DNA from: Micromonospora sp. KC213
Lineage (GTDB): Bacteria; Actinomycetota; Actinomycetes; Mycobacteriales; Micromonosporaceae
NCBI RefSeq assembly: GCF_004348325.1
Contig: NZ_SMKF01000012.1
Span: forward strand, 1 to 64,000
Direction of reading: 5' to 3'
DNA length: 64,000 nucleotides
The notes under the pieces are model-generated. The model did not search any database and had not been told where the DNA came from. It saw only the letters and a program-made list of their open reading frames with translations. Below are positions 1 to 64,000 of the stretch, piece after piece. A program made the translations under genes and the position numbers. The first letter of the stretch is position 1; each line of letters starts with the position of its first letter.

Positions 1-134
1 GGCCCCTACCCCCACCGTGCCCCCTGTCGGGCCGTCCGTCAAATAGAGCGACGCCACTGGAAGCGAGGCCAGCATTTTCGCGTTTCCGCTCGCCAGTGCC
101 CGAGTCGCGGCTACGCTGGGGGCAGCCCGTACCT

Positions 135-482
135 TCAGTCGGCGGTGGTGGCCTCGCGCAGCCGGGCTGCGGTGCGGCGCGGGTCGTAGTCCGGGCCGAC
201 GCCCTCCACGATGAGGGTGGCAGCCTCGATGTGCCGGGTCCGCAGCGGCAGGATCTCCTGGTACGCCGGCGAGGCGTACCAGGCTCGGGCCCGCTCGACG
301 TCGGGGAACTCCACGATCACGACGGTCCCCGGCCAGTCACCCTCCAGGACCTCCACCTCGGCCCCGTGCACCCGGAACCTCCCCTGGTACGGGTCGAGGG
401 TGGTCTGGATTCGGTCGATGTACTCGAGAACGTCCTCGTTGATCTGCGGCGTGCGAATATGGGCCAGCGCGAAGGCGGGCAT
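135..482 (-). CDS. DUF1330 domain protein
   Basis: This 115-aa protein looks like a DUF1330-family ferredoxin-like alpha/beta protein. The pattern of an N-terminal strand, a central EVLEGDWPGTVVIVEFPD segment and the ARAWYASPAYQEILPLR helix is typical of the family. It is full length for that family. The biochemical role of these dimeric proteins is not established, so no reaction is assigned. The gene stands alone, with about 100 bases separating its start from the next gene on the same strand. The left 134 bases of the window hold no gene that I can support. Confidence 0.85.
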   Translation of the reverse strand: MPAFALAHIRTPQINEDVLEYIDRIQTTLDPYQGRFRVHGAEVEVLEGDWPGTVVIVEFPDVERARAWYASPAYQEILPLRTRHIEAATLIVEGVGPDYDPRRTAARLREATTAD

Positions 483-581
483 GGTTTCTCCCCGTGTCGT
501 CGACCCACCCTGTGTGGATCACTGTGGACGATTCTTCCAGCCACGCGGTGGACCGCCCCAGTGCCCCGGTACGGATCCGGC

Positions 582-1487
582 TCAGCGCAACGCGACCGCC
601 TGGAGGCCGACGTTGCCGCAGTCGGAGTTGAAGGTCCGCTCGACGACCCACGACATCAACAGCTTCTCGCCCGGAGGCACCCGGAACCGCACGACCCACT
701 GGACGGTGTGGCTGGTGTGCGGGTCCTCCAGCCGCACCGTCCGGGTGGGGCCGCCGGTGGAGAGCCGAACGTCGAGCCGGCCCCGCGCCATCCAGACGCC
801 GACGAAGAGGCGCACGGTGCGCAACTGGCCGCTACCGGCCACGGCGAGACTGAAGCCGTTGCCAACACCGCAGGTGTACACGCTGGTCATGGCCGCGCCG
901 ACCGCGGCGACGGGGGTGCCGTCGCGCCAGCGGAACGACTCCGGGTTGGTGTCGATGCTGGCCCGCGTGCCCCGGCCGCCCTCGTCGCGGATCTCGAGCG
1001 ACCCGCCCCGCTTGCGGACCTCGGAGTCGGGGCCGTGTAGTCCCCAGTGGACCCAGTCGCGGCCGCCGAGGGCGGTGAGGTCCACCGTGGCGGGCACCTC
1101 CGCCTCGGCGACGGTGAGCACCGGCCCGGCCGGCACCGGCTTCGTGGTCGGCGCGGCCGTGGGGGTCGGCGACGGGGTGCGTTGCCGGGGCCGCAGCCCT
1201 GGGGAGGCGACACCGGCCTCGGTCACCTCCGCGGGCAGGCCGGTGGGCCGACCGGCCACCGTCGGCGCACCGGGCGACGGCGTGCGCTCCTCGGCCGGGA
1301 GCGCCCGGTCCCCGCCGACGTTCAGGTACGACACCAGAGCGGCCAGGCAGGTCAGGGCGGTCAGCGACGCGAGCGCCCGGCGGCGACGGCGTTTGCGGTG
1401 CCGGGCGGTCCGAGTGGTCGCGCCGCCGGAGGGACCGGGTCCGATCCGTCTCACCTGGTCGTCCGCCACCGCTTCTCCGTTCCGCAC
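582..1487 (-). CDS. Membrane-anchored exported protein of unknown function
   Basis: I do not recognise this 301-aa protein. An Arg-rich cytoplasmic N-terminus (residues 20-37) is followed by one hydrophobic segment (about 38-55). A Pro/Thr/Ser-rich linker (65-120) then leads to a beta-rich C-terminal domain (about 125-301). The C-terminal domain has two cysteines (YTCGVGNGF and NSDCGNVGL) that could pair, and reads like a carbohydrate-binding beta-sandwich such as the NPCBM group, but that is inference. A type II-anchored extracellular protein is the safest reading. It is monocistronic. Confidence 0.7.
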   Translation of the reverse strand: MRNGEAVADDQVRRIGPGPSGGATTRTARHRKRRRRRALASLTALTCLAALVSYLNVGGDRALPAEERTPSPGAPTVAGRPTGLPAEVTEAGVASPGLRPRQRTPSPTPTAAPTTKPVPAGPVLTVAEAEVPATVDLTALGGRDWVHWGLHGPDSEVRKRGGSLEIRDEGGRGTRASIDTNPESFRWRDGTPVAAVGAAMTSVYTCGVGNGFSLAVAGSGQLRTVRLFVGVWMARGRLDVRLSTGGPTRTVRLEDPHTSHTVQWVVRFRVPPGEKLLMSWVVERTFNSDCGNVGLQAVALR

Positions 1488-1809
1488 ACCGCGCGTCGGC
1501 CAACCATGATCGCAAGGCCGACGTGAGCCCCGTCACGTTTACATCCGTACGACCGCTTACGCCATAGTCCGGCCTGTCAGCGTTTTGAGTTCGTTACCGA
1601 ACGGCGGTAGCGAAAACCGTCCCAACGACGCCAGGATCGACCCGCTCAGCCGAGTACGAATCCTAGCGGTCCTATGTCCGTCCGGTCACGATGCGGGGAC
1701 GGATCGCCGGCACCGATACTCTCCACTGAGGACGATTGGGATTGACCGGCCGCAGCGCCAGACCGAAACAGATCAGGACCGATCCGTCGGCGAAGCAGGA
1801 ACGGCCGGC
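1488..1809. other. Intergenic region, no gene seen
   Basis: About 320 bases separate the start of the exported protein (leftward) from the stop of the pentapeptide-repeat gene. Open frames here are shadows with no recognisable protein. The stretch next to 1490-1570 is less GC-rich and is presumably the promoter region of the leftward gene, but I see no convincing -35/-10 pair. Confidence 0.4.
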
Positions 1810-2403
1810 TCAGCGGAGCTCGAAACCCAGCGCCTGCGCCAGCACGAGCGCCTGCTCCGCATCGATCAGCGCGCCGTCCCGCTGCACGGACAGCGGATCC
1901 AGCGCGGTCAGATCGCTGCCCCGCAGATCCGCCCGGGTCAGTCGGGCCCCGCGCAGCTGCGCGCCGGACAGGTCGACGCCGGTCACGGTCGCGTCGGTCA
2001 GGTCGGCCCCGGTCAGGTCCGCCTCCCGCATCCGTACGCCGGTGAATGTCGCCCCGCGCAGGTCGGCACCGGGCAACGCGACGAAGGACCAGTCCCCGCC
2101 GGTCACCCGCAGCGGGCGCAGGTCGCACTCCTGGAAGGTGCTGCCCACCAGCTTGCACCCGGCGAACTCGACGTCGAAGAGATTGCACCGCCGGAACGCA
2201 CACCGGACGAAGGCCGAGTCGGCGTGCCGGGAGGAGTTGAAGGACACGTTGCCGAACGAACACTCGGTGAAGGTGGCACCCCGACTGGTCGCCTCGCCGA
2301 GATCGACCCGCTGCAGCGAACACCCCACGAAATGCCGGCCGACCAGCTCCTCGGCATACCAGTCTTCGTCGCGGAACGTGGCGTCCTCGATGGTTTCCGA
2401 CAT
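1810..2403 (-). CDS. Pentapeptide-repeat protein
   Basis: This 197-aa protein is built of A(D/N)LXX-type repeats, clearest at residues 110-170 (for example ADLTGADLTDATVTGVDLSG). It should fold as a right-handed quadrilateral beta-helix. The N-terminal part has degenerate repeats with many Cys, Phe and Arg (for example FRRCNLFDVEFAGCKL). The closing hydrophobic helix EQALVLAQALGF resembles the capping or dimerisation helix of Qnr/MfpA-like proteins. A DNA-gyrase-protecting role is possible but cannot be decided from sequence. The gene is divergent from the serine hydrolase at 2483 across 79 bases. Confidence 0.85.
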   Translation of the reverse strand: MSETIEDATFRDEDWYAEELVGRHFVGCSLQRVDLGEATSRGATFTECSFGNVSFNSSRHADSAFVRCAFRRCNLFDVEFAGCKLVGSTFQECDLRPLRVTGGDWSFVALPGADLRGATFTGVRMREADLTGADLTDATVTGVDLSGAQLRGARLTRADLRGSDLTALDPLSVQRDGALIDAEQALVLAQALGFELR

Positions 2404-2482
2404 CGACCCACCGTAACGGCACGGGCCGACAGTGACGGGCCGACTCTTCCGCCGCCGCAGCGGCGGCTAGTACTTTCGCGAG

Positions 2483-3715
2483 GTGAGTGTGGCACCCAAG
2501 ACCGACCCGGACCGGCTCGGCTTCGACCCCGCGCGGCTCGCGCGGATCGACCGGCACTTCGGCCGCTACGTCGACGAGGGGCGGCTGGCCGGCTGGCAGG
2601 TCGTCGTCACCCGGCGGGGCGAGGTCGCGCACAGCACGACGTACGGGCTACGCGACGTCGAGGCGGGGGTGCCCGTCGAACCGGACACCATCTGGCGAAT
2701 CTACTCGATGACCAAGCCGATCACCTCGGTCGCGGCGATGATGCTGTGGGAGGAGGGCCGGTTCGACCTGAACGACCCGATCAGCCGCTGGCTGCCGGAG
2801 TTCGCCGACGTCCGGGTCTTCGACAGGGGTTCGGCGCTCAAGGCGTACACGGTGCCGGCGGTCGAGCCGATCCGGGTCTGGCACCTGCTCACCCACACCT
2901 CCGGCCTGACCTACGGCTTCGCGCAGACCTCGGTCGTCGACGCCCTCTACCGCGCCGCCGGGTACGACCTCGGCGTCCCACCGGGCCTGGACCTCGCCGA
3001 AGCCACCGCCGGGATGGCGAAGCTGCCGCTGATGTTCCAGCCCGGCACCGGGTGGAACTACGGCGTCTCCACCGACGTGCTGGGCCGGTTGGTCGAGGTG
3101 CTCTCCGGGCAGCGCCTGGACGCATTCCTCACCGACCGGATCCTCGGCCCGCTGGGCATGACCGACACCGGGTTCTGGGTGGGCGAGCCGGACACCAAGC
3201 GGCTCGCCGCGCTCTACATGGCGCACCCGGCGACCGGTCGGGCGATCCGCGCCGATCGGTTCGGCGCCGCCGCGCTGCACCGCCCGCAGTGCCTCTCCGG
3301 GGGCGGCGGGCTGGTCTCCACCGCCGCCGACTACCACCGCTTCACCCAACTGCTGCTGCGCGGCGGCGAGCTGGACGGCGTACGCCTGCTCGCCCCCCGC
3401 ACGGTGCGCTACATGACCCGCAACCACCTGCCGGGCGGGGGTGACCTGGCGTCGTTCGAGCCGGAGGGGTTCGCCGAGACGGTGCTGGACGGTATCGGCT
3501 TCGGTCTGGGCTTCGCCGTCGTGACCGACCCGGTGCCGGCTCGGGTGCCCAGCAGCGTCGGCGAGTACTACTGGGGTGGTCTGGCCAGCACGGCGTTCTG
3601 GGTCGACCCGGTTGAGGAGATCACCGCCCTGTTCTTCACCCAGCTGATGCCGTCGAGCACCTACCCGCTGCGCGCGCAGCTACGGCAGCTCGTCTACAGC
3701 GCCGTCATCGGCTGA
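2483..3715 (+). CDS. Class C beta-lactamase-family serine hydrolase
   Basis: This 410-aa enzyme belongs to the penicillin-binding-protein-like esterase/beta-lactamase family. The nucleophile motif SMTK (Ser75, Lys78) is followed by the Tyr box WNYGVS near residue 192. A C-terminal WGGLASTAFWVDP segment stands where KTG-like motifs sit. No signal peptide is visible, so it is probably cytoplasmic and acts as an esterase or peptidase rather than as an antibiotic-resistance enzyme. The GTG start at 2483 lies close after a TAGTAC hexamer (2468-2473), so the message may be nearly leaderless. Confidence 0.88.
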   Translation: MSVAPKTDPDRLGFDPARLARIDRHFGRYVDEGRLAGWQVVVTRRGEVAHSTTYGLRDVEAGVPVEPDTIWRIYSMTKPITSVAAMMLWEEGRFDLNDPISRWLPEFADVRVFDRGSALKAYTVPAVEPIRVWHLLTHTSGLTYGFAQTSVVDALYRAAGYDLGVPPGLDLAEATAGMAKLPLMFQPGTGWNYGVSTDVLGRLVEVLSGQRLDAFLTDRILGPLGMTDTGFWVGEPDTKRLAALYMAHPATGRAIRADRFGAAALHRPQCLSGGGGLVSTAADYHRFTQLLLRGGELDGVRLLAPRTVRYMTRNHLPGGGDLASFEPEGFAETVLDGIGFGLGFAVVTDPVPARVPSSVGEYYWGGLASTAFWVDPVEEITALFFTQLMPSSTYPLRAQLRQLVYSAVIG

Positions 3716-3779
3716 GCCGGCGGAGGGATCCGGGCCGTTCCGGCGACGGGCGGTCCAGGTGCTCCATAGCCTGGACGGC

Positions 3780-4421
3780 ATGAGCAACATCGTCGTGTAC
3801 GGCGCCGGTGGCACCGCCGGCTCGCGGATCGTCGCCGAGGCTGTGGCCCGGGGGCACCGGGTCACCGCGGCGGTCCGCCGGCCGGAGTCGGTCACCTGGC
3901 TGCCCGCCGGGGTGCACGTGGTGACCGGGGACGCCACCTCGGCCCGCAGCGTGCGGGAACTCGCCGCCGAGGCCGACGTGATCGTGGTGGCGGTCGGCGG
4001 CGGTGAACGGGCGCTGTGGCGGGACGCGGCGCAGACGTTGATCACCGTACTGCGGGAGCTGCCCGATTCGCCCCGGGTGATCCACGTCGGCGGCGGGGCG
4101 ACCCTGCTGACACCGCGGGACACCCCTTTCCTGGAGGAACCGGACTTCCCCGAGGAGTACCGGGACGCGGCGCTGGGCCAGGCCGACGCGCTGGCCTGGT
4201 ACCGCTCCTCGGCCGACGGGGTCACCTGGACCTACGTCTCCCCGCCCCCGCTGGAGTTCCACCCGGGCGAGCGGACCGGCCGGTACCGGACCGGCATCGA
4301 GCACCCGGTTCTGGACGAGCAGGGGCGCTCGGTGCTGACCTACGAGGACCTGGCGGTGGCGATCGTCGACGAGATCGAGGCGCCGCGCTTCGAGAACATG
4401 CGGTTCACCGCCGCGTACTGA
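3780..4421 (+). CDS. NAD(P)-binding Rossmann protein (NmrA/SDR-like)
   Basis: A 213-aa atypical short-chain dehydrogenase/NAD(P)H-binding protein. The N-terminus MSNIVVYGAGGTAGSRI is a Rossmann strand with a GxGGxxG dinucleotide-binding loop. A second strand with Val-rich VIVVAVGGG follows, and GGGATLLT marks the core of NAD(P)H-binding_10 proteins. The in-frame GTG at 3759 would add seven residues, but the ATG at 3780 is preferred because the glycine loop begins right after it. The substrate is unknown. It is convergent with the PPOX gene, with only five bases between the stop codons. Confidence 0.87.
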   Translation: MSNIVVYGAGGTAGSRIVAEAVARGHRVTAAVRRPESVTWLPAGVHVVTGDATSARSVRELAAEADVIVVAVGGGERALWRDAAQTLITVLRELPDSPRVIHVGGGATLLTPRDTPFLEEPDFPEEYRDAALGQADALAWYRSSADGVTWTYVSPPPLEFHPGERTGRYRTGIEHPVLDEQGRSVLTYEDLAVAIVDEIEAPRFENMRFTAAY

Positions 4422-4426
4422 CCGCG

Positions 4427-4891
4427 TCAGTCGGCGAGCCGGGACGGGAAGCCGCCGGTGGCGATCGGGCCCCAACCGTCGATCGTCACCCGGATCAGTG
4501 ACTTGCCCTGCGTCACCATGGCCTGCCGGTACTCGTCCCAGTCCGGGTGCTCGCCGGAGATGCTGCGGAAGTACTCCACCAGCGGCTCCAGCGCCTCCGG
4601 CAGGTCGAGCACCTCGGCGGTGCCGTCGACCTGCACCCAAGGGCCGTCCCAGTCGTCGGAGAGGACGCAGACGGAGACCCGGGGATCACGGCGGATGTTG
4701 CGGACCTTCGCCCGCTCCGGGTAGGTGGAGATCACCAGACGGCCCTCGGCGTCGACCCCGCAGGCCACCGGGGACGCCTGCGGGCGGCCGTCGGATCGGG
4801 TGGTCATCAGCACGACCCGGTGCCGGGGACGGAGGAACTCGGTCAGGGCGGCGCGGTCGACCCGGGTGTTGCTCGCGATGTGGCGTGGCAT
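4427..4891 (-). CDS. PPOX-class F420-dependent oxidoreductase
   Basis: A 154-aa split-barrel flavin/F420-binding protein of the pyridoxamine-phosphate-oxidase superfamily (Rv1155/Rv2074-like). The segment VVLMTTRSDGRPQASPV is the first barrel hairpin, and KVRNIRRDPRVSVCVL is the characteristic cofactor-proximal stretch. Its length fits the single-domain, dimeric members that reduce substrates such as biliverdin or fatty acids with F420H2. Which substrate is used here is not predictable. It is monocistronic. Confidence 0.88.
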   Translation of the reverse strand: MPRHIASNTRVDRAALTEFLRPRHRVVLMTTRSDGRPQASPVACGVDAEGRLVISTYPERAKVRNIRRDPRVSVCVLSDDWDGPWVQVDGTAEVLDLPEALEPLVEYFRSISGEHPDWDEYRQAMVTQGKSLIRVTIDGWGPIATGGFPSRLAD

Positions 4892-5020
4892 GCCATGGTT
4901 CTACCAGGCCATCCGCGCGCCGGCCCACCGGCCGACGCACCGACGGATCCCGCCGGACCCGTACGCGACCGGTCCGCTGGGGCGCCGTACCCGGTCACCC
5001 GGGTTCCGCGGTCGGTCGCT

Positions 5021-5662
5021 TCAAGGGTTCCGCCCGACGACGCGGCCCGGCACGGTCTGGGCCGGCACCCGGGGCCGGGCCGCCGGCCGCCACGCCCGGC
5101 CGTTGGCGTAGATCACCCGGAAGCCGAGGTACGCCGCCAGCGGCGCCCAGTGCGCCGAGCCCATCCGCAGCTCGGCGGCGTTGTGCCGCTGGCCGTTGGC
5201 GAGCACGTCGAGCAGCACCGTCTCGAAGGCAGCCGACTCCACCCAGTCCACCTCCCGGGTGAACCCGCAGATCAGGGCCGCCCCGGTGACGTTCAGGAAG
5301 GTGCGCAGCGCGGCGTCGGAGGCGCGTAGCACCGAGCAGCTGCCGAAGTAGAGCCGCCTCCCCTCGCACCGCCCGGCCATCCGCTCCGCGACGTCGGCGA
5401 GCGCCACCGAGTCCCAGTCGGTCAGGCAGAGCCGGCTCGGTTCCCCGTGCATGGCGAAGAAGCCGACCCGGTAGTCGGCGTACTGCTTGAGCAGCCAGCG
5501 ATCCAGGAAGTAGAACAGTTCGTCGCGGGTCGCGGCGTCCTTGTGGATGAAGCGGATCCGGCCAAGCCGTTCCAGCAGCTCAAGGGTGGGCAGGACGGAA
5601 CCACGCTCGTTCAAGTCACGATGCCACTGCCCCTCGACGCAGAACACGCCTCCGCGAGCCAC
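5021..5662 (-). CDS. Uncharacterised protein with a His/Cys (caspase/CHAT-like) dyad
   Basis: I do not recognise this 213-aa protein with certainty. The visible pattern is a hydrophobic strand ending in His (YRVGFFAMHGEPS, His72) and, about 37 residues later, a strand ending in Cys (RRLYFGSCSVL, Cys109). That is the order and local sequence style of the catalytic dyad in caspase-fold CHAT peptidases (HG ... SAC/SC). The N-terminal half is charged and helical; the C-terminal tail is Arg/Pro-rich and disordered. There is no signal peptide. It is divergent from the secreted M15 peptidase gene. Protease activity is inference only. Confidence 0.7.
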   Translation of the reverse strand: MARGGVFCVEGQWHRDLNERGSVLPTLELLERLGRIRFIHKDAATRDELFYFLDRWLLKQYADYRVGFFAMHGEPSRLCLTDWDSVALADVAERMAGRCEGRRLYFGSCSVLRASDAALRTFLNVTGAALICGFTREVDWVESAAFETVLLDVLANGQRHNAAELRMGSAHWAPLAAYLGFRVIYANGRAWRPAARPRVPAQTVPGRVVGRNP

Positions 5663-5981
5663 GCTGACCTCCCCGTCGTCGGCCAGGGCAGACGTTACCG
5701 GTTGCGAACGGCGGGCCGACAGTCACCCAACGTCACTGAATGGGCCCTTTCGGGTCGGTCGGGTCGGTCCGGGCCGGCCGTCCTCGCCGCCCCGCTCCGG
5801 GTCGGATCGTCCACGGCACGAATCGGCCCAATGCACTGTCGTCATCCAGAAAAACCCCTCATCCTGAGCGATTCTCACAAATCACCTCTAACGGGGAGGA
5901 GAACTGCCAGGGTGGGGAGGACGGGGCGTCGAGGTCGATGCCTGCTCAGTCACCCAGTCGCTCACCCACCGGAGGACACCT
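5663..5981. other. Divergent intergenic region
   Basis: About 319 bases separate the His/Cys gene (leftward) from the M15 peptidase (rightward). No gene is seen. A GGAGGA ribosome-binding site sits just before the GTG at 5982. The relatively AT-rich stretch around 5850-5890 is the likeliest promoter zone for the rightward gene. I looked for a cyclic-di-AMP riboswitch, which often precedes actinobacterial wall hydrolases, and could not support one. Confidence 0.4.
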
Positions 5982-6767
5982 GTGCGCGTACACACGCTCA
6001 AGCGAGCCCTCATGGCGATGGCCCTCGCACTACCCGGGGCCGCAGCCGGCGCGGTGCTCGCCGCGCCGGCCGCCCACGCCGACGCCTGCTACACCTGGAA
6101 CCGCACCCTGTCGTCGGGGCGCGTTGGCGAAGATGTCCGCCAACTCCAGGTCCGGGTCGCCGGATGGCCCGCCTACGGCGGCATCGTCCGGGTCGACGGG
6201 CAGTACGGACCGGAGACCGCCGCGGCGGTCAGCCGGTTCCAGGCCGCGTACGGGCTACGCGTCGACGGGATCGCCGGCCCGCAGACCTTCGCCAAGCTGT
6301 ACCAACTGCAGGACGACGACTGCACACCCGCGCACTTCAGCTTCGACGAGATGGACGACGGGTGCGGTCGGGGCGGGTGGAGCGGGGGCCCGCTGTCGGC
6401 CACGGAGACCCGCGCCGCCGCGCTGCGCACCATGTGGAAGCTCGAGGCGCTGCGCCACACGCTCGGCGACCAGCCGCTCCACGTCACCAGCGGCTTCCGC
6501 AGCGCCACCTGCAACCAACAGGTCGGCGGGGCGGCGGACAGCCAGCACCTCTACGGCAACGCCGCCGACGTGGTTCCCCTGGCCGGTTCGCTGTGCGACC
6601 TCGCCCGGGCCGCCCGCAGCCACGGGTTCAGCGGCATCCTCGGGCCGGGCTACCCCGGTCACGGCAGCCACGTGCACCTGGACTCGCGGCGCGAGAACGA
6701 CCGCGACCGGACGAGCGCCACCACCGTCTGGTCGGCCCCGGAGTGCGGGGTCGGCTCCGCCGACTGA
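5982..6767 (+). CDS. Secreted peptidoglycan-binding D-Ala-D-Ala carboxypeptidase-like M15 peptidase
   Basis: A 261-aa exported wall enzyme. It has a Sec signal peptide (residues 1-34, ending AAHADA). A PG_binding_1 domain follows (about 45-100; VDGQYGPETAAAVSRFQ). The M15 zinc peptidase domain comes last (about 115-235). The zinc site is visible as SQHLYGNAADV (His and Asp ligands) and GSHVHLD (second His). The order matches the Streptomyces albus G zinc carboxypeptidase. Four or more cysteines suggest disulfides outside the cell. The GTG start is supported by GGAGGACACC immediately upstream. Confidence 0.92.
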   Translation: MRVHTLKRALMAMALALPGAAAGAVLAAPAAHADACYTWNRTLSSGRVGEDVRQLQVRVAGWPAYGGIVRVDGQYGPETAAAVSRFQAAYGLRVDGIAGPQTFAKLYQLQDDDCTPAHFSFDEMDDGCGRGGWSGGPLSATETRAAALRTMWKLEALRHTLGDQPLHVTSGFRSATCNQQVGGAADSQHLYGNAADVVPLAGSLCDLARAARSHGFSGILGPGYPGHGSHVHLDSRRENDRDRTSATTVWSAPECGVGSAD

Positions 6768-6893
6768 CGGGACTGTACGGTCGGCTCCGCCGATCGAACC
6801 GGCGCAGACATCGACGCCGGCCCGGCCGGGTGGGGGACCCGGTCCGGGCCGGCGTCGGCGGCACCCCGGCAACGCTGGCGGTCGTGCCTGCGC

Positions 6894-7493
6894 TCAGCTC
6901 GCCCGGGGCCAGCGCGGCGCGGTGGCGGGGGGTACCACCGGCCGACCGGGCACGCCGGGCCGGAGACCGGGCCGCATGCCCTGAGCCGCAGCCGGCCGTA
7001 TGCCCTGGGCAGCAGCCGGCCGTATCCCCTGAGCCGCAGCCGGCCGTATGCCCTGGGCTGCAGCCGGCCGCATGGCCGGGGCGGCGGGCCGGCCCGGCTG
7101 GGTACGTGTCGGGTAGGCGGGTACGGGCCGGCCCGGCTGGCCGGGCGCCTGGCTGCGTGGTGGTGTCGCCGCGCCGGGACGCGACTGCGCCGGGCTGCCG
7201 TAGGTGAACGGGAACGGCACGTGCACGAACGGGTTCCCGTGCCGGATCAGGGCCTCGATCTGACGGTCGTTGAGCCCGTGGTTCTCCAGTACCCGTCGTC
7301 CCCACCGGTGCAACCGGCACGGGTACGACGCGCCGTCGTTACGGCACAGCGGCCCGTTGGGCCACTCCTCGGCGGCGTGCACGACCACCGCCCGCACCGC
7401 GAGCCGGACGTCCTCCGGCGTCAGCGGTGCCGGCACCGGCACCTCGCCCAGAACCAGATCGATGGGGTCCGTCGACTGCTCACCAACTCGCAC
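6894..7493 (-). CDS. Small conserved N-domain with repetitive Pro/Ala-rich tail, function unknown
   Basis: This 199-aa protein has an N-terminal domain (about 1-95) with two cysteines (LCRNDGASYPCRLHRWG) and a WGRRVLENHGL helix, as seen in small actinomycete proteins of unknown role. The C-terminal half is low-complexity and contains an eight-residue unit of the type RPAAAQGI repeated about four times. The GTG at 7493 was chosen because GGGAGG lies eight bases upstream; the longer frame to 7544 has no such site. The tail is encoded by a 24-bp tandem repeat and is likely length-variable. Confidence 0.7.
   Translation of the reverse strand: MRVGEQSTDPIDLVLGEVPVPAPLTPEDVRLAVRAVVVHAAEEWPNGPLCRNDGASYPCRLHRWGRRVLENHGLNDRQIEALIRHGNPFVHVPFPFTYGSPAQSRPGAATPPRSQAPGQPGRPVPAYPTRTQPGRPAAPAMRPAAAQGIRPAAAQGIRPAAAQGIRPAAAQGMRPGLRPGVPGRPVVPPATAPRWPRAS
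6967..7077 (-). repeat. 24-bp tandem repeat inside coding sequence
   Basis: Four to five copies of a 24-bp unit (whole units at 6991-7014, 7015-7038 and 7039-7062, with partial copies on both sides). Each copy adds eight residues to the tail of the protein encoded at 6894-7493. Copies differ at three or four positions each. Confidence 0.85.
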
Positions 7494-7660
7494 GGCAGGC
7501 CTCCCGCAGCTCGCCAGCGACTGCGGCTGTCCGCCGCAGCGCATCCTCGGCCAGTGGTACGGCCCGCGCGGGACAGCGGTTCAATCGCATCGGACCGTAC
7601 CCCGCGCACGTTTGGCCGGCGGGCGGTGGCGCACCGGGGACATTCCGCCCGCGGTGCCCG

Positions 7661-8344
7661 TCAGACCAGGCCGGCGTCGTGCACCAGCAGCGCCACCTGC
7701 ACCCGGTTGTTCAGTTCCAGCTTGGTCAGCAGTCGGGACACGTACGCCTTCACCGTCGCCACACTCATGAACAGCTCAGCCGAGATCTCGGCGTTGGTCC
7801 GCCCCTGCCCCAGGGCGAGCGCGACCTGCCGTTCCCGCTCGGTCAGGCCGGCGAGCGCCCGCAGCGCCCGCTGCTGCCGGGCGTCGCCACCGGAGGGTGC
7901 CGGACCGGCGGTCACCTGGGCGATCAGCTTCCGGGTCACCGTCGGGGAGAGGGTCGCCTCCCCCGCCGCCACCCGCAGCACCGCCCGGACGATCTCCACC
8001 GGCGGGGTGTCCTTGAGCAGGAACCCGCCCGCGCCGGCGCGCAGTGCGCGCAGCACCTGCTCGTCGGCGTCGAACGTGGTCAACACCAGCACCTCGGGTG
8101 GCTCCGGCAGCGTCCGCAGCGCCTCGGTGGCGGTCAGCCCGTCGACCCGGGGCATCCGGATGTCCATCAGCACCACGTCCGGCGCGTACCTGTCGACGGC
8201 GGCCGGCACCTCGGCACCGTCGGCCGCCTCGCCCACCACCCGGATCTCCGGCACCCCGCCGAGGATCATCGACAGCCCCGCCCGGACCAGTGGGTCGTCG
8301 TCGACGACGAGCACCCGGACCGGCGCCCGCTCCCCCGCGCTCAC
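7661..8344 (-). CDS. NarL/FixJ-family response regulator
   Basis: A 227-aa two-component response regulator. The receiver domain (residues 9-125) has the acidic pocket VVDDD, phosphoacceptor Asp61 (VVLMDIRMP), and the Thr/Lys switch residues (LTTFD, LLKD). A LuxR-type HTH occupies about residues 160-225 (LTERERQVALALGQGRTNAEI). Its GTG start overlaps the TGA of the sensor kinase (GTGA at 8341-8344), so the two are translationally coupled. The neighbouring ABC-2 exporter is the likeliest target. Confidence 0.95.
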   Translation of the reverse strand: MSAGERAPVRVLVVDDDPLVRAGLSMILGGVPEIRVVGEAADGAEVPAAVDRYAPDVVLMDIRMPRVDGLTATEALRTLPEPPEVLVLTTFDADEQVLRALRAGAGGFLLKDTPPVEIVRAVLRVAAGEATLSPTVTRKLIAQVTAGPAPSGGDARQQRALRALAGLTERERQVALALGQGRTNAEISAELFMSVATVKAYVSRLLTKLELNNRVQVALLVHDAGLV

Positions 8345-9579
8345 CTGGCCGACCAGGGCAGCCAGGCGGCGAGCCGGAAGTCGCCGGCGGCGTCCCGGCC
8401 ATGTTCCAGCCGGCCCCCGGCCAGGCTGACCCGCTCGGTGACCCCCACCAGTCCCGTGCCGGTGCCCGGGATCGCCGGCGGGGCCTCCCCGACCGGCCAC
8501 GGGTTGCGGATCTCCACGGCGAGCCCGTCGCCGGGCCCGCCGGCCAGCCGCACCGTGACCCGCGCCCCCGGCGCGTGCTTGCGGGCGTTGGTCAGCCCTT
8601 CCTGCACGATCCGGTACGCGCTGCGCCCGACCGCTGCCGGCACCGCCGCCGCCTGGCCGACCTCGTCGACCACGCCGACCCGCATCCCGGCCGCCCGGGA
8701 CTCGGCGACCAGCGCCGGCAGGTCGCCGAGCGTCGGCTGCGGCCGTTCCGGACTCTGCTCGCCGCCGGACTCCGTGCGCAGCACGCCGATCACCTCGCGC
8801 AGGTCCTCAAGGGCGGCGTGGGCGCTGGCCCGGATCACCCCGGCCGCCCGGGCGATCTCCTCCGGGGGTGCGTCGGGGCGGAACTCCAACGCCCCGGCGT
8901 GCAGGCTGAGCAGCGAGATCCGGTGCGCCAGCACGTCGTGCATCTCCCGGGCGATGCGGGTGCGCTCCAGCTGCCGTGCCTGGGCCACCCGCAGTTGCTG
9001 CTCGGCCTCGGCCCGGTCGGCCCGCTCACGCAACGACAGGACCAGCTGCCGGCGGGCCCGGACGAACAGCGCCCAGGCCACCGCCACGCCCACGATCAGC
9101 ACCGTCCAGGCGACGGCGGGCCAGAACGGCAGCTCCGGGTCCGGCCGGAGCGCGAGGTAGACCGGCGTGGTGGCCAGATGCCAGGCGACCAGGGCGGCAC
9201 CCGTCGGCAGGGGCCGGTGCAGCAGCACAGTGAACAGGATGACCAGCATCGCGATGCCGGCGCTGGACGAGAAGAGCGCCAACGGCGCCGTGGCCACCGC
9301 CAAGGCCAGCGGCCAGCGGCGGCGCAACCAGAGCGCGGCGCTCACCCAGACCCCGAGCACCAGGTCGACCCCGACCAGCCAGCCCGGTCCGGCGTTGAGC
9401 GCCAGCTCCGGATCCGGGCCCACCGCGTCGCCGAAGGAGAACAACGCCCAGGCGAGGGCGAGCAGGAAGCAGAGGCTGTCGACCACCCAGTCCCGGGCCG
9501 TGCGCCGCACCATGGTCGGTGGGCGGGTCAGGGTCCCGGACAGCAGCCAGGGATGTTCGGGTACGACGGCGGCGCTCAC
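8341..9579 (-). CDS. Membrane sensor histidine kinase (HisKA_3 type)
   Basis: A 412-aa kinase with several N-terminal membrane spans (about residues 28-170). A dimerisation/phosphoacceptor helix follows (IAREMHDVLAHRISLLS, with the phosphorylated His in EMHD), and then a HATPase domain ending in GTGTGLVG. It lacks a large extracellular sensor, as in intramembrane-sensing kinases that detect envelope stress or cell-wall antibiotics. It is first in an operon with the response regulator, and 133 bases from a divergent ABC-2 exporter. That is the common arrangement for antibiotic-responsive export. Confidence 0.94.
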   Translation of the reverse strand: MSAAVVPEHPWLLSGTLTRPPTMVRRTARDWVVDSLCFLLALAWALFSFGDAVGPDPELALNAGPGWLVGVDLVLGVWVSAALWLRRRWPLALAVATAPLALFSSSAGIAMLVILFTVLLHRPLPTGAALVAWHLATTPVYLALRPDPELPFWPAVAWTVLIVGVAVAWALFVRARRQLVLSLRERADRAEAEQQLRVAQARQLERTRIAREMHDVLAHRISLLSLHAGALEFRPDAPPEEIARAAGVIRASAHAALEDLREVIGVLRTESGGEQSPERPQPTLGDLPALVAESRAAGMRVGVVDEVGQAAAVPAAVGRSAYRIVQEGLTNARKHAPGARVTVRLAGGPGDGLAVEIRNPWPVGEAPPAIPGTGTGLVGVTERVSLAGGRLEHGRDAAGDFRLAAWLPWSAR

Positions 9580-9712
9580 CCGCCCATGCTAGGAATTCGG
9601 CTGCCCGCACCGACAGCTACCAAAGTCGAGGGTTGCCGGTAGACCGAGGTATGGCCGGATCTCGACCGCCGGCCGCAGCGCATGGCCGGGTGGCTCCGAC
9701 AGGCTCGACGCC

Positions 9713-10612
9713 ATGATCGAAGTTGACCACCTCACCAAGCGGTACGGTCCGCAGGCCGCTGTGGACGACGTGTCGTTCCACTGCGAACCCGGCACGGTGA
9801 CCGGCTTCCTCGGCCCGAACGGCGCCGGCAAGTCCACCACCATGCGGATGATCTGCGGGCTCACCCCGCCCACCTCGGGCGGCGCCACCGTCTCCGGCGC
9901 GCCCTACCGCCGGTTGCCCAACCCGGGGCGGCAGGTCGGGGTGCTGCTGGACGCCTCGGCACAACACGCCGGGCGGACCGGCCGGGAGGCACTGACCCTG
10001 GCCGCCCGGACGATGGGCGTGGACCGCCGGCAGGTGGCCGCGAAGCTCGACCTCGTCGGGCTCAACGAGGCGGCGGCGAAACGGCGGGTCGGGGCGTACT
10101 CGTTGGGGATGCGGCAGCGGCTCGGCCTGGCGCTGGCGCTGCTGGGTGACCCTCAGGTGCTGATCCTCGACGAGCCGGCCAACGGTCTGGACCCGGAGGG
10201 AATCTTCTGGATGCGTGGCCTGCTGCGCGACTTCGCCGACCGGGGCGGCACCGTGCTGCTCTCCAGCCATCTGCTGCGCGAGGTGGAGGCGGTGGCCGAC
10301 CGGCTGGTCGTGATCGGCGGCGGTCGGGTGGTCGCCGCCGGCGACAAGGACGAGTTGCTGGCCGGGGCCGGCACCCTGGTCCGTGCCCGCGACCCGCTCG
10401 CGTTGCGGCAGGCCCTGGACCGGGCCACCCTGCCCGCCACCGCCGGCACCGACGGCGGCTTCGTGGTCCGCGCCGAACCCGGGGTGGTCGGTCAGGCCGC
10501 GGCGGACGCCGGGCTCGCCCTCACCGAGCTGCGGCCCGCCGGCAGCGGCGGCCTGGAACAGCTCTTCCTCACCCTCACCGCCGGCGCGTCGACGAAGGAG
10601 ACCGTGAAATGA
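9713..10612 (+). CDS. ABC transporter ATP-binding protein (ABC-2 type)
   Basis: A 299-aa ATPase of the drug/antibiotic exporter class. Walker A is GPNGAGKST (Lys40). The signature is YSLGMRQRL, Walker B is VLILDEPANGLDP, and the switch His follows in LLSSHLL. The C-terminal 70 residues form the extension usual in ABC-2 ATPases. It overlaps the permease start by four bases (ATGA at 10609), so the pair is coupled. The divergent two-component system probably controls it. Confidence 0.95.
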   Translation: MIEVDHLTKRYGPQAAVDDVSFHCEPGTVTGFLGPNGAGKSTTMRMICGLTPPTSGGATVSGAPYRRLPNPGRQVGVLLDASAQHAGRTGREALTLAARTMGVDRRQVAAKLDLVGLNEAAAKRRVGAYSLGMRQRLGLALALLGDPQVLILDEPANGLDPEGIFWMRGLLRDFADRGGTVLLSSHLLREVEAVADRLVVIGGGRVVAAGDKDELLAGAGTLVRARDPLALRQALDRATLPATAGTDGGFVVRAEPGVVGQAAADAGLALTELRPAGSGGLEQLFLTLTAGASTKETVK

Positions 10613-11394
10613 CCACCACCATCGCCGCCCCGGCCGCCACCGTCCACCGGCCGGCCATGGTCGGACCGTCGCTGGCCCGGCTGACCGGCGTGGAGCTGCG
10701 CAAGCTCACCGACACCCGGGCCGGCCGCTGGCTGCTGGCCGCGATCGGGCTGATCGCCGCGGCCATCGTCACGGTGCAGGTGTTCGTCCTCGACGACGCC
10801 GAGCAGACCTTCCGCGCCTTCTTCACCCCGTCGCTGTTCCCGGTCGGGCTGCTGCTGCCGGTGCTGGGGATCCTCTCCATCACCTCCGAATGGTCGCAGC
10901 GCACCGCGCTGACCACCTTCGCCCTGGTTCCCCGCCGGGACCGGGTGGTCGTGGCGAAGCTCGCCGCCCTGCTGCTGGCGGCGCTGGCCTCGGTGCTGGT
11001 CAGCCTCGCCGTCGCCGCCGTCGGGACACTGGTCGCCAAGGCCACCGGCGGGGCCGGCACCTGGGCCTTCGACTGGCAGCTGCTGCCGCACGCCGCCGTG
11101 TTCCAGGTGGCGAACGCGCTGATGGGCGCGGCCTTCGGCCTGCTGCTGCTGAACACCCCGCTGGCCATCGTCAGTTACCTGCTGCTGCCGACGGTCTGGA
11201 GCATCCTCGCCGCGATGGTCACGGCGCTGCGCAAGCCGGCCGAGTGGCTGGACACCGCGGTCACCATGGAACCCCTGCTGAGCGCCGAGGTGACCGCCGG
11301 GCAGTGGGGCCGGCTGGCGGTGTCGCTGCTGGTCTGGCTGGCGCTGCCGCTGGCCGCCGGGCTGGTCCGGGTGCTGCGGCGGGAGGTGTCCTGA
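10609..11394 (+). CDS. ABC-2 type transporter permease
   Basis: A 261-aa integral membrane protein with about six hydrophobic segments, starting with a membrane-entry helix after GRWLLAAIGL. The EWSQRTALTTFALVPRRDRVVVAKL loop is typical of actinobacterial ABC-2 permeases. It is translated from an ATG overlapping the ATPase stop and forms the exporter with that protein. The substrate is unknown; a drug or peptide is usual for this class. Confidence 0.92.
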   Translation: MTTTIAAPAATVHRPAMVGPSLARLTGVELRKLTDTRAGRWLLAAIGLIAAAIVTVQVFVLDDAEQTFRAFFTPSLFPVGLLLPVLGILSITSEWSQRTALTTFALVPRRDRVVVAKLAALLLAALASVLVSLAVAAVGTLVAKATGGAGTWAFDWQLLPHAAVFQVANALMGAAFGLLLLNTPLAIVSYLLLPTVWSILAAMVTALRKPAEWLDTAVTMEPLLSAEVTAGQWGRLAVSLLVWLALPLAAGLVRVLRREVS

Positions 11395-11396
11395 CC

Positions 11397-12149
11397 GTGG
11401 ACGCCCAGGGGCACGGCGAGGCCACCGTGGTCGACGGCGGCGTCACCGAACTGGTGGTGATGTGGGTCGGGTTCCCGCTGCTCGGGGCCGGACTGGGCGC
11501 GGGGCTGACCGCCGTGTCCGGCTGGCTCGCCGAGCGGCCCTGGGTGCCGTTCGACAACTGGTTCGCGTTCCTGGCCCGGCTGCCCGAACAGCAGGCGTAC
11601 GCGGCCGGTTGCGCGGTGCCGGCCCTGGCCGGACTGGTCCTGGCGTACATCGGCACCCGGGAGCGGCTCATCGTCACCGTCCGCCGCACGGCGGTGCGGC
11701 TGCGCCACGACGGCCACGAGCAGGAGGTCTCCCGGGCCACGGTCGCCGGCGTCTTCGTCGACAACAAGGCGCTGGTGCTCCTCGGCGTCGACGGCGGGGA
11801 ACTGGCCCGGGAGCGGTCAGATCTGGACCGGGACCGGCTGGCCGCGGCCTTCACCGGGCACGGTTGGCCGTGGCGGGAGCAGGACCCGCACCGGGAGGCG
11901 TACCGGCGGTGGGTGGAGGGGCTACCCGGGTTGCCGGCCGGCGCGGACGCCCTGCTGCGCGCCCGGCAGCGGGCCTTGGACGCCGACCGTGGCGGCGAGA
12001 TCCGGGAGTTGCGCGCCGAGCTGGGCCGACTCGGGGTGGTGGTGCGCGACGAGGGGAAACGCCAGTACTGGCGGACGGCGGGCGAGCCACTTCGGCGGGA
12101 GGAACGCACCGATGCCGGGTGGGTGAGCGGTGAGGAGCGTGACCGCTGA
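11397..12149 (+). CDS. YqeB-like membrane protein
   Basis: A 250-aa protein resembling actinobacterial YqeB-family proteins. It has two transmembrane helices (about residues 18-40 and 66-86), followed by a cytoplasmic PH-like/beta region (RERLIVTVRRTAVRLRHDG) and a charged helical C-terminus. The GTG at 11397 comes two bases after the permease stop and has GGGAGG upstream, so it is the third gene of the ABC operon. Its role is unknown; co-transcription suggests an accessory to the exporter. Confidence 0.8.
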   Translation: MDAQGHGEATVVDGGVTELVVMWVGFPLLGAGLGAGLTAVSGWLAERPWVPFDNWFAFLARLPEQQAYAAGCAVPALAGLVLAYIGTRERLIVTVRRTAVRLRHDGHEQEVSRATVAGVFVDNKALVLLGVDGGELARERSDLDRDRLAAAFTGHGWPWREQDPHREAYRRWVEGLPGLPAGADALLRARQRALDADRGGEIRELRAELGRLGVVVRDEGKRQYWRTAGEPLRREERTDAGWVSGEERDR

Positions 12150-12273
12150 CCGGGGTGCCCGCCGCGGCGACCCAGCCGTTCGCGTTCGCGTACGCACGGT
12201 AGCGGAAGCGCCCTCGTAGATGGTCAGCCGGCCCAGCGGCGGTTACCGTTCCCCGTTGCGGGGAGGAGACGTC

Positions 12274-13203
12274 GTGCACGTGGTATCCGTGATCAATTAC
12301 AAGGGTGGCGTGGGGAAGACCACCATGACCGCCAACCTCGGCGCGGAGCTGGCCAACCGGGGCATGCGGGTGTTGCTGGTCGATCTGGATCCGCAGGCCA
12401 GCCTCACCTTCAGCTTCTACGAGCCGGACGACTGGCGCGACCGGCTCCGCGCCGACCGCACCGTCAAGCGCTGGTACGACGGGCTGCGCGGGGACAGCCC
12501 GACGGTTACCCTCGGTGAGCTGGTGGTCTCCCCCGGGCCGGCCAACGCCCACCTGTCCGGCGCGGGACGGCTCGATCTGATCGCCTCGCACCTCGGCCTC
12601 ACCGACATCGACCTGGCGCTGGCCCGGGGGGTGGCCGACGGCGAGGAGTACGACCGGGAGCTGTTCCGGGTACGCGGCTCGCTGGCCGAGGGGCTGCACG
12701 ACGAGGCGTTGGGCGGCTACGACCTGGTGCTGATCGACTGCCCGCCGAACCTCAACGTGGTCACCCAGTCCGCCATCATCGCCAGCGATCACCTGCTCAT
12801 CCCGGCCAAGGCCGACTATCTGTCCACCCTCGGCATCGACTACCTCTGCGGCAACGTGCGGGAGTTGGTCGACCGGTACAACGTCGACTCGCGGCGGTTC
12901 GCCACCATCCGGCGGCACCACAAGGTGGCTCCCGATATCGCCGGCGTGGTGTTCACCATGATCCAGTTGACCGCGCAGCGGCCGATCTCCGCCCACCAGG
13001 GCTACATGGACCAGGTCCGGGCGCTCGGCCTGCCCGTCTTCCCGACCGTGCTGCGGGAGAACGTCACGCTCTTCGCCACCAACGCCCCGCGGGGCGTGCC
13101 GGCGGTGCTGCGCCCCCGGGTGGGCCTGCCGGCGGTGCAGGAGGAGCTGCGCCAGATCACCAACGAGTTCCTGGCCCACCTCCAGCCGAAGGTCGCGGCG
13201 TGA
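12274..13203 (+). CDS. ParA-family ATPase (orphan)
   Basis: A 309-aa ParA/MinD-type ATPase. The deviant Walker A is [10 protein letters not shown] near the N-terminus; [11 protein letters not shown] is Walker A' and VLIDCPPN is Walker B. The GTG at 12274 has GGGAGGAG six bases upstream; a second GTG at 12280 is less well spaced. It is not next to a parB, oriC or a plasmid replication gene, so it is an orphan ParA that may position a protein complex or chemosensory/carboxysome-like cargo. It overlaps the next gene by four bases, which is its likely partner. Confidence 0.9.
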
Positions 13204-13685
13204 CCGAGCCGGCGCCCACCGCCGCGCTGTTGGTCCGCCTCGCGGAACTGGTGCGGGACCTGCCGCCCGCCGAGCTGGCGGCGCTGGCCGAGGGCCGGGC
13301 CCGGCTGGCGGTCGTCCCCGCTCACGCCATCGCACCGGCCCGGGCCCCGGACGACGACACCACCGCGCCGGCCCGGGCCCCGGACGACGACACCACCGCC
13401 CTCGCCCGTACCCCGGACGCCGCCGCGAACGTGGGGGCAGCGCGGGGCCGGCCCGCTGCGCCGGCCGCCGGCCCGGACCGGGCGGTGGCGGCGCTGGCGG
13501 CCATGACCAGCCGCGGCGACGGCACCGCCTACCTGTCGGCGTGGTCGGTACGGGAGCTGCGGGCGCTGGCGGCCCGGCTCGGACTGGGTGCGATGGCCGG
13601 TAGCCGCAAGGCCGATCTGGTGGACCGGATCGTGGACCGGACCGTCGGTTTCCGGCTCGACTCGGCGGCGATCCGTCGGCTCTGA
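13200..13685 (+). CDS. ParA-linked protein with SAP/Rho-N-like C-terminal domain
   Basis: This 161-aa protein starts on a GTG that overlaps the parA stop (GTGA at 13200), so the two are coupled. A short N-terminal helix (LVRLAELVRDLPPAELAALA) leads to a flexible Ala/Pro/Asp linker with an 11-residue repeat (PARAPDDDTTA). The C-terminal module (SVRELRALAARLGL ... GSRKADLVDRIV) reads like a SAP or Rho-N nucleic-acid-binding helix-extended-loop-helix. I infer a DNA-binding adaptor or ParB substitute for the ParA, but no family name is certain. Confidence 0.75.
   Translation: MTEPAPTAALLVRLAELVRDLPPAELAALAEGRARLAVVPAHAIAPARAPDDDTTAPARAPDDDTTALARTPDAAANVGAARGRPAAPAAGPDRAVAALAAMTSRGDGTAYLSAWSVRELRALAARLGLGAMAGSRKADLVDRIVDRTVGFRLDSAAIRRL
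13335..13398 (+). repeat. 33-bp direct repeat in linker coding sequence
   Basis: Two near-identical copies with a 33-base period (13335-13365 and 13368-13398) encode the PARAPDDDTTA repeats of the ParA-linked protein. A third, degenerate copy follows. Confidence 0.8.
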
Positions 13686-13855
13686 GCCGTCCCGAGAGGA
13701 ACCGGCACACCGACGGCCACGACCCGCTCCGACGGCCGGGGACACCGTATCGGTTCGGCTACGCCGCCTGTTCGGTCGATCAATGCCCGGCAATCTTGTC
13801 ACCGGCCAGGCCCCTCGATACGCTCCCGCGGCTACTTCACGGAGAAAGGACCGCA

Positions 13856-14083
13856 GTGACCGTTTCCGCTCCGGGCAGCGCCCAGAAGTCCTGGGTCGTC
13901 GCCCTGCTGCTCTGCTTCTTCATCGGTGTCCTCGGCGTCCACCGCTTCTACGTGGGCAAGATCGGCACCGGCATCCTCCAGCTCATCACCTTCGGTGGCC
14001 TGGGTTTCTGGACCCTCATCGACCTCATCCTGATCCTGGTCAGTTCCTTCAAGGACAAGCAGGGCCAGCCGCTCGCCAAGTGA
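13856..14083 (+). CDS. TM2 domain protein
   Basis: A 75-aa membrane protein with two hydrophobic helices joined by the TM2 hallmark GVLGVHRFYVGKIGTGILQL. TM2 proteins are small integral membrane proteins whose function in bacteria is mostly unknown. The GTG at 13856 is chosen because GGAGAAAGGA precedes it at proper spacing; the longer frame to 13796 lacks a site. A strong terminator follows the stop codon by five bases. Confidence 0.9.
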   Translation: MTVSAPGSAQKSWVVALLLCFFIGVLGVHRFYVGKIGTGILQLITFGGLGFWTLIDLILILVSSFKDKQGQPLAK

Positions 14084-14087
14084 GCCA

Positions 14088-14127
14088 CGGTCGGGGCCGG
14101 GATCCGTCGCGATCCCGGCCCCGACCG
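14088..14127. terminator. Bidirectional intrinsic terminator
   Basis: A perfect 17-bp inverted repeat (arms 14088-14104 and 14111-14127, six-base loop) lies between the convergent stops of the TM2 gene and the metallo-hydrolase. There is no long T-tract, as is usual in actinomycetes. Confidence 0.85.
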
Positions 14128-14130
14128 GCA

Positions 14131-15102
14131 TCAGAAGCGGTACGCGACGCCGTACTCCGGCACCAGGACCCGGCTGCGCGGCGACACCCGCCGTACGGCG
14201 GCGATCAGGTCGTCCAGCCGCCGCCGGTCGTTCGGGGCGACGACCGGCGGGTTGACCAGCGGGGTCTCGAAGTTGTCCCAGTGCACCGGCACCACGGTCT
14301 TCGGACGGTCCAGCGCGGACATCAGCCGGGGCACGTAGTCGGCGGTGGAGCCGGTGGCGGGCAGCGCCACCATCGCCACGTCCGGCGCCAGCCCGGTGAG
14401 GTTACGCTCGACGAAATCGCTGGCGCCCATGAAGAACACCGACGGGCCGCCGTCGATCCGGATCTGGTACGCCAGGGTGTCCCCTTCGGGCAGGTCGGCG
14501 ATGGTGGTCGGCTTCGGCGGTGGGGCGACCCGTACGCCGGGGAAGGCGACCGACCACGCCGCGTTGCGGCTGTGCAGCGAGCTGACCACCTCGATCGTGT
14601 GGTCGCCGAACTCCAGCACCTCCCCGCCGCGGACCGGACTGAGCTGCCCCGTCGGAACGCCGTACGCGATTCCCAGGTGGTACGCGGTGAGGGTGCCGAA
14701 GACCCGGGCGCCGGTACGGGCGGCGATGTGCGGAACGTCGTTGAAGTGGTCCCAGTGGGTGTGGGTGACCAGGATGGTGGCTGCCCGGTCCACCATGGAG
14801 TCGACGACGGCGGTGTCGACGGTGAGCGGGGTGGCAGGGTCGAAGACGTTGCGGAACAGGCCGGTGTCGTAGCGACTGAGGAACGGGTCGACCAGCACCG
14901 TCCGGTCACCGATGTCGACCCGCCAGGCGGAGGTGCCCCACCAGCGGAAGCTGACCGCACCGGACCGGGCGCGCGGGGTCGAGGCGGCGGTGGCCGGTGC
15001 GGCCCGGGCCGCCACGTCGGGGACGAACCCGCCGGCGGTCACGGCGGCTCCGGCCGCGGTGGTCCGCAGGAACCGTCGGCGGTCGAGATGGTGTGTGGAC
15101 AT
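14131..15102 (-). CDS. Tat-exported metallo-beta-lactamase-fold hydrolase
   Basis: A 323-aa protein with a twin-arginine signal (DRRRFLRTTAAGAAVTAGG, residues 8-26). An MBL domain follows with the zinc motif HTHWDH (about residue 113) and later metal ligands in SLHSRN and GASD. It resembles the lactonase/UlaG-like MBL proteins that hydrolyse lactones or phosphodiesters outside the cell. The substrate is not predictable. The gene is monocistronic and ends at the shared terminator. Confidence 0.9.
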   Translation of the reverse strand: MSTHHLDRRRFLRTTAAGAAVTAGGFVPDVAARAAPATAASTPRARSGAVSFRWWGTSAWRVDIGDRTVLVDPFLSRYDTGLFRNVFDPATPLTVDTAVVDSMVDRAATILVTHTHWDHFNDVPHIAARTGARVFGTLTAYHLGIAYGVPTGQLSPVRGGEVLEFGDHTIEVVSSLHSRNAAWSVAFPGVRVAPPPKPTTIADLPEGDTLAYQIRIDGGPSVFFMGASDFVERNLTGLAPDVAMVALPATGSTADYVPRLMSALDRPKTVVPVHWDNFETPLVNPPVVAPNDRRRLDDLIAAVRRVSPRSRVLVPEYGVAYRF

Positions 15103-15255
15103 GCTGCTGCTCTCCCCGTCTGGGATGGGTCGGTCGCTGCACAGCCCACCACCGCACCCTCGGCCATGTCCAAGATCAAAAGATCGGGACCGCCATATCT
15201 GATGCGATATCAGAGCAGCTCACGGCCACGGAGCCGGTGTCGGAACGGTGGAAAG

Positions 15256-16140
15256 TCAGGATCGCAGTGCCGCCACGGCGGTCGCGGCGGCCGCGCCGAT
15301 GGCCAGGTCCACGTCGATCCGCCGGGTGGCGAGCCGTTCGGTCCGGACGAGGACGGCCATCGCGTACCGGCTTCCGTCCGGGTACTCGGCGACCCCGGCG
15401 TCGAGATGCAGCCCCGGCAGAGTGCCGGTCTTCGAGGCGACCCGCACCCCGGGCGGGAAGCCGGAGGCCAGCCGGGTCCAGAAGAGCTGCCGGGACATCA
15501 GCTCCCGGACGGTGGCGCAGGCGGCCGCCGGACCGGCCTGGTCGCGCCAGATCAGGCTGAGCAGCCGGGTGAGTTCCCGGGCGGTGCTGGAGGTGGTCTG
15601 CTCGGGGTCGAAGACCCGCATCGCCCGGATCCGGTCGGCGGTCAGGGTCGGGAAGATCCGGGCGAAGTCCGCCTCGGTGCGGGCACCCACGTCGGCGAGC
15701 ATCAACTCGACCAACTGCCGGGGGCTACCCAGGATCCGGGTACGCGGCAGCTCCAGCTCGGCGGCGAGCATCGGCAGCACGTCCGCGCCGACCCGGCGCA
15801 GCAGCAACTCGGCGGCGGTGTTGTCGCTGACCGACATGGTGAAGAACGCCAGGTCGCGTAGGGACATCTCCACGTCGTCGGCGCACCCGGCCACACCCCA
15901 CCCGCCGAGCCGGTCGGCGGCGGTCACCACCACCCGTTCGGTGGGGTCGAGTTGGCCGGCGGCGGCCTGTCGGGCGAACTCCAGCACCAACAGGATCTTG
16001 AATACCGAGGCGATCACGGTCTGCCGGTCTGCCTCGACGGCCACCTCCCGACCCTCCGCCGCGTCCACCGGCACGACGTGCAGGCTCCCGGTGACCCCGG
16101 CTCGGGCGAAGATGTCACGGATCCGCTCTCGTACTGCCAC
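15256..16140 (-). CDS. Class A beta-lactamase-related serine hydrolase
   Basis: A 294-aa penicilloyl-serine-transferase-fold enzyme with all three class A boxes: SVFK (Ser45, Lys48), SDN in SVSDNTAAELLL (about residue 105), and KTG in VASKTGTLPG (about residue 241). The N-terminus has no obvious signal peptide, so it may be cytoplasmic or released atypically. Hydrolysis of beta-lactams cannot be assumed, because an Ala/Glu-166 equivalent was not clearly placed. The GTG start at 16140 lies only 37 bases from the divergent LysR start, which suggests ampR-bla style control. Confidence 0.85.
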   Translation of the reverse strand: MAVRERIRDIFARAGVTGSLHVVPVDAAEGREVAVEADRQTVIASVFKILLVLEFARQAAAGQLDPTERVVVTAADRLGGWGVAGCADDVEMSLRDLAFFTMSVSDNTAAELLLRRVGADVLPMLAAELELPRTRILGSPRQLVELMLADVGARTEADFARIFPTLTADRIRAMRVFDPEQTTSSTARELTRLLSLIWRDQAGPAAACATVRELMSRQLFWTRLASGFPPGVRVASKTGTLPGLHLDAGVAEYPDGSRYAMAVLVRTERLATRRIDVDLAIGAAAATAVAALRS

Positions 16141-16177
16141 AGCGGCACGGTACCGAGGGCTGCCGTATCGTCCGGGC
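16141..16177. promoter_or_regulatory. Shared 37-bp divergent control region (bla/LysR)
   Basis: Only 37 bases separate the two divergent GTG starts. The region contains an inverted pair CACGG ... CCGTA and a TATCGT hexamer about seven bases before the LysR start. This suggests leaderless messages and a LysR site overlapping both promoters. No strict T-N11-A box is seen. Confidence 0.45.
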
Positions 16178-17137
16178 GTGGATCTGCTCCGCCACCTGCG
16201 CCATTTCGTGGTGGTCGCCCGTGAGCTGCACTTCGGCCGGGCGGCCGAGGCGTTGGGCATGGCGCAGCCGCCGTTGAGCCAGTCGATCCAGCGGTTGGAA
16301 CGGGAACTGGCGGTGGAGCTGTTCGACCGGTCCCGTCGGCAGGTCGGGCTCACCACCGCCGGCCGGCTGCTGCTGGGCGAGGCGGAGGAGCTGCTGGCCG
16401 GGGAGTCGCGGCTGCGCCACCTGATGCGCCAGGTCCAGGAGGGCACGCTGGGCGTCTTCCGCGCCGGGGTGCTGCCGGAGACCCCCGCGGTCACGTTACG
16501 TGCGTTGCTGGACCGACTGGCCGCGTCCGCCCCGGGGCTCGACGTCGACCTGCACGAGCTGACCAGCGCGGAACAGGTCCGGATGCTCGCCGAGCGGCGG
16601 CTCGACGCGGGCCTGGTGCACCACCCGGTCCAGGCCGACGGGCTACGCTTCGGCCCGCCGGTGGACGTGCCGGTGGGGGTGCTGCTGCCCCGGGCGTCGC
16701 CGCTGGCCCGGCCACGCGAGGTGGCGTTGGGCGACCTGGCCGGGCTGGATCTGGTCGCTGCGCCCCGGGTCACCGCGCCCGGCTGGTACGACCACCTGCT
16801 GGACGGGTGCCGCCGGCACGGCTTCGTGCCGGCACGGGTGCGACCGGCCCGTAATCCCGAGTTCGTCTTCGGTCTGCTGTTGGCCGGCGGCGCGGTGGCG
16901 TTGGAGCCGCAGTCGCTGGCCCGGCGGGAGCCGCGGATCGCCTGGCGGCCGATCGCCGGGGCACCGCTGGTGCGGCGCACCTCGGCGGCCTGGCCGGACC
17001 GGGCGGCGCATCCGGCTGCCGTGATGTTCGGGCAGCTCGCCGCGGAGGTGCTGGCGGCGCAGGAGCCGGCGCCGCCGGCCGTGGTGGTGCCCTCGGAGCG
17101 GCCATGGCCGGTGCTGTTCGACGCCACCCACGACTGA
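16178..17137 (+). CDS. LysR-family transcriptional regulator
   Basis: A 319-aa LysR regulator. The winged HTH is at residues 1-60 (HFGRAAEALGMAQPPLSQSIQRLER), followed by the two-subdomain periplasmic-binding-like effector domain. The GTG at 16178 begins VDLLRHLRHFVVVARELHFG, which aligns with the usual LysR start. Its divergence from a class A beta-lactamase-like gene suggests that it regulates that gene and itself. The inducer is unknown. Confidence 0.92.
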   Translation: MDLLRHLRHFVVVARELHFGRAAEALGMAQPPLSQSIQRLERELAVELFDRSRRQVGLTTAGRLLLGEAEELLAGESRLRHLMRQVQEGTLGVFRAGVLPETPAVTLRALLDRLAASAPGLDVDLHELTSAEQVRMLAERRLDAGLVHHPVQADGLRFGPPVDVPVGVLLPRASPLARPREVALGDLAGLDLVAAPRVTAPGWYDHLLDGCRRHGFVPARVRPARNPEFVFGLLLAGGAVALEPQSLARREPRIAWRPIAGAPLVRRTSAAWPDRAAHPAAVMFGQLAAEVLAAQEPAPPAVVVPSERPWPVLFDATHD

Positions 17138-17279
17138 GCCGGTTCGCTTGTCGCAGATCACCCGCGTCGGACCGGTGGTGTCCGCCCCGGTTGGGTAACG
17201 CTGTCGGGTGACCCGCGTCCCGTCGGCAGCCCTGTGGCGTGACCGGCCGGACGCAGCTGAGATGGGAGAAGATGCCGAC

Positions 17280-18131
17280 ATGGCGAACACGGTTCCCGAC
17301 ATCACACTCAACGACGGCAACACCATTCCGCAGCTCGGCTTCGGTGTGTACCAGATCGCGCCGGAGGACACGGTCGAGGCGGTCGGCACGGCGCTGGAGA
17401 TCGGCTACCGGCACATCGACACCGCCGAGATGTACGGCAACGAGGCCGAGGTCGGTGAGGCGATCCGCCGCTCCGGGCTGGACCGCGACGAGGTCTTCGT
17501 GACCAGCAAGCTGAACAACGGCTTCCACCGGCCCGACGACGCCCGCAAGGCGTTCGAGTCGACGCTGGCCGCGCTGAAGATGGATCACATCGACCTGTTC
17601 CTGATCCACTGGCCGCTGCCCACCCGCTACGACGGCGACTTCGTCTCCACCTGGAAGACGCTGGAGGAGTTCCAGCGTGACGGCCGGGCCCGGTCGATCG
17701 GGGTGTCCAACTTCCAGGTCGCGCACCTGGAGCGCCTGGCCGCCGAGACGGACGTCGTGCCCGCGGTCAACCAGATCGAGGTGCACCCGTACTTCGGCAA
17801 CGAGGAGGTCCGCGCGTACGGCCGGGCGCACGGCATCCCGACCGAGGCATGGTCGCCGATCGCGCAGGGCGCGGTACTCGACGACCCGACGCTGGTGGAC
17901 ATCGCGCAGGAACTGAACCGTACGGTGGCCCAGGTGGTGCTGCGCTGGCACGTGCAGCGCGGTGACATCGTCTTCCCGAAGTCGAGCACCCCGAAGCGGA
18001 TCGAGGAGAACTTCCACATCTTCGACTTCGAGCTGGACGACGCGACGATGGAGCGGATCACCAGCCTGGACAAGGGCGAGGCCGGTCGGCAGGGGCCGAA
18101 CCCGGACACGTTCGACTACATCCCGGCCTGA
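17280..18131 (+). CDS. Aldo/keto reductase (AKR5-like)
   Basis: A 283-aa NADPH-dependent reductase of the 2,5-diketo-gluconate reductase group. The catalytic tetrad is visible: Asp and Tyr in HIDTAEMYGNE, Lys in VTSKLNN, and His in FLIHWPLP. The NADP-binding region includes FPKSSTPKRI. The ATG at 17280 has GGGAGAAG upstream; earlier in-frame starts would absorb that site. It is monocistronic and followed by a strong terminator. Confidence 0.93.
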   Translation: MANTVPDITLNDGNTIPQLGFGVYQIAPEDTVEAVGTALEIGYRHIDTAEMYGNEAEVGEAIRRSGLDRDEVFVTSKLNNGFHRPDDARKAFESTLAALKMDHIDLFLIHWPLPTRYDGDFVSTWKTLEEFQRDGRARSIGVSNFQVAHLERLAAETDVVPAVNQIEVHPYFGNEEVRAYGRAHGIPTEAWSPIAQGAVLDDPTLVDIAQELNRTVAQVVLRWHVQRGDIVFPKSSTPKRIEENFHIFDFELDDATMERITSLDKGEAGRQGPNPDTFDYIPA

Positions 18132-18143
18132 CCCACCCGCACT

Positions 18144-18167
18144 GGGGGCCCGCGGCGGCGGGCCCCC
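18144..18167. terminator. Bidirectional intrinsic terminator
   Basis: A perfect 10-bp stem (18144-18153 with 18158-18167) around a GGCG loop lies between the convergent aldo/keto reductase and the membrane mannosyltransferase. Confidence 0.85.
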
Positions 18168-18181
18168 GTCGGGCGGGTCGC

Positions 18182-19468
18182 TCAGATGATGAAGTGCGTC
18201 CAGTAGGCCAACCAGATCACGAACAACACCCCCTGCAGCAGGGCCAGCGCGACGCTCAGCCACACGTCCACCCCGGCGGTCCGGGTCCAGCGGGCCAGGA
18301 CCAGGCAGACCGGAAACGCGGCGAGCAGGTACCGCAGCAGGCTCTTGTAGACCGGTGGCCCCATCGACAGCGGGGCCAGGACCATCAGCACCGCGTAGAC
18401 GACGTACGGCAGCCCGATCCGCCGGAACCCGGCGAGCACCACGGCCAGAACGGCGACGGCGAACCAGACCCGTACCGCGTCCCGGCCGTCGCCGCCGGTG
18501 AGGCCCTGCCACATCACCCGCAGCGGGTCCTGCACGCTGATGCCCCAGCCCTTCTCCTGGGCGTGCTTGTAGGCGAACCAGTCCCCACCCTTCCAGCGGC
18601 AGAACGCCATGAAGGTCAACCAGCCGGCGGGGATCAGCAGCAGCGGCCACCCGCTGCGCAGATAGGCCCAGAGGGTGCGCGGTCCCAGTCGGTACCGGTG
18701 CTGGCGCAGCAGAACCAGAGCCAGCGGTACGACCACCAGGAACCCCACCGAGCGGCTGAGCCCCAGGAGGTATCCGACCAGTCCCACCACCAGCCACCGC
18801 CGCCGCTCGGCGTAGTAGAAGGTGGCCACCGCCAGGCAGAGGAAGAGCGATTCGGTCAGCGCCGCCTGGAACAGGAAGGCCGTCGGCAGCAGCACCAGGT
18901 AGCGGGTGAAGCGGCGGGCCGAGCGGTCGTCGCCGAGCAGGATCTCCCCCAGCCGCAGCGCGTAGTACAGCAGCAGCAGAAACGCCACGTTGGCGATCAG
19001 CAGCAGTGCCAGCGCGGTGTCGCCGCCGAGCAGTACCGCGACCGGTCGGGCCAGGAACGGGTAGAGCAGCGGGAAGGCGAAGTCGTCCCAGGGCCCGGTG
19101 AGGGGTTCCCGGGCCAGGTGGTCGTAGATCAGGGCGTCCCAGGCGAACCACATGGAGATCCACCGCCGTGGGGAGATCGCCGCCTGCTCGGCGCGGGTGT
19201 CGGCCTCGTCGGCGGGCGGTGCGCCGGGCACCTCGTCCCAGGCGGCGAGCGCGACGACACCGAGGACGGCAAAGATGATCTTGGCGGCGACGAAGACCGC
19301 CAGGGCGTACCACCAGTGGCCCGGCACCCGGGCGGCGAGACCGCCGGCGCCGTCCCTCAGGCGGGCGGTGAGACCGCCGGCGCCGCCCGTCCGGCGGGCG
19401 GCCACGCCGGAACGGCCGCTGCCGCCCGCGCGGCGGCCCCTGGTCGTCTCCGGCGTACGGTCCACCAT
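18182..19468 (-). CDS. Polytopic membrane glycosyltransferase (mannosyltransferase/PIG-V-like)
   Basis: A 428-aa integral membrane protein with about ten hydrophobic segments. A Gly/Arg-rich cytoplasmic N-terminus (residues 1-48) is followed by the first helix, and WFAWDALIYDHLA lies in the first external loop, as in polyprenyl-phosphate-sugar-dependent mannosyltransferases. Such enzymes add a sugar to lipids or proteins on the outer face. The ATG at 19468 has GAGGAAG upstream. A repeated Gly-rich stretch at residues 24-48 is encoded by short direct repeats. It is divergent from the FAD oxidoreductase across 225 bases. Confidence 0.83.
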   Translation of the reverse strand: MVDRTPETTRGRRAGGSGRSGVAARRTGGAGGLTARLRDGAGGLAARVPGHWWYALAVFVAAKIIFAVLGVVALAAWDEVPGAPPADEADTRAEQAAISPRRWISMWFAWDALIYDHLAREPLTGPWDDFAFPLLYPFLARPVAVLLGGDTALALLLIANVAFLLLLYYALRLGEILLGDDRSARRFTRYLVLLPTAFLFQAALTESLFLCLAVATFYYAERRRWLVVGLVGYLLGLSRSVGFLVVVPLALVLLRQHRYRLGPRTLWAYLRSGWPLLLIPAGWLTFMAFCRWKGGDWFAYKHAQEKGWGISVQDPLRVMWQGLTGGDGRDAVRVWFAVAVLAVVLAGFRRIGLPYVVYAVLMVLAPLSMGPPVYKSLLRYLLAAFPVCLVLARWTRTAGVDVWLSVALALLQGVLFVIWLAYWTHFII

Positions 19469-19693
19469 GCCTGCTTCCTCGTGATCGGGTCCGGGTGCGC
19501 GGTCGGCCCACCGGGTGCCGCGACCTGCCCCGTCATCCCCCACCCGGACCGAATGACACCTCCCGCGCGGAGGAGTCCCCGACACCGGCGGGTCGGCATG
19601 ATCGGGAGATTCCGCGGCAGTTGACGTGAGAGCAGCCAGAGACCGGGTATGCGCGCCTCCTCCGCAGGACCGAGGGCTAGGGAGCGCACGGGG

Positions 19694-21286
19694 ATGGAAG
19701 AGCGTCACGGCACGGTGGTCATCGGCGCCGGCCCGGCCGGGTTGACCGCCGCGTACGAGCTGCTCCGGCACGGCGCGGCGGTCCAGGTCTTCGAGTCCGA
19801 CCAGGTAGTCGGCGGCATCAGCCGTACGGTGGAACGCGACGGCTGGCGCTTCGACATCGGCGGGCACCGGTTCTTCACCAAGGTTCCGCGGGTCGAGGCG
19901 TTCTGGCATGAGGTCCTGCCCGACGAGGAGTTCCTGCTGCGCCCCCGGATGAGCCGGATCTTCTACCGGGGCGCGCTCTACGACTATCCGCTGAACGCGG
20001 GCAACGCCCTGCGCAACCTGGGGATCCGCGAGGCGATCCGGTGCATGGGCTCGTACGCGCGGGCCCGGCTGCGTCCGCCCCGCGACCAGTCGCACTTCGA
20101 GGGCTGGGTGTCGGCCCGGTTCGGTTGGCGGCTGTACTCCATCTTCTTCAAGACCTACACGGAGAAGGTGTGGGGCATGCCGGCCGACCAGTTGCAGGCG
20201 GACTGGGCCGCCCAGCGGATCAAGAACCTGTCACTGTCGAAGGCGGTGCTGAACGCCCTGTTGCCGCGCCGCAACCGCAAGGACGTGACCAGCCTGATCG
20301 AGGAGTTCCAGTATCCGAAGTACGGCCCCGGCATGATGTGGGAGCGGTGCACCGACGAGGTCCGCCGACGCGGCGGCGAGGTCACCCTCGGCACCTGGGT
20401 GACGGCGGTGCACCGGGAGGGCGGCCGGGCCGTGGCGGTCACCGTCGACGGGGCCGGGGGCGAGCGCCGGATCCCCGCCGACCACGTGATCTCGTCGATG
20501 CCGATCTCGGAGCTGGTGGCGGCGATCCGACCGGCGGCGCCGCCGGAGGTGCTCGCCTGCGCCGCCGACCTGAGGTACCGCGACTTCCTCACGGTGGCGC
20601 TGGTGGTGCCGGAGGAGTTCTCGTTCCCCGACAACTGGATCTACGTGCACGACCCGGCGGTGCAGGTGGGCCGGATCCAGAACTTCGGTTCCTGGTCGCC
20701 GTACCTGGTCAAGGACGGCCGCACCTGCCTGGGGCTGGAGTACTTCGTCTTCGAGGACGACGCCACCTGGCGGACACCCGACGACAATCTGGTCGCTCTG
20801 GCGACCGCCGAACTCGAAAAGCTCGGCCTGGTCCGTCCCGGCTGCGTGGAAGCCGGGTACGTGGTGCGGATGCCGAAGGCCTACCCGGTGTACGACGAGC
20901 GCTACCAGCGCAACGTGGACACCATCCGCGACTGGCTGGCCCGGGAACTGCCCAACGTGCACCCGGTCGGGCGTAACGGGATGCACCGCTACAACAACCA
21001 GGACCACTCGATGATGACGGCGATGCTGACCGCCGAGAACATCGTCCACGGCGCCGGCCACGACGTCTGGTCGGTCAACGTGGAGCAGGACTACCACGAG
21101 CGGTCCGACGGCGACCGCAACGACCGGCGGGGAACCGGGCGGGACGCCCCGGTCGTGCCGAGCCGCCCGCTCGGCCGGGTCACCACCGAGACCCGCCCGA
21201 CCGGGGCCGGGCAGTCCGAGAACCGTCCGACCGGGGCCGGTTCCGCCGAGACGCGCCCCGTGCGTCGACCGACCGGGGTGAACTGA
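19694..21286 (+). CDS. FAD-dependent oxidoreductase (amine oxidase / UDP-galactopyranose-mutase-like)
   Basis: A 530-aa flavoprotein. The N-terminal ADP-binding loop VVIGAGPAGLTAAYELL is followed by GGISRTVERDGWRFDIGGHRF, where the flavin-binding GG doublet lies. The domain order matches NAD(P)/FAD-dependent protoporphyrinogen oxidase-like and UDP-galactopyranose-mutase-like proteins. The last 60 residues are disordered with RPTGAG repeats. The ATG at 19694 has AGGGAG nine bases upstream. Its divergent partner is a membrane glycosyltransferase, so a cell-envelope glycan or lipid role is plausible. Confidence 0.85.
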   Translation: MEERHGTVVIGAGPAGLTAAYELLRHGAAVQVFESDQVVGGISRTVERDGWRFDIGGHRFFTKVPRVEAFWHEVLPDEEFLLRPRMSRIFYRGALYDYPLNAGNALRNLGIREAIRCMGSYARARLRPPRDQSHFEGWVSARFGWRLYSIFFKTYTEKVWGMPADQLQADWAAQRIKNLSLSKAVLNALLPRRNRKDVTSLIEEFQYPKYGPGMMWERCTDEVRRRGGEVTLGTWVTAVHREGGRAVAVTVDGAGGERRIPADHVISSMPISELVAAIRPAAPPEVLACAADLRYRDFLTVALVVPEEFSFPDNWIYVHDPAVQVGRIQNFGSWSPYLVKDGRTCLGLEYFVFEDDATWRTPDDNLVALATAELEKLGLVRPGCVEAGYVVRMPKAYPVYDERYQRNVDTIRDWLARELPNVHPVGRNGMHRYNNQDHSMMTAMLTAENIVHGAGHDVWSVNVEQDYHERSDGDRNDRRGTGRDAPVVPSRPLGRVTTETRPTGAGQSENRPTGAGSAETRPVRRPTGVN

Positions 21287-21312
21287 GCAGCGCCGTCCAC
21301 CCACACGGCTGA

Positions 21313-21342
21313 TTGATGAATGTGCATGTCTGTCCGTAGCAT
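21313..21342 (+). promoter_or_regulatory. Promoter giving a probably leaderless mRNA
   Basis: TTGATG at 21313-21318 and TAGCAT at 21337-21342, with an 18-base spacer, sit only six bases before the ATG at 21349. No ribosome-binding site is possible in that gap, so transcription probably starts at or next to the initiation codon. Confidence 0.6.
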
Positions 21343-21348
21343 CGCACC

Positions 21349-22215
21349 ATGCGGGCCCGTCGCGTCACCATCGTCACCGCCTTGGCCGTACTGCTGAGCG
21401 CCCTCGCCGTCACCGCCGCCAGGGCCGCCGACGACCCGGCGCTGACCACGCCCGGTGCCCCGGTGGTCGTCGCCAACGAGGCTCGCCGCCTCACCCTGGC
21501 CTGGTCACCGGCGGTGTGGAAGGGCGAACCGGGCGGCCCGGTCACCTACGACGTGCTCTCGCCGGTCGGCCCGAACGCCTACCGGGGGCTGGGCAGCACC
21601 CAGGAGCCGACCATCACGCTGACCGACCTCGCTCCCGGCACCGCGTACCGGATCGTGGTGCAGGCGTACGCCATCGGCGGATACTCCGACGCCTCGCCGG
21701 TCACGGTGGTGCGTACGGTCGACGGGCGCGCGACCGTCCACTACCGCAACCTGGACTCATCGCCGACGAACAACCAGGCGCAGTTCCAGCTCCGGGTGAC
21801 CAACACCGGCACCGGGCCACTCAAGCTGGACACGGTGCGGATCCGCTACCACGTGCGCTTCGAGGGTGGGAACACCTCGCTGGTGCCCGAGTGCGACTGG
21901 GCGGAGCTGGGTTGCGCGGCCGTCGAGCGTACCGTCCAGTTCTTCCCGCCGCCGGGGCCGCCGCCGGGCCCCAGTCCGACGGTCTACCCGGTGCCGGGCA
22001 CGCCGGTCCCCGGCTGGGTGGAGGTCACCTTCACCGGCGGAGTGCTGGCCCCGGGCGGTTCGACCGGACCGCTGCAGCTACGCCTGCACCGGACGGACTG
22101 GACCGCCATCGACGAGCGCGACGATCCGAGTTGGCAGGGCGTGGCGGGCGGGTGGACCCGCAACGACCGGATCACCCTGGACGTCGACGGGGTGCGCGAG
22201 TTCGGCGACCTCTGA
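21349..22215 (+). CDS. Secreted FN3-CBM3 carbohydrate-binding protein
   Basis: A 288-aa exported protein. A signal peptide (residues 1-26, ending AARA) is followed by a fibronectin type III domain (about 36-118; LTLAWSPAVW, LAPGTAYRIVVQAY). A cellulose-binding CBM3-like domain follows (about 125-288; VHYRNLDSSPTNNQAQFQL, NTGTGPLKLDTVRIRYH). The CBM3 is interrupted by a Pro-rich loop (residues 202-224). There is no catalytic domain, so it may target or disrupt polysaccharide surfaces. The gene appears leaderless. Confidence 0.88.
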   Translation: MRARRVTIVTALAVLLSALAVTAARAADDPALTTPGAPVVVANEARRLTLAWSPAVWKGEPGGPVTYDVLSPVGPNAYRGLGSTQEPTITLTDLAPGTAYRIVVQAYAIGGYSDASPVTVVRTVDGRATVHYRNLDSSPTNNQAQFQLRVTNTGTGPLKLDTVRIRYHVRFEGGNTSLVPECDWAELGCAAVERTVQFFPPPGPPPGPSPTVYPVPGTPVPGWVEVTFTGGVLAPGGSTGPLQLRLHRTDWTAIDERDDPSWQGVAGGWTRNDRITLDVDGVREFGDL

Positions 22216-22349
22216 GCCCTCGGGCCGGTGCAGGATTGGCGACGGGTCCAGCGGGTACGCGCGACCCAGGGGTGGCCCCCCTGCCGGCGAGTTCGCCCGA
22301 GCCGACGGCGGGGCCGGTGCCCGTTTCGACACGGGGGTGGTGACCGGCG

Positions 22350-22670
22350 ATGCCGAAGTTCCTGCTGAGGTCGACCTACACCATCGACGGGATGAAGGGG
22401 TTGGCCGCCGACGGCGGCACCCGGCGGGCCGAGGTGGTGCAGGCGATGGTCGAGAACGCCGGCGGACACCTGGAGTCGATGCACTTCGCCTTCGGCGAGG
22501 ACGACACCTACGTGCTGTGCGACATGCCGGACCATCCCACGGCCGCGTCCGTGGCGATCGCCATCGAGGCGGCCGGCGGCCTGCGCGTACAGGTCGTCCC
22601 GGTGCTCACTCCCGCCGAGGTCGACGAGGCGACACACCTCATGACCGACTACTCCCCGCCAGGCGCCTGA
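22350..22670 (+). CDS. GYD domain protein
   Basis: A 106-aa protein of the GYD family. It starts MPKFLLRSTYTIDGMKGL and has the strand/helix pattern with LESMHFAFGEDDTYVLCDMPD, where GEDD(T)Y stands for the family's G-x-Y-D signature. The family is a small ferredoxin-like fold of unknown function. It is followed 15 bases later by a convergent gene, with a weak 6-bp hairpin (CCTGAC/GTCAGG) between them. Confidence 0.85.
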   Translation: MPKFLLRSTYTIDGMKGLAADGGTRRAEVVQAMVENAGGHLESMHFAFGEDDTYVLCDMPDHPTAASVAIAIEAAGGLRVQVVPVLTPAEVDEATHLMTDYSPPGA

Positions 22671-22684
22671 CGGGAGGTGTCAGG

Positions 22685-23041
22685 TCAGCCCCGGACCTGG
22701 TGTTGGGCCTGGGCGATCAGGTCGGACGGCAGGTCCAGTGCCCAGAGGACGGCGGCGAGGTAGTCCAGGACCCGCCAGTGCTGCTCCTCGGACAGGCCGA
22801 GCCGGCACCAGGCACCGCCGGCCGGGCGCCCGGCGACCGGACCACCCAGCGCCGCGGTGAGCTGGGCGGCGAGGTGACCCGCCAGCCGTGGGCGGTCGAT
22901 CCCGAGCAGGTACGGCGCCAGCTCGGCGTCGGCGGCGACGAGCCGCAGCCAGCGGTTGACCGCCCCGCGTACGCCGGCCGGCCCGAGCCAGTCGAAGGAA
23001 TGGCGAGGGCAGTTGACCAGCTCCGTCGTCCGCACGTCCAC
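22685..23041 (-). CDS. Truncated-globin-like protein lacking the proximal histidine
   Basis: This 118-aa protein aligns by eye with group I/II truncated hemoglobins. AGVRGAVNRWLRLVAADAEL corresponds to helices A-B, GIDRPRLAGHLAAQLTAALG to the E region, and SEEQHWRVLDYLAAVL to helix G. Where trHbs carry the heme-ligating proximal His (reaHaGLG), this protein has Trp78 (GGAWCRLGL). It therefore probably does not bind heme conventionally. A broken second copy of the same family, also with Trp, lies at 28.4-28.6 kb. The GTG at 23041 starts it. Confidence 0.7.
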   Translation of the reverse strand: MDVRTTELVNCPRHSFDWLGPAGVRGAVNRWLRLVAADAELAPYLLGIDRPRLAGHLAAQLTAALGGPVAGRPAGGAWCRLGLSEEQHWRVLDYLAAVLWALDLPSDLIAQAQHQVRG

Positions 23042-23088
23042 GAATACGGTTGATCGGCGGTGATCAGTTCAGCACGCCCGGTGCAGAC

Positions 23089-24399
23089 CTACCGACCACG
23101 CAGGTGGCTCAGCATCGTGTGGTTCGCGGCCCAGCCGTCCGGAAACCTGACCGGCACGTCCAGGTGCACCGGCTCCGTCGACGGGTAGGCGTCCAAGAGT
23201 TCACCGATCCCGGCCCGGGCCACCACCACACAGGCGTGCCGGTGCCGGGATGTCAGCACGCAGAGCCGGCCCGACTCCAGATGGAACGCGGTCGCGTCGC
23301 GCCGCCCGGAGAGCGGGTGCAGCACGATCGTCACGTCGTACTCGCGGCCCTGGAGCCGGTTGGCGGTGTCCACGGTGACGCCGGCCCCGGCCGCGCCCAG
23401 CCGGGCGCGGATCGCCGCGACCTGGTCGCGGTGCGCGGCCCCGACGGCGATCCGGTCCGCGGTGACCGGCGCGCCGGCCGGCGCGTGCTCACTGACCGCT
23501 ACCGCACCCCGGCGCAGCACCCGCAGGGCCAGCTCCGCGCAGGCCGACGCGGCCTCCCCATCGGTACGCGGGGTGTGCCGGGCCGGCAGTTCGTGCCACG
23601 CCCAGCCGGACGCGGCGGCGGTCTCCACCGCCGCGTCGTACGCGTCGCCCGCACCGGGTTCGGTGAACGCCAGTGCCCGGTCGCCCGCGTCGGTGCCGGC
23701 CCGGAACCCGGTGAACGGGTAGAACGCCTCCGCCACCACCGGCGCCGCCGACGCCGGCAGCCGCCACGACACCGGCAGCCGGTGCACCGGCAGCTCCGGG
23801 TTGTGCCGCAGCAGCACCGCCACCGCCGCCTGCATCGGATCCCAGGTCAGGCCCGTCCAGCGGGCGGTCTCGACGGTGGAGAACGGATCCAGTTGGCCGG
23901 GGTCACCCACGAACAGCGCCCGCGCGAACCTGCCGGCCACGCGCAGCAGGGCGTCCGAGCGCATCTGGTACGCCTCGTCGACGATCGCCCAGGGCCAGAG
24001 CCCTTCGGTCACCGTGGCCCACTTCGCGGCCGTACCGATGACCACCGCCGGACCGCCCAGGTCGGCGACCTTGGCGGCGACCCGTATGTTGTCGTGGCCC
24101 TTCACCCGCTCGGACGGTTGGTAGTCGGCGGCCGACAGCCGGCCGACGCGCAGCTCGGGGGCCTTGCCAGCGAGCCGGTCGATCAAGTCGTCGACCTGCT
24201 CGTTGGTCTGCGCGACGATCATCAGCGGCTCGCCGGCGGCGGCCAGCTCGATGGCGGCGCGGACGACCAGGGTGGACTTGCCGGCACCCGGAGGCGAGTC
24301 GACGACCACGCCCCGGTGCCGGCCGGAACGCAGGTCGGCCAGAACGGCCGTGATAACCAGCTCCGCCTCGACGGCGGGCGGCACCGCCAGCCCGAGCAT
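23089..24399 (-). CDS. SF1-like ATPase/helicase (AAA_11/AAA_12, Upf1-like core)
   Basis: A 436-aa P-loop protein with a superfamily-1 helicase core. Motif I is DSPPGAGKSTL, motif II is AIVDEAYQM, motif III is LFVGDPGQLDPF, and motif V/VI-like segments are TANRLQGREYDV and VLTSRHRHACVVV. It is much shorter than typical Upf1/Dna2-like proteins, being essentially the bare motor with no accessory domain. The ATG at 24399 has AAGGAGG upstream, which excludes the longer frame to 24459. A nucleic-acid-dependent ATPase is certain; helicase activity is inferred. Confidence 0.87.
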   Translation of the reverse strand: MLGLAVPPAVEAELVITAVLADLRSGRHRGVVVDSPPGAGKSTLVVRAAIELAAAGEPLMIVAQTNEQVDDLIDRLAGKAPELRVGRLSAADYQPSERVKGHDNIRVAAKVADLGGPAVVIGTAAKWATVTEGLWPWAIVDEAYQMRSDALLRVAGRFARALFVGDPGQLDPFSTVETARWTGLTWDPMQAAVAVLLRHNPELPVHRLPVSWRLPASAAPVVAEAFYPFTGFRAGTDAGDRALAFTEPGAGDAYDAAVETAAASGWAWHELPARHTPRTDGEAASACAELALRVLRRGAVAVSEHAPAGAPVTADRIAVGAAHRDQVAAIRARLGAAGAGVTVDTANRLQGREYDVTIVLHPLSGRRDATAFHLESGRLCVLTSRHRHACVVVARAGIGELLDAYPSTEPVHLDVPVRFPDGWAANHTMLSHLRGR

Positions 24400-24427
24400 C
24401 GCCCACCTCCTTGCCGTCGCCCCGACC

Positions 24428-25138
24428 CTACCGGGACCGACCCGGACGCTGCGGAACACCGTTCTCCGGGCGGATCGACGACGGGTGCGAGGCGCCGTGG
24501 TGCACCGCCAGCGCGTCGAGGATCAGGTCGAGGCCGAACTCGAACTGCCCGCCGAAGTGGTATCCCGGCTGCTGGACGTGTTGTGTGGCGAACTCGACCA
24601 GATGCGGGTAGTCGCCCGAGGCGAAGCCCTCCATGATCGAGTCCGCGACCGCGTTGGCGGAGTCCGCGCTGTCGAACGGTAGCGATGCCTCCTGGAGCAC
24701 GAAGCCGAAGACGTAGGCGTCGACGACCGCGTACGCGTGGGCCGTCATCGGTAGCGAGAACCCCCCGGCCCGCAGCACACCCAGCATGGCGTCGTGGTGG
24801 CGCAGGGTCGCCGGCCCGGGGTTGGTCCGGGTTTCGACCAGGGCCAACGCCCAGGGATGCCGGGCGAGCACGGTACGCGCGGAAACGGAACGCCGCCGCA
24901 CCTCGGCCCGCCAGTCGCCACCCACCTCGGGCAGTTCGATCTCCGCGAAGACCCGGTCGACGAGGGCGTCGAGGAGTTCGTCCTTGTTGCGGATGTAGTG
25001 GTACAGCGACATCGGTTTGGCGTTCAGCCCGGCGGCCAACGACCGCATGGTCAACGCCCCCAGGCCGTGCGCGTCGGCGATGCCGACCGCGGCCTCCAGC
25101 ACCCGCTCACGACTCAACTGTCGCGCCTGTTCGCCCAC
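24428..25138 (-). CDS. TetR/AcrR-family repressor with TetR_C domain
   Basis: A 236-aa regulator. The HTH is at residues 8-55 (RERVLEAAVGIADAHGLGALTMRSLA ... PMSLYHYIRNKDEL). A TetR class C-terminal ligand domain follows (about 75-215). The gene is divergent from a DUF4386 membrane protein, and the intergenic region carries two TACTTAGTA repeats over the rightward promoter (25193-25221). That makes the membrane protein and itself the likely targets. The ligand is unknown. Confidence 0.92.
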   Translation of the reverse strand: MGEQARQLSRERVLEAAVGIADAHGLGALTMRSLAAGLNAKPMSLYHYIRNKDELLDALVDRVFAEIELPEVGGDWRAEVRRRSVSARTVLARHPWALALVETRTNPGPATLRHHDAMLGVLRAGGFSLPMTAHAYAVVDAYVFGFVLQEASLPFDSADSANAVADSIMEGFASGDYPHLVEFATQHVQQPGYHFGGQFEFGLDLILDALAVHHGASHPSSIRPENGVPQRPGRSR

Positions 25139-25167
25139 CGTCCGGTTCCCGTCCTCGTGACACTCCG

Positions 25168-25221
25168 TTGACCGATCTCGCCACCAAGCGTATCGTACTT
25201 AGTACCACTTACTTAGTACGA
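25168..25221 (+). promoter_or_regulatory. Promoter with overlapping TetR operator
   Basis: TTGACC (25168-25173) and TATCGT (25191-25196) have 17-base spacing and point toward the DUF4386 gene. Two palindromic TACTTAGTA elements (25196-25204 and 25210-25218) sit on and just after the -10 box, inside outer arms TCGTACT/AGTACGA. A repressor bound there would block RNA polymerase. Confidence 0.75.
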
Positions 25222-25238
25222 AAGCCTGTGAGGCGAAG

Positions 25239-25832
25239 ATGTCCCTCCGTACGGCCGGCCGATGCGCCGGCGCGTTCATCCTGTTGGCCTTCGTCTCCTA
25301 CGGCATCGGCAGCGCACTCGCCGGGCAGCTCGCCGGGGCGGCGCTCGTGGTGCTCAACTCCGTCATGGTGGCGGCCATCGGCGTCCTGGCCTTCCGGGCA
25401 CTGCACCGACGACAACCCGGGACCGCCTGGACCTACCTGGTCGCGCGCGGCGCGGAGGCGTTCCTGCTCACCGCCGGGATCGTCCTGCTGGGCCCGGTCG
25501 GTACCGGCGCCGCCGACACCGCGTACCAGCTGGCCATGCTGTCGCTGGGGTTGGGCAGCCTGCCGTTCTGCCTGGCCCTCAAGCGGCAGCGCTGGCTGCC
25601 GGGCTGGCTGGCGACCTGGGGCTTCGTCGGGTACGCACTGCTGGCGACGGGCGCAACCGCCGAGTTGATGGGGGCCGAGGTCGGGCTCGTGCTGGCGATC
25701 CCGGGCGGCCTGTTCGAGATCGTCTTCGGTCTGTCGCTGCTCGCTCGCGGCTTCGCGCCGTCCACCGCTGTACGGCCGGGTGCCGCGTCGGGCGAGGCGA
25801 TAGCTCAGGGTGTTCAACCGACCGCGCGGTGA
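25239..25832 (+). CDS. DUF4386-like membrane protein
   Basis: A 197-aa integral membrane protein with about six helices. It starts RTAGRCAGAFILLAFVSYGIG and has conserved polar spots typical of DUF4386 (for example FEIVFGLSLLARGF at the end). No function is established for the family. It is the divergent partner and probable target of the TetR regulator. A long perfect hairpin lies about 110 bases past its stop. Confidence 0.82.
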   Translation: MSLRTAGRCAGAFILLAFVSYGIGSALAGQLAGAALVVLNSVMVAAIGVLAFRALHRRQPGTAWTYLVARGAEAFLLTAGIVLLGPVGTGAADTAYQLAMLSLGLGSLPFCLALKRQRWLPGWLATWGFVGYALLATGATAELMGAEVGLVLAIPGGLFEIVFGLSLLARGFAPSTAVRPGAASGEAIAQGVQPTAR

Positions 25833-25944
25833 TCATGGTCGGTTCGGACCTCGCAGCACATAGGACAGACATGGGTAGAGCGATGACGGAGACGGCCAGG
25901 ATGGTGCCCTCCTCAGTCTGAAGACGATCTCGCCTCGGCTCACC

Positions 25945-25998
25945 GATCGCGCCGTGTTGCGGTGTCCAGCGACGAGGACACCGCAACACGGCGCGATC
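25945..25998. terminator. Exceptionally long perfect hairpin (terminator-like)
   Basis: A perfect 23-bp stem (25945-25967 with 25976-25998) with an eight-base loop lies between the convergent DUF4386 gene and the acylase remnant. It probably terminates from both sides. Its length is well above the usual actinomycete terminator. Confidence 0.8.
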
Positions 25999-26030
25999 CG
26001 GGATGTCGGCCCAGGCCCGCGAGCCCGACC

Positions 26031-26654
26031 TCAGCGACGGCGCTCCCCCACCCGGTACGTGATCAGGTTCGGGTCGGCCTTGAGCTGCCGTTCGGTGAAC
26101 TTGATCGTGTCGAAGCCCTTGCCGGAGTAGAGCCGGGTCTGGTCGGCGTACCAGGGCGAGTTCGGGTTGGCCGACTGCGAGTAGGTGAGCAGCTGCCGGC
26201 CCGACGGGCCGTCCCGGCCCAGCTCCACCGCCATCAGGAACGACGTGCCGTGCTGCACCTTCCGGTATCCCACTCCGGGTTCCACCCTGTTGATGATCAT
26301 GTTGAAGACGCCGGCCTCCGGCCAGCCACCGTGGATCGGAATCCGTTCGTCGCCGCGCGGCTCGGTCTGGATGTCACCGAGGCGGGCGTCCAGCGGGATG
26401 TCACCGAGCGCCCGGACGGCGTCGGCCAACGCGGTGCGTACCCTCGGGTCGTCGACGGCGAGCCGACGCGGCGTGCTGACCGGCGCCGCCGGGTCGAACG
26501 GGTCGGCGAAGCGCAGCCCGCCGGCCCGGGCGAACTCGGTGAACACGTAGCGATCGGCCGGAAGGTGACATCGGACATCCTTCCCGTTTCGTGACTGTCC
26601 AGTCTCGACAGACGTTATCCGCCGCCCGGGCACCGGAACATCAGGGATGACCAC
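26031..26654 (-). pseudogene. Truncated penicillin-acylase-family remnant (C-terminal part)
   Basis: The 207-aa frame matches only the C-terminal part of penicillin amidase/AHL-acylase proteins: GGWPEAGVFNMI, YRKVQHGTSFLMAVEL, LLTYSQSANPNSPWYADQT and FTERQLKADPNLITYRVGE. Intact family members are precursors of roughly 700-800 residues with a Ser-nucleophile beta chain. Here the alpha chain, the spacer and the catalytic Ser are all missing, and the first 35 residues look unrelated. It is therefore a deletion remnant, not an active enzyme. The ORF itself is uninterrupted. Confidence 0.75.
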
Positions 26655-26832
26655 CAGAAGATCCCTTACGACGCTACGCGCCGCGCCCGGCCTTCCGAGT
26701 CCGAAATGATCCCACCGGCACCGGCCCGCGCCTGAACATCCAGCGCGTTCTCGGGGGAAATCGGTTAACCAAAACCGACCGCCGGTCCATCTCGACAGGT
26801 CGACTGACCGAGCTCGGATCGAGAGGGTTCCA

Positions 26833-26862
26833 TTGACGTACTCCTATCGAATGCGCAAGTAT
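26833..26862 (+). promoter_or_regulatory. Candidate promoter of the arabinofuranosidase
   Basis: TTGACG at 26833-26838 and AAGTAT at 26857-26862 (18-base spacer) precede the GH54 gene by 32 bases. A GACGTC-rich stretch follows and an inverted CGGTT/AACCG pair lies about 70 bases upstream; either could be an operator for sugar control. Confidence 0.45.
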
Positions 26863-26864
26863 GA

Positions 26865-28364
<1,500 letters not shown>

Positions 28365-28399
28365 TCACACAGCAACACCGAGCCGTGGGGAGACGGTGC

Positions 28400-28612
28400 T
28401 GGCGGGCACGCACTGCCACGCCTCGGCAGTCCCAGGCCACGCCAGCCGTCCCGCCCCACGCGGCCGGTGTCCGCGCCGGGCCTGCCGGCTCGTCGCGGAG
28501 CACCACCGCGAGGCTCGCGGTCAGGTGCGCGTCGAGCCGGTCCAGGTCCACCCCGATCAGGTACGGCGACAGCTCCGCGCCGCACCCGACCTGCTGGACC
28601 TGTGGAGGACGA
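28400..28612 (-). pseudogene. Broken globin-like gene fragment
   Basis: One frame reads GAELSPYLIGVDLDRLDAHL and continues TASLAVVL, closely matching the protein at 22685-23041 (AELAPYLLGIDRPRLAGHL). After about 40 residues the match jumps to another frame reading GRDGWRGLGLPRRG, equivalent to GGAWCRLGLSEEQ. A frameshift and loss of both ends make it a pseudogene. Both copies have Trp at the proximal-His position. Confidence 0.65.
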
Positions 28613-28639
28613 CGAACCGCCCGCCTCTATGGTGGGCTG

Positions 28640-29074
28640 ATGGCATCGGTCAGGCAGGTTCAGATCACCTTCGACTGCGCGAACCCGGAGCACGTCGCCC
28701 GGTTCTGGTGCGAGGTGTTGGGGTACGTCGTACCGCCGCCACCGGAGGGGTTCAGCACCTGGGACGAGTTCAGCCGAACCCTGCCCCCCGAGCGTCAGGG
28801 TTCGGCGTTCGCATGCATGGATCCCACCGGTGTGGGCCCGCGCCTGTTCTTCCAGCGCGTTCCGGAAGGCAAGGTCGTCAAGAACCGACTGCATCTCGAC
28901 GTACGGGTCGGCACCGGGCTGGTGGGTGAGGAGCGCGTGGCCGCGCTTGAGGCCGAATGCGCCCGACTGGTCGCGCTCGGCGCGGTACGCGTGCGGCTGC
29001 TGCGCGCCGACGGCTACAACGAGTCGTGCCTGGTGATGCAGGACGTCGAGGGCAACGAGTTCTGCCTCGACTGA
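28640..29074 (+). CDS. VOC (glyoxalase_6-like) family protein
   Basis: A 144-aa vicinal-oxygen-chelate fold protein. The first half-barrel is QVQITFDCANPEHVARFW, the second starts near KNRLHLDVRVG, and the C-terminal strand is CLVMQDVEGNEFCLD with a metal-position Glu. The length fits the glyoxalase_6/VOC single-domain dimers. The reaction cannot be predicted. Its last 51 bases are duplicated at 35951, and a further piece of the same gene is found at 29158-29190, so it is the intact parent of a set of fragments. Confidence 0.88.
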   Translation: MASVRQVQITFDCANPEHVARFWCEVLGYVVPPPPEGFSTWDEFSRTLPPERQGSAFACMDPTGVGPRLFFQRVPEGKVVKNRLHLDVRVGTGLVGEERVAALEAECARLVALGAVRVRLLRADGYNESCLVMQDVEGNEFCLD

Positions 29075-29078
29075 CCGG
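29024..29078 (+). repeat. 55-bp direct repeat, copy 1 (3' end of VOC gene)
   Basis: This stretch covers the last codons and stop of the VOC gene. It is repeated at 35951-36005 with a single mismatch. The 6.9 kb between the copies holds the HAD-MFS-MocR and PLP-enzyme modules. Confidence 0.9.
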
Positions 29079-29084
29079 TGCAGG

Positions 29085-29190
29085 TGCGCGCTCCGACGAC
29101 CAGGGTGACCCGCCGCTGCCCACCCTCGCCGGCCGCCTGCTCGACCAGGGCGCGCCCGCAGCTGTACTTCCAGCGGGTGCCCGAGGGGAA
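29085..29190. pseudogene. Fused fragments of flavohemoprotein reductase and VOC genes
   Basis: Bases 29085-29157 match the minus-strand reductase at about 36303-36376 (roughly 85% by eye). They run directly into 29158-29190, which reads QLYFQRVPEGKP on the plus strand, a copy of RLFFQRVPEGKV in the VOC gene. This is a recombination scar, not a gene. Confidence 0.7.
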
Positions 29191-29433
29191 ACCTGACGAA
29201 CCAAGAACCGATATCGGGGCTCCCGGGCGGCTGGCCCATGGCCGATCATGCGATGGCATAGCCGGTCAGAACACCTGACAGCCGACCTGAACCGTCAACT
29301 TGGCGGAAAGGCGCGCCGAAGGTCATCCGTGAACCCTGCTCGGCAGAGTTGCTGTTGCCCGGCTGACTGCGAGCGGGACGGCGTCGTGCGATCACATGGC
29401 CGAGGTCGTCGGACAGGCCATCCGCAGCCCGGT
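29191..29433. other. Intergenic region, no gene seen
   Basis: Nothing recognisable is encoded between the fragment scar and the stop of the HAD gene. The base composition here is slightly less GC-rich than the flanks. Confidence 0.4.
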
Positions 29434-30090
29434 TCAACCGTCGTGGTCGAGGTGGCCGAGGATCCCGGTCAGGTGGGTGACGAGGAAGGTGGCTCCGGTC
29501 AGCCTGGTCGCGGGGGTCGCGGCGGCGTAGCCGACGACGGGCATGCCAGCGGCTGTCGCGGCGCGGACGCCGTTGGGGCTGTCCTCGACGACCAGGCAGT
29601 CGCGCGGATCGGTGCCGAGTGAGTCCGCGGCATGCAGGAAAAGGTCCGGGGCGGGTTTGCCGATGCCACCGACGTCTTGGGCGCTGAACACCGTCCCGGC
29701 CGGCAGCAAGGGACGCAGGCCCGTCTGGTCGAGGGTGAGGTCGATCCAGGCGTGGTCGGAGGAGGATGCCAGGCAGTAGGGGATGCCACGGCGTCGCAGC
29801 TCGGCCAGAACGGCGGCGGCGCCCGGTACGGCGTCCAGTCCTTGTTTGAAGGCGGTGAACACCCGTTCGCGACAGCGTTCGGTGAAGTCGGCGGGGAGGG
29901 TGCCGCCGTACCGGTCGGCGACGACCGTGTGGACGGTGCGGGCGGCGTTGCCGAGGAAATACCGGTAGGACTCCTCCCGCGTGAAGGGGAAGCCCAGTTC
30001 GGTCAGGTATCCGGAAAGTACGCGGTGTGCGGTGGGTTCGCTGTCGACGATGACGCCGTCGTTGTCGAAGATGACCAGCCGGGGTTTCAT
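29434..30090 (-). CDS. HAD-superfamily phosphatase (beta-phosphoglucomutase-like)
   Basis: A 218-aa HAD hydrolase. Motif I is FDNDGVIVDSEP, where the first Asp is nucleophile and the second acid/base. Motif II is CLASSSDHAW, motif III includes GKPAPDLF, and motif IV is VVEDSPNGVRAA. The four-helix cap (residues 17-75) is of the PGMB/HAD-IA type, so a small sugar phosphate or metabolite phosphate is the likely substrate. Its ATG overlaps the stop of the upstream MFS gene (ATGA at 30087-30090), so transport and dephosphorylation may be linked. Confidence 0.92.
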   Translation of the reverse strand: MKPRLVIFDNDGVIVDSEPTAHRVLSGYLTELGFPFTREESYRYFLGNAARTVHTVVADRYGGTLPADFTERCRERVFTAFKQGLDAVPGAAAVLAELRRRGIPYCLASSSDHAWIDLTLDQTGLRPLLPAGTVFSAQDVGGIGKPAPDLFLHAADSLGTDPRDCLVVEDSPNGVRAATAAGMPVVGYAAATPATRLTGATFLVTHLTGILGHLDHDG

Positions 30091-31259
30091 GGGTGCTCCG
30101 TTCGGGTGAACGTCGGGACGAGGGCGACCGCGAGGAAGGCGGCGCCGAGCAGGCAGGTGGCGGTCCAGCCGCCGACCGCGTAGGCGAAGGGTCCGGCGGC
30201 CGCGCCGGCGACGCCGCCGAGGGTGTAGCCGGTCATGTAGACCGAGGCCAGGCGGGCGCGGGCGTCGTTGATGCCGTAGACGACGGTCATATTCAGCAGG
30301 TGGGTGGCGTTGACGGCGGTGTTCACGGCCAGGAGCCCGATGGCGAGCCAGGCGAGGTGGTGTCCGCCGGCCCACAGGGCGGCGAAGGACACGGTACCGA
30401 GGGCCAGCGCCGCCCTGGTGAGCCGAACGGCGCCCACCCGGTCGGCGGCGCGGCCGAGGGGGCGGGCGGCGACCGCTCCGGCGGCGCCGACCAGGGCCAG
30501 CCAGCCGATCTGGGCAGGGCCGTACCGGTAGGGAGGTTCGTTGAGGTGGAAGGCGATCGTCGACCAGAACACGCCGAAGGCGGCGAAGGAGCAGGCGCCG
30601 ACGAGGGCGCGTCGTCGTAGCAGTCGGTGGGTGGCAGCCAGCCGGATGGTGGCCCGCAGTTGGGCCCGGTACGGCAGAGCCAGGTCGGGCGGGGCGGGCG
30701 GCATGGTGCGCAGGAGGATGACGGCCAGCAGCAGGGTGACAACCGCCGCCACCGCGAACAACGCCCGCCAGCCGGCGACCTGCGAGACCAGACCCGCGAC
30801 CGTACGGGACAGCAGCACACCGGTGAGACCCCCGGTGAGCATCGTGCCGATGGCGCCTCCACGTTCATCGGGTCCGGCGAGCGCTGCGGCGTACGGGATG
30901 AGGGTGTTGACGACGGCGGCGGCGGTGAGCCCGATGAGCGCCCCGGCCGCCAGGAGCAGGCCGGTGGTGCGGGCGGCGGCGGTCAGGGCCAGGGCCGCGG
31001 CGTCGGCGCAGAGCAGGACCGCCAGGAGGGGACGGCGGGGAACGATGTCGCCGAGCGGGACGACGAGGATCAGGGCGAGGGCGTAGCCGAGTTGGCCGAC
31101 GGCGACCAGGTGGTCGGCGGCGTGCGGGCCGACGGACCGGGACATCTCCGGCAGGAGGGGCTGGCAGTAATAGAGGTTTGCGATCGTCAGCCCGTAGGCC
31201 GTCGCGAGCAGCGGGACGGTCCTGCGGGGGACGGTTCGCGCGGGTCGAACCGTGGTCAC
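30087..31259 (-). CDS. MFS transporter
   Basis: A 390-aa major-facilitator protein with twelve hydrophobic segments. The family loop between helices 2 and 3 reads LGDIVPRRPLLA, and an EPPYRYGP loop separates the halves. It resembles the YnfM/arabinose-efflux type drug:H+ antiporters. The GTG at 31259 lies six bases after a TAGGGT -10-like box (minus strand 31271-31266), so it may be leaderless. It is coupled to the HAD gene and divergent from the MocR regulator. Confidence 0.92.
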   Translation of the reverse strand: MTTVRPARTVPRRTVPLLATAYGLTIANLYYCQPLLPEMSRSVGPHAADHLVAVGQLGYALALILVVPLGDIVPRRPLLAVLLCADAAALALTAAARTTGLLLAAGALIGLTAAAVVNTLIPYAAALAGPDERGGAIGTMLTGGLTGVLLSRTVAGLVSQVAGWRALFAVAAVVTLLLAVILLRTMPPAPPDLALPYRAQLRATIRLAATHRLLRRRALVGACSFAAFGVFWSTIAFHLNEPPYRYGPAQIGWLALVGAAGAVAARPLGRAADRVGAVRLTRAALALGTVSFAALWAGGHHLAWLAIGLLAVNTAVNATHLLNMTVVYGINDARARLASVYMTGYTLGGVAGAAAGPFAYAVGGWTATCLLGAAFLAVALVPTFTRTEHP

Positions 31260-31329
31260 CCGACGACCCTATGGATGGGATTGGGCCGCCGGTAAGATCC
31301 ATTCTTGTGGCGGATGAGTGGCCCAATCC
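31260..31329. promoter_or_regulatory. Divergent MFS/MocR control region with inverted repeats
   Basis: Back-to-back -10 boxes (TAGGGT leftward at 31266-31271; TAAGAT rightward at 31293-31298) sit six and eight bases from the two GTG starts. An ATGGAT/ATCCAT pair (31271-31276 and 31297-31302) and a perfect 10-bp pair GGATTGGGCC/GGCCCAATCC (31278-31287 and 31320-31329) are likely binding sites for the MocR protein. Confidence 0.55.
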
Positions 31330-32692
31330 AGGGATGGACCTGCACCTGGACCTGGACGCCGCCGAAGGGCTGCGCAGCGGGCTGGAACAGGCGCTGCGGG
31401 CGGCGGTGCGATCGGGACGTCTGGCCACCGGGACCCGGCTGCCGGCAACCCGCAGGCTCGCGGAGGATCTGGGGTTGGCGCGGGGCACGGTGCGGGCGGC
31501 CTACGACCAGCTAATCGCCGAGGGTTACCTGGCCGCGCGGCAGGGTGCCGGCACGGTGGTGGCGCTGGCTTCGCCGGCCGCGCCGGTGCCCTCGACCGCG
31601 CCGGCGGTGGAGCAGCCGCGGCACGATCTGCGTCCCGGCAGCGGGGATGCGTCGGCGTTCCCGGTGGCGGCGTGGCTGGAGTCGGCGCGGCGGGCGCTGG
31701 GATCAGCACGGGCTGACAGCTTCGGCTACGGCGATCCGCGGGGCCGCCCGGAACTGCGGGCCGCGCTGGCCGGATACCTGGGACGGGCCCGGGGCGTGTC
31801 GGCCCACCCGGACTCGATCGTGATCACCAACGGGTACCTGCAAGGACTGACGCTCCTCGCCGCGATCATCGGGGGGACGTTCGCGATGGAGGACCCGGGC
31901 GTCCCGATGCACCGCGAGGCGATCCGGCGCGTCGGCACGCGGGTTGTCCCGCTGCCGGTCGACGACCTCGGCGCCCGGACCGACCTGCTCAGTGGTCGGG
32001 GCGTGGACGCGGTGGAGGTCACCCCGGCTCACCAGTGCCCGACCGGCCAGACCCTGCACCCCGAGCGGCGGCGCGCCCTACTGGACTGGGCACGCTCGTC
32101 CGGCGGCCTGATCGTCGAGAACGACTACGACGCCGAGTTCCGCTACGACCGCAAGCCCGTCGGCGCGCTGCAGGGCGCCGCCCCCGACCACGTGGCCTAC
32201 CTGGGCACGACGTCCAAAACGCTCGGCCCGGCGCTGCGCATCGGCTGGATGGTCCTACCGCCCCGCCTGATCACCCCGGTCGCCGACGCCAAACTGCACA
32301 CCGATCACCACACCGAACACCTCGGCCAACTGACCCTGGCCGACCTGATCACCCGCCACGGCTATGACCGCCACATCCGCATATCCCGCCAGCGCTACCT
32401 GCGCCGCCGCGATCAACTCCGCCACCACCTCGCGGGACTTCCGATCACGATGACCGGCATCGCCGCCGGCCTGCACGCCCTGGCCCTCCTCCCCCCGCAC
32501 GGCCCCACCGAAGCCGACATCCGCACCGCCGCGCACGCCCACGGACTCGCCCTCGGCTACCTCTCCGAACGCAGCGAACTGCCCTCAACCCGCCAGGGCG
32601 TCATCATCGGCTACGGCCGTCCCCCCGACCACGCCTACACCTCGGCCCTGGACGCCCTGACCGCGACCTTCGCCGCCTGCTTCGCCCGCTGA
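31307..32692 (+). CDS. MocR/PdxR-type GntR regulator with aminotransferase domain
   Basis: A 461-aa regulator. The winged HTH (residues about 10-80; GTRLPATRRLAEDLGLARGTVRAAY) is joined to a fold-type I aminotransferase-like domain (about 105-461). The PLP lysine is in GTTSKTLGPALRIGW, and the PLP-contacting Asp/Tyr are in ENDYDAEFRY. MocR proteins sense PLP or an amino compound and control nearby genes, here most likely the divergent MFS-HAD operon. Its 3' end overlaps the convergent PLP-enzyme gene by 58 bases. Confidence 0.92.
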   Translation: MADEWPNPGMDLHLDLDAAEGLRSGLEQALRAAVRSGRLATGTRLPATRRLAEDLGLARGTVRAAYDQLIAEGYLAARQGAGTVVALASPAAPVPSTAPAVEQPRHDLRPGSGDASAFPVAAWLESARRALGSARADSFGYGDPRGRPELRAALAGYLGRARGVSAHPDSIVITNGYLQGLTLLAAIIGGTFAMEDPGVPMHREAIRRVGTRVVPLPVDDLGARTDLLSGRGVDAVEVTPAHQCPTGQTLHPERRRALLDWARSSGGLIVENDYDAEFRYDRKPVGALQGAAPDHVAYLGTTSKTLGPALRIGWMVLPPRLITPVADAKLHTDHHTEHLGQLTLADLITRHGYDRHIRISRQRYLRRRDQLRHHLAGLPITMTGIAAGLHALALLPPHGPTEADIRTAAHAHGLALGYLSERSELPSTRQGVIIGYGRPPDHAYTSALDALTATFAACFAR

Positions 32693-33771
32693 GGGCCGAG
32701 CTGGCCGGTTCTTGGTTCGCACACCTTGCCCTCAGTCGGCGAAGTGGATGGCGCTGCAACCGCGGGTGGGTGATCGCAGTCTGCGGCCGGCGCTGCGCGC
32801 AGCCAACGGTTGTACTGGCCGATGAACAACTCGGGGTATCCGCCAGTATGCAGGAAGACCACGGGTCCCTCTGGAAGCCGTCCACCGGTGGCGTGCGCGA
32901 GGAGACTGGCCATCGCCTTAGCGGTGTAGACGGGTTCGAGGAGCAGACCTTCGGTACGTGCGGCCAGTTCCAGGGCGTGACGCCCGGCTGGGGTCGGCTG
33001 ACCGTAACCGCCGCCAATCTGCTCGCGGTCCAGGCGTACAGGGCCCGTCGGCGTCGGCAGTCCGGCTGTGCGTGCGGCATCGGCGGCCATCCGTGGCACC
33101 GCGTCGAGCAGGTCGGGCCGATTACCGGTGTCCACGCCGAGGACCAGCCGGTGGTCGCCAAGGCCGGCGACCAGCCCAGCATGCGTTCCACCGGAGGCGT
33201 CCGCCGTTACGACCAGCGCGAGGTCGGGTAGTTGGCGGCGTAGCTCGACGGCGGCGGTGACGTAACCGAGGTCGCCCGCCAGCGACGCACCACCCACCGG
33301 GAGCACGTACGGGCGGGAGCCGTCCTGCCGAGCGATATCTGCCGCCTCGGTGATGGCGGCGTTGAGCCCGGCGTAGTCCACGTCACCGGCCCACCGCACC
33401 TGCGCGCCAAGCAACTCGCTCAGCAGCAGGTTGCCCTCCCGCGTGCTGGGCTCGGTACCAGTGACCACCGCGACGCAACTCAGCCCCAGCCGGGCAGCCG
33501 CAGCCGCGGTCATCCGCACGTGGTTGCTCTGCGCCGCGCCTCCGGTGACCAGGGTGTCCGCGCCAGCGGCGAGTGCCTCCGCTGCGGAGTACTCCAACTT
33601 GCGGGCCTTGTTGCCGCCGAGCGCCAGCCCGGTGAGATCGTCCCGTTTGACCCACAGCCGCCCAGGCGGCAGACCCAACTGCTCGCCGAGGCGGTCCATC
33701 GGCTGCAGTGGGGTGGGCAGCGCGGCCAGCGCCACCCGCTCAGCCGTCACCTCCATCATGTTCGGGTTCAT
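32635..33771 (-). CDS. D-cysteine desulfhydrase / ACC-deaminase-family PLP enzyme
   Basis: A 378-aa fold-type II PLP enzyme. The Schiff-base lysine lies in LALGGNKARKLEY, the phosphate/amine contact in GGAAQSNHVRMTAAAAARLG, and the glycine loop in TADASGGTHAGLVAG. These motifs are shared by D-cysteine desulfhydrase and 1-aminocyclopropane-1-carboxylate deaminase, which cannot be told apart safely here. The ATG at 33771 follows GGAG at good spacing. The C-terminal 45 residues extend past the usual end into the convergent gene. The divergent XRE-cupin regulator and the 33809 palindrome probably control it. Confidence 0.9.
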   Translation of the reverse strand: MNPNMMEVTAERVALAALPTPLQPMDRLGEQLGLPPGRLWVKRDDLTGLALGGNKARKLEYSAAEALAAGADTLVTGGAAQSNHVRMTAAAAARLGLSCVAVVTGTEPSTREGNLLLSELLGAQVRWAGDVDYAGLNAAITEAADIARQDGSRPYVLPVGGASLAGDLGYVTAAVELRRQLPDLALVVTADASGGTHAGLVAGLGDHRLVLGVDTGNRPDLLDAVPRMAADAARTAGLPTPTGPVRLDREQIGGGYGQPTPAGRHALELAARTEGLLLEPVYTAKAMASLLAHATGGRLPEGPVVFLHTGGYPELFIGQYNRWLRAAPAADCDHPPAVAAPSTSPTEGKVCEPRTGQLGPQRAKQAAKVAVRASRAEV

Positions 33772-33808
33772 CACGACTCGCTCCATCCATCGGCCATCGG
33801 TAGGTGGC

Positions 33809-33838
33809 TCCACTATAGTGGAGTTCCGTTATAGTGGA
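33809..33838. promoter_or_regulatory. 14-bp palindromic operator plus half-site
   Basis: TCCACTATAGTGGA (33809-33822) is a perfect palindrome; TATAGTGGA recurs at 33830-33838. The element lies between the desulfhydrase-family gene and the XRE-cupin gene and overlaps TATAGT/ACTATA -10-like boxes for both directions. The XRE-cupin protein is the natural candidate to bind it. Confidence 0.7.
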
Positions 33839-33847
33839 GGAGTGATC

Positions 33848-34444
33848 TTGAGTCCGTCTGATACCGGCCTCGACATGGCCGCGATTGGCCGCCGACTGCG
33901 CGACGAACGCCGCCGGCGGGGCTTCACGCTGGAGGGGTTGGCCACCGCGAGCGGGGTCAGCCGCAGCATGCTGTCGGAGGTGGAGCGCGGCAGTCGGGTC
34001 CCGACCGTACTCGTTCTCGATCGCGTCGCCACCGGCCTGGGCACCAGCATCGCCCGGTTGCTCCGCGCGGAAGGGTCCGCCCGCACGGTGGTGTTGCGGC
34101 GCGACGAGCAGGACGTGGCCCAGGACGCGTCCGGTTGGGAACGGCGGATCCTCAGCCCAGTGCTTCCCGGCGTGGAGTTCGAGTTCATGCGCACCACCAT
34201 CGAGGCGGGCGTGGACGCGGGCGTCTTCCCGCCACACGGCGCCGGGACCCGGGAGTACCTGGCGGTGGAGGCGGGCACGTTGCGCTTGTCGCTGGACGGC
34301 GACGAGGTGGAGTTGCACGCGGGCGACAGCGTCTTCTACGCCGGGGACTGCCCCCACGGCTTCGTCAATCCGGCCGCCGTGCCATGCGTCTACTACCTGG
34401 TGATGGACCTTGCCGGCGGCGCGACTCACGGAGCCAGCCGATGA
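33848..34444 (+). CDS. XRE-family regulator with cupin sensor domain
   Basis: A 198-aa regulator. The HTH is at about residues 10-65 (RRLRDERRRRGFTLEGLATASG, SMLSEVERGSRVPT). A C-terminal cupin_2 domain follows (about 115-190; PPHGAGTREYLAVEAGTL, DSVFYAGDCPHGF). The TTG at 33848 is chosen because GGAGGAG ends five bases upstream; the GTG at 33842 would overlap that site. Regulators of this build sense small metabolites such as amino acids or amines. The stop overlaps the decarboxylase ATG, and the divergent gene is another PLP enzyme. Confidence 0.88.
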   Translation: MSPSDTGLDMAAIGRRLRDERRRRGFTLEGLATASGVSRSMLSEVERGSRVPTVLVLDRVATGLGTSIARLLRAEGSARTVVLRRDEQDVAQDASGWERRILSPVLPGVEFEFMRTTIEAGVDAGVFPPHGAGTREYLAVEAGTLRLSLDGDEVELHAGDSVFYAGDCPHGFVNPAAVPCVYYLVMDLAGGATHGASR

Positions 34445-35949
34445 CCGCTCAGGCACCGATCCCCGCAGGCTGGAGTTGGCCCGGCGACGACGTGCGGCAG
34501 TTCGGGCACCGGACGGTCGACATCATCGCCGACTACCTGTCCGATCTACCGCGGCGGGCCGTGTTCCAGCCGTACCCCGCCGAGCATGCCCGCGCCCTCG
34601 CCACCGAACCGGTCCCGACCCGCGGCGCGCCCGTTGACGCAGTGCTGAAGGACTTCGTCGAGCGGGTCGCACCGTACCCATTCGGTAACGGACATCCCCG
34701 CTTCTACGCCTGGGTCAACTCACCACCCCACCCACTCGGGGTATTCGCCGAGGCGCTCGCCGCCGGGATGAACCCAAGCGTGGCCGGCGGCAACCACGCC
34801 GCCGTCCACATCGAACACCAGGTTGTGCGCTGGTTCGCCGATCTGGCCGGGTTGGGTGACGAGAGCATGGGCCTGCTGACCAGCGGCGGCTCCATGGCCA
34901 CGCTGACCGCACTGACCGTGGCCCGCCATCGAGCCGCCCGGCGCGCCGATATCGACGTGCGCGCCGACGGGCTTCAGGGACACGCCCGGCGCTTCCTGCT
35001 CTATCTCGGCGCGGAAGGACACGGGTCGGCCCGCAAGGCGGCCGAACTGCTCGGCATCGGCTCGGCCAACATCCGCACCATCGCCTCCGACGACCACCAC
35101 CGGATGCGCCCGGACGCGCTACGCGACCAGATCGTCCGGGATCGTGCCAACGGCGATATCCCGGTCGCGGTCATGGCCAGCGCCGGTACGGTCAACACCG
35201 GCGCGGTCGACCCGCTCGACGCGATCGCCGACGTCTGCGCCGAGCACCGCGTTTGGCTGCATGTCGACGGCTCGTACGGCGCACCCGCTGTGCTGCTGCT
35301 CGACGAACACCGCGCGACCAAGACGGCGCTCGCCCGGGTCGACAGCCTCGCCATGGACCCGCACAAGTGGCTCTACGCCCCGGTCGACGCCGGGCTCGTC
35401 CTCATCCGCGACCGGCACCTCGCCCGCGACACCTTCAGCCTCGTCCCGCCGTACCTGCGCACCGACGGCGACCCAGACGGGGTGAACGGGCCGGTCTGGT
35501 TCAGCGAATACGGCTTCGACCAAACCCGACCGTTCCGCGCCCTCAAGGTGTGGTTGCTGCTCAAACACCTCGGCACCACCGGATATCGAGACCTCATCGC
35601 ACACGACATCGCCACAGCCGACCGGCTCGCATCCGGCGTCAGGGCCGCGCCCGACCTGCAACTGCTCGCCAACGGGCTCAGCGTCGTGTGCTTCCGCTGC
35701 CGCCCCGTCGACTGGGCCGGCGACGACCAGGCCCTCGACGAACTCAACCGCGAGGTGCTGTCCGCGATACAGCTCGGTGGCCGCGCGTTCCTCGCCGGCA
35801 CCACCGTCAACGGGGTGTTCGCGCTGCGCGCCTGCGTCGTCAACCCAGGCAGCAGCGCGGCGGACGCCGACGCCGTTCTCGCCGAGACCCGCGCAATGCT
35901 GTCCCGACTCGCCGGCAGCCCCAACCACGATGACACATCCGGTGCCTAG
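34441..35949 (+). CDS. Group II PLP-dependent decarboxylase
   Basis: A 502-aa fold-type I amino acid decarboxylase, similar in layout to aromatic-L-amino-acid and glutamate decarboxylases. The substrate-site N-terminus reads GNGHPRFYAWVNSPPHPLG, and GLLTSGGSMATLTAL binds the PLP phosphate. HVDGSYGAPAV holds the PLP-pairing Asp, and DSLAMDPHKWLYAPVDAG holds the Schiff-base Lys. It is translationally coupled to the XRE-cupin gene (ATGA at 34441). The substrate is unknown; an aromatic or sulfur amino acid would fit the neighbouring desulfhydrase-type enzyme. Ten bases after its TAG lies a duplicated VOC gene end. Confidence 0.92.
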   Translation: MTAQAPIPAGWSWPGDDVRQFGHRTVDIIADYLSDLPRRAVFQPYPAEHARALATEPVPTRGAPVDAVLKDFVERVAPYPFGNGHPRFYAWVNSPPHPLGVFAEALAAGMNPSVAGGNHAAVHIEHQVVRWFADLAGLGDESMGLLTSGGSMATLTALTVARHRAARRADIDVRADGLQGHARRFLLYLGAEGHGSARKAAELLGIGSANIRTIASDDHHRMRPDALRDQIVRDRANGDIPVAVMASAGTVNTGAVDPLDAIADVCAEHRVWLHVDGSYGAPAVLLLDEHRATKTALARVDSLAMDPHKWLYAPVDAGLVLIRDRHLARDTFSLVPPYLRTDGDPDGVNGPVWFSEYGFDQTRPFRALKVWLLLKHLGTTGYRDLIAHDIATADRLASGVRAAPDLQLLANGLSVVCFRCRPVDWAGDDQALDELNREVLSAIQLGGRAFLAGTTVNGVFALRACVVNPGSSAADADAVLAETRAMLSRLAGSPNHDDTSGA

Positions 35950-35950
35950 A

Positions 35951-36005
35951 TCGTGCCTGGTGATGCAGGACGTCGAGGGCAACGAGTTCTGTCTCGACTG
36001 ACCGG
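35951..36005 (+). repeat. 55-bp direct repeat, copy 2 (orphan VOC gene end)
   Basis: A copy of 29024-29078 with one mismatch, reading SCLVMQDVEGNEFCLD-stop without the rest of a VOC gene. It marks the right-hand boundary of the 6.9-kb block. Confidence 0.9.
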
Positions 36006-36022
36006 CCACGAACGCGGCACCT

Positions 36023-36829
36023 TCACCCGGTGACTCTGGCCTGCGGCAGGCGCGGCAGGTGAACGCGGTCGGCGAGGACGCCGGCGGCGAGTAGCCGCAA
36101 CCGGCTGCCGGCCAGCATCGCCGGCGGCCCGCAGACCAGGACGTCCTGGTCGGGGCGCAGATGGTCGAGGGCGACGGTGAGGGCGTCACCGCACTCGCCG
36201 GGCGCGGCGTGCGAATCGTGCGAGAGCGCGGGGACAAGGGTCAACCAGTCGTGCGCGCACTGGAGCCGGTCGAGGCTGACCGCGTCGTACAGCTCGGTGA
36301 AGGTACGCGCCCCGACGACCAGGGTGGCGCGCTGCCGCCCGCCCTCGCCGGCCGCCTGCTCGACCAGGGCGCGCAGCGGGGCCAGGCCGGTGTCGCCGGC
36401 CACCAGCAGCAGGTCCCGCCCGGTGAGATGCAGGCCGGTGTCGACAGGTCAGCCGAGCTGGAGCAGTTCGCCGGGGCGCACCTCGTGGACGAGGCTGCGG
36501 GAGACGGTGCCGGCGGGCACGGCGCGGACGTGCAGTTCGACGGTTTCATCGGGGCGTGGCGCGTTCGCCGGGGAGTACCAGCGCCAGCGGCCGGGGTGGC
36601 GTGGCAGGCTGACCGGTACGGCCTGGCCGGGACGCCAGTGCAGCCGCCGCCAGGGGCGGACCGTGACGATGGCGACGCCGTCGCAGGGACGGTCGTGGTC
36701 GACGACCTCGGCAAGCCGCCAGGGTGAGTCGTCGCCGGTGGGAAGCGGCTGCCCGGCCAGCACACCAGCTGTCCGACTCGCTGACCCTGACTGTGGGCAA
36801 TACGTCACAGCATCGCGCTGGCTGCTCAC
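36023..36829 (-). pseudogene. Flavohemoprotein-type ferredoxin-reductase domain with in-frame TGA
   Basis: Read leftward, the first part (36829-36452) shows the FAD-binding barrel: RPGQAVPVSLPRHPG and RWRWYSPANAPRPDETVELH. After a TGA at 36449-36451 the same frame continues with the NAD-binding part: DLLLVAGDTGLAPLRALVEQ and LVCGPPAMLAGSRLRLL. No frame change is needed, so a single nonsense codon splits the domain. The N-terminal globin domain found in flavohemoproteins is absent, replaced by an unrelated 30-residue start. The gene is probably dead; a two-subunit product cannot be excluded. Confidence 0.78.
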
Positions 36830-36908
36830 AGTAGCTGGCCCGGCGCTGTGGCCGGGTTTATCCTCGCGGCAGACAGGCGAAGTGACGTTGGAGTATTCGA
36901 GCGGCAGT

Positions 36909-37104
36909 CCCCCACAACTCGCTGCCGGCTGGTTAGGTTGCCCCGGTGACCGAACTCGACCGGGGCCTGTACGAGCACCTGATCACCCACCAGCTCGCCG
37001 AACGGCTTCAGCACCTCGACCCTGCCCTGGTCCAGCACGAGAAACTCGACCCGTCCGACTCTCACGACATCCTCGCCCGACACATCGCGGCGCTGGCCCG
37101 CCGC
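36909..37104 (+). repeat. About 196-bp direct repeat, copy 1
   Basis: This stretch matches 41139-41334 at about 94% by eye and includes the upstream region and first 53 codons of the DUF3427 helicase gene. The copies lie 4230 bases apart and enclose the regulator remnants, an MFS gene, a sigma factor and a membrane protein. Confidence 0.9.
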
Positions 37105-37119
37105 GGTGCGGGCAGGTAA
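36946..37119 (+). pseudogene. Truncated duplicate of the DUF3427 helicase 5' end
   Basis: The frame starts VTELDRGLYEHLITHQLAERL like the helicase at 41176. It diverges after IAALARR and stops at TAA 37117-37119 after 57 residues. It is a stub, not a functional gene. Confidence 0.88.
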
Positions 37120-37132
37120 CGCAGACCAGGCA

Positions 37133-37411
37133 GTGAACGTGGGGACGCGGCTCGACACGTCGCGGCTGCCGACGGTGTTGGTCGGCCGGCGGGCACAGGT
37201 GCATGTCGACCTCGCGGCAGCGGCGATGATGTCGACCGGAGATCGGTCCTTTTCCCTTCTCCACCTGCTCGAAGCCGAGCGGATCGCTGCCGAGGTGGTT
37301 CGGGCCAACGTGCAGGCACGGACGCTCCTGCTCGACCTGCTCGCGAGGGAGCGCCGAGGGGCGACGCCAGGGCTGCGGGCCCTTGCCGGTAGGGCAGGGC
37401 TGTTGGCATGA
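37133..37411 (+). pseudogene. C-terminal remnant of an XRE-family TPR-type regulator
   Basis: The frame RLPTVLVGRRAQVHVDLAAA ... LLHLLEAERIAAEVVRANVQ ... LLARERRGATPGLRALAGRAG matches the last TPR-like repeats and tail of long actinomycete XRE regulators. The HTH and most of the protein are missing because the helicase stub replaces them. It is a remnant. Confidence 0.6.
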
Positions 37412-37421
37412 ATCGCGTGGA

Positions 37422-37775
37422 GTGCTGGCCCTGGTCGCCTGCGCCGCTCCCCCGGTGTTGCGGATCGGCGAGCTGATCGAACTGCTGCAACAGCACGGTT
37501 GGGCGGCGTGCCTCACCGCCGCGCCGACCGCTGCCACCTGGATCGACCGGGAAACGATGGCCCTAGCGGTGACCGAACGTGATGCCTTGACTGGTGACGT
37601 TCTCGGGCTGGTGGACGTGAACACGGGCGGTCGGTTCGGCGAGGAAAAACAACGCGGTGTTCGCGCTGCCGTCCGAGGGATTGTGATCCGGACAGCCCGG
37701 CCGCACCGGATGCACAAGGTGGCTGAGCTCGGACAGGGGTTCGAGCAGTCGACGCGTCGACCATCCGCGGTGTGA
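37422..37775 (+). pseudogene. 5' remnant of an HFCD-type flavoprotein gene
   Basis: The frame VLALVACAAPPVLRIGELIE ... LLQQHGWAACLTAAPTAATWID matches the N-terminus of phosphopantothenoylcysteine-decarboxylase-like flavoproteins that usually follow XRE regulators in actinomycetes. After about 45 residues the sequence no longer resembles the family and ends at 37775. It is the second half of a broken regulator-flavoprotein pair. Confidence 0.55.
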
Positions 37776-37785
37776 TCTACGACAC

Positions 37786-37813
37786 TTGCACGTGCTGTGG
37801 ATCATGGTAACTT
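37786..37813 (+). promoter_or_regulatory. Candidate promoter of the MFS gene
   Basis: TTGCAC (37786-37791) and TAACTT (37808-37813) with a 16-base spacer begin a leader of about 155 bases. The leader contains two short ORFs (ATG at 37827, 25 codons; ATG at 37917, 20 codons). The second ends across the MFS start, so coupled translation is possible. Confidence 0.4.
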
Positions 37814-37972
37814 GCGCTCTCGCCGTGAATGCCTTCCGCTTTGGACCGATCAGCTCCGGCGTTCGGGATCGCTTACCGTGACGTCCTTCCCGCCCTTGAC
37901 GAGTGAGGCGCCGCAGATGATTGACTTATCCACCGCTTTTCGGGGTGGTCGCTGCAGCACTTCTCCGAGGCT

Positions 37973-39196
37973 GTGGTGATCGAACCGCCGTCCGAGGCGA
38001 GACACGCGCGGGTCGCCGTGGCCACGCTGTTCTTCGCCAATGGCGCCTTGTTCGCCAGTTGCGTTCCGCGGTACCCCGAGATGAAGAACAGCATCGGTCT
38101 GTCCAACGCCGCCTTCGGCGCTGCCATCGCCGGTTACGCGTTGGGAGCCTTGTTGGTCGGCCTGATCGCCGGCTTTCTGGTCAGCCGCTGGGGGTCGTCC
38201 CCGGTGGCGCTCGTCAGCTTCGGCGCCGCCGCGGTGAATCTGGCGCTGGTCGGCCTCGCACCCACCTGGGCAGCGCTGGCAGCCGCGCTTTTCGTCGCAG
38301 GAGCATGTGACACCGTTGCTGACGTCGCCAACAACACCCACAGCCTTCGGGTCGAAGCGCTGTACAAGCGCTCCATTCTCAATTCCCTGCACGGCCTCTG
38401 GAGTATCGGTGCCGTCGTGGGTGCGATAACGAGTGGCGCCGCTGCGGGCCTCCGGCTGCCCCTGGTGCTGCACTTCGCCATCGTCGGGAGCGTCCTGCTC
38501 ACCATGGTGGGCATCGCGTATCGGTTCCTGCTGCCCGGCGGCGACACAGTTGAGCGCCCGCCGCAGCATGACGCAGGTGACCATTCCTCTTCGCCGGACG
38601 GGCAGACGGTGGGAAGAGCGGTGCAGCGATGGCGCTCGCGCACGGTGTGGACCGTACTGGCACTCGGAATGCTGGCTGCCACCGCTCAGGTCATGGAGGA
38701 TGCGGGTTCCACCTGGAGCGCCATCTATCTGAGCGGCGAGCTTGGTGCCACCGCTTTCGTGGCAAGTCTCGGATTTGGTGCCCTGCAGGCGTCACAGACG
38801 GTGGGAAGGCTTCTCGCGGATCGGCTGGTGGATCGCTTCGGCGACCGCGACGTCGCTCGGTACGGTGCGGCATTGGGCGGCCTCACCATGTTCGGTGCGC
38901 TGGCCGTGCCGATGCCCCTGACCACGGTCATCGCCTTCGGGTTGGTCGGCCTGGGCATCGGCACACTGATTCCCGCCGGCATGCGCGCGGCGAATGCCGC
39001 TCCCGGTCTGTCCCCGGGTGTCGGCCTCGCCATGGCCGGCACGGTGCTTCGCGTGTCCGGCCTCGTCGCCGCTCCCGTGGTCGGCAGTGTCGCCGACGCC
39101 GCCGGCCTCCGGGTAGGGCTTGCCGCCATTCCGGTGGCCGCGCTGGTGGCGGTCATCCTCGCGGGTGGCCTTCCCGGCAAGGTGGCACGTCGATGA
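37973..39196 (+). CDS. MFS transporter
   Basis: A 407-aa major-facilitator protein with twelve hydrophobic segments. A long charged loop (about residues 193-225, rich in His, Asp and Ser) splits the two halves. FASCVPRYPEMKNSIGLSNAAFG at the first loop is typical of FucP/YbjJ-like MFS proteins that carry sugars or export drugs. Codon usage is slightly less biased than in neighbours, consistent with acquisition. It starts at GTG 37973 or 37976. Its stop overlaps a small downstream ORF. Confidence 0.88.
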   Translation: MVIEPPSEARHARVAVATLFFANGALFASCVPRYPEMKNSIGLSNAAFGAAIAGYALGALLVGLIAGFLVSRWGSSPVALVSFGAAAVNLALVGLAPTWAALAAALFVAGACDTVADVANNTHSLRVEALYKRSILNSLHGLWSIGAVVGAITSGAAAGLRLPLVLHFAIVGSVLLTMVGIAYRFLLPGGDTVERPPQHDAGDHSSSPDGQTVGRAVQRWRSRTVWTVLALGMLAATAQVMEDAGSTWSAIYLSGELGATAFVASLGFGALQASQTVGRLLADRLVDRFGDRDVARYGAALGGLTMFGALAVPMPLTTVIAFGLVGLGIGTLIPAGMRAANAAPGLSPGVGLAMAGTVLRVSGLVAAPVVGSVADAAGLRVGLAAIPVAALVAVILAGGLPGKVARR

Positions 39197-39291
39197 GTCC
39201 ACCGCTTCGCGTCGTGGCCCTATGCGGGGCACCGCCTTCCTGGGTCTCACAATGCGGCTGGGCCGGCGATGCAGAAAACGGGCTGCTGTGA
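39193..39291 (+). CDS. Small ORF coupled to the MFS gene, doubtful
   Basis: A 32-residue frame (MSPPLRVVALCGAPPSWVSQ...) starts on an ATG that overlaps the MFS stop (ATGA) and ends on a TGA overlapping the next small frame (GTGA at 39288). No family is recognised. The chained overlaps favour real translation, but it could be the decayed 5' end of a longer gene. Confidence 0.3.
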   Translation: MSPPLRVVALCGAPPSWVSQCGWAGDAENGLL

Positions 39292-39449
39292 CCAAGCAAG
39301 GCGAGACGGTCGCTGACCCGACACAGGTGGGCATAGAGGTTGCCACCGGGATGCGCGATCTGCTCAGCTCCATGCTGGCAGAGCCACGTCCGCACGCCAC
39401 CGTGGGTGCTCATGGCCCGACTGTAGACATCGGCTTTCCGGCTCACTGA
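39288..39449 (+). CDS. Small ORF of 53 residues, doubtful
   Basis: The frame VTKQGETVADPTQVGIEVAT ... SMLAEPRPHATVGAHG has a GTG start overlapping the previous stop. It is not recognised and may be the tail of a gene whose front is lost. Confidence 0.3.
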   Translation: MTKQGETVADPTQVGIEVATGMRDLLSSMLAEPRPHATVGAHGPTVDIGFPAH

Positions 39450-39620
39450 CCCTGATCGGGGCCGAAGCGACGGATCCGTGCCCTCCTTCCCCGTACCGTG
39501 CGTCGTAGCCCGCCACCGGATCCGTCACTGGATCAGCCATGCCGAAACCCTGGTGATGAGTTGACGCGTCCGCATCCGTCACACCTACGACGGGACACGA
39601 CGAGGCGGAAGGATGACGTG

Positions 39621-40619
39621 ATGAGTGCGGACACGCGGCTGGAGGAGCTGGGCGTGAGCGGGCTGGGCGAGGTCGACGAGTCGGCGTTCTCGGGGCTGGC
39701 GCAGCGGCACCGGCGGGAGCTGCACGTGCACTGCTACCGGATGCTCGGGTCGTTCGAGGACGCCGAGGACACCGTGCAGGAGACGTTCCTGCGTGCCTGG
39801 CGGCGGCGGGAGACCTTCGAGGGGCGGTCGACGTTCCGGGCCTGGCTGTACCGGATCGCCACCAACGCCTGCCTGGACCTGCTCGCCAAGTGCCGCCCGG
39901 CGCCCGCAACCGGCGGCGAGGTGCGGTGGTTGCAGCCCTACCCGGACCGGCTGCTCGACGAGCTGCCCGCGGGCGGCGCGGACGAGCCGGAGACCGTTGC
40001 CGTCGCGCGGGAGACAATCGAGCTGGCGTACCTGGTCGCGGTCCAGCACCTCGCGCCGCGCCCGCGGGCCGTGCTGATCCTGCGGGACGTGCTCGGTTGG
40101 CCGGCGAAGGACGTCGCGGAGCTCCTCGGGGACTCCGTCAACTCGGTGAACAGCGCGCTGCAGCGGGCCCGCGCCGGCATGCGGGAGCACCTGCCCGCCG
40201 AGCGGCAGGACTGGACCGGCGGCGAGGAGGACGCCGGGACGCGCGAGCTGGTGCGCCGCTACGCCGACGCCAGCGTGGCGACGGACGTCAACGGGCTCGC
40301 CGCACTGCTGCGGGACGACGTCCGCTGCTCGATGCCGCCCACGCCCGGCCTGTACGTCGGCCGCGACACGGTCGTCAACAGCTGGATCGAGGACGGCTTC
40401 GAGAACCTGGAGAACCTGCGCGCCGTCCAAACCGCCGTGAACCGGCAGCCCGCCGTCGCCTTCTACCTCTGGCGGAAGCAGGAGGGCGCGTACCTGCCGC
40501 TGACGATCGACGTCCTGCGCGTCACCGGCGGGGCGATCACCGAGATCATCACGTTTCACGACGACCAGTTCCCGCGGCTCGGGCTGCCGCAGCGCCTGCC
40601 GGCGGACGGCACGGAGTAG
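39621..40619 (+). CDS. ECF-type RNA polymerase sigma factor (SigJ/ECF41-like with SnoaL-like tail)
   Basis: A 332-aa sigma-70 family protein. Region 2 spans about 25-95 (HCYRMLGSFEDAEDTVQETFLRAW) and region 4 about 150-200 (LAPRPRAVLILRDVLGWPAKDVAELL). The C-terminal SnoaL/NTF2-like domain (about 215-332) is the signature of SigJ/ECF41-group factors, where it modulates activity in place of a separate anti-sigma. The ATG at 39621 follows GGAAGGA; a GTG sits one codon earlier. Upstream TTGACG (39561) and TACGAC (39586) could be its promoter. The DUF6069 membrane protein follows by 57 bases. Confidence 0.93.
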   Translation: MSADTRLEELGVSGLGEVDESAFSGLAQRHRRELHVHCYRMLGSFEDAEDTVQETFLRAWRRRETFEGRSTFRAWLYRIATNACLDLLAKCRPAPATGGEVRWLQPYPDRLLDELPAGGADEPETVAVARETIELAYLVAVQHLAPRPRAVLILRDVLGWPAKDVAELLGDSVNSVNSALQRARAGMREHLPAERQDWTGGEEDAGTRELVRRYADASVATDVNGLAALLRDDVRCSMPPTPGLYVGRDTVVNSWIEDGFENLENLRAVQTAVNRQPAVAFYLWRKQEGAYLPLTIDVLRVTGGAITEIITFHDDQFPRLGLPQRLPADGTE

Positions 40620-40676
40620 CCCCGGTGTGGGCGACCACGCTGCGCGTACGCCAGTTACCGAACGATGGAGAACGAC

Positions 40677-41126
40677 ATGATCAACGTGAATGACACCGCT
40701 GTCGCCGCAGGCCCGGGCCAGCCCCGCCACACTCCCCGACTCCGCCGACTCGCCGTCATCGGCTTCATTGCCACGCTCGCAGCGATCGTGGCCACCACCC
40801 TCGCCGCTGCGCTTGCCCGGGCCGTTGGGGTCGACTTCAAGGTTTCCGATGGTGCCGAGACGATCCCGTTGGCCGGGGTCGCCGTGGTGACCGGTTTCTT
40901 CTCGGTCGTGGGCATCGTCATTGCCGCCGCGTTTCTTCGTTGGAGCGCTCGCCCCGCCGAGCGATTCGTCTGGACGACGGTGTCGCTGACCGCGATCTCG
41001 TTCGTCCCGCCCTTCCTCGCCGGGGCAAACACCGCCACCGCCACCACGCTCCTCGGGCTACACCTCGTCCCCGCGGCGGTGATGATCCCCACCCTGGCGC
41101 GGAGCCTCCGCACCCGGACCGACTGA
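40677..41126 (+). CDS. DUF6069-like four-helix membrane protein
   Basis: A 149-aa protein with four hydrophobic segments (about residues 26-48, 66-88, 99-117 and 122-140) and a GVDFKVSDGAETIPLAGVAV loop typical of DUF6069. The family function is unknown. The ATG at 40677 is preferred over 40665 because GGAGAA lies at the right distance. It probably belongs to the sigma-factor operon. Confidence 0.82.
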   Translation: MINVNDTAVAAGPGQPRHTPRLRRLAVIGFIATLAAIVATTLAAALARAVGVDFKVSDGAETIPLAGVAVVTGFFSVVGIVIAAAFLRWSARPAERFVWTTVSLTAISFVPPFLAGANTATATTLLGLHLVPAAVMIPTLARSLRTRTD

Positions 41127-41138
41127 CGCCAGCTCTGG

Positions 41139-41334
41139 CCCCCACAACTCGCTGCCGGCTGGTTAGGTTGCCCCGGTGACCGAACTCGACCGGGGCCTGT
41201 ACGAGCACCTGATCACCCATCAGCTCGCCGAACGGCTCCAGCGCCTCGACCCGGCCCTGGTTCAGCACGAGAAGCTCGACCCGGCCGACTCGCACGACGT
41301 CCTCGCCCGGCACATCGCGGCGCTGGCCCGTCGC
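41139..41334 (+). repeat. About 196-bp direct repeat, copy 2
   Basis: This is the intact parent copy of 36909-37104, covering the upstream region and the first 53 codons of the DUF3427 helicase gene. Confidence 0.9.
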
Positions 41335-44238
41335 GCCCTGCTCGCCGTCGGCGCCGGTGACGACCGGCTCACCCGGCAGGTCGAGTTGGCCAATCGGATC
41401 GCCGAGAACATCGCCCAGGCCGAACCGCTTGCGGTCAGCGTCGACGACCAGGTCGCCGATGCGCAGCGCCTGCTGCACGCCATCGCGGCCCCGCCGACAC
41501 CACCTGCCGTGCCCGCCTTCCCGGCACGTCCCACCACCCCGCTCTCCACCGGTGCCCTGCTGGTCAACGGCCGCCACCAGCCCCGCATCGGCCACGAGGT
41601 CACCCACGAGATGGCCTCCGCCGAGCAGGTCGACCTGCTGTGCGCGTTCATCAAGTGGCACGGCCTGCGCATCGTCGAGCCCGCCATCCGCGACCTGATC
41701 GGCCGGGGCGGCAGGCTGCGGGTCATCACCACGACATACCTGGGCGCGACCGACCAGCGTGCCCTCGACCGGCTTGCCGAGTTGGGTGCCGACATCAAGG
41801 TCTCCTACGAGACCAGGACCACCCGCCTGCACGCGAAGGCGTGGCTGTTCCGCCGCACCAACGGCATGACCACCGCGTACGTCGGCTCCAGCAACCTGTC
41901 GAAGGCGGCGCTGGTCGACGGGGTGGAGTGGAACGTGCGGATCTCGAACGTCGAGCAGCCGCACGTCATCGACACGTTCACCGCCACGTTCGAGGACTAC
42001 TGGCACGACCCGGCGTTCGAGGACTACGACCCGAACCGGGACGCCGAGCAGCTTCGGCGGGCCCTCAGCGGGGAACGCCGGACCGATGCGCCGCTCGACA
42101 TCGCCAACATCGAGGTGCGGCCGTACCCGTACCAGGCGGAGATCCTGGCCGACCTGGACGCGGAGCGGCACGTTCATGGCCGGCACCGCAACCTGGTGGT
42201 GATGGCGACCGGCACCGGCAAGACGGTGGTCGCCGCGTTGGACTACCGGCGGCTACGCAGGCAGGGACACGTCGACTCGCTGCTGTTCGTGGCGCACCAG
42301 GAGCAGATCCTGCGGCAGAGCCTGTCGACGTTCCGGCAGGTGCTGGGGGACGGCAGCTTCGGCGAGATGCTGGTCGGCGGGAAAGAACCGACGCAGTGGC
42401 GACACGTCTTCGCCTCGATCCAGTCCCTGCACCGGCGGAGACTCAACCCCGAGGCGTACGACATGGTGATCGTCGACGAGTTCCACCACGCGGAAGCGCC
42501 GACGTACGCCCGGCTCCTCGACCGGCTGCGACCGCGCGTACTGCTGGGGTTGACGGCGACGCCGGATCGTAGCGACGGCGGCGACGTGCGGCGGTGGTTC
42601 GACGGCCGGGCCGCAGTGGAGTTGCACCTGTGGGACGCCCTGGAACGACAGTTGCTGGCACCGTTCCAGTACTTCGGTCTGCACGACGACGTGGACCTGT
42701 CGCACCTGCGATGGAAGCGCGGCCAGGGGTACGACCCGGCTGAGCTGGACGGCCTATATACCGGCAACAGCGCACGGGCCCGGATGGTGCTCAAGGCGGT
42801 CCAGGACACGGTCGACGTGGGCCGGATGCGGGCGCTCGGGTTCTGCGTGAGCATCGGGCACGCCGAGTTCATGGCGGACTGGTTCCGCCGGCACGGCGTA
42901 CCGTCGGCGGCGGTGACCTCACGGGCGGACCGCGCGGCGCGCGACGGCCTGCTGCGGGAGTTCAAGGCCGGCAAGTTGCGCGTGCTGTTCACGGTGGACC
43001 TGTTCAACGAGGGCGTCGACCTGCCGATGGTCGACACGATCCTGATGCTGCGTCCCACCGAGAGCGCCACGGTCTTCCTTCAGCAACTGGGCCGTGGCCT
43101 GCGTCTGGACGACGACAAGCCGTGCCTGACGGTGCTGGACTTCATCGGCGGGCAGCACGCCAACTTCCGGTTCGACCTGCGGTGGCGGGCGCTGACCGGG
43201 GTGAGCCGGCGGGCGGTCCGGGACGCGGTGCAGCAGGACTTCCCGACGCTGCCCAGCGGCTGCCACATCCAGCTCGACCGGGTGGCGAAAACCGTCGTTC
43301 TCAGCAATCTGAAGTCCGCCATGCCGACATCGAAGAAGGGCCTGGTGGCGGAGCTACGGCAGCTCGGGGAGGTCAGCCTGACCGAGTTCCTGCGGGAAAC
43401 CGGTGTCGAAATCGAGGACGTGTACCGGAGCAGGTCGCTCGGCGGGTGGACCGGACTGCGGCGGCTCGCCGGCCTGGACGTCCCGCCACCCGGAGCCGAC
43501 GACGCGGAGCTGGGGCGGGCGATCGGACGGATGTTGCACCTCGACGACGTGGACCGGTTGGACCTGCTGGCCCGGGTCGCGGCAGGCGATCAGCCGCCGC
43601 AGGGCCGGTTGTGGGACATGCTGCACTTCGACCTGTGGGGACCGAACGCCTCCCTGGCGTCGCGGGATGAGCGGCTGGCGCGGCTGTGGCAGGAGCCGGC
43701 GCGCTGTGTCGAGCTGCGCCAGGTCGTCGAGGTGCTGCGAGACCGCATCCACCGGGTCACCGAGCCGCTGGGGGCGCTGCGGGTACACGCCCGATACAGC
43801 CGCAACGAGGCGTGCGCGGCGTTCGGGATGGCGAAGCCGGGGTCGCTGCGGGAGGGGGTGAAATGGTTGCCGGACGCCCAGGCGGACCTGTTCTTCGTCA
43901 CCCTCGTCAAGTCCGAGCAGCACTACTCCCCCACGACGATGTACGCCGACCGGGCGATCACCGAACGGCTGTTCCAGTGGGAGTCGCAGAGCACCACGTC
44001 GACGGCGTCGGCGACCGGGCAGCGGTACGTCCACCACGCCCGGCTGGGCTCGACGGTGCACCTCTTCGTCCGGGAGACGCGGGTGCCAGACGGAAACCTC
44101 GGGGCACCGGCGTACCTCTATGCGGGACCGATGACGTACCAGCAGCACAGCGGGGACCGGCCGATGCGCATCGTGTGGGGGCTGACGTACCCGCTGCCGG
44201 CGGACATGTACGCCGCCGCCCGGACCATCGCCGCATGA
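41176..44238 (+). CDS. PLD-DEAD/DEAH helicase-DUF3427 protein
   Basis: A 1020-aa multidomain SF2 ATPase. The order is an N-terminal helical region (1-130) and a phospholipase-D-like domain (about 140-285; RLHAKAWLFRRTN and GSSNLSKAAL). The SF2 core follows (motif I MATGTGKTVV, motif II VDEFHH, motif III LGLTATPDR, motif VI QQLGRGLR), and DUF3427 comes last (about 690-1020). The PLD HxK motif lacks the usual Asp, as in related proteins. Such proteins occur in accessory regions and are suspected to act in defence against foreign DNA. It is apparently monocistronic, and its 5' end is duplicated 4.2 kb upstream. Confidence 0.9.
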   Translation: MTELDRGLYEHLITHQLAERLQRLDPALVQHEKLDPADSHDVLARHIAALARRALLAVGAGDDRLTRQVELANRIAENIAQAEPLAVSVDDQVADAQRLLHAIAAPPTPPAVPAFPARPTTPLSTGALLVNGRHQPRIGHEVTHEMASAEQVDLLCAFIKWHGLRIVEPAIRDLIGRGGRLRVITTTYLGATDQRALDRLAELGADIKVSYETRTTRLHAKAWLFRRTNGMTTAYVGSSNLSKAALVDGVEWNVRISNVEQPHVIDTFTATFEDYWHDPAFEDYDPNRDAEQLRRALSGERRTDAPLDIANIEVRPYPYQAEILADLDAERHVHGRHRNLVVMATGTGKTVVAALDYRRLRRQGHVDSLLFVAHQEQILRQSLSTFRQVLGDGSFGEMLVGGKEPTQWRHVFASIQSLHRRRLNPEAYDMVIVDEFHHAEAPTYARLLDRLRPRVLLGLTATPDRSDGGDVRRWFDGRAAVELHLWDALERQLLAPFQYFGLHDDVDLSHLRWKRGQGYDPAELDGLYTGNSARARMVLKAVQDTVDVGRMRALGFCVSIGHAEFMADWFRRHGVPSAAVTSRADRAARDGLLREFKAGKLRVLFTVDLFNEGVDLPMVDTILMLRPTESATVFLQQLGRGLRLDDDKPCLTVLDFIGGQHANFRFDLRWRALTGVSRRAVRDAVQQDFPTLPSGCHIQLDRVAKTVVLSNLKSAMPTSKKGLVAELRQLGEVSLTEFLRETGVEIEDVYRSRSLGGWTGLRRLAGLDVPPPGADDAELGRAIGRMLHLDDVDRLDLLARVAAGDQPPQGRLWDMLHFDLWGPNASLASRDERLARLWQEPARCVELRQVVEVLRDRIHRVTEPLGALRVHARYSRNEACAAFGMAKPGSLREGVKWLPDAQADLFFVTLVKSEQHYSPTTMYADRAITERLFQWESQSTTSTASATGQRYVHHARLGSTVHLFVRETRVPDGNLGAPAYLYAGPMTYQQHSGDRPMRIVWGLTYPLPADMYAAARTIAA

Positions 44239-44322
44239 CGCTGCCGCGTGGACGGGTTTCGGCGTGGACTGTCACAGCTGAGTCGTAACCTGCCCTCAAT
44301 CACACCCACGAAGGAGCTACAC

Positions 44323-44691
44323 GTGCTCGACCACCTGGGCATTCAGGTTCGCGACGTGCCTGCCAGCCGGGCCTTCTACGACACTGTCCTGGCCCCGCTC
44401 GGCGCGCGCCGGATGATGGAGTTCGGCGACGTCCTGGGCTACGGCGTCGACCGGCCCGACTTCTGGATCAGCCCGGTGACCGGTGACGGCGAGGGACACG
44501 AGACGCACATCGCCTTCACCGCTGCGAGCCGCGCCGCCGTCCAGGCGTTCCACGACGCCGCGGTGGCTGCCGGCGCGGAGGTGCTGCACGCGCCCCGGGT
44601 CTGGCCGGAGTACCACCCGACGTACTACGGCGCGTTCGTCCGCGATCCGGACGGCAACAACGTCGAGGCGGTCTGCCACGCCCCGGAGTAG
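44323..44691 (+). CDS. VOC/glyoxalase family protein
   Basis: A 122-aa single-domain VOC protein: LDHLGIQVRDVPASRAFYD at the start, and AFVRDPDGNNVEAVCH at the end, where the Glu is a metal ligand position. The GTG at 44323 has AAGGAGC six bases upstream. The dimeric family includes glyoxalase and resistance proteins; the substrate is not predictable. It is independent of the helicase, with 84 bases between them. Confidence 0.9.
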   Translation: MLDHLGIQVRDVPASRAFYDTVLAPLGARRMMEFGDVLGYGVDRPDFWISPVTGDGEGHETHIAFTAASRAAVQAFHDAAVAAGAEVLHAPRVWPEYHPTYYGAFVRDPDGNNVEAVCHAPE

Positions 44692-44729
44692 GGGTGCTGC
44701 CCGGGAACGTGTCGCCAAAGAGCACATCT

Positions 44730-44765
44730 GTTACGGTCGATACCTAAGCGCGACCCATCCGTAAC
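44730..44765. promoter_or_regulatory. Inverted repeat before the PucR gene
   Basis: GTTACGG (44730-44736) and CCGTAAC (44759-44765) form a perfect 7-bp inverted pair 40 bases upstream of the PucR start. It is a candidate autoregulatory site. Confidence 0.45.
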
Positions 44766-44804
44766 CGTCGCTGCTTCTGGGCGCGTCCGACGGGGAGGAG
44801 CCGG

Positions 44805-45950
44805 ATGAGTGCACTGTTCAATGCCCTGCGCGAGCGGGTGGAAGTCAACGCCCGGCAGGCGGTCGAGACGTACACCAGCGAGGTCGACGAATACCAGGCC
44901 ATGCGGCCGGGCTCCGACGAGCGCATCGGGATGTACGACTTCGCGGTCTTCATCCGGCGCCGCTCGCTCGACCTCGCCTCGGCCGAGCTGCCGCTGGGCG
45001 AGGCCGACCTGGCCGGCATCGCCGCGGTGGGCCGGCAGCGGGCGGAGATCGGCCTGTCCGTGCCGTCGCAGCAGCAGGTGCTGGGTCTGCACACCGCGAT
45101 GATGGTGCGTGAGGTGCACGATCTGGCCCGTCCCGAGGACGTCACCGACCTGCTGCGTATCGTCGGCTGGCTCGGCACCCAGGGCGTCCCCGCGCGTAGC
45201 GCCTACCTGCGCGGTTACACCCGGGGCGTGGGCACCGCACGGATGCTCTCGACGCGGCTGGAGATCCTGGCCAGGGCGCTGCTCGCCGACGAGCCGGTGG
45301 AGCCGTTCGTCGCCGACCTGCGCCTTGCCGGGCAGTACCACCTCACGGTCCTGAAGACGGCGCGGCCGGTGACCGCGGAGGCGCAGGCCGAGGTGGTCGC
45401 CGCGTTCACCGCCGACCGGATCCCGGTGACCTGGCTCGCCGCCGACGAGGTCGCCGTGCTCACCCCCGGCAGCGAGTCACAGACGAAGATCCTTCAGCGG
45501 GTACGGACCGCGGCGGCGCTGATCGGGCAGCCCTGCGGCATCGGTGCGGCGCAGGGCGCGGTGGGTGGGCTGGCCGAGACGCTCGCCTGGGCGCGGGAGG
45601 CGAGCCGGGTGGCGCCGCCGCAGGATCGTCCGGACCGCCTGCCCGGCATCACCGACCTGTTCGTGGAGATGGCGGTCGCGCGTGCCCCGGCGGTCGACGG
45701 GTGGCTGCGCAGCTATGCCAGGGCGCTCGCTACCGGCCCGGACCTGGTGGCGACGCTGTGTGCCTACTACGCCCACGACATGAACCGCACGAGCACCGCC
45801 ACCGCGCTGCACATCCACCCCCGCACGTTGGACTATCGGCTGCGCCGCGTGCGCGAGGTGACCGGCATCGACCCCAACTCGACCGCCGGCGTGCGGCTGC
45901 TGAGTGCGACGGTAGCGCGGACGCTCGCCGTGGACCACTACGCGGACTGA
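44805..45950 (+). CDS. PucR-family transcriptional regulator
   Basis: A 381-aa regulator with a long N-terminal sensor/GGDEF-like region and the C-terminal PucR HTH_30 motif (LCAYYAHDMNRTSTATAL, HIHPRTLDYRLRRVREVTG). Family members respond to small metabolites and activate nearby catabolic or secondary-metabolism genes. GGGGAGGAG precedes the ATG. The two secreted paralogues downstream on the same strand, 87 bases away, are plausible targets. Confidence 0.92.
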   Translation: MSALFNALRERVEVNARQAVETYTSEVDEYQAMRPGSDERIGMYDFAVFIRRRSLDLASAELPLGEADLAGIAAVGRQRAEIGLSVPSQQQVLGLHTAMMVREVHDLARPEDVTDLLRIVGWLGTQGVPARSAYLRGYTRGVGTARMLSTRLEILARALLADEPVEPFVADLRLAGQYHLTVLKTARPVTAEAQAEVVAAFTADRIPVTWLAADEVAVLTPGSESQTKILQRVRTAAALIGQPCGIGAAQGAVGGLAETLAWAREASRVAPPQDRPDRLPGITDLFVEMAVARAPAVDGWLRSYARALATGPDLVATLCAYYAHDMNRTSTATALHIHPRTLDYRLRRVREVTGIDPNSTAGVRLLSATVARTLAVDHYAD

Positions 45951-46037
45951 CAAACGTCACTGGGGAATTGCGCACGGCTCACGAAGACGCGCGCCCTTCG
46001 GCACCGACAGACTCCCGGCAAGACGAAGGGAGCAGAT

Positions 46038-46817
46038 GTGCGACGAAGACTGGTACGCGGCCTGATCGCGACGCTGTTGGCGGTTGGGGTCGCGGTGCCC
46101 AGCAGTGTTCAGCCGGCCCGGGCGCAGGACGTCAGCGGCCCGGTCATCACCCTTGTGTTCACCGCCCTGAAGATCTCCCGCGAAGGCCTGTCCGCGGATC
46201 AGGTCGAGGCGCTGGTCCGCGAGGTGGTCGGCATGGTCGGGCAGGCCCGGAACGAGATCGTCAGCCACATCGACGGACACGTCGCCGCCCGGGCGCTGGG
46301 CGAAATGGACGGATTTGCCATCGAGTACGCCAACTATGCACAGTTCCGCCACGACCGACGGTGGGTGCGGAACCTCGCCAGCAGGATCATCACGTCCGCC
46401 TCGGTCGACAAGAGAGAGCTGGACGCCACCCAGGACGACAAGGCCGCCGACGCCATCGGTCACGCCCTCAACGTCAAGTACGCGATGGCAGAGGTGGCCG
46501 CCGTGGACGCCGGGTACACCCCGGAGGCCAAGACCCTGCTCCGCCAGCGGTACATCCAGGCCAACGAGAAGATCGTGCAGAGACTGGAGCCGAAGTGCGA
46601 GCCGACCTGGACTGAGAACGACGCCTACTGGTACTCGAAGACCTGGTTGTGTACGGCGGCCAATGGTGAGACGGCGATGGCCACGGAGACTCTCAACAAA
46701 GTGACCGGCACATGGACAAGTCCGCAGGTCAATGTGGAGGACCTCAAGCTCGCAGCCGCGGTCAACTCCAGCTGGAAAGTAGCCAAGACGACCCTGCCCA
46801 CGTTGAAGCAGCCATAG
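46038..46817 (+). CDS. Secreted protein of unknown family (paralogue 1)
   Basis: I do not recognise this 259-aa protein. A signal peptide (residues 1-30, ending ARAQD) leads to an all-helical region with REVVGMVGQARNEIVSHIDG. The C-terminal part has two cysteines in KCEPTWTENDAYWYSKTWLC and then TAANGE. It shares length, the helical motif and the C...W-C-T-A-x-N-G(E/D) motif with the next gene, eight bases downstream, so the two are tandem paralogues in one operon. No enzyme motif is seen. Confidence 0.75.
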   Translation: MRRRLVRGLIATLLAVGVAVPSSVQPARAQDVSGPVITLVFTALKISREGLSADQVEALVREVVGMVGQARNEIVSHIDGHVAARALGEMDGFAIEYANYAQFRHDRRWVRNLASRIITSASVDKRELDATQDDKAADAIGHALNVKYAMAEVAAVDAGYTPEAKTLLRQRYIQANEKIVQRLEPKCEPTWTENDAYWYSKTWLCTAANGETAMATETLNKVTGTWTSPQVNVEDLKLAAAVNSSWKVAKTTLPTLKQP

Positions 46818-46825
46818 GAGTTTCA

Positions 46826-47638
46826 GTGAGAACACGACTGTTGAACAGCCTGGCCGCCGCCGGCCTGGCGGTGTCGATCGCGGTGGCGGGCACCGGTGTG
46901 CCGGCCCAGGCCGCCGCGACCACCAGCGAGACCAAGCGCCCGACCGAAACCGCCGCCGTTCAGGCGTTCGCCTTCGACTGGGTCAGCGCGGCCATCGCCG
47001 TCGCCGGCTACCTGCTCAACGACGGGGGCGGGGGCGCCAACCTCGACGCCGCGATCCGCGAGATCAAGACGGCCATCGCGCAGAGCAGGACCGAGATCAT
47101 CGCGCAGATCGACGCCATCGCCGCCGCCGAGGTGGAAGGCTGCCTCGAAGCCCACACCATCGAGTTCCTCAACATCGACTTCATGGACGAGTACACGCTG
47201 CGGGCGTGGGCCCAGAACGCCACGAGCTGCGCCACCCAGGCCAGCGCGTTCGCGAATGCGGTGCAGAGCCCACAGGCGGTCGACAAGATCGGCTTCGTCA
47301 TCGGCCCGATCTTCGCCATCGTTCTCGCGGCCCGTGCCCAGGCCGGCTTCGTCAACGGCACCGACCTCGTCCTCCGGAGCCAGATCCGCGCCTACGAAGC
47401 GGTCGTCGCCAAGCTCACGCCGACCGACTGTGTGAAAAAGCGCGCCCGCGACCCCGGCTACCCGGTCGACAAGTGGTGGGAGTGCACCGCCTACAACGGT
47501 GACAAGGGCAGCTCCGACTGGGTCACCGGGAACCTGCGCGAACCCGACCGCACCCAGGCCGAGGACCGCGCCACCAGGAATACCAGCCGCCCCACCGCCA
47601 AGACCGCCCTGCCTCAGCTCCGCGCCCTGGGAGTCTGA
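46826..47638 (+). CDS. Secreted protein of unknown family (paralogue 2)
   Basis: A 270-aa protein with a signal peptide (residues 1-29, ending AQAAA) and a hydrophobic helix at about 50-62. An amphipathic segment IREIKTAIAQSRTEIIAQID matches paralogue 1, and the C-terminal pair DKWWECTAYNGD matches its WLCTAANGE. It has four cysteines after the signal. The GTG at 46826 follows ATAGGAG. With paralogue 1 it may form an extracellular heteromer. Function is unknown. Confidence 0.75.
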   Translation: MRTRLLNSLAAAGLAVSIAVAGTGVPAQAAATTSETKRPTETAAVQAFAFDWVSAAIAVAGYLLNDGGGGANLDAAIREIKTAIAQSRTEIIAQIDAIAAAEVEGCLEAHTIEFLNIDFMDEYTLRAWAQNATSCATQASAFANAVQSPQAVDKIGFVIGPIFAIVLAARAQAGFVNGTDLVLRSQIRAYEAVVAKLTPTDCVKKRARDPGYPVDKWWECTAYNGDKGSSDWVTGNLREPDRTQAEDRATRNTSRPTAKTALPQLRALGV

Positions 47639-47702
47639 GCCACCACCGGGCCGCACGGCCGCCCACCGGCGCTGTGCGGCCCGATCGTGTCCCGCCGGCT
47701 CC

Positions 47703-48857
47703 TCACCGGTCTCGTCCTCGCCACTGCGCCAGGTAGCGCGGCACGTCGTCGGCGTGGTACGGCCGCTCGCTCGGCTCGATGTTGGCGAGGAACATCGCGT
47801 ACACGGCCGCCATCCGCAGCGACGCGACCGGCCGCAACAGTTCCACGGCCCGCTGCGGGTCGCAGCCCGGTACGCTCGCCCGCCATCGCGCGCACCAGGC
47901 CGCGACCAGCGGGTCGGCGGTGTCGGGGGCGAGCCCTTCGGTCAGCCGGAGGATGTCGAACGCCGGGTGCCCGACGAACGCGTCGCCCCAGTCGATGATC
48001 ACCCGCCGGTGTCCGTCGCCGCGCACGTTGCCCGGATGCAGGTCCCCGTGGACGAGGGTGTCCGGCAGCCCGCACCGGGCCACCTCCGCCAGCCGCTCCG
48101 CCAGACCGTCGAGAGGCGCATCCGCTGGGATGAGAGCGCGGATCCACCGGTCGAGCGCCGGCCCACGCAGGTCCGGCACCCCGTCCGCGACGAGGTCGTC
48201 AACGGCCGGCAGCGTGCGTACCTGAAGGTCGTGCTGGTCGGCGGCGATGGCCACGCGTTCGGTGGTGTCGGCGCCGTAGCGGTCCTCGCCCGGCACGTGG
48301 TCGAGCAGCATCCGCCCGGTGCTGTCGTCGGCGGCGAGCAGCACGGGTACGCGACCTTCGGCGAGCAGGTTGAGGTGGCGCAGCACCGCCGCCTCGTGCC
48401 GGAAGAAACCGGGCACCTGCTTGAGCCAGGCCGGTCCGTGCGGTCCGTCGAGCCGCCAGATCGCCGACAGGTTCCAGGTGCGCCGCTGCGTCACCTCGGT
48501 GGCGGGCCGACCGAGGCGCTCGAGGACGCTACGGGCCCAGCCGACGCTGGCGGCCGGGCCGCCGGGCTCGGCGTAGGGGGCGCGCAGCGGGTGCCCGGTG
48601 AGGTCCACCGGCACCGGGCGCAGCGCGACGGCGGGCGGCCCGGCCACCTCGGCCAGGTAGGTGACCTGCCCGCCGGCACCGGGTCTGTCGCTCTCGCCGG
48701 TGAGCAGCCGCAACACGACCACGTCGACGGGCGCGCCCCGGACCACCGGCTCGGCCTCCTGCCACCACGGGCTCTCCACCTGATACGACGGCAGCGCCCC
48801 GAGGGGTCGGCCGGTGGGGTCGACCAGGACGAGGGTCACGGTACGGGTCACAGCCAC
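47703..48857 (-). CDS. Aminoglycoside-phosphotransferase-fold kinase
   Basis: A 384-aa protein. The N-terminal 110 residues are not recognised and resemble a NUDIX-like or accessory region. The rest is an APH/choline-kinase domain with the catalytic loop TLVHGDLHPGNVRG (Asp and Asn) and the metal-binding VIIDWGDAFVG. Such kinases phosphorylate small alcohols or antibiotics; resistance cannot be inferred. The gene is divergent from the membrane protein at 49019 across about 160 bases. Confidence 0.88.
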   Translation of the reverse strand: MAVTRTVTLVLVDPTGRPLGALPSYQVESPWWQEAEPVVRGAPVDVVVLRLLTGESDRPGAGGQVTYLAEVAGPPAVALRPVPVDLTGHPLRAPYAEPGGPAASVGWARSVLERLGRPATEVTQRRTWNLSAIWRLDGPHGPAWLKQVPGFFRHEAAVLRHLNLLAEGRVPVLLAADDSTGRMLLDHVPGEDRYGADTTERVAIAADQHDLQVRTLPAVDDLVADGVPDLRGPALDRWIRALIPADAPLDGLAERLAEVARCGLPDTLVHGDLHPGNVRGDGHRRVIIDWGDAFVGHPAFDILRLTEGLAPDTADPLVAAWCARWRASVPGCDPQRAVELLRPVASLRMAAVYAMFLANIEPSERPYHADDVPRYLAQWRGRDR

Positions 48858-49018
48858 CGACGGTAGTGCGCTCGGCGCGGGCCGGCGACGGGTTATCGGA
48901 GCGGGGTGCGACAGGGGCGCAACGATCGCAGGCGATTGGATCGACTCCGGGTGTCCTCAGGGGACGGGCCGGGAGTAACCCGGATGACCCGTCGCCTTCG
49001 CGCCGCCAGGCTGGGTCG

Positions 49019-49570
49019 ATGACCGTCATCGACACCCGCGACACCACCTCGCTGCGGCTGGCCGCGCTCGCCGCCCCGCTGCTTCTGCTCGTCTACGGCC
49101 TGTTCCGGGTGGCCGACGGTCTCGACGGCGACCGGGGCAACGGCTGGGCGTGGGACGTCGGCCACGTCGCGTTCGGCCTCGGCATCCTCTGCTTTGCCGC
49201 GCTGGCGGTGAGGCTGCGCGGCGTACTCCTGCCGGCCGGCCTGCGGGCAATGCTGGAGACCGCGACGGCGGCCACCCTGCTCGGGGCCGCCGGCTTCCTC
49301 TGGGTGATCGGGTACGACCTCTTTCCCGGCCTGGATGAGGTGGCGGTGATCCCCGGCCCGGTGTTCGTGCTGGGGCCGGCCCTGTTCGAACTGGGCCTGC
49401 TGGCAATGCTGGTAAGGGCGGTGGTGGTACGGCCGCAGTTGCTGCCGGCCTGGAGCCCGGTGCTGGCGCTGGTCGGGTTCGTGGCGATCGCGGTTAACCT
49501 GGATCTGCTGCCACTCGGAGCGGCGCTGGTGCTGGTGGGATTGCTGCCGCTCGCCCGCCGTCGCCGCTGA
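49019..49570 (+). CDS. Five- to six-helix membrane protein of unknown function
   Basis: A 183-aa hydrophobic protein. DGDRGNGWAWDVGHVAFGLG between the first two helices is its most distinctive loop. No family is recognised. The ATG at 49019 was chosen because the first membrane segment follows closely and earlier in-frame codons add a charged non-coding-like stretch. Confidence 0.72.
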   Translation: MTVIDTRDTTSLRLAALAAPLLLLVYGLFRVADGLDGDRGNGWAWDVGHVAFGLGILCFAALAVRLRGVLLPAGLRAMLETATAATLLGAAGFLWVIGYDLFPGLDEVAVIPGPVFVLGPALFELGLLAMLVRAVVVRPQLLPAWSPVLALVGFVAIAVNLDLLPLGAALVLVGLLPLARRRR

Positions 49571-49610
49571 CCGGCTCTACATCCGGACTCGCACTCCTCG
49601 GTGCTCGCGC

Positions 49611-49811
49611 TCAGACGCGGGGGCTGGCCCAGGACAGGAAGCGGTGGGTCAGGTTCGGTTCACGGCCGCCGTCGAGGTCGGTCAGGTCGCCGTGGGCCAG
49701 CTCGCGCAGCACATCGAGGTACGCGACCAACTCCGACCGGTCGGCGAAGCGCGCCAACAGCCCCAGCCGTGCCGCGCCACACGGCCACGGATGCGCGTCC
49801 ACCCGGCACAA
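49611..49811 (-). CDS. Small 'flavin reductase'-labelled actinomycete protein
   Basis: A 66-aa protein of the short actinomycete family with CRVDAHPWPCGAARLGLLA, often labelled flavin reductase without evidence. It ends in HRFLSWA, as relatives do. The start is uncertain: TTG at 49811 or GTG at 49802. It lies 27 bases after the stop of the upstream gene, in the same operon. Confidence 0.6.
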   Translation of the reverse strand: MCRVDAHPWPCGAARLGLLARFADRSELVAYLDVLRELAHGDLTDLDGGREPNLTHRFLSWASPRV

Positions 49812-49838
49812 CCAGGTCGGACGTAACGGGGTGCGCGC

Positions 49839-50324
49839 TCACCCGGCCACCACCGTTCGAGCCGGCGGGCGGCGGGGTCGGGTCGGGCGTGCCGACATGC
49901 TCAGCCACCGGAATCCCGCCAGCCGCACGTACAGCGTCCGCCGGCGGGTCGCCACACCCTTCGTCCCGACCTCGTACCCGTCGAGCCAGAGCCACCCGTC
50001 GTAGGTGTGCCAGTCGTCGAGGCGGCGGATCACCCGCACCGTGAGCGGGCGGACGAACTGTGGGGACGCCTCGCGCCCGAGCAGCAACACGTCACCGGCG
50101 ACGACCTGCGGGCCGTCCTGTGGCCCGCCGCTCATCACGCCGGCCTCCCGTTGCGCCCCCGAGCGCGACGCGGGTACCGCGTTCGTCACCCGGCTCGGCC
50201 CTCTGAGCGGTGGCACCAGCGGACCAATCGGCCCGGGTACGACCGGCCCCGGGACGATCGGACGCGCGGGCGGATCGTTCGTCGGCTGCGGCGTCGGCGC
50301 GGGCTCCGGTTGTTCCTCCGGCAT
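49839..50324 (-). CDS. Pro-rich protein of unknown function next to an XRE regulator
   Basis: A 161-aa protein. A disordered Pro-rich N-terminus (residues 1-70) is followed by a beta-rich domain (VVAGDVLLLG ... LTVRVIRRLDDWHTYDGWLWLDGYEVGT). The ATG at 50324 has AGGAGGG in ideal position. It heads a two-gene leftward operon, divergent from an XRE-DUF397 pair, an arrangement repeated in many actinomycete genomes. Function is unknown. Confidence 0.7.
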   Translation of the reverse strand: MPEEQPEPAPTPQPTNDPPARPIVPGPVVPGPIGPLVPPLRGPSRVTNAVPASRSGAQREAGVMSGGPQDGPQVVAGDVLLLGREASPQFVRPLTVRVIRRLDDWHTYDGWLWLDGYEVGTKGVATRRRTLYVRLAGFRWLSMSARPTRPRRPPARTVVAG

Positions 50325-50514
50325 GTTGCCCTCCTCTGTCGGCGGTTGGGGGACAGCCCGTCGTTGGTCCGGGGCGTCCTGACGGAAGCGGTCACCGGGT
50401 GTCACCGCCACCGGTCGCGCCGCTCCGACCCGACATTGCCAAGAGTTGCGGATCGACAACACAGCGTTAGGCTATGCACCTCGGATGTCTGGGACGTCCC
50501 GGAGAGGACAAGGC

Positions 50515-51282
50515 ATGAATCAGGCGGTCAAGACGGCGATGGTCGAGGCGGGCCAGACCGCCGAGAGCCTCGCCGCCCAGGTCGGGGTCGACCCGAAGAC
50601 GGCGGCACGCTGGGTAAGCCACGGACGGATCCCGCAGACCCGGCACCGCTCCGACGTCGCGAGGCTTCTGGGAAAGGATGTCGCCGAGCTGTGGCCGGAC
50701 GTCCTCAAGCGCCGGGAGCCGGCGTGGTTCCGGCTGTGGGCCGACATCGAGCGCGAGGCGGTCGCGCTGCGCGCGTTCCAGCTGGCCTGGGTGCCGGGTC
50801 TACTGCAGATCCCGGAGTACGCCCGGGCGACGCTGGCCGGGGAGGCACTGACCGCCGAGGAGGTCGACCAGCTCGCGACGGCGCGGATCAAGCGGCAGGC
50901 AATCCTGCGCCGCGACCACCCTCCGCTGCTGGTTGCCGTCATCGACGAATCGGTCCTACGGCGGTCGATGCGGGGGCGGCCCGAGCTGATGCGCGAGCAG
51001 TGCGAGCACCTGGTCGCCTGCACCGACCTGCCCACGGTGCAGATTCACGTGGTTCCGCAGGACACCGGCATGTACCCGGGCCTGGGCGGGCCGTTCACCA
51101 TCGCCGAGATGGAGGACGGCACGCGGTACGCCCATGTCGACGGTCAGGTCAAGGCGCAGATCCTCGACCAGCGGTCGGAAATTGCTACCCTCGAACGGCG
51201 CTGGGCGCGCATCGTGGGGGAGGCCCTTCCCCGGGCCCAGTCCCTCGACCTCATCAGGAAAGCGGCGACGTCATGGACCTGA
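50515..51282 (+). CDS. XRE-family regulator with DUF5753 domain
   Basis: A 255-aa protein. The HTH is at residues 1-60 (AESLAAQVGVDPKTAARWVSHG), and a DUF5753 domain follows (about 80-250; WVPGLLQIPEYARATLAG, VIDESVLRR, TVQIHVVPQDTGMYPGLGG). Such proteins pair with small DUF397 proteins and affect development or antibiotic production in actinomycetes. The ATG at 50515 is preceded by GGAGAGGACAAGG. It overlaps the DUF397 gene by ten bases. Confidence 0.93.
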   Translation: MNQAVKTAMVEAGQTAESLAAQVGVDPKTAARWVSHGRIPQTRHRSDVARLLGKDVAELWPDVLKRREPAWFRLWADIEREAVALRAFQLAWVPGLLQIPEYARATLAGEALTAEEVDQLATARIKRQAILRRDHPPLLVAVIDESVLRRSMRGRPELMREQCEHLVACTDLPTVQIHVVPQDTGMYPGLGGPFTIAEMEDGTRYAHVDGQVKAQILDQRSEIATLERRWARIVGEALPRAQSLDLIRKAATSWT

Positions 51283-51464
51283 CCGGCGCACGGTGGCGCA
51301 AGAGCACCAAGAGCGGCAACAACGGCGGTGACTGTGTAGAGGTCGCCGACAACCTTGCGGGCACGGTCCTCGTCCGCGACACGAAGGACCGCGACGGCGG
51401 GACGTTGGTCTTCAGCCCCGAGGCGTGGCGCGGCTTCGTCGCCTTCGCGAAGACCTCGCGGTAA
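51273..51464 (+). CDS. DUF397 protein
   Basis: A 63-aa DUF397 protein with the hallmark pattern ARWRKSTKSGNNGGDCVEVA ... VRDTKDRDGG ... PEAWRGFVAF. It begins inside the end of the XRE gene and is its usual partner; such pairs behave like regulator/antagonist or toxin-antitoxin-like couples. Confidence 0.93.
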   Translation: MDLTGARWRKSTKSGNNGGDCVEVADNLAGTVLVRDTKDRDGGTLVFSPEAWRGFVAFAKTSR

Positions 51465-51640
51465 CCCCCATCTGCCCTCTGATCGGTCCGGGTGGTATCT
51501 GAAGCTGGATGCCACGCAGGCCATCGCCCCGCACACTCCTCGTCGTCGACAACAAGGTGTGCGGGGGCGACGTCCTGGAAGCCGTCCGGTTCCTGGCGGG
51601 TCCGCCGGCGGCGCGGGCCGGCGACTGCGTACCCCGCCGG

Positions 51641-52648
51641 TCAGGCGCCTGCGGCGTCGAGCCGGGCCAGTTGCTCGTCGCTGAGCTTGATGTCGAGGGC
51701 CGGCAGCGCCGCCTCCAACTGCTCCGGCGTACGCGGCCCGACCAGCGGCACGACCGTCGGCGAGTGACGCAGCAGCCAGGCGAGAACCACCTGGCCCCGC
51801 GCGGCTCCCACCTCGGCCGCCACCTGGTTGAGCACGGCGAGGCGAGCGACGGTGTCCGGCCCCTCGTACGGCTGCATGATGTGGTGGCCGTTGCGCTTCG
51901 CCGGGTCGTCGTAGACGCCCTTGAGCAGCGGCGAGTACGCCACCAGCGTCAGGTCGTCGTGGGTGTTCAGGTAGTCGAGCTGCTCGTCGTCGACGATGGA
52001 CACATCCGGCAGCCCCGGCCGGCGGCGCAGGTACGAGTGCTGCTGCTGCAACGCCACCGGGGTCGGCCAGCCGTGCGCGGCGCAGAGCTGCCGGATTCGC
52101 TCCAGCCGCCAGGTGCGTACGTTCGACCATCCGATGTAGCGGGCCTTTCCAGCCTGCACAATTCCGGCGAGCGCCTCGAGAGTTTCCTCCAGCGGCGTGG
52201 CTCGGTCGTCGACGTGGACGTAGTACAGGTCCACGTGGTCGGTGCCGAGCCGGCGGAGGCTGTCGTCGATCGCGTGGCGCAGCGTCTCCGCACCGGCTCC
52301 CTCGAACCGGGTACGCGCGACCTCCCAGTCCGGTTCGTCGCCGGCGCCCCACAGGCTGCCCGGATCCTTCATCTTCGCGCTGCCCTTGGTCGCGAGAAAC
52401 ACCTCGTCGCGCCGGCCGCTGCGAGCCAACCAGCGCCCCAGCAACTCCTCGCTCTCCCCACCGTGGCTGCCCCTGCGCAGCCACCAGGCGTAGCAGTCGG
52501 CGGTGTCGAGGAAGGTCCCGCCGATGCCGGTGAACCCGTCGAGCATCCGGAACGAATCGGCCTCGTCGGTGCGTGTCCCCATCAGCATGCAGCCGAGTGC
52601 CAACTGACTGACGTGTTCGCCGGTACGGCCCAGCTCCACGGTCTTCAT
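51641..52648 (-). CDS. Aldo/keto reductase
   Basis: A 335-aa NADPH-dependent reductase of the YhdN/AKR11-13 type. The catalytic residues are Asp and Tyr in TFLDTADCYAWW, Lys in VFLATKGSAK, and His in DLYYVHVDD. The C-terminal NADP-binding part reads VVPLVGPRTPEQLEAAL. The ATG at 52648 follows GGGGGAAG; the longer frame to 52702 has no such signal. It is monocistronic. Confidence 0.93.
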   Translation of the reverse strand: MKTVELGRTGEHVSQLALGCMLMGTRTDEADSFRMLDGFTGIGGTFLDTADCYAWWLRRGSHGGESEELLGRWLARSGRRDEVFLATKGSAKMKDPGSLWGAGDEPDWEVARTRFEGAGAETLRHAIDDSLRRLGTDHVDLYYVHVDDRATPLEETLEALAGIVQAGKARYIGWSNVRTWRLERIRQLCAAHGWPTPVALQQQHSYLRRRPGLPDVSIVDDEQLDYLNTHDDLTLVAYSPLLKGVYDDPAKRNGHHIMQPYEGPDTVARLAVLNQVAAEVGAARGQVVLAWLLRHSPTVVPLVGPRTPEQLEAALPALDIKLSDEQLARLDAAGA

Positions 52649-52806
52649 CCGTACTTCCCCCTTCATCGGTACGACAACCCGACCGTAGGAGCTGGAGCGC
52701 ACTCCAGGTCAACCGCAACGTACGTCGCCTCGGGCGGGCCGCGCTCGGGTGCCTCGCCACCAGGCCGAGCAGCCAAAGGAGTGCCAAGCCGCTGCGCAGC
52801 CAAAAT

Positions 52807-52986
52807 TTATCGATTCTTAGAGAGCGTGGATGCGGCCACCCCAATCCCGAGCACGGCCGGAATGCCAGCTACGAGCCCCATCCACAAAGGGTGACCCGTG
52901 ATCAAACAGTAGACCAAGGCCGCAGGAACCCATGCCACAGCAATGCCCAGCACGATCCTGGCGGCCTGACTCTTAATTCCGTTCAC
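52807..52986 (-). CDS. Small two-helix membrane protein at the RHS locus
   Basis: A 59-aa protein too short for many callers: VNGIKSQAARIVLGIAVAWV, then a second hydrophobic stretch GLVAGIPAVLGIGVAAST. The GTG at 52986 overlaps the stop of the preceding small frame (GTGA), so they are coupled. The region is more AT-rich than its surroundings. Its place downstream of an RHS gene suggests an immunity or accessory role, by inference. Confidence 0.5.
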   Translation of the reverse strand: MNGIKSQAARIVLGIAVAWVPAALVYCLITGHPLWMGLVAGIPAVLGIGVAASTLSKNR

Positions 52987-53096
52987 CCTGGAATGCGCCC
53001 CTCAATCTTATGCATACCAGCACTCCGACGTTCTGACACGTCCATGAACCGTTCGGCGGCCAACACGATGGGGGTGACTGACAGGAGGGCAACCAC
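52983..53096 (-). CDS. Very small ORF at the RHS locus, possibly membrane-associated
   Basis: A 37-residue frame with one hydrophobic stretch (VVALLSVTPIVLAAERFM) and a charged tail (SERRSAGMHKIEGRIPG). Its stop overlaps the next start. The GTG at 53096 is preceded by AGAAGGAA at slightly long spacing. It could be the surviving end of a larger small-membrane-protein gene. Confidence 0.35.
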   Translation of the reverse strand: MVALLSVTPIVLAAERFMDVSERRSAGMHKIEGRIPG

Positions 53097-53118
53097 CAGC
53101 CAGAAATTCCTTCTATAA

Positions 53119-53355
53119 TCATTTTATTTCTCTTGGCCGCAGGCGGCGGGCGCGTCGATACCTTGCTACAGCAACGCCCATGTGCCACGTCGCTGCGACC
53201 TCGTGCTCCACTGTCCATCTTCGCGAGATCCAGTCGTTACCCAGTAACCAACGATCGCTCCACGAGGAATTCCGGGGCTCCCTGGAGACCGGGCAGGCGG
53301 TGCGGCATTCGCGCTTCTCGCCGGAAGCGGCCCCAGGTGACTTAACTATCTCCAC
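53119..53355 (-). CDS. Small ORF of unknown function at the RHS locus
   Basis: A 78-residue Trp/Arg-rich frame (SWSDRWLLGNDWISRRW, then a basic tail) with GTG 53355 after AGGAGAGG. No family is recognised. Codon bias is weak, so this may be spurious or recently acquired. Confidence 0.35.
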   Translation of the reverse strand: MEIVKSPGAASGEKRECRTACPVSREPRNSSWSDRWLLGNDWISRRWTVEHEVAATWHMGVAVARYRRARRLRPREIK

Positions 53356-53431
53356 CTGGAGCCTCTCCTGCCATCTACTTACTCAGCCCGCTCCCGGGAA
53401 TCGCTCTCGAGCATGAAGGGCTTGCGTCATC

Positions 53432-53641
53432 TCATGACCTACGGTCCGGGTCTCGCGAAATATGCGGTGCCACGTACAGTAACGCCGGAACTGCTACCAG
53501 CCCGATGACACCCATGACAACCACGGCTCCCACCTTTCCTACACCAAGGGCTCCACTTAAATATCCAGCCGCAACAAACAACACTGCAAACAGGAGAACC
53601 AGCACTCCGAATGCTCGCGCCGAAGGCCGACGTCGAAACAT
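53432..53641 (-). CDS. Small two-helix membrane protein directly downstream of the RHS tip
   Basis: A 69-aa protein. A basic start MFRRRPSARAFG leads to two hydrophobic helices (about 11-30 and 36-58) and a charged end. The ATG lies nine bases after the RHS stop, and AGGAGGG between them is an excellent ribosome-binding site. Position and topology fit an immunity protein for a membrane-active RHS tip, by inference. Confidence 0.7.
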   Translation of the reverse strand: MFRRRPSARAFGVLVLLFAVLFVAAGYLSGALGVGKVGAVVVMGVIGLVAVPALLYVAPHISRDPDRRS

Positions 53642-53650
53642 TAAACCCTC

Positions 53651-54421
53651 CTAGTGGGAACCCCAATAATATGCGACTCCGAACATGAATCCGAAGGCTC
53701 CGAGGAAGATCCCGGCGAATGCACCTGCGGCGAGACAACCAACGCCTGCAGCAAAGGCACCGACAGCGCAGCCGACCGCACCGCCGATTGCAACTCCGGC
53801 AGTAGCGAACTTTCCTCCGTAGTCGATTGCCTCCACGAAGGGATCATCGTGGTCGAAACCTGTAGGATCGGTGTAATTCACAGGGTTGCCGGCCGCGTAG
53901 GCGTACCGGTTGCCCTTTTGGGGGTTGCCGATGAAGCTGAGGTTGTCCTGCTGGGTGAAGCGCCCCTGCACCGGGTTGTACCACCGCTGCCCGAACTTCG
54001 TGAACCCCGTCGTCCAGTCGTACGTCCCACCGGCATATCGGATCAGGCTCGTCTGCCCCAGGAAATACTCATCCGCCACCGCGCTCACACCGTACGGGTC
54101 GTACTGGTGCGTCGCCACCTTCGTCCCGTCGGCCCGCACGATCGCCACCACCGACCCGAGCCCATCCAACACGTACGCGTGATCCGTGCCGTTGATCCGC
54201 AACCCCAGCGGCGTGCCGATGCCGTCGCGCTCCACATAGGCGGTCGAGCCATTGAACGTCCAGGACTGCAACCACGGCATCCCGTGCTGGTCCTCCATGC
54301 CGTACTGCATGGTCGCCGTCGCGTTCCGGGTCAGCTCTACCTGGTCGCTGCCGGCGTAGCCGTAGCTCGCAGAGTTTGCGCCAACCATCTGCTTGGCGCT
54401 GTTGTACGTCATCGGGTTCAC
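53651..54421 (-). CDS. RHS-repeat protein, C-terminal segment with glycine-rich tip
   Basis: This 256-residue frame continues the RHS core of the upstream frame. It has YD-type repeats and then the RHS-associated core block (QYDPYGV, QRWYNPVQGRFTQQDNLSF, NRYAYAAGNPVNYTDPTGF near residues 110-190). After the PTGF boundary comes a 65-residue variable tip, strongly hydrophobic and glycine-rich (AIGGAVGCAVGAFAAGVG...). That tip looks like a glycine-zipper membrane segment rather than an enzyme. Its start ATG is internal to the original gene; a one-base shift near 54435 separates it from the rest. Confidence 0.7.
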   Translation of the reverse strand: MNPMTYNSAKQMVGANSASYGYAGSDQVELTRNATATMQYGMEDQHGMPWLQSWTFNGSTAYVERDGIGTPLGLRINGTDHAYVLDGLGSVVAIVRADGTKVATHQYDPYGVSAVADEYFLGQTSLIRYAGGTYDWTTGFTKFGQRWYNPVQGRFTQQDNLSFIGNPQKGNRYAYAAGNPVNYTDPTGFDHDDPFVEAIDYGGKFATAGVAIGGAVGCAVGAFAAGVGCLAAGAFAGIFLGAFGFMFGVAYYWGSH

Positions 54422-56793
54422 CGACGGGTGACTGGTGCAGCCTGGTTACCCCGACCGTCGTAGCTGTTGTTGGCGGTGGTGATCTGGTTGGCGGAATTGA
54501 AGGTCAGGGACTGGGTGGTGGTGCCGTCGACGGCGACACTCATGCGGTTGCCGTTGCTGTCGTAGGCGTACTCGTAGGTCTTGCCGTGATGGTTCGTGGC
54601 CTTCGTCAGCCGGTTCGCGTCGTCGTAGTCGTAGCGAGTGACCGCGCCGCTGACCTCGTCCCTCTGCCACTGCCGCAGACCGGTGTCGTCGCCCTTCTCG
54701 GTGGAGCAGGGCTGGCCGGCGACGTACTCGGCGTGGCAGTAGGTGACGTCGTGGACCGTCGCCGGGCTGGCCGAGTTGCGGGTGGCGGTGATCCGGGTGG
54801 GCCGGTCCGACTCGTCGTACGTGGTCCTGATCCGCAACGCCCACGCGCTGTTGGTCTCGTTGGTGGCGAAGTACGTGTGGGTGCGGTTGCCGTTCTTGTC
54901 GTAGAGGAAGTTGTAACGGGTGCCACCGGCGGTGTCCATGCGCACCAGCCAGTTGCGGGAGTTGTAGTAGTACCGCGTGGTGCCCCGCCCGTCGGTCAAC
55001 TGGACCAGATTCCCCACCGCGTCCGGCACGTACTTCAGGATGCCACCACCCGGGTTGGTGCGCTCGCGGAGCCGGTTCAGCGGGTCGTACGACCAGGTGG
55101 TGGTGCCGGTGGCGTCGGTGCGGGTGAGCAGGTTGCCGGTGCCGCCGTACTCGAAGGTGACCGGCGGCTGGGTGCCACAGCCAGAGTAGGCGATCTCCAT
55201 GACCCGGTCGTCGGGGCTGTAGGTGTAGCTGGTGGTGCAGCCGTCCGACACGGTCTTGAGCCGGCCGTAGGGGTCGTAGGTGAAGGTCTTGACCGCCAGG
55301 TTGTTGCCGGTCGGCGGGGTGAGCTTGGTCAGCTGCCTGCTGTCGTCGTACCTGTAGCTGGTGGGGTTGTCGTCGTTGGCCGGGTCGGTGGAGGTCTTCA
55401 CCGTGCCGTCGTCGTGGTAGTCGACCTTCGCCTCGGCGGCCATCGCGTCGGCGGTGGAGGTGCGGTTGCCGGCGCCGTTGTAGGTGTAGGTGGAGCTGTT
55501 GCCCTGGGTGTCGATCGAGGACGACGGCTGGAAGTTCGCCGTCGGGTTCGTCGACGTCGCCGCGTTGGCGTACGCGGCCGACGCGCTGGCGCCGGTCGGC
55601 GAGGCCGACTTGGTCAGCGACTCCCCCGCGTTCGCGCCGTAGGTGTTGGTGACCGTGCCGCCCTCGGGGCTGACCGAGGTGGCCACGTCGTGGAACGGGG
55701 TGTACGTCTTGCTGCGCTCGTTGCCGGCCGGGTCGGTGGTCTTGGTGACCCGCTTGTCGGCGTTGATCTCGTACGTGGTGTGCGGCACCGAGGCGATCGG
55801 TTGGGACAGGTCCTGCCGGGCGTCGGCCACCTGGGTCTGGGTGGAGCTGGGGTACGCCAGGCGGGTCGTCGAGCCGCGCATGGTGGCGATGTCGGTGACC
55901 TGGGTGAACGAGGTGACCCGGTGCTGACCGTCGTAGGTGATGGTGATGTACGTGTTGTCCTTCGTGGTGATCTTCGTCAGGTCACCGGCGGCGTCGTACT
56001 CGAACATCACCTTGCGCCAGGTCGGCGACTGGATCGTCTGCAACCGGCCCAGGCTGTCGTAGGCGTACGACACCTCCCGCCAGCTGCCGTCGCTGCCAGT
56101 CTGCCGGTACTTGCCGATCTTCCCGGCGGTCCAGGTCGCCGCCGCCGTACGCGCGGCGGTCGGGCCCCGGTCCGAGGTGATGGTCGTCATCTGCCCGCCG
56201 CTGTAGGTGACGTCGGTGACGTTGCCGTTGCGGTCCTCGGTCTTGTCCAACAGCCCGTCCGAGCCGAAGAACAGCTCCTTGCCGCTGCCGTGCTCGGTGA
56301 GCTTCCAGCCGGAGCCGTCGCGCGCCAGCGTCGCCTTGAACTCCTTGGGCGACGAGTAGCCGGAGGCCGACTCGGTGAACCTGCCGACCACGCCGTCGGC
56401 GGCGGCGTGGGTCACCGACCCGTCGTCGGCTGGGTACAGCCGCACGTCCTGGCCGGCCCGGGTACGCCAGCCGGGGCCGTGCGCGCCGGTCTCCAGGTCG
56501 CTGTCGAGCAGCAGGCTGTTGAAGGTCGCGCCGATGGTGACGTTCTCCGCGACGCCGGGCAGCGTCAGCTCGGTGCTGCGCAGCATCAGGTTCCCCGACC
56601 CGACGTTGATCTTTGCTTCGAGGCGGTCGCTCAGTGAGAACGACAGCTCGGTGGCGTTGCGGACCGGACCGGTCCCCTTCGGCACCGACGGGGCCGCCCC
56701 CGCGGCGGCCGCGGTGCGCGATGCCCGGCGGTCGGGGGTGTCGAACAGCCACATGGTGGACCTCGACATCGGCGACACCACCGGATCGCCCAC
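54418..56793 (-). CDS. RHS/YD-repeat protein, main body
   Basis: A 791-residue open frame of YD repeats from about residue 175 on, such as YDSLGRLQTIQSPTWRKVMFE, YDPYGRLKTVSDG, YDPLNRLRERTNPGG and YDSNGNRMSVAVDG. It is preceded by an RHS N-terminal beta-domain (LSFSLSDRLEAKINVGSGNL...). Such repeats wrap into a hollow cocoon around a C-terminal toxin. The frame closes at 54418 after NQAAPVTRR because of an apparent frameshift. Its own first ATG is inside the original gene, after the signal peptide. Confidence 0.8.
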   Translation of the reverse strand: MGDPVVSPMSRSTMWLFDTPDRRASRTAAAAGAAPSVPKGTGPVRNATELSFSLSDRLEAKINVGSGNLMLRSTELTLPGVAENVTIGATFNSLLLDSDLETGAHGPGWRTRAGQDVRLYPADDGSVTHAAADGVVGRFTESASGYSSPKEFKATLARDGSGWKLTEHGSGKELFFGSDGLLDKTEDRNGNVTDVTYSGGQMTTITSDRGPTAARTAAATWTAGKIGKYRQTGSDGSWREVSYAYDSLGRLQTIQSPTWRKVMFEYDAAGDLTKITTKDNTYITITYDGQHRVTSFTQVTDIATMRGSTTRLAYPSSTQTQVADARQDLSQPIASVPHTTYEINADKRVTKTTDPAGNERSKTYTPFHDVATSVSPEGGTVTNTYGANAGESLTKSASPTGASASAAYANAATSTNPTANFQPSSSIDTQGNSSTYTYNGAGNRTSTADAMAAEAKVDYHDDGTVKTSTDPANDDNPTSYRYDDSRQLTKLTPPTGNNLAVKTFTYDPYGRLKTVSDGCTTSYTYSPDDRVMEIAYSGCGTQPPVTFEYGGTGNLLTRTDATGTTTWSYDPLNRLRERTNPGGGILKYVPDAVGNLVQLTDGRGTTRYYYNSRNWLVRMDTAGGTRYNFLYDKNGNRTHTYFATNETNSAWALRIRTTYDESDRPTRITATRNSASPATVHDVTYCHAEYVAGQPCSTEKGDDTGLRQWQRDEVSGAVTRYDYDDANRLTKATNHHGKTYEYAYDSNGNRMSVAVDGTTTQSLTFNSANQITTANNSYDGRGNQAAPVTRR

Positions 56794-56915
56794 ATGTCCC
56801 GGCCGTGCGCGGGTGCCGGCGCGGCCGTCGCGGGACGATCGGTGGCCGGAACCACCAGCACCGACGCCACCAGCAGCGCGGACGTCATCGCCAGCGCCGT
56901 TCTACGTAGACCCAT

Positions 56916-57346
56916 CAACTCTCCTTATTCTGCACCGGCGGACGTTTTCCGCCAGTTCTCCGCCAAACCGAGAAATTGCACGGAAGAGCTGCGTCTGTGA
57001 GACGCGCTGAGCAGGGTTGAGCCGCACTCGGCCGAGCCGAGCGCCGAATGACCGACGAAGGTCAGGTGGTTGCGGAAGGCAGGAAGACAATCAGCCGGCA
57101 GCGGGCCGTGGTCGCACTCACTCAAACCCCCGCGGTTGGTTACCATGCGCTACGTGTCGATGACGCTATCCACCGAACGGGCGATCGTCAATAGCCAATA
57201 CGGTGGCCCGGGAAGAATGGCGCCAGTCTCTCCATACCGATTCCGACCGTGGCGATGTGTAATGACCTCGAGTCGCTGATCGTCGCGACCGCCGTCCACA
57301 GCGGACCGACGCACCGGCGCGCACCGGTCCGGTACCCTCCACTGAC
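56916..57346. other. Intergenic region upstream of the RHS gene
   Basis: About 430 bases hold no supported gene. The left part leads into the RHS start; a good leftward promoter lies at 57163-57191. The right end next to 57346 serves the VOC gene, where TACCCT sits about ten bases before its ATG. Confidence 0.5.
57163..57191 (-). promoter_or_regulatory. Promoter pointing to the RHS gene
   Basis: On the minus strand, TTGACG (57191-57186) and TAGCGT (57168-57163) have a 17-base spacer. It leaves an untranslated leader of about 240 bases before the RHS ATG. Confidence 0.6.
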
Positions 57347-57796
57347 ATGGAGCAGCGGATCAGTCTGATCACTCTCGGTGTCACCGACCTCGCCCGCGCC
57401 CGCGCCTTCTACGAGCGGCTCGGCTGGCACGGGCAGGAGGTCGAGGAGACGGTCTTCTTCCAGGCCGGCGGCCTCGCGCTGGTGTTGTGGGGGCGGGCGA
57501 AACTGGCCGCCGACGCGGGCGTACCGGAGCGCGGACCGGGTGCTCTGACGCTGGCGCACAACGTCCGCTCCCGCGTCGAGGTCGACGAGATCATGGCCAC
57601 CGCCGCGCAGGCCGGCGCACGGATCACCCGGCCGGCCGCCGACACGTTCTACGGCGGGTACGCGGGCTGTTTCGCCGACCCGGACGGTCATCTCTGGGAG
57701 ATCGCCTGGAACCCGGGCTTCCCGCTGGCCGCCGACGGGACGCTGACCGTGCCGGATCTCACCGCCGGCCCGGACCCGTCGTCCCCACCGGCCTGA
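57347..57796 (+). CDS. VOC family protein
   Basis: A 149-aa single-domain VOC protein: ISLITLGVTDLARARAFYERLGW at the start, FYGGYAGCFADPDGHLWEIAWNPGF at the end with Glu as metal-ligand position. The downstream WEIAWNPG style is typical of actinobacterial glyoxalase-like proteins. It is probably leaderless and monocistronic. Confidence 0.92.
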   Translation: MEQRISLITLGVTDLARARAFYERLGWHGQEVEETVFFQAGGLALVLWGRAKLAADAGVPERGPGALTLAHNVRSRVEVDEIMATAAQAGARITRPAADTFYGGYAGCFADPDGHLWEIAWNPGFPLAADGTLTVPDLTAGPDPSSPPA

Positions 57797-57937
57797 GCCA
57801 CGCGCCGGACGCACCCGGGGCAACCGCGCCTCACCTTGCGGCATCCCGCGCTGTCCTGGGCGGAAGACACCCCAACCCGGCGCAGACGGAGTCGATCGCG
57901 CCCGGGCGGGGTGAAACGGTCTGTCGGCTCGTCGCGG

Positions 57938-58675
57938 TCAACTCGACGGCGTCCACTGCACCGACAGGCCGGTGGCCGCGCGTTCGGTGCGGACCTCCAT
58001 CATCGTGCCCAGGATCGTCGCCCGGTCCACCAGGATCGGCCGCTCATCGAGCCCGTACGTGACCCGGTCGGAGAGGAACACCGGCGTCCCCACGGGCTGG
58101 CGCAGCAGCTCCGCCACCGGCGCGGCCAGCACCTCAGGGCGCAGCACCTCGGTGGCGCGGTGCACCACGATCCCGTGCTCGGCGATGGCCGCGTACAGCG
58201 AGGTGTCGCTGAGATCGGTGTCGCGCAGCTTGGTACCGGCCGGGGAGCGAACCCAGGAGAGTTGGTGCACCGCCGGCCGGCCGGCCAGCAGCCGCAGGCG
58301 TTCCAGCCGCAGGACCCGGGCGGTGCCCAGGTGCGCCGCCACCCAGGCCGGCGGACGCTGCATGGCCTGGCCGAGAATCTGAGTGCTGACCGTACGGCCC
58401 TGAGCGCGCAGATCCTCGGCCAGCCCGCGCAGCGAGTCCAGGCGGTAGGTGGCCTTCGGCGAGGCGACGAACGTGCCCCGGCCCGGTTGTTGGGAGAGCA
58501 GGCCGTCGTCTTCGAGCTGCCGCAGCGCCTGCCGCAGGGTCACGAGTGTCACCCCGTACGCGGCGCTCAGCTCCTTCTGCGGTGGCAGCGCGGAACCCGG
58601 TGGCAGCTCGCCCCTGCGGATCTTCGCGGTCAGGTCAGCCGCGATGACCCGGTATTTCGGCGTGCGGCGTTCCAG
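57938..58675 (-). CDS. GntR-family regulator with UTRA domain (HutC type)
   Basis: About 245 residues. The HTH reads TPKYRVIAADLTAKIRRGEL ... ALPPQKELSAAYGVTLVTLR, then the UTRA effector domain (about 90-240). No ATG/GTG/TTG lies in front of the HTH; the only in-frame candidate is a CTG at 58675 inside the end of trpA, followed by GAACGC. The next clean start, GTG 58552, would delete half of the HTH. I therefore annotate the longer form with an unusual start. Third gene of the trpBA unit; the AGTTCTAGAACT palindromes upstream of trpB suit a HutC-type protein. Confidence 0.8.
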   Translation of the reverse strand: MERRTPKYRVIAADLTAKIRRGELPPGSALPPQKELSAAYGVTLVTLRQALRQLEDDGLLSQQPGRGTFVASPKATYRLDSLRGLAEDLRAQGRTVSTQILGQAMQRPPAWVAAHLGTARVLRLERLRLLAGRPAVHQLSWVRSPAGTKLRDTDLSDTSLYAAIAEHGIVVHRATEVLRPEVLAAPVAELLRQPVGTPVFLSDRVTYGLDERPILVDRATILGTMMEVRTERAATGLSVQWTPSS

Positions 58676-59495
58676 GAGACACCCCCAGGTCGAGTGCGGA
58701 GCGGAAGGCCGCGACGTCGGCGGCGAGCGCGCCGGCCGAGGCTCCGTCGAGCACCCTACGCATCAGCGCCGACGCGACGACAGCACCGTCCCCGGCGCGT
58801 CCCGCCTCGGCGGCCTGGGCCGGGGTGGACACCCCGAATCCGACCAGCACCGGCAGGTCGGTGACCGCCTTGACCCGGGCGGCCAGGGTGGCAGCCGAGG
58901 CGGCCAGGTTGGGACGCTCGCCGGTGGTGCCCATGACGCTGACCGCGTACAGGAAGCCACGACTGCGGGCGCAGATCTCCCGCAGCCGGTCGTCCGGGGT
59001 GGCCGGCGCGGCCAGCAGCACCAGTTCGATGCCGGCGGCGGCCGCCTCGGCCTCGAGCCCGGCGGACTCGTCCAGCGGCAGGTCGGGAACGATCAGACCG
59101 GACACCCCGGCGGCGACGAGCGGGGCGATCCCCGACCGCAGGATGAGGTTCGCATACGTCATGACGACGATCGGCACCCGCAGCGGCGTGCCCGCGAGGG
59201 CGGCGAGGATCGAGTCCACCGTGGCACCACGGGCCAGGGCCCGGTGCGAGGCCTCCTGGATGGTCGGGCCGTCGAGCATCGGGTCGGAGAACGGCAGACC
59301 GACCTCGATCGCGTCCGCGCCGCTGTCCTGATAGGCGAGCAGAAAATCCGTCCAGTCCGCGGTGATGCCACCGGTCACGTACGGCACGAGCAGCGGCCGC
59401 CGGGCCGCCTGCAGCGCGGCACCGAGCCGGGGCGTACCGGCGCGCGACTTGTCCAGCCCGGGCATCGCGGTCTGCTGGTTGGTGTCGATGGTCAT
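58635..59495 (-). CDS. trpA: Tryptophan synthase alpha chain
   Basis: A 286-aa TIM-barrel enzyme that cleaves indole-3-glycerol phosphate to indole and glyceraldehyde 3-phosphate. The catalytic Glu is in DAIEVGLPFSDP and the catalytic Asp in PMLDGPTIQ; the phosphate loop reads GFGVSTPAQA. It overlaps the trpB stop by four bases (ATGA at 59492), so the synthase subunits are coupled. The end overlaps the GntR gene. No other trp genes are nearby, so this is probably a second, specialised trpBA copy. Confidence 0.95.
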   Translation of the reverse strand: MTIDTNQQTAMPGLDKSRAGTPRLGAALQAARRPLLVPYVTGGITADWTDFLLAYQDSGADAIEVGLPFSDPMLDGPTIQEASHRALARGATVDSILAALAGTPLRVPIVVMTYANLILRSGIAPLVAAGVSGLIVPDLPLDESAGLEAEAAAAGIELVLLAAPATPDDRLREICARSRGFLYAVSVMGTTGERPNLAASAATLAARVKAVTDLPVLVGFGVSTPAQAAEAGRAGDGAVVASALMRRVLDGASAGALAADVAAFRSALDLGVSPGTPHAEIPGHRG

Positions 59496-60664
59496 CGCAG
59501 GCCCTCCATCAGCTGGGGCATGTCCTTGTCGCCGCGGCCGGAGAGCGTCAGCAGCACCGTCGAGCCGGCCGGCAGGTCAGGTGTCCCGGCCGCGCGCAGC
59601 ACCCACGCCACCGCGTGCGCCGACTCCAGCGCGCAGATGATGCCCTCCCGCTCGGCGAGACGGCGCACCGCGACCAGCACCTCGTCATCGGTCACCGTGA
59701 CGTACCGGGCCCGGCCCAGCTCGTTGAGCTGTGCGTGCTCCGGGCCCACCCCGGGATAGTCGAGTCCGGCGGCGATCGACCGCGCCTCGGCGACCTGCCC
59801 ATGCCGGTCCTGCAACACCAGCGACCGGGAGCCGTGCAGGACTCCCGCCTCGCCCCGGGAGACAGCGGCGCCGCCCGCCGCCTCGACACCCACCAGGCTC
59901 GCGCCCGTGTCGACGAAGCCGGCGAACGTGCCGGCGGCGTTCGACCCGCCGCCCACGCAGGCAACGACCGTGTCCGGGATGCCGGTGCCGAGTTCGGCGG
60001 CGCACTGCCCGCGTGCCTCATCACCGATCACCCGCTGAAACTCCCGGACCAGCCACGGGTACGGGTGCGGTCCGGCCACCGACCCGAGGCAGAAATGGGT
60101 GTCCTCGACGGTCGACACCCAGTCGCGCATGGCCTCGCTGGTGGCGTCCTTGAGGGTCCGGCTGCCGCTGGTCACCGGGACGACCTCGGTGCCGAGCAGG
60201 CGCATGCGAAAGACGTTGAGGGCCTGGCGCTCGATGTCGCGCTCGCCCATGTAGACGGTGGCCCGCAGCCCGAACAGCGCCGCCGCGGTGGCCGTGGCGA
60301 CGCCGTGCTGGCCGGCGCCGGTCTCGGCGACCAGTCGGGTCTTGCCCATCCGCCGGGCGAGCAGGGCCTGCCCGAGCACATTGTTGATCTTGTGGGAACC
60401 GGTGTGGGCCAGGTCCTCGCGCTTGAGCAGGAGCGTGACGCCCAGCTCGGCGGAGAGGTTGCGGGCGATGGTGAGGGCGGTCGGCCGCCCCGCGTAGGTG
60501 CGGCGGTGAACGTCGAGCTCCATCCGGAACGCCGGATCGGCCCAGGCATCCCGGAACGCGTCCTCCAGGGCGAGGCAGGCGGGGATCAGGGACTCGGGAA
60601 CGTACCTGCCGCCGTAGTCCCCGAACCGTCCGCCGGCGGCGGGCTCGCGCATCACCATTGTCAC
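59492..60664 (-). CDS. trpB: Tryptophan synthase beta chain
   Basis: A 390-aa PLP enzyme joining indole and serine to tryptophan. The Schiff-base Lys is in LAHTGSHKINNVLGQ, the phosphate loop is GGGSNAAGTF, and the substrate Glu lies in VAETGAGQHGVATA. FGDYGGRYVPESL is the TrpB1-type N-terminus, so it should pair with the adjacent TrpA. The GTG at 60664 is chosen because GGAGG lies five bases upstream; the frame to 60706 runs through the operator. It is first of trpB-trpA-gntR. Confidence 0.95.
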   Translation of the reverse strand: MTMVMREPAAGGRFGDYGGRYVPESLIPACLALEDAFRDAWADPAFRMELDVHRRTYAGRPTALTIARNLSAELGVTLLLKREDLAHTGSHKINNVLGQALLARRMGKTRLVAETGAGQHGVATATAAALFGLRATVYMGERDIERQALNVFRMRLLGTEVVPVTSGSRTLKDATSEAMRDWVSTVEDTHFCLGSVAGPHPYPWLVREFQRVIGDEARGQCAAELGTGIPDTVVACVGGGSNAAGTFAGFVDTGASLVGVEAAGGAAVSRGEAGVLHGSRSLVLQDRHGQVAEARSIAAGLDYPGVGPEHAQLNELGRARYVTVTDDEVLVAVRRLAEREGIICALESAHAVAWVLRAAGTPDLPAGSTVLLTLSGRGDKDMPQLMEGLR

Positions 60665-60676
60665 CAGAACCTCCAG

Positions 60677-60730
60677 AGTTCTAGAACTATGGTCTGAGTG
60701 TGTCACAACAGCCAGAAAAGTTCTAGAACT
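60677..60730 (-). promoter_or_regulatory. Two identical 12-bp palindromic operators upstream of trpB
   Basis: AGTTCTAGAACT occurs at 60677-60688 and again at 60719-60730, 42 bases apart (four helical turns). Both are perfect palindromes, of the type bound by HutC/UTRA GntR proteins. The first ends 12 bases before the trpB GTG, so binding would block the promoter or the ribosome site; the pair suits cooperative or looped repression. Confidence 0.8.
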
Positions 60731-60787
60731 CTTTGAGGTTGTTCGAAACCGACCAAGCCCTCGGGGGGACGACGGGCGGCAGGTCGG

Positions 60788-61894
60788 TCAGGTGAACACG
60801 GTGCGGCGTACGCCCTTCTGGTCGGCGCAGGCGCCGCGCCGCCCACCGGTCAGGCTGACCGACCCGTCCCGGCACTGCACCAGGTAGCCGCGTCCGGACC
60901 AGAAGTCCCGTTCGCAGTCGAAGTGGTCGCAGATCCGGTGGTCGGGGCGGCGGATCCGCTGGCCGTCGCAGAAGTCGTACCCCATCGGGTTGGCCGGGGC
61001 GCCGCAACGCCGCTCGCGGGGCGCGACGCTGGTCGACGGCGTGGGCCGGGGTTTCGCCCGGCGGGTGGCCGTCGGCGTGGGCGACGGGGCGGGGGTGGCG
61101 GCGACGGCCCGTTCGGAGGCGGATCGCACCGGCGGGTCCGAGTCGAGGACGGCCACCGGCACGGCCAGGGTGAGCGCGGCCGTGACGACGACGGCGCGGC
61201 GTCCGCCGGGGATCCGGGCGGTGAGCCGGGCCTGGGCGGGGGTGACGATCGCCGGGCGGAACGGTCGGGTCTGGTCGTGTTCGGCGATCAGCTCGTCGAG
61301 CTGCGCGAGCACGGTGTCCCGCTGCTCGATGGCGTCGGCGAAGGCGAGGGTGAGCACGAACCTGAAGTCGACCGCCGCCGCGGCCGGCAGGCGCAGACCG
61401 GTGGTCCGCTTGCGGTCGAGGACCTGGATCAACGTCACCGGGGCCGCCGGGTCGTGGGACAGCCCGGTCATCTTCGCGTACGCCCAGTCGCGCCGGCCGC
61501 CACCGCCGAGGAACGCCAGGCGACGGTTGGTGATCACGGCCATCCCGGCGTCGACGGCCCGGACCCCGTCGGGGGATCGGTGCCGCAGCGGTGCCGGGTG
61601 CGGTTCGAGGGTCAGGTCGGGGGCGGGCAGCACCGCGGTGTGCCGCAGCTCGACCAGTTGGGCCGCCGGCCAGGCCCGGAGCACCTTCTCGCCGTGTTCG
61701 AGCGCCAGCGGCAGCCCTCGGCCCGCCGCTGCCGAACCGCGCAGGTCGACGGCGAGGGTACGCAGCCGCCGAAGTTCGTCGTCGTGCCGGCGCCAGGCCG
61801 CCTCGGCCGCGCGGTAGCGGCGCTGCCGGCGCTCGTTCTGTTTGCGCGCCCAGGTGTAGCGCCAGGTGGAACCCGTCGAATCAGTTTCAGCCAC
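60788..61894 (-). CDS. Membrane protein with DUF3761-like C-terminal domain
   Basis: A 368-aa protein. An N-terminal cytoplasmic region (1-230) with a coiled-coil-like start (RRQRRYRAAEAAWRRHDDEL) is followed by one membrane helix (about 232-250) and a Pro/Thr-rich linker. The extracellular end has six cysteines and LVQCRDGSVSLTGGRRGAC, like DUF3761. Function unknown. The ATG at 61894 and the single-gene arrangement are clear. Confidence 0.78.
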   Translation of the reverse strand: MAETDSTGSTWRYTWARKQNERRQRRYRAAEAAWRRHDDELRRLRTLAVDLRGSAAAGRGLPLALEHGEKVLRAWPAAQLVELRHTAVLPAPDLTLEPHPAPLRHRSPDGVRAVDAGMAVITNRRLAFLGGGGRRDWAYAKMTGLSHDPAAPVTLIQVLDRKRTTGLRLPAAAAVDFRFVLTLAFADAIEQRDTVLAQLDELIAEHDQTRPFRPAIVTPAQARLTARIPGGRRAVVVTAALTLAVPVAVLDSDPPVRSASERAVAATPAPSPTPTATRRAKPRPTPSTSVAPRERRCGAPANPMGYDFCDGQRIRRPDHRICDHFDCERDFWSGRGYLVQCRDGSVSLTGGRRGACADQKGVRRTVFT

Positions 61895-62092
61895 GCCGAC
61901 CCCTCCGCCGCGCGAGCCACCAATCGGGGTGTCGTACGGATTAACAGCGGATCAACGCCGACGGAACCGGCGCGACGGGTCCTTTCACCCGATCGGGTGA
62001 TTGCCTCGGACGGATTCTGTGAGCAGGCCCGGCCGGCGCCGGGAACCCGGGTGGGCCGATCGGTCGGCCCACCCGGCCCGGACGATGACCGC

Positions 62093-62851
62093 TCAGGCGC
62101 GGTGGATCGCGTTGGCGTGGATCGCCTCGGCGAGGTAGGCGGCCATGCCCGGCGCGAGTGTCTCGAAGTACGCGGTGAACCGGGGATCCCCCACGTACAT
62201 GTCCGCCAGGCAGGTGTGCATCTCGTACGAGCAGTCGTAGAACCACTCGGTGATGAGCCGCCGGTGCTCCTCGGCCAACGCCATCGCCTCCGCCGAGTCG
62301 GCCGGCACCCCCGAGGTCATCACCGCCACGAAGCGGCGGCCCCAGTCCTCGTTGGCCGCCTTGTTGCGCAGCCAGTCCTCCTTCGAGTAGCTGGCCGTCC
62401 GGCGGGCCGACTCCTGGTACGCGTCGGTGTCGCCCCAGCGCTGCTCCACCTCCTCGGTGTGCGCATCCGGGTCGAAGTCGCCGAAGACCTCGAACCGCTC
62501 CTGCGGGGTGAGCTTGATGTTCATCCTTTTCGCCTCCATCGCCATCTCGATCGCGGCGACCATCTCCTGGAGCTTGCCGATCCGGCCGCTGAGCAGCTCG
62601 TGCTGCCGGCGCAGGTGCGCCACCGGGTCGGCATCCGGGTCGTCGAGGATCGCCGCGATCTCCTCCAGCGGGAACCCCAACTCCCGGTACCAGAGGATCA
62701 ACTGCAGGCGCTCCAGGTCCGCGTCGTCGTAGCGGCGGTAGCCCGCCGCGGTGCGTCCGCTGGGCGAGAGCAGTCCGATCTCGTCGTAGTGGTGCAGCGT
62801 CCGGACCGTCACCCGGGCCGCCCTCGCCACCTGCCCCACCGTGTACGTCAT
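62093..62851 (-). CDS. MerR-family regulator with TipAS antibiotic-recognition domain
   Basis: A 252-aa protein. The MerR HTH (residues 1-70; VGQVARAARVTVRTLHHYDEIG) and a dimerisation helix lead to a TipAS globin-like domain (about 130-245; RWGDTDAYQESARRT, FYDCSYEMHTCLADMYVGDP with the Cys that binds thiopeptides covalently in TipAL). It probably activates genes on binding thiopeptide-like or other drugs. The ATG at 62851 follows GGGAGGGAA. Confidence 0.94.
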   Translation of the reverse strand: MTYTVGQVARAARVTVRTLHHYDEIGLLSPSGRTAAGYRRYDDADLERLQLILWYRELGFPLEEIAAILDDPDADPVAHLRRQHELLSGRIGKLQEMVAAIEMAMEAKRMNIKLTPQERFEVFGDFDPDAHTEEVEQRWGDTDAYQESARRTASYSKEDWLRNKAANEDWGRRFVAVMTSGVPADSAEAMALAEEHRRLITEWFYDCSYEMHTCLADMYVGDPRFTAYFETLAPGMAAYLAEAIHANAIHRA

Positions 62852-62990
62852 GGGTTCCCTCCCTTCCGCGACCAAGGCTCCCGCCTTCCGTTACGTGAGG
62901 GTCAACCCGATTCTGCGCGCGTCCCCGCCGCCACTGTCGGAAGGTTGTCGGCGGTGCCGGGACGTGGTCGCCGGCGCCGTGCCGGCGTGG

Positions 62991-64000
62991 TCAGGCCGGT
63001 GTGTGGTGCAGGGTGGCCAGCGCGCCGGGGCGGCCGTAGCGGTAGCCCTGGCCGTGCACGCAGCCGATCGCGGTGACCGCCGCGTGCTGCCCCTCGGTCT
63101 CTACCCCCTCGGCCACCACCGCCAGGTCGAACGCCCCGGCCAGCCGGGTCACCATCTCCACCGTCGCGTACGCCCGGGTGTCCGAGTCGAGCCGGGCCAC
63201 GAACGAACGGTCGATCTTCAGCTCGGTGGCCGGGATGCGGTGCAGGTAGCTCAACGACGAGTAGCCGGTGCCGAAGTCGTCGATGGCGATCCGGATGCCC
63301 AGCTCGCGGAGCTGTGCGAGGCGTTCCAGCACCGCCTCGCTGCCGTCGATCAACGCCGACTCGGTCAGTTCCAGGGTCAGCGCGCGAGGCGCCAGGCCGG
63401 CGCCGGCGGTGGCCGCGGTGACCGTGGCGATGAGATCCGGCCGGCGCAGGTGCGCCGCCGCGATGTTCACCGCCACCGTCGCCTCCGGCACCCGCTGCCG
63501 CCAGGTGGCGGCGGCCCGGCACGCCTCGTGGATCACCCAGCGGTCCAGCGGCACGACCAGTCCGGTCTCCTCGGCCAGCGGCAGGAACGCCGCCGGGTTG
63601 AGCAGCCCCAGCCGGGGATGCCGCCAACGGACCAGCGCCTCGGCGCTGCGTACCTCGCCGGTGGCCAGGTCGACGATGGGCTGGTAGTCCAGGTGCAACT
63701 GCCGCTCGTCGACCGCCCGGCGCAGGTCGGCGATCAGCTCCGCGCGGGTCACCGCCGACTCGCGCAGGGCTGGGGTGCAGGTCCGGTACGCGGCCTTCCC
63801 GGCCGCCTTCGCCGCGTACATCGCGATGTCGGCGTCGCGCAACAGGTCGGTGTGGGAGGTGTGCTGCGGGCCGTACTCGGCGATGCCGATGCTGGCCGAC
63901 GGGTGGATACCGGCGTCCTCCTCGCCCGGCGACGGTTGCAGGGCGGTGAGCAGCCGCTCGGCGAGCCGTTCCGGGGCGACCGGCCGGCCTGCGTCGACGA
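62991..64000 (-). CDS. GGDEF-EAL protein (cyclic-di-GMP turnover), 5' end outside window
   Basis: The gene runs off the right edge; 336 codons are visible. At the edge is the end of a GGDEF domain (ASIGIAEYGPQHTSHTDLLR, RDADIAMYAAKAAGK). A complete EAL domain follows with EALVRWRHP, NIAAAHL, LTESAL, IDDFGTGYSS, KIDRSFV and AEGVET. All phosphodiesterase metal-site residues appear present, so hydrolysis of cyclic-di-GMP is likely; the GGDEF active site is not in view. Confidence 0.92.
   Translation of the reverse strand, partial: VDAGRPVAPERLAERLLTALQPSPGEEDAGIHPSASIGIAEYGPQHTSHTDLLRDADIAMYAAKAAGKAAYRTCTPALRESAVTRAELIADLRRAVDERQLHLDYQPIVDLATGEVRSAEALVRWRHPRLGLLNPAAFLPLAEETGLVVPLDRWVIHEACRAAATWRQRVPEATVAVNIAAAHLRRPDLIATVTAATAGAGLAPRALTLELTESALIDGSEAVLERLAQLRELGIRIAIDDFGTGYSSLSYLHRIPATELKIDRSFVARLDSDTRAYATVEMVTRLAGAFDLAVVAEGVETEGQHAAVTAIGCVHGQGYRYGRPGALATLHHTPA

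What the first reader, a model, noticed from the sequence alone, without database searches (positions are those of the whole stretch)
52807..56915. Secreted RHS locus with a glycine-zipper-like tip and a cluster of tiny downstream genes
Sequence shows an RHS core ending in PTGF, then a 65-residue hydrophobic Gly/Ala-rich tip. It is followed by four small leftward frames, of which those at 53432 and 52807 are clear two-helix membrane proteins and the last two overlap by GTGA. The RHS tip/immunity layout of polymorphic toxins is established; here the tip would be a membrane-inserting toxin and the small membrane proteins its immunity, which is inference. The region is more AT-rich than its flanks.
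Basis: partly seen in the sequence, partly recalled or inferred. Interest (0 to 1): 0.62.

Follow-up and report, generated by a model that had tools for sequence, protein, structure and literature searches.

The report
Caged membrane mini-toxin with tiny immunity
A Micromonospora-type bacterium carries a gene for a hollow secreted protein whose last 68 residues look like a miniature membrane-piercing toxin, followed by a tiny membrane protein that probably protects its owner; relatives carry the same layout with different tips, nearly all with paired cysteines, so they look like one overlooked group of antibacterial weapons.

Summary
On the minus strand the Rhs core ends in DPTG (53869-53858). 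A 68-aa Gly/Ala-rich tip follows (53857-53654), then a 69-aa two-TM protein (53641-53432) behind an AGGAGG overlapping the stop. Related actinobacterial Rhs proteins keep the core and swap tip and small gene together: 51 tip/small pairs co-vary (Mantel 0/5000), and 42/60 short-tip Rhs stops have a two-TM mini-ORF close behind, against 0/158 and 0/42 control stops (overlapping sets). New here: paired cysteines. Of 46 tip families 45 have an even count; 41 representatives have exactly two, 4 to 72 residues apart. Best reading: an exported Rhs cocoon carrying a disulfide-closed glycine-zipper peptide that permeabilises the target membrane, neutralised by a basic two-TM immunity protein. No activity was measured. 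Corrections: the window's Rhs frame is broken twice (near 56.8 and 54.43 kb), so this copy may be dead or misassembled; the 59-aa ORF and the other small frames have no specific relatives in the searches made. Closest known: Tse5/Tsi5, the BiTLP C-terminal domain, Tox-WTIP. New variant of a known kind.

The parts
56820..56915 (-). start of the Rhs gene: ATG and signal-peptide-like N terminus, in a different frame from the core (frame change near 56.8 kb)
   Evidence: sequence; similar N termini in relatives; no signal-peptide predictor was run
54418..56793 (-). main Rhs core frame: DUF6531 N-plug and YD repeats
   Evidence: PF20148 29.1 bits (cut-off 24.1), PF05593 132.7 bits (cut-off 22); 72-82% identical to four relatives
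53858..54421 (-). core C-terminal part in the next frame, ending DPTG; Asp pair at 53947-53945 and 53869-53867
   Evidence: TIGR03696 64.5 bits; Asp pair at 58 and 59 of 60 core ends and in 24 of 24 rows of A2
53654..53857 (-). 68-aa hydrophobic tip, Cys30 and Cys41, proposed membrane toxin
   Evidence: strong relatives in L052 and in the second copy of L053
53432..53641 (-). 69-aa two-TM protein, proposed cognate immunity
   Evidence: AGGAGG overlapping the Rhs stop; relatives directly behind related tips; codon-position differences 17/9/36 in 59 codons against L053
52983..53096 (-). 37-aa frame with a hydrophobic stretch (below the TM threshold used), overlapping the next ORF by GTGA; status unclear
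   Evidence: no relatives in the fetched loci
52807..52986 (-). 59-aa two-TM ORF, possible orphan immunity gene; unproven
   Evidence: no specific relatives

Best explanation
This is one member, with a damaged reading frame in this assembly, of a large actinobacterial group of secreted Rhs polymorphic toxins whose tips are not enzymes but membrane-active peptides of about 50-110 residues. The Rhs chain is exported by a signal peptide and folds into a YD-repeat cocoon (shown: domain hits; model and fold match of a relative; export inferred from the N terminus). The conserved Asp pair in the C-plug cuts behind DPTG, and the tip stays inside the cocoon (inferred from Tse5 and RhsA). Outside the cell the two cysteines of the tip form a disulfide (inferred from an even cysteine count in 45 of 46 families). 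On contact with a neighbour the acidic, Gly-zippered peptide inserts into its membrane, oligomerises and depolarises it (inferred). The next gene makes a small basic two-TM protein with positive tails and a near-neutral loop, which sits in the producer's membrane and blocks the matching tip (pairing shown by co-variation; blocking inferred). Tip and immunity gene move together as cassettes between conserved cores.
For: 42 of 60 short-tip Rhs stops have a two-TM ORF of 36-110 aa starting within -40..+130, against 0 of 158 and 0 of 42 control stops (the two control sets overlap). Later set: 14 of 25 short tips against 0 of 17 long tips; with one TM or more, 21 of 25 against 1 of 17. Co-variation: at z>8, 18 of 19 related small-protein pairs also have related tips; Mantel 0/5000; partial r 0.745 given core identity. 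Cassette exchange: the core end is 98% identical to that of L054, whose tip is unrelated (z 1.2), while L052 and L053 share both tip and 69-aa protein. Cysteines: 57 of 59 distinct discovery tips even, 24 of 25 in the later set, 45 of 46 families; among 15 other residues the largest excess is His, 40 against 34.5 expected. Mean net charge of 84 tips -3.3; of 47 two-TM proteins N-tail +1.9, loop +0.15, C-tail +2.5. Rhs cocoon: relative L081, mean pLDDT 80.8; fold match Tse5 8cp6 E 5.3e-43, RhsA 7q97 8.2e-44. Precedents: Tse5/Tsi5 (PMC9637101, PMC10684867, passages); BiTLP-CTD permeabilises E. coli when exported (PMC13018210, section 8).
Against: No toxicity, cleavage, disulfide or protection was measured. 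The window copy is broken in two frames, so it may not make the protein. 9 of 60 short-tip stops have no TM ORF in the range searched: L058 and L077 have a soluble ~102-aa ORF instead, L063 and L070 a two-TM ORF further off (+213, +166). The zipper signal of this single tip is weak. Hydropathy by a 19-residue window is crude. The first Asp is not in a DPXG context and lies 26 residues before the second; in DPXGX18DPXG it would be 22. Even cysteine counts are a trend of exported proteins (about 64% in mycobacteria, PMC12421883 abstract), and the Rhs cores here are also mostly even (32 of 44), so parity speaks for disulfides more than for toxicity. Several related tips have unrelated small proteins (for example L054/L071, L061/L071; of 34 related tip pairs at z>8 only 18 have related small proteins).
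Confidence: 0.78

Rival explanations
1. The two-TM protein is not immunity but a partner of the tip: a membrane chaperone or anchor needed to export, hold or assemble it, or the second subunit of a two-part pore.
For: Pairing and co-variation would also follow from an obligate partner; complementary charge; two-peptide glycine-zipper toxins exist (CdzC/CdzD, PMC5380434, passages).
Against: The small proteins are short basic hairpins by hydropathy, like the small cationic hydrophobic immunity proteins of circular bacteriocins (PMC6131525, passages). A 63-aa two-TM gene, 97% identical in L063 and L053, stands near two unrelated tips, as expected of orphan immunity genes. Neither point excludes a partner; where the small proteins sit was not tested.
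Confidence: 0.13
2. The tips are not toxins but membrane anchors or remnants left where a catalytic toxin was lost, and the small genes are unrelated membrane proteins.
For: The window copy is frame-broken; short hydrophobic ends could be anchors.
Against: Separate tip families keep length, even cysteines and mostly a membrane neighbour; tip and neighbour change together; codon positions show selection on the 69-aa gene.
Confidence: 0.06
3. This copy is a decayed locus: the system is real elsewhere, but here only tip and small genes persist as an orphan or pseudogene. (Compatible with the best explanation, so the odds do not add up with it.)
For: Two frame changes while two long Rhs frames of the same genome are open over 2599 and 2059 aa; short, orphan-like or broken frames are common in the group (14 of 60 under 350 aa, the window included).
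Against: A draft of 363 contigs can carry indel errors; tip, 69-aa gene and ribosome-binding site are intact.
Confidence: 0.5

Closest known systems
Tse5/Tsi5 of Pseudomonas aeruginosa (Rhs pore-forming T6SS effector)
   Same: DUF6531 plug, YD cocoon, Asp protease plug, membrane-inserting C terminus, cognate immunity protein with two predicted TM regions (PMC9637101, PMC10684867, passages)
   Different: Here a signal-peptide-like start and no T6SS domain among the Pfam hits of the chain; tip 50-110 residues instead of about 16 kDa; paired cysteines; many unrelated tips in one Rhs group. Tip-to-tip similarity with Tse5 was not tested
BiTLP C-terminal domain of Bacillus inaquosorum (Teneurin-like protein)
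   Same: Short (92-aa) hydrophobic tip in a YD shell of a Gram-positive; permeabilises E. coli when exported; a gene stands downstream of almost all such genes (PMC13018210, section 8 and passages)
   Different: Teneurin fold with FN-plug and NHL; a tip cysteine is bonded to the plug, not within the tip; no family of swapping tips with two-TM partners in the parts read
Tox-WTIP and the two-TM Imm17 and Imm-CdiI (2012 survey)
   Same: Two-helix hydrophobic toxin domain on RHS and other carriers; two-TM immunity families (PMC3482391, passages)
   Different: WTIP is defined by RxxR and Wx[ST]IP and restricted to proteobacteria in that paper; the window tip has neither motif
CDI ionophore toxins
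   Same: Polymorphic membrane-depolarising tips with highly polymorphic, specific immunity (PMC11630599, abstract)
   Different: Predicted five-helix bundles with separate entry domains, on CdiA
Circular bacteriocins
   Same: Up to about 70 hydrophobic residues; small cationic hydrophobic immunity protein; several tips here have cysteines near both ends (PMC6131525, passages)
   Different: Closed by a peptide bond, no Rhs carrier, mostly cationic

Membership tests
Rhs/WapA polymorphic toxins | YD repeats and Rhs-associated core domain | tested here: met
   PF05593 132.7 bits; TIGR03696 64.5 bits, cut-off 32.5
Rhs/WapA polymorphic toxins | N-terminal plug DUF6531 | tested here: met
   PF20148 29.1 bits, cut-off 24.1
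Rhs/WapA polymorphic toxins | cocoon fold | tested here: met
   AF2 model of the intact relative L081 matches Rhs shells in PDB; not run on the window's own broken chain
Rhs/WapA polymorphic toxins | variable tip behind a conserved core | tested here: met
   98 pairs with core ends at least 80% identical, 11 with related tips at z>7
Rhs/WapA polymorphic toxins | Asp protease motif DPXGX18DPXG | tested here: inconclusive
   both Asp conserved (58 and 59 of 60; 24 of 24) but the first context is QQDNLSF in the window and the spacing is 26, not 22
Rhs/WapA polymorphic toxins | cognate immunity gene directly downstream | tested here: inconclusive
   a co-varying small gene is there; protection itself was not tested
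Rhs/WapA polymorphic toxins | one intact open frame | tested here: not met
   two frame changes in the window; 43 of 60 core ends lie in frames of 950 aa or more. This bears on the state of this copy, not on its descent
Rhs pore-forming toxins (Tse5-like) | membrane depolarisation | not testable with these tools
   needs an experiment
Rhs pore-forming toxins (Tse5-like) | two-TM immunity protein | tested here: inconclusive
   two TM stretches by hydropathy in the 69-aa protein; immunity not tested
Tox-WTIP | RxxR and Wx[ST]IP motifs | tested here: not met
   absent from the window tip by inspection
Circular bacteriocins | head-to-tail peptide bond and DUF95 partner gene | not tested
   considered only as an analogy

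The most novel reading that the evidence does not exclude
Actinobacteria hold a large, undescribed class of Rhs-caged mini-toxins: dozens of unrelated membrane-inserting peptides of 50-110 residues, each closed by its own internal disulfide (short loop or end to end), each with its own small basic two-TM or one-TM immunity protein, exchanged as cassettes between conserved secreted cores. They would be disulfide-closed counterparts of circular bacteriocins delivered by a contact-type carrier.
Probability: 0.65. Interest if true: 0.75.

Novelty: new variant of a known kind. Interest (0 to 1): 0.66.

Why it matters
The 2012 survey of polymorphic toxins named one pore-forming domain among over 150 toxin domains (PMC3482391, abstract and passages). 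If the reading is right, one Rhs group of actinobacteria alone carries dozens of membrane-active tips that domain searches miss because they are short, hydrophobic and fast-changing. The paired-cysteine and tiny-neighbour rules make them findable and give ready toxin-immunity pairs for testing how a two-TM protein recognises one membrane peptide and not another.

Tried and rejected
Reading the Rhs locus as one intact gene: rejected, two frame changes. The 59-aa ORF as conserved immunity: one search gave 24 of 300 genomes at E<=0.01, own included, but the others are weak (4.4e-4 or worse) and, in all rows shown but one, lie inside long frames (466-852 aa), so they look like composition matches. 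Pfam/NCBIfam for tips and small TM proteins: none over its cut-off among those tried. Empty-site test through the neighbouring aldo/keto reductase: only 4 of 61 genomes, own included, hold it at the threshold, so uninformative. Structure of the window tip alone: two helices (6-36, 39-66), mean pLDDT 64, too weak to use. The first two regular-expression searches for core ends found two and none; tblastn replaced them. One script returned nothing because of a bad option and was repeated.

Rows dropped: of 81 core ends, 60 were kept (tip 50-110 aa and an NRY.Y-like motif). Of the 21 dropped, most have long or very short tips; L116 (clostridial, hydrophilic 68-aa tip, one cysteine) was also named for exclusion, and the motif filter lost L115_6462, a short tip with two cysteines. 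In one search, 47 loci were given; 44 core ends came out: 25 short, 17 long, 2 under 45 aa; 42 of the 47 loci are in the printed tables. Exceptions to even parity: L053_5582 (5 cysteines; its frame departs from the window tip before the end), L113_2481 (3), L184 (1, not tip-like). One tip, L107, has none and counts as even. The later set is not free of kinship: 84 tips of both sets fall into 46 families, some holding both. Long tips as a control: cysteines in the last 67 residues 0 (8), 1 (2), 2 (4), 3 (2), 4 (1). Control stops are long GC3-rich ORFs, not curated genes, and the window's own stretch is in both control sets.
Full report
Observation. The window lies in contig 33 of a draft of 363 contigs. 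Its genus holds the genome G156, whose contigs match Micromonospora marina DSM 45555, so it is taken as Micromonospora. On the minus strand an Rhs gene starts at 56915 with a signal-peptide-like N terminus, continues in another frame as a core of DUF6531 and YD repeats (56793-54418) and changes frame again near 54.43 kb before the core end. Four relatives, 72-82% identical over the main frame, align on both sides of the second break; the first break rests on the position of the start and the N termini of relatives. The breaks are therefore indels or assembly errors. Two other Rhs frames of this genome are open over 2599 and 2059 aa, which leans towards a real lesion but does not prove it.

The pair. 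Behind DPTG come 68 residues, two hydrophobic stretches with Cys30 and Cys41, then a TAG that overlaps AGGAGG and, 9 bases on, the ATG of a 69-aa two-TM protein. In 300 genomes of the family, own included, the 69-aa protein has two strong relatives (E 2.6e-20 and 3.6e-10), both directly behind tips related to this one. Eight further genomes have weak hits (1.5e-4 to 0.01), in longer frames. Differences by codon position are 17/9/36 over 59 codons, which fits a coding gene under selection.

The group. Similar core ends were taken from family genomes and from named genomes (Micromonospora, Actinoplanes, Asanoa, Streptomyces, Blastococcus, Actinomadura, Cellulomonas, Curtobacterium, Leifsonia and others). 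After filtering, 60 core ends in 54 loci remained. A two-TM ORF of 36-110 aa starts within -40..+130 of the Rhs stop in 42 of 60, against 0 of 158 stops in the same loci and 0 of 42 in the window (overlapping sets); with a ribosome-binding site required, 31 of 60 against 0 and 0. With one TM or more, 51 of 60 against 5 of 158 and 0 of 42, and with a binding site 38 of 60 against 1 and 0. Nine of 60 have none in that range.

Co-variation. Over 51 tip/small pairs, tip and small-protein similarity correlate (r 0.75; Mantel 0 of 5000), also at given core identity (partial r 0.745). At z>8, 18 of the 19 related small-protein pairs have related tips; the reverse is weaker, 18 of 34, so tips can keep similarity while the small protein diverges or is swapped. 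Of 98 pairs with core ends at least 80% identical only 11 share a related tip. More than one short-tip core end stands in 5 of 54 loci, resembling the Rhs orphans described elsewhere (PMC12704120, passages).

Cysteines. Distinct discovery tips have 0 (1), 2 (45), 3 (1), 4 (11) or 5 (1) cysteines. Tip cysteine frequency is 3.3%, core 0.5%, small proteins 0.8%. A second set, found afterwards in 394 genomes of the class (stretches), gave 25 short tips not in the first set: 21 with two, 3 with four, 1 with one. Together 84 tips form 46 families; 45 have an even modal count, and 41 representatives have exactly two (binomial p 6.7e-13 if even and odd were equal). Of fifteen other residues none comes near this; the largest excess is His, 40 even against 34.5 expected. 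Spacings run from 4 to 72, so the pairs arose or moved repeatedly, which argues for a disulfide inside each tip and thus for the tip acting as a separate unit. Even counts are a trend of exported proteins (about 64% in mycobacteria; PMC12421883, abstract), and the cores here are also mostly even (32 of 44), but not to this degree.

Mechanism. The profile of the group matches Rhs shells by sequence (including RhsA 7q97 and Tse5 8cp6) and by fold. In the model of L081 the shell is confident (most ten-residue blocks above 80) and the tip is not (21-30), in line with an unfolded cargo or with too few related tips. Both catalytic-type Asp residues are kept, in a shifted motif. Tse5 is a caged Rhs pore former whose immunity protein has two predicted TM regions (PMC10684867, PMC9637101, passages), and the 92-aa BiTLP tip permeabilises E. 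coli when exported and does not inhibit growth when it is not (PMC13018210, section 8). Glycine-zipper toxins with membrane immunity proteins are known in T7SS and type I systems (PMC12744356, PMC5380434, passages). Hence the commitment to a membrane-depolarising tip and a two-TM immunity protein; insertion, cleavage and protection are inferred.

Novelty. Searches for Rhs with glycine zipper, Tse5, Micromonospora, disulfide, Streptomyces, two transmembrane and small membrane listed no title or abstract start describing this group; most subscription papers are not held, and most listed papers were not opened. Parts are known one by one; the combination (secreted actinobacterial Rhs, short tips, internal cysteine pairs, tiny TM partners, cassette exchange) is a new variant of a known kind.

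Noticed in passing
L077:5027-5332, L077:7458-7751, L073:6367-6663, L062:5989-6285, L074:5536-5829: A soluble protein of about 100 aa, of which the L077 copy has no Pfam or NCBIfam hit at E<=0.1, recurs downstream of several of these Rhs genes.
   Followed up: partly
L078, L079, L080, L087, L108 (tips of 101-104 aa): A second, less hydrophobic tip type with four conserved cysteines is paired with a 41-42-aa one-TM protein; L102 and L103 share the tip type but not the partner.
   Followed up: partly
L063:4914-5102 and L053:6250-6438: A 63-aa two-TM-like gene, 97% identical, stands near two unrelated tips, like an orphan immunity gene.
   Followed up: no
L060 (core end 4631, frame 225 aa): N terminus and N-plug run straight into the core end and tip, a natural mini-Rhs without most of the shell.
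   Followed up: no
L058, 102-aa ORF at +58 of the Rhs stop: DUF1499 protein (30.1 bits, cut-off 22.6) instead of a membrane protein behind a short tip.
   Followed up: no
two-cysteine tip families: Cysteine spacings cluster as short loops (4-12) and near full-length spans (45-72), the latter linking both ends of the peptide, with some in between.
   Followed up: no
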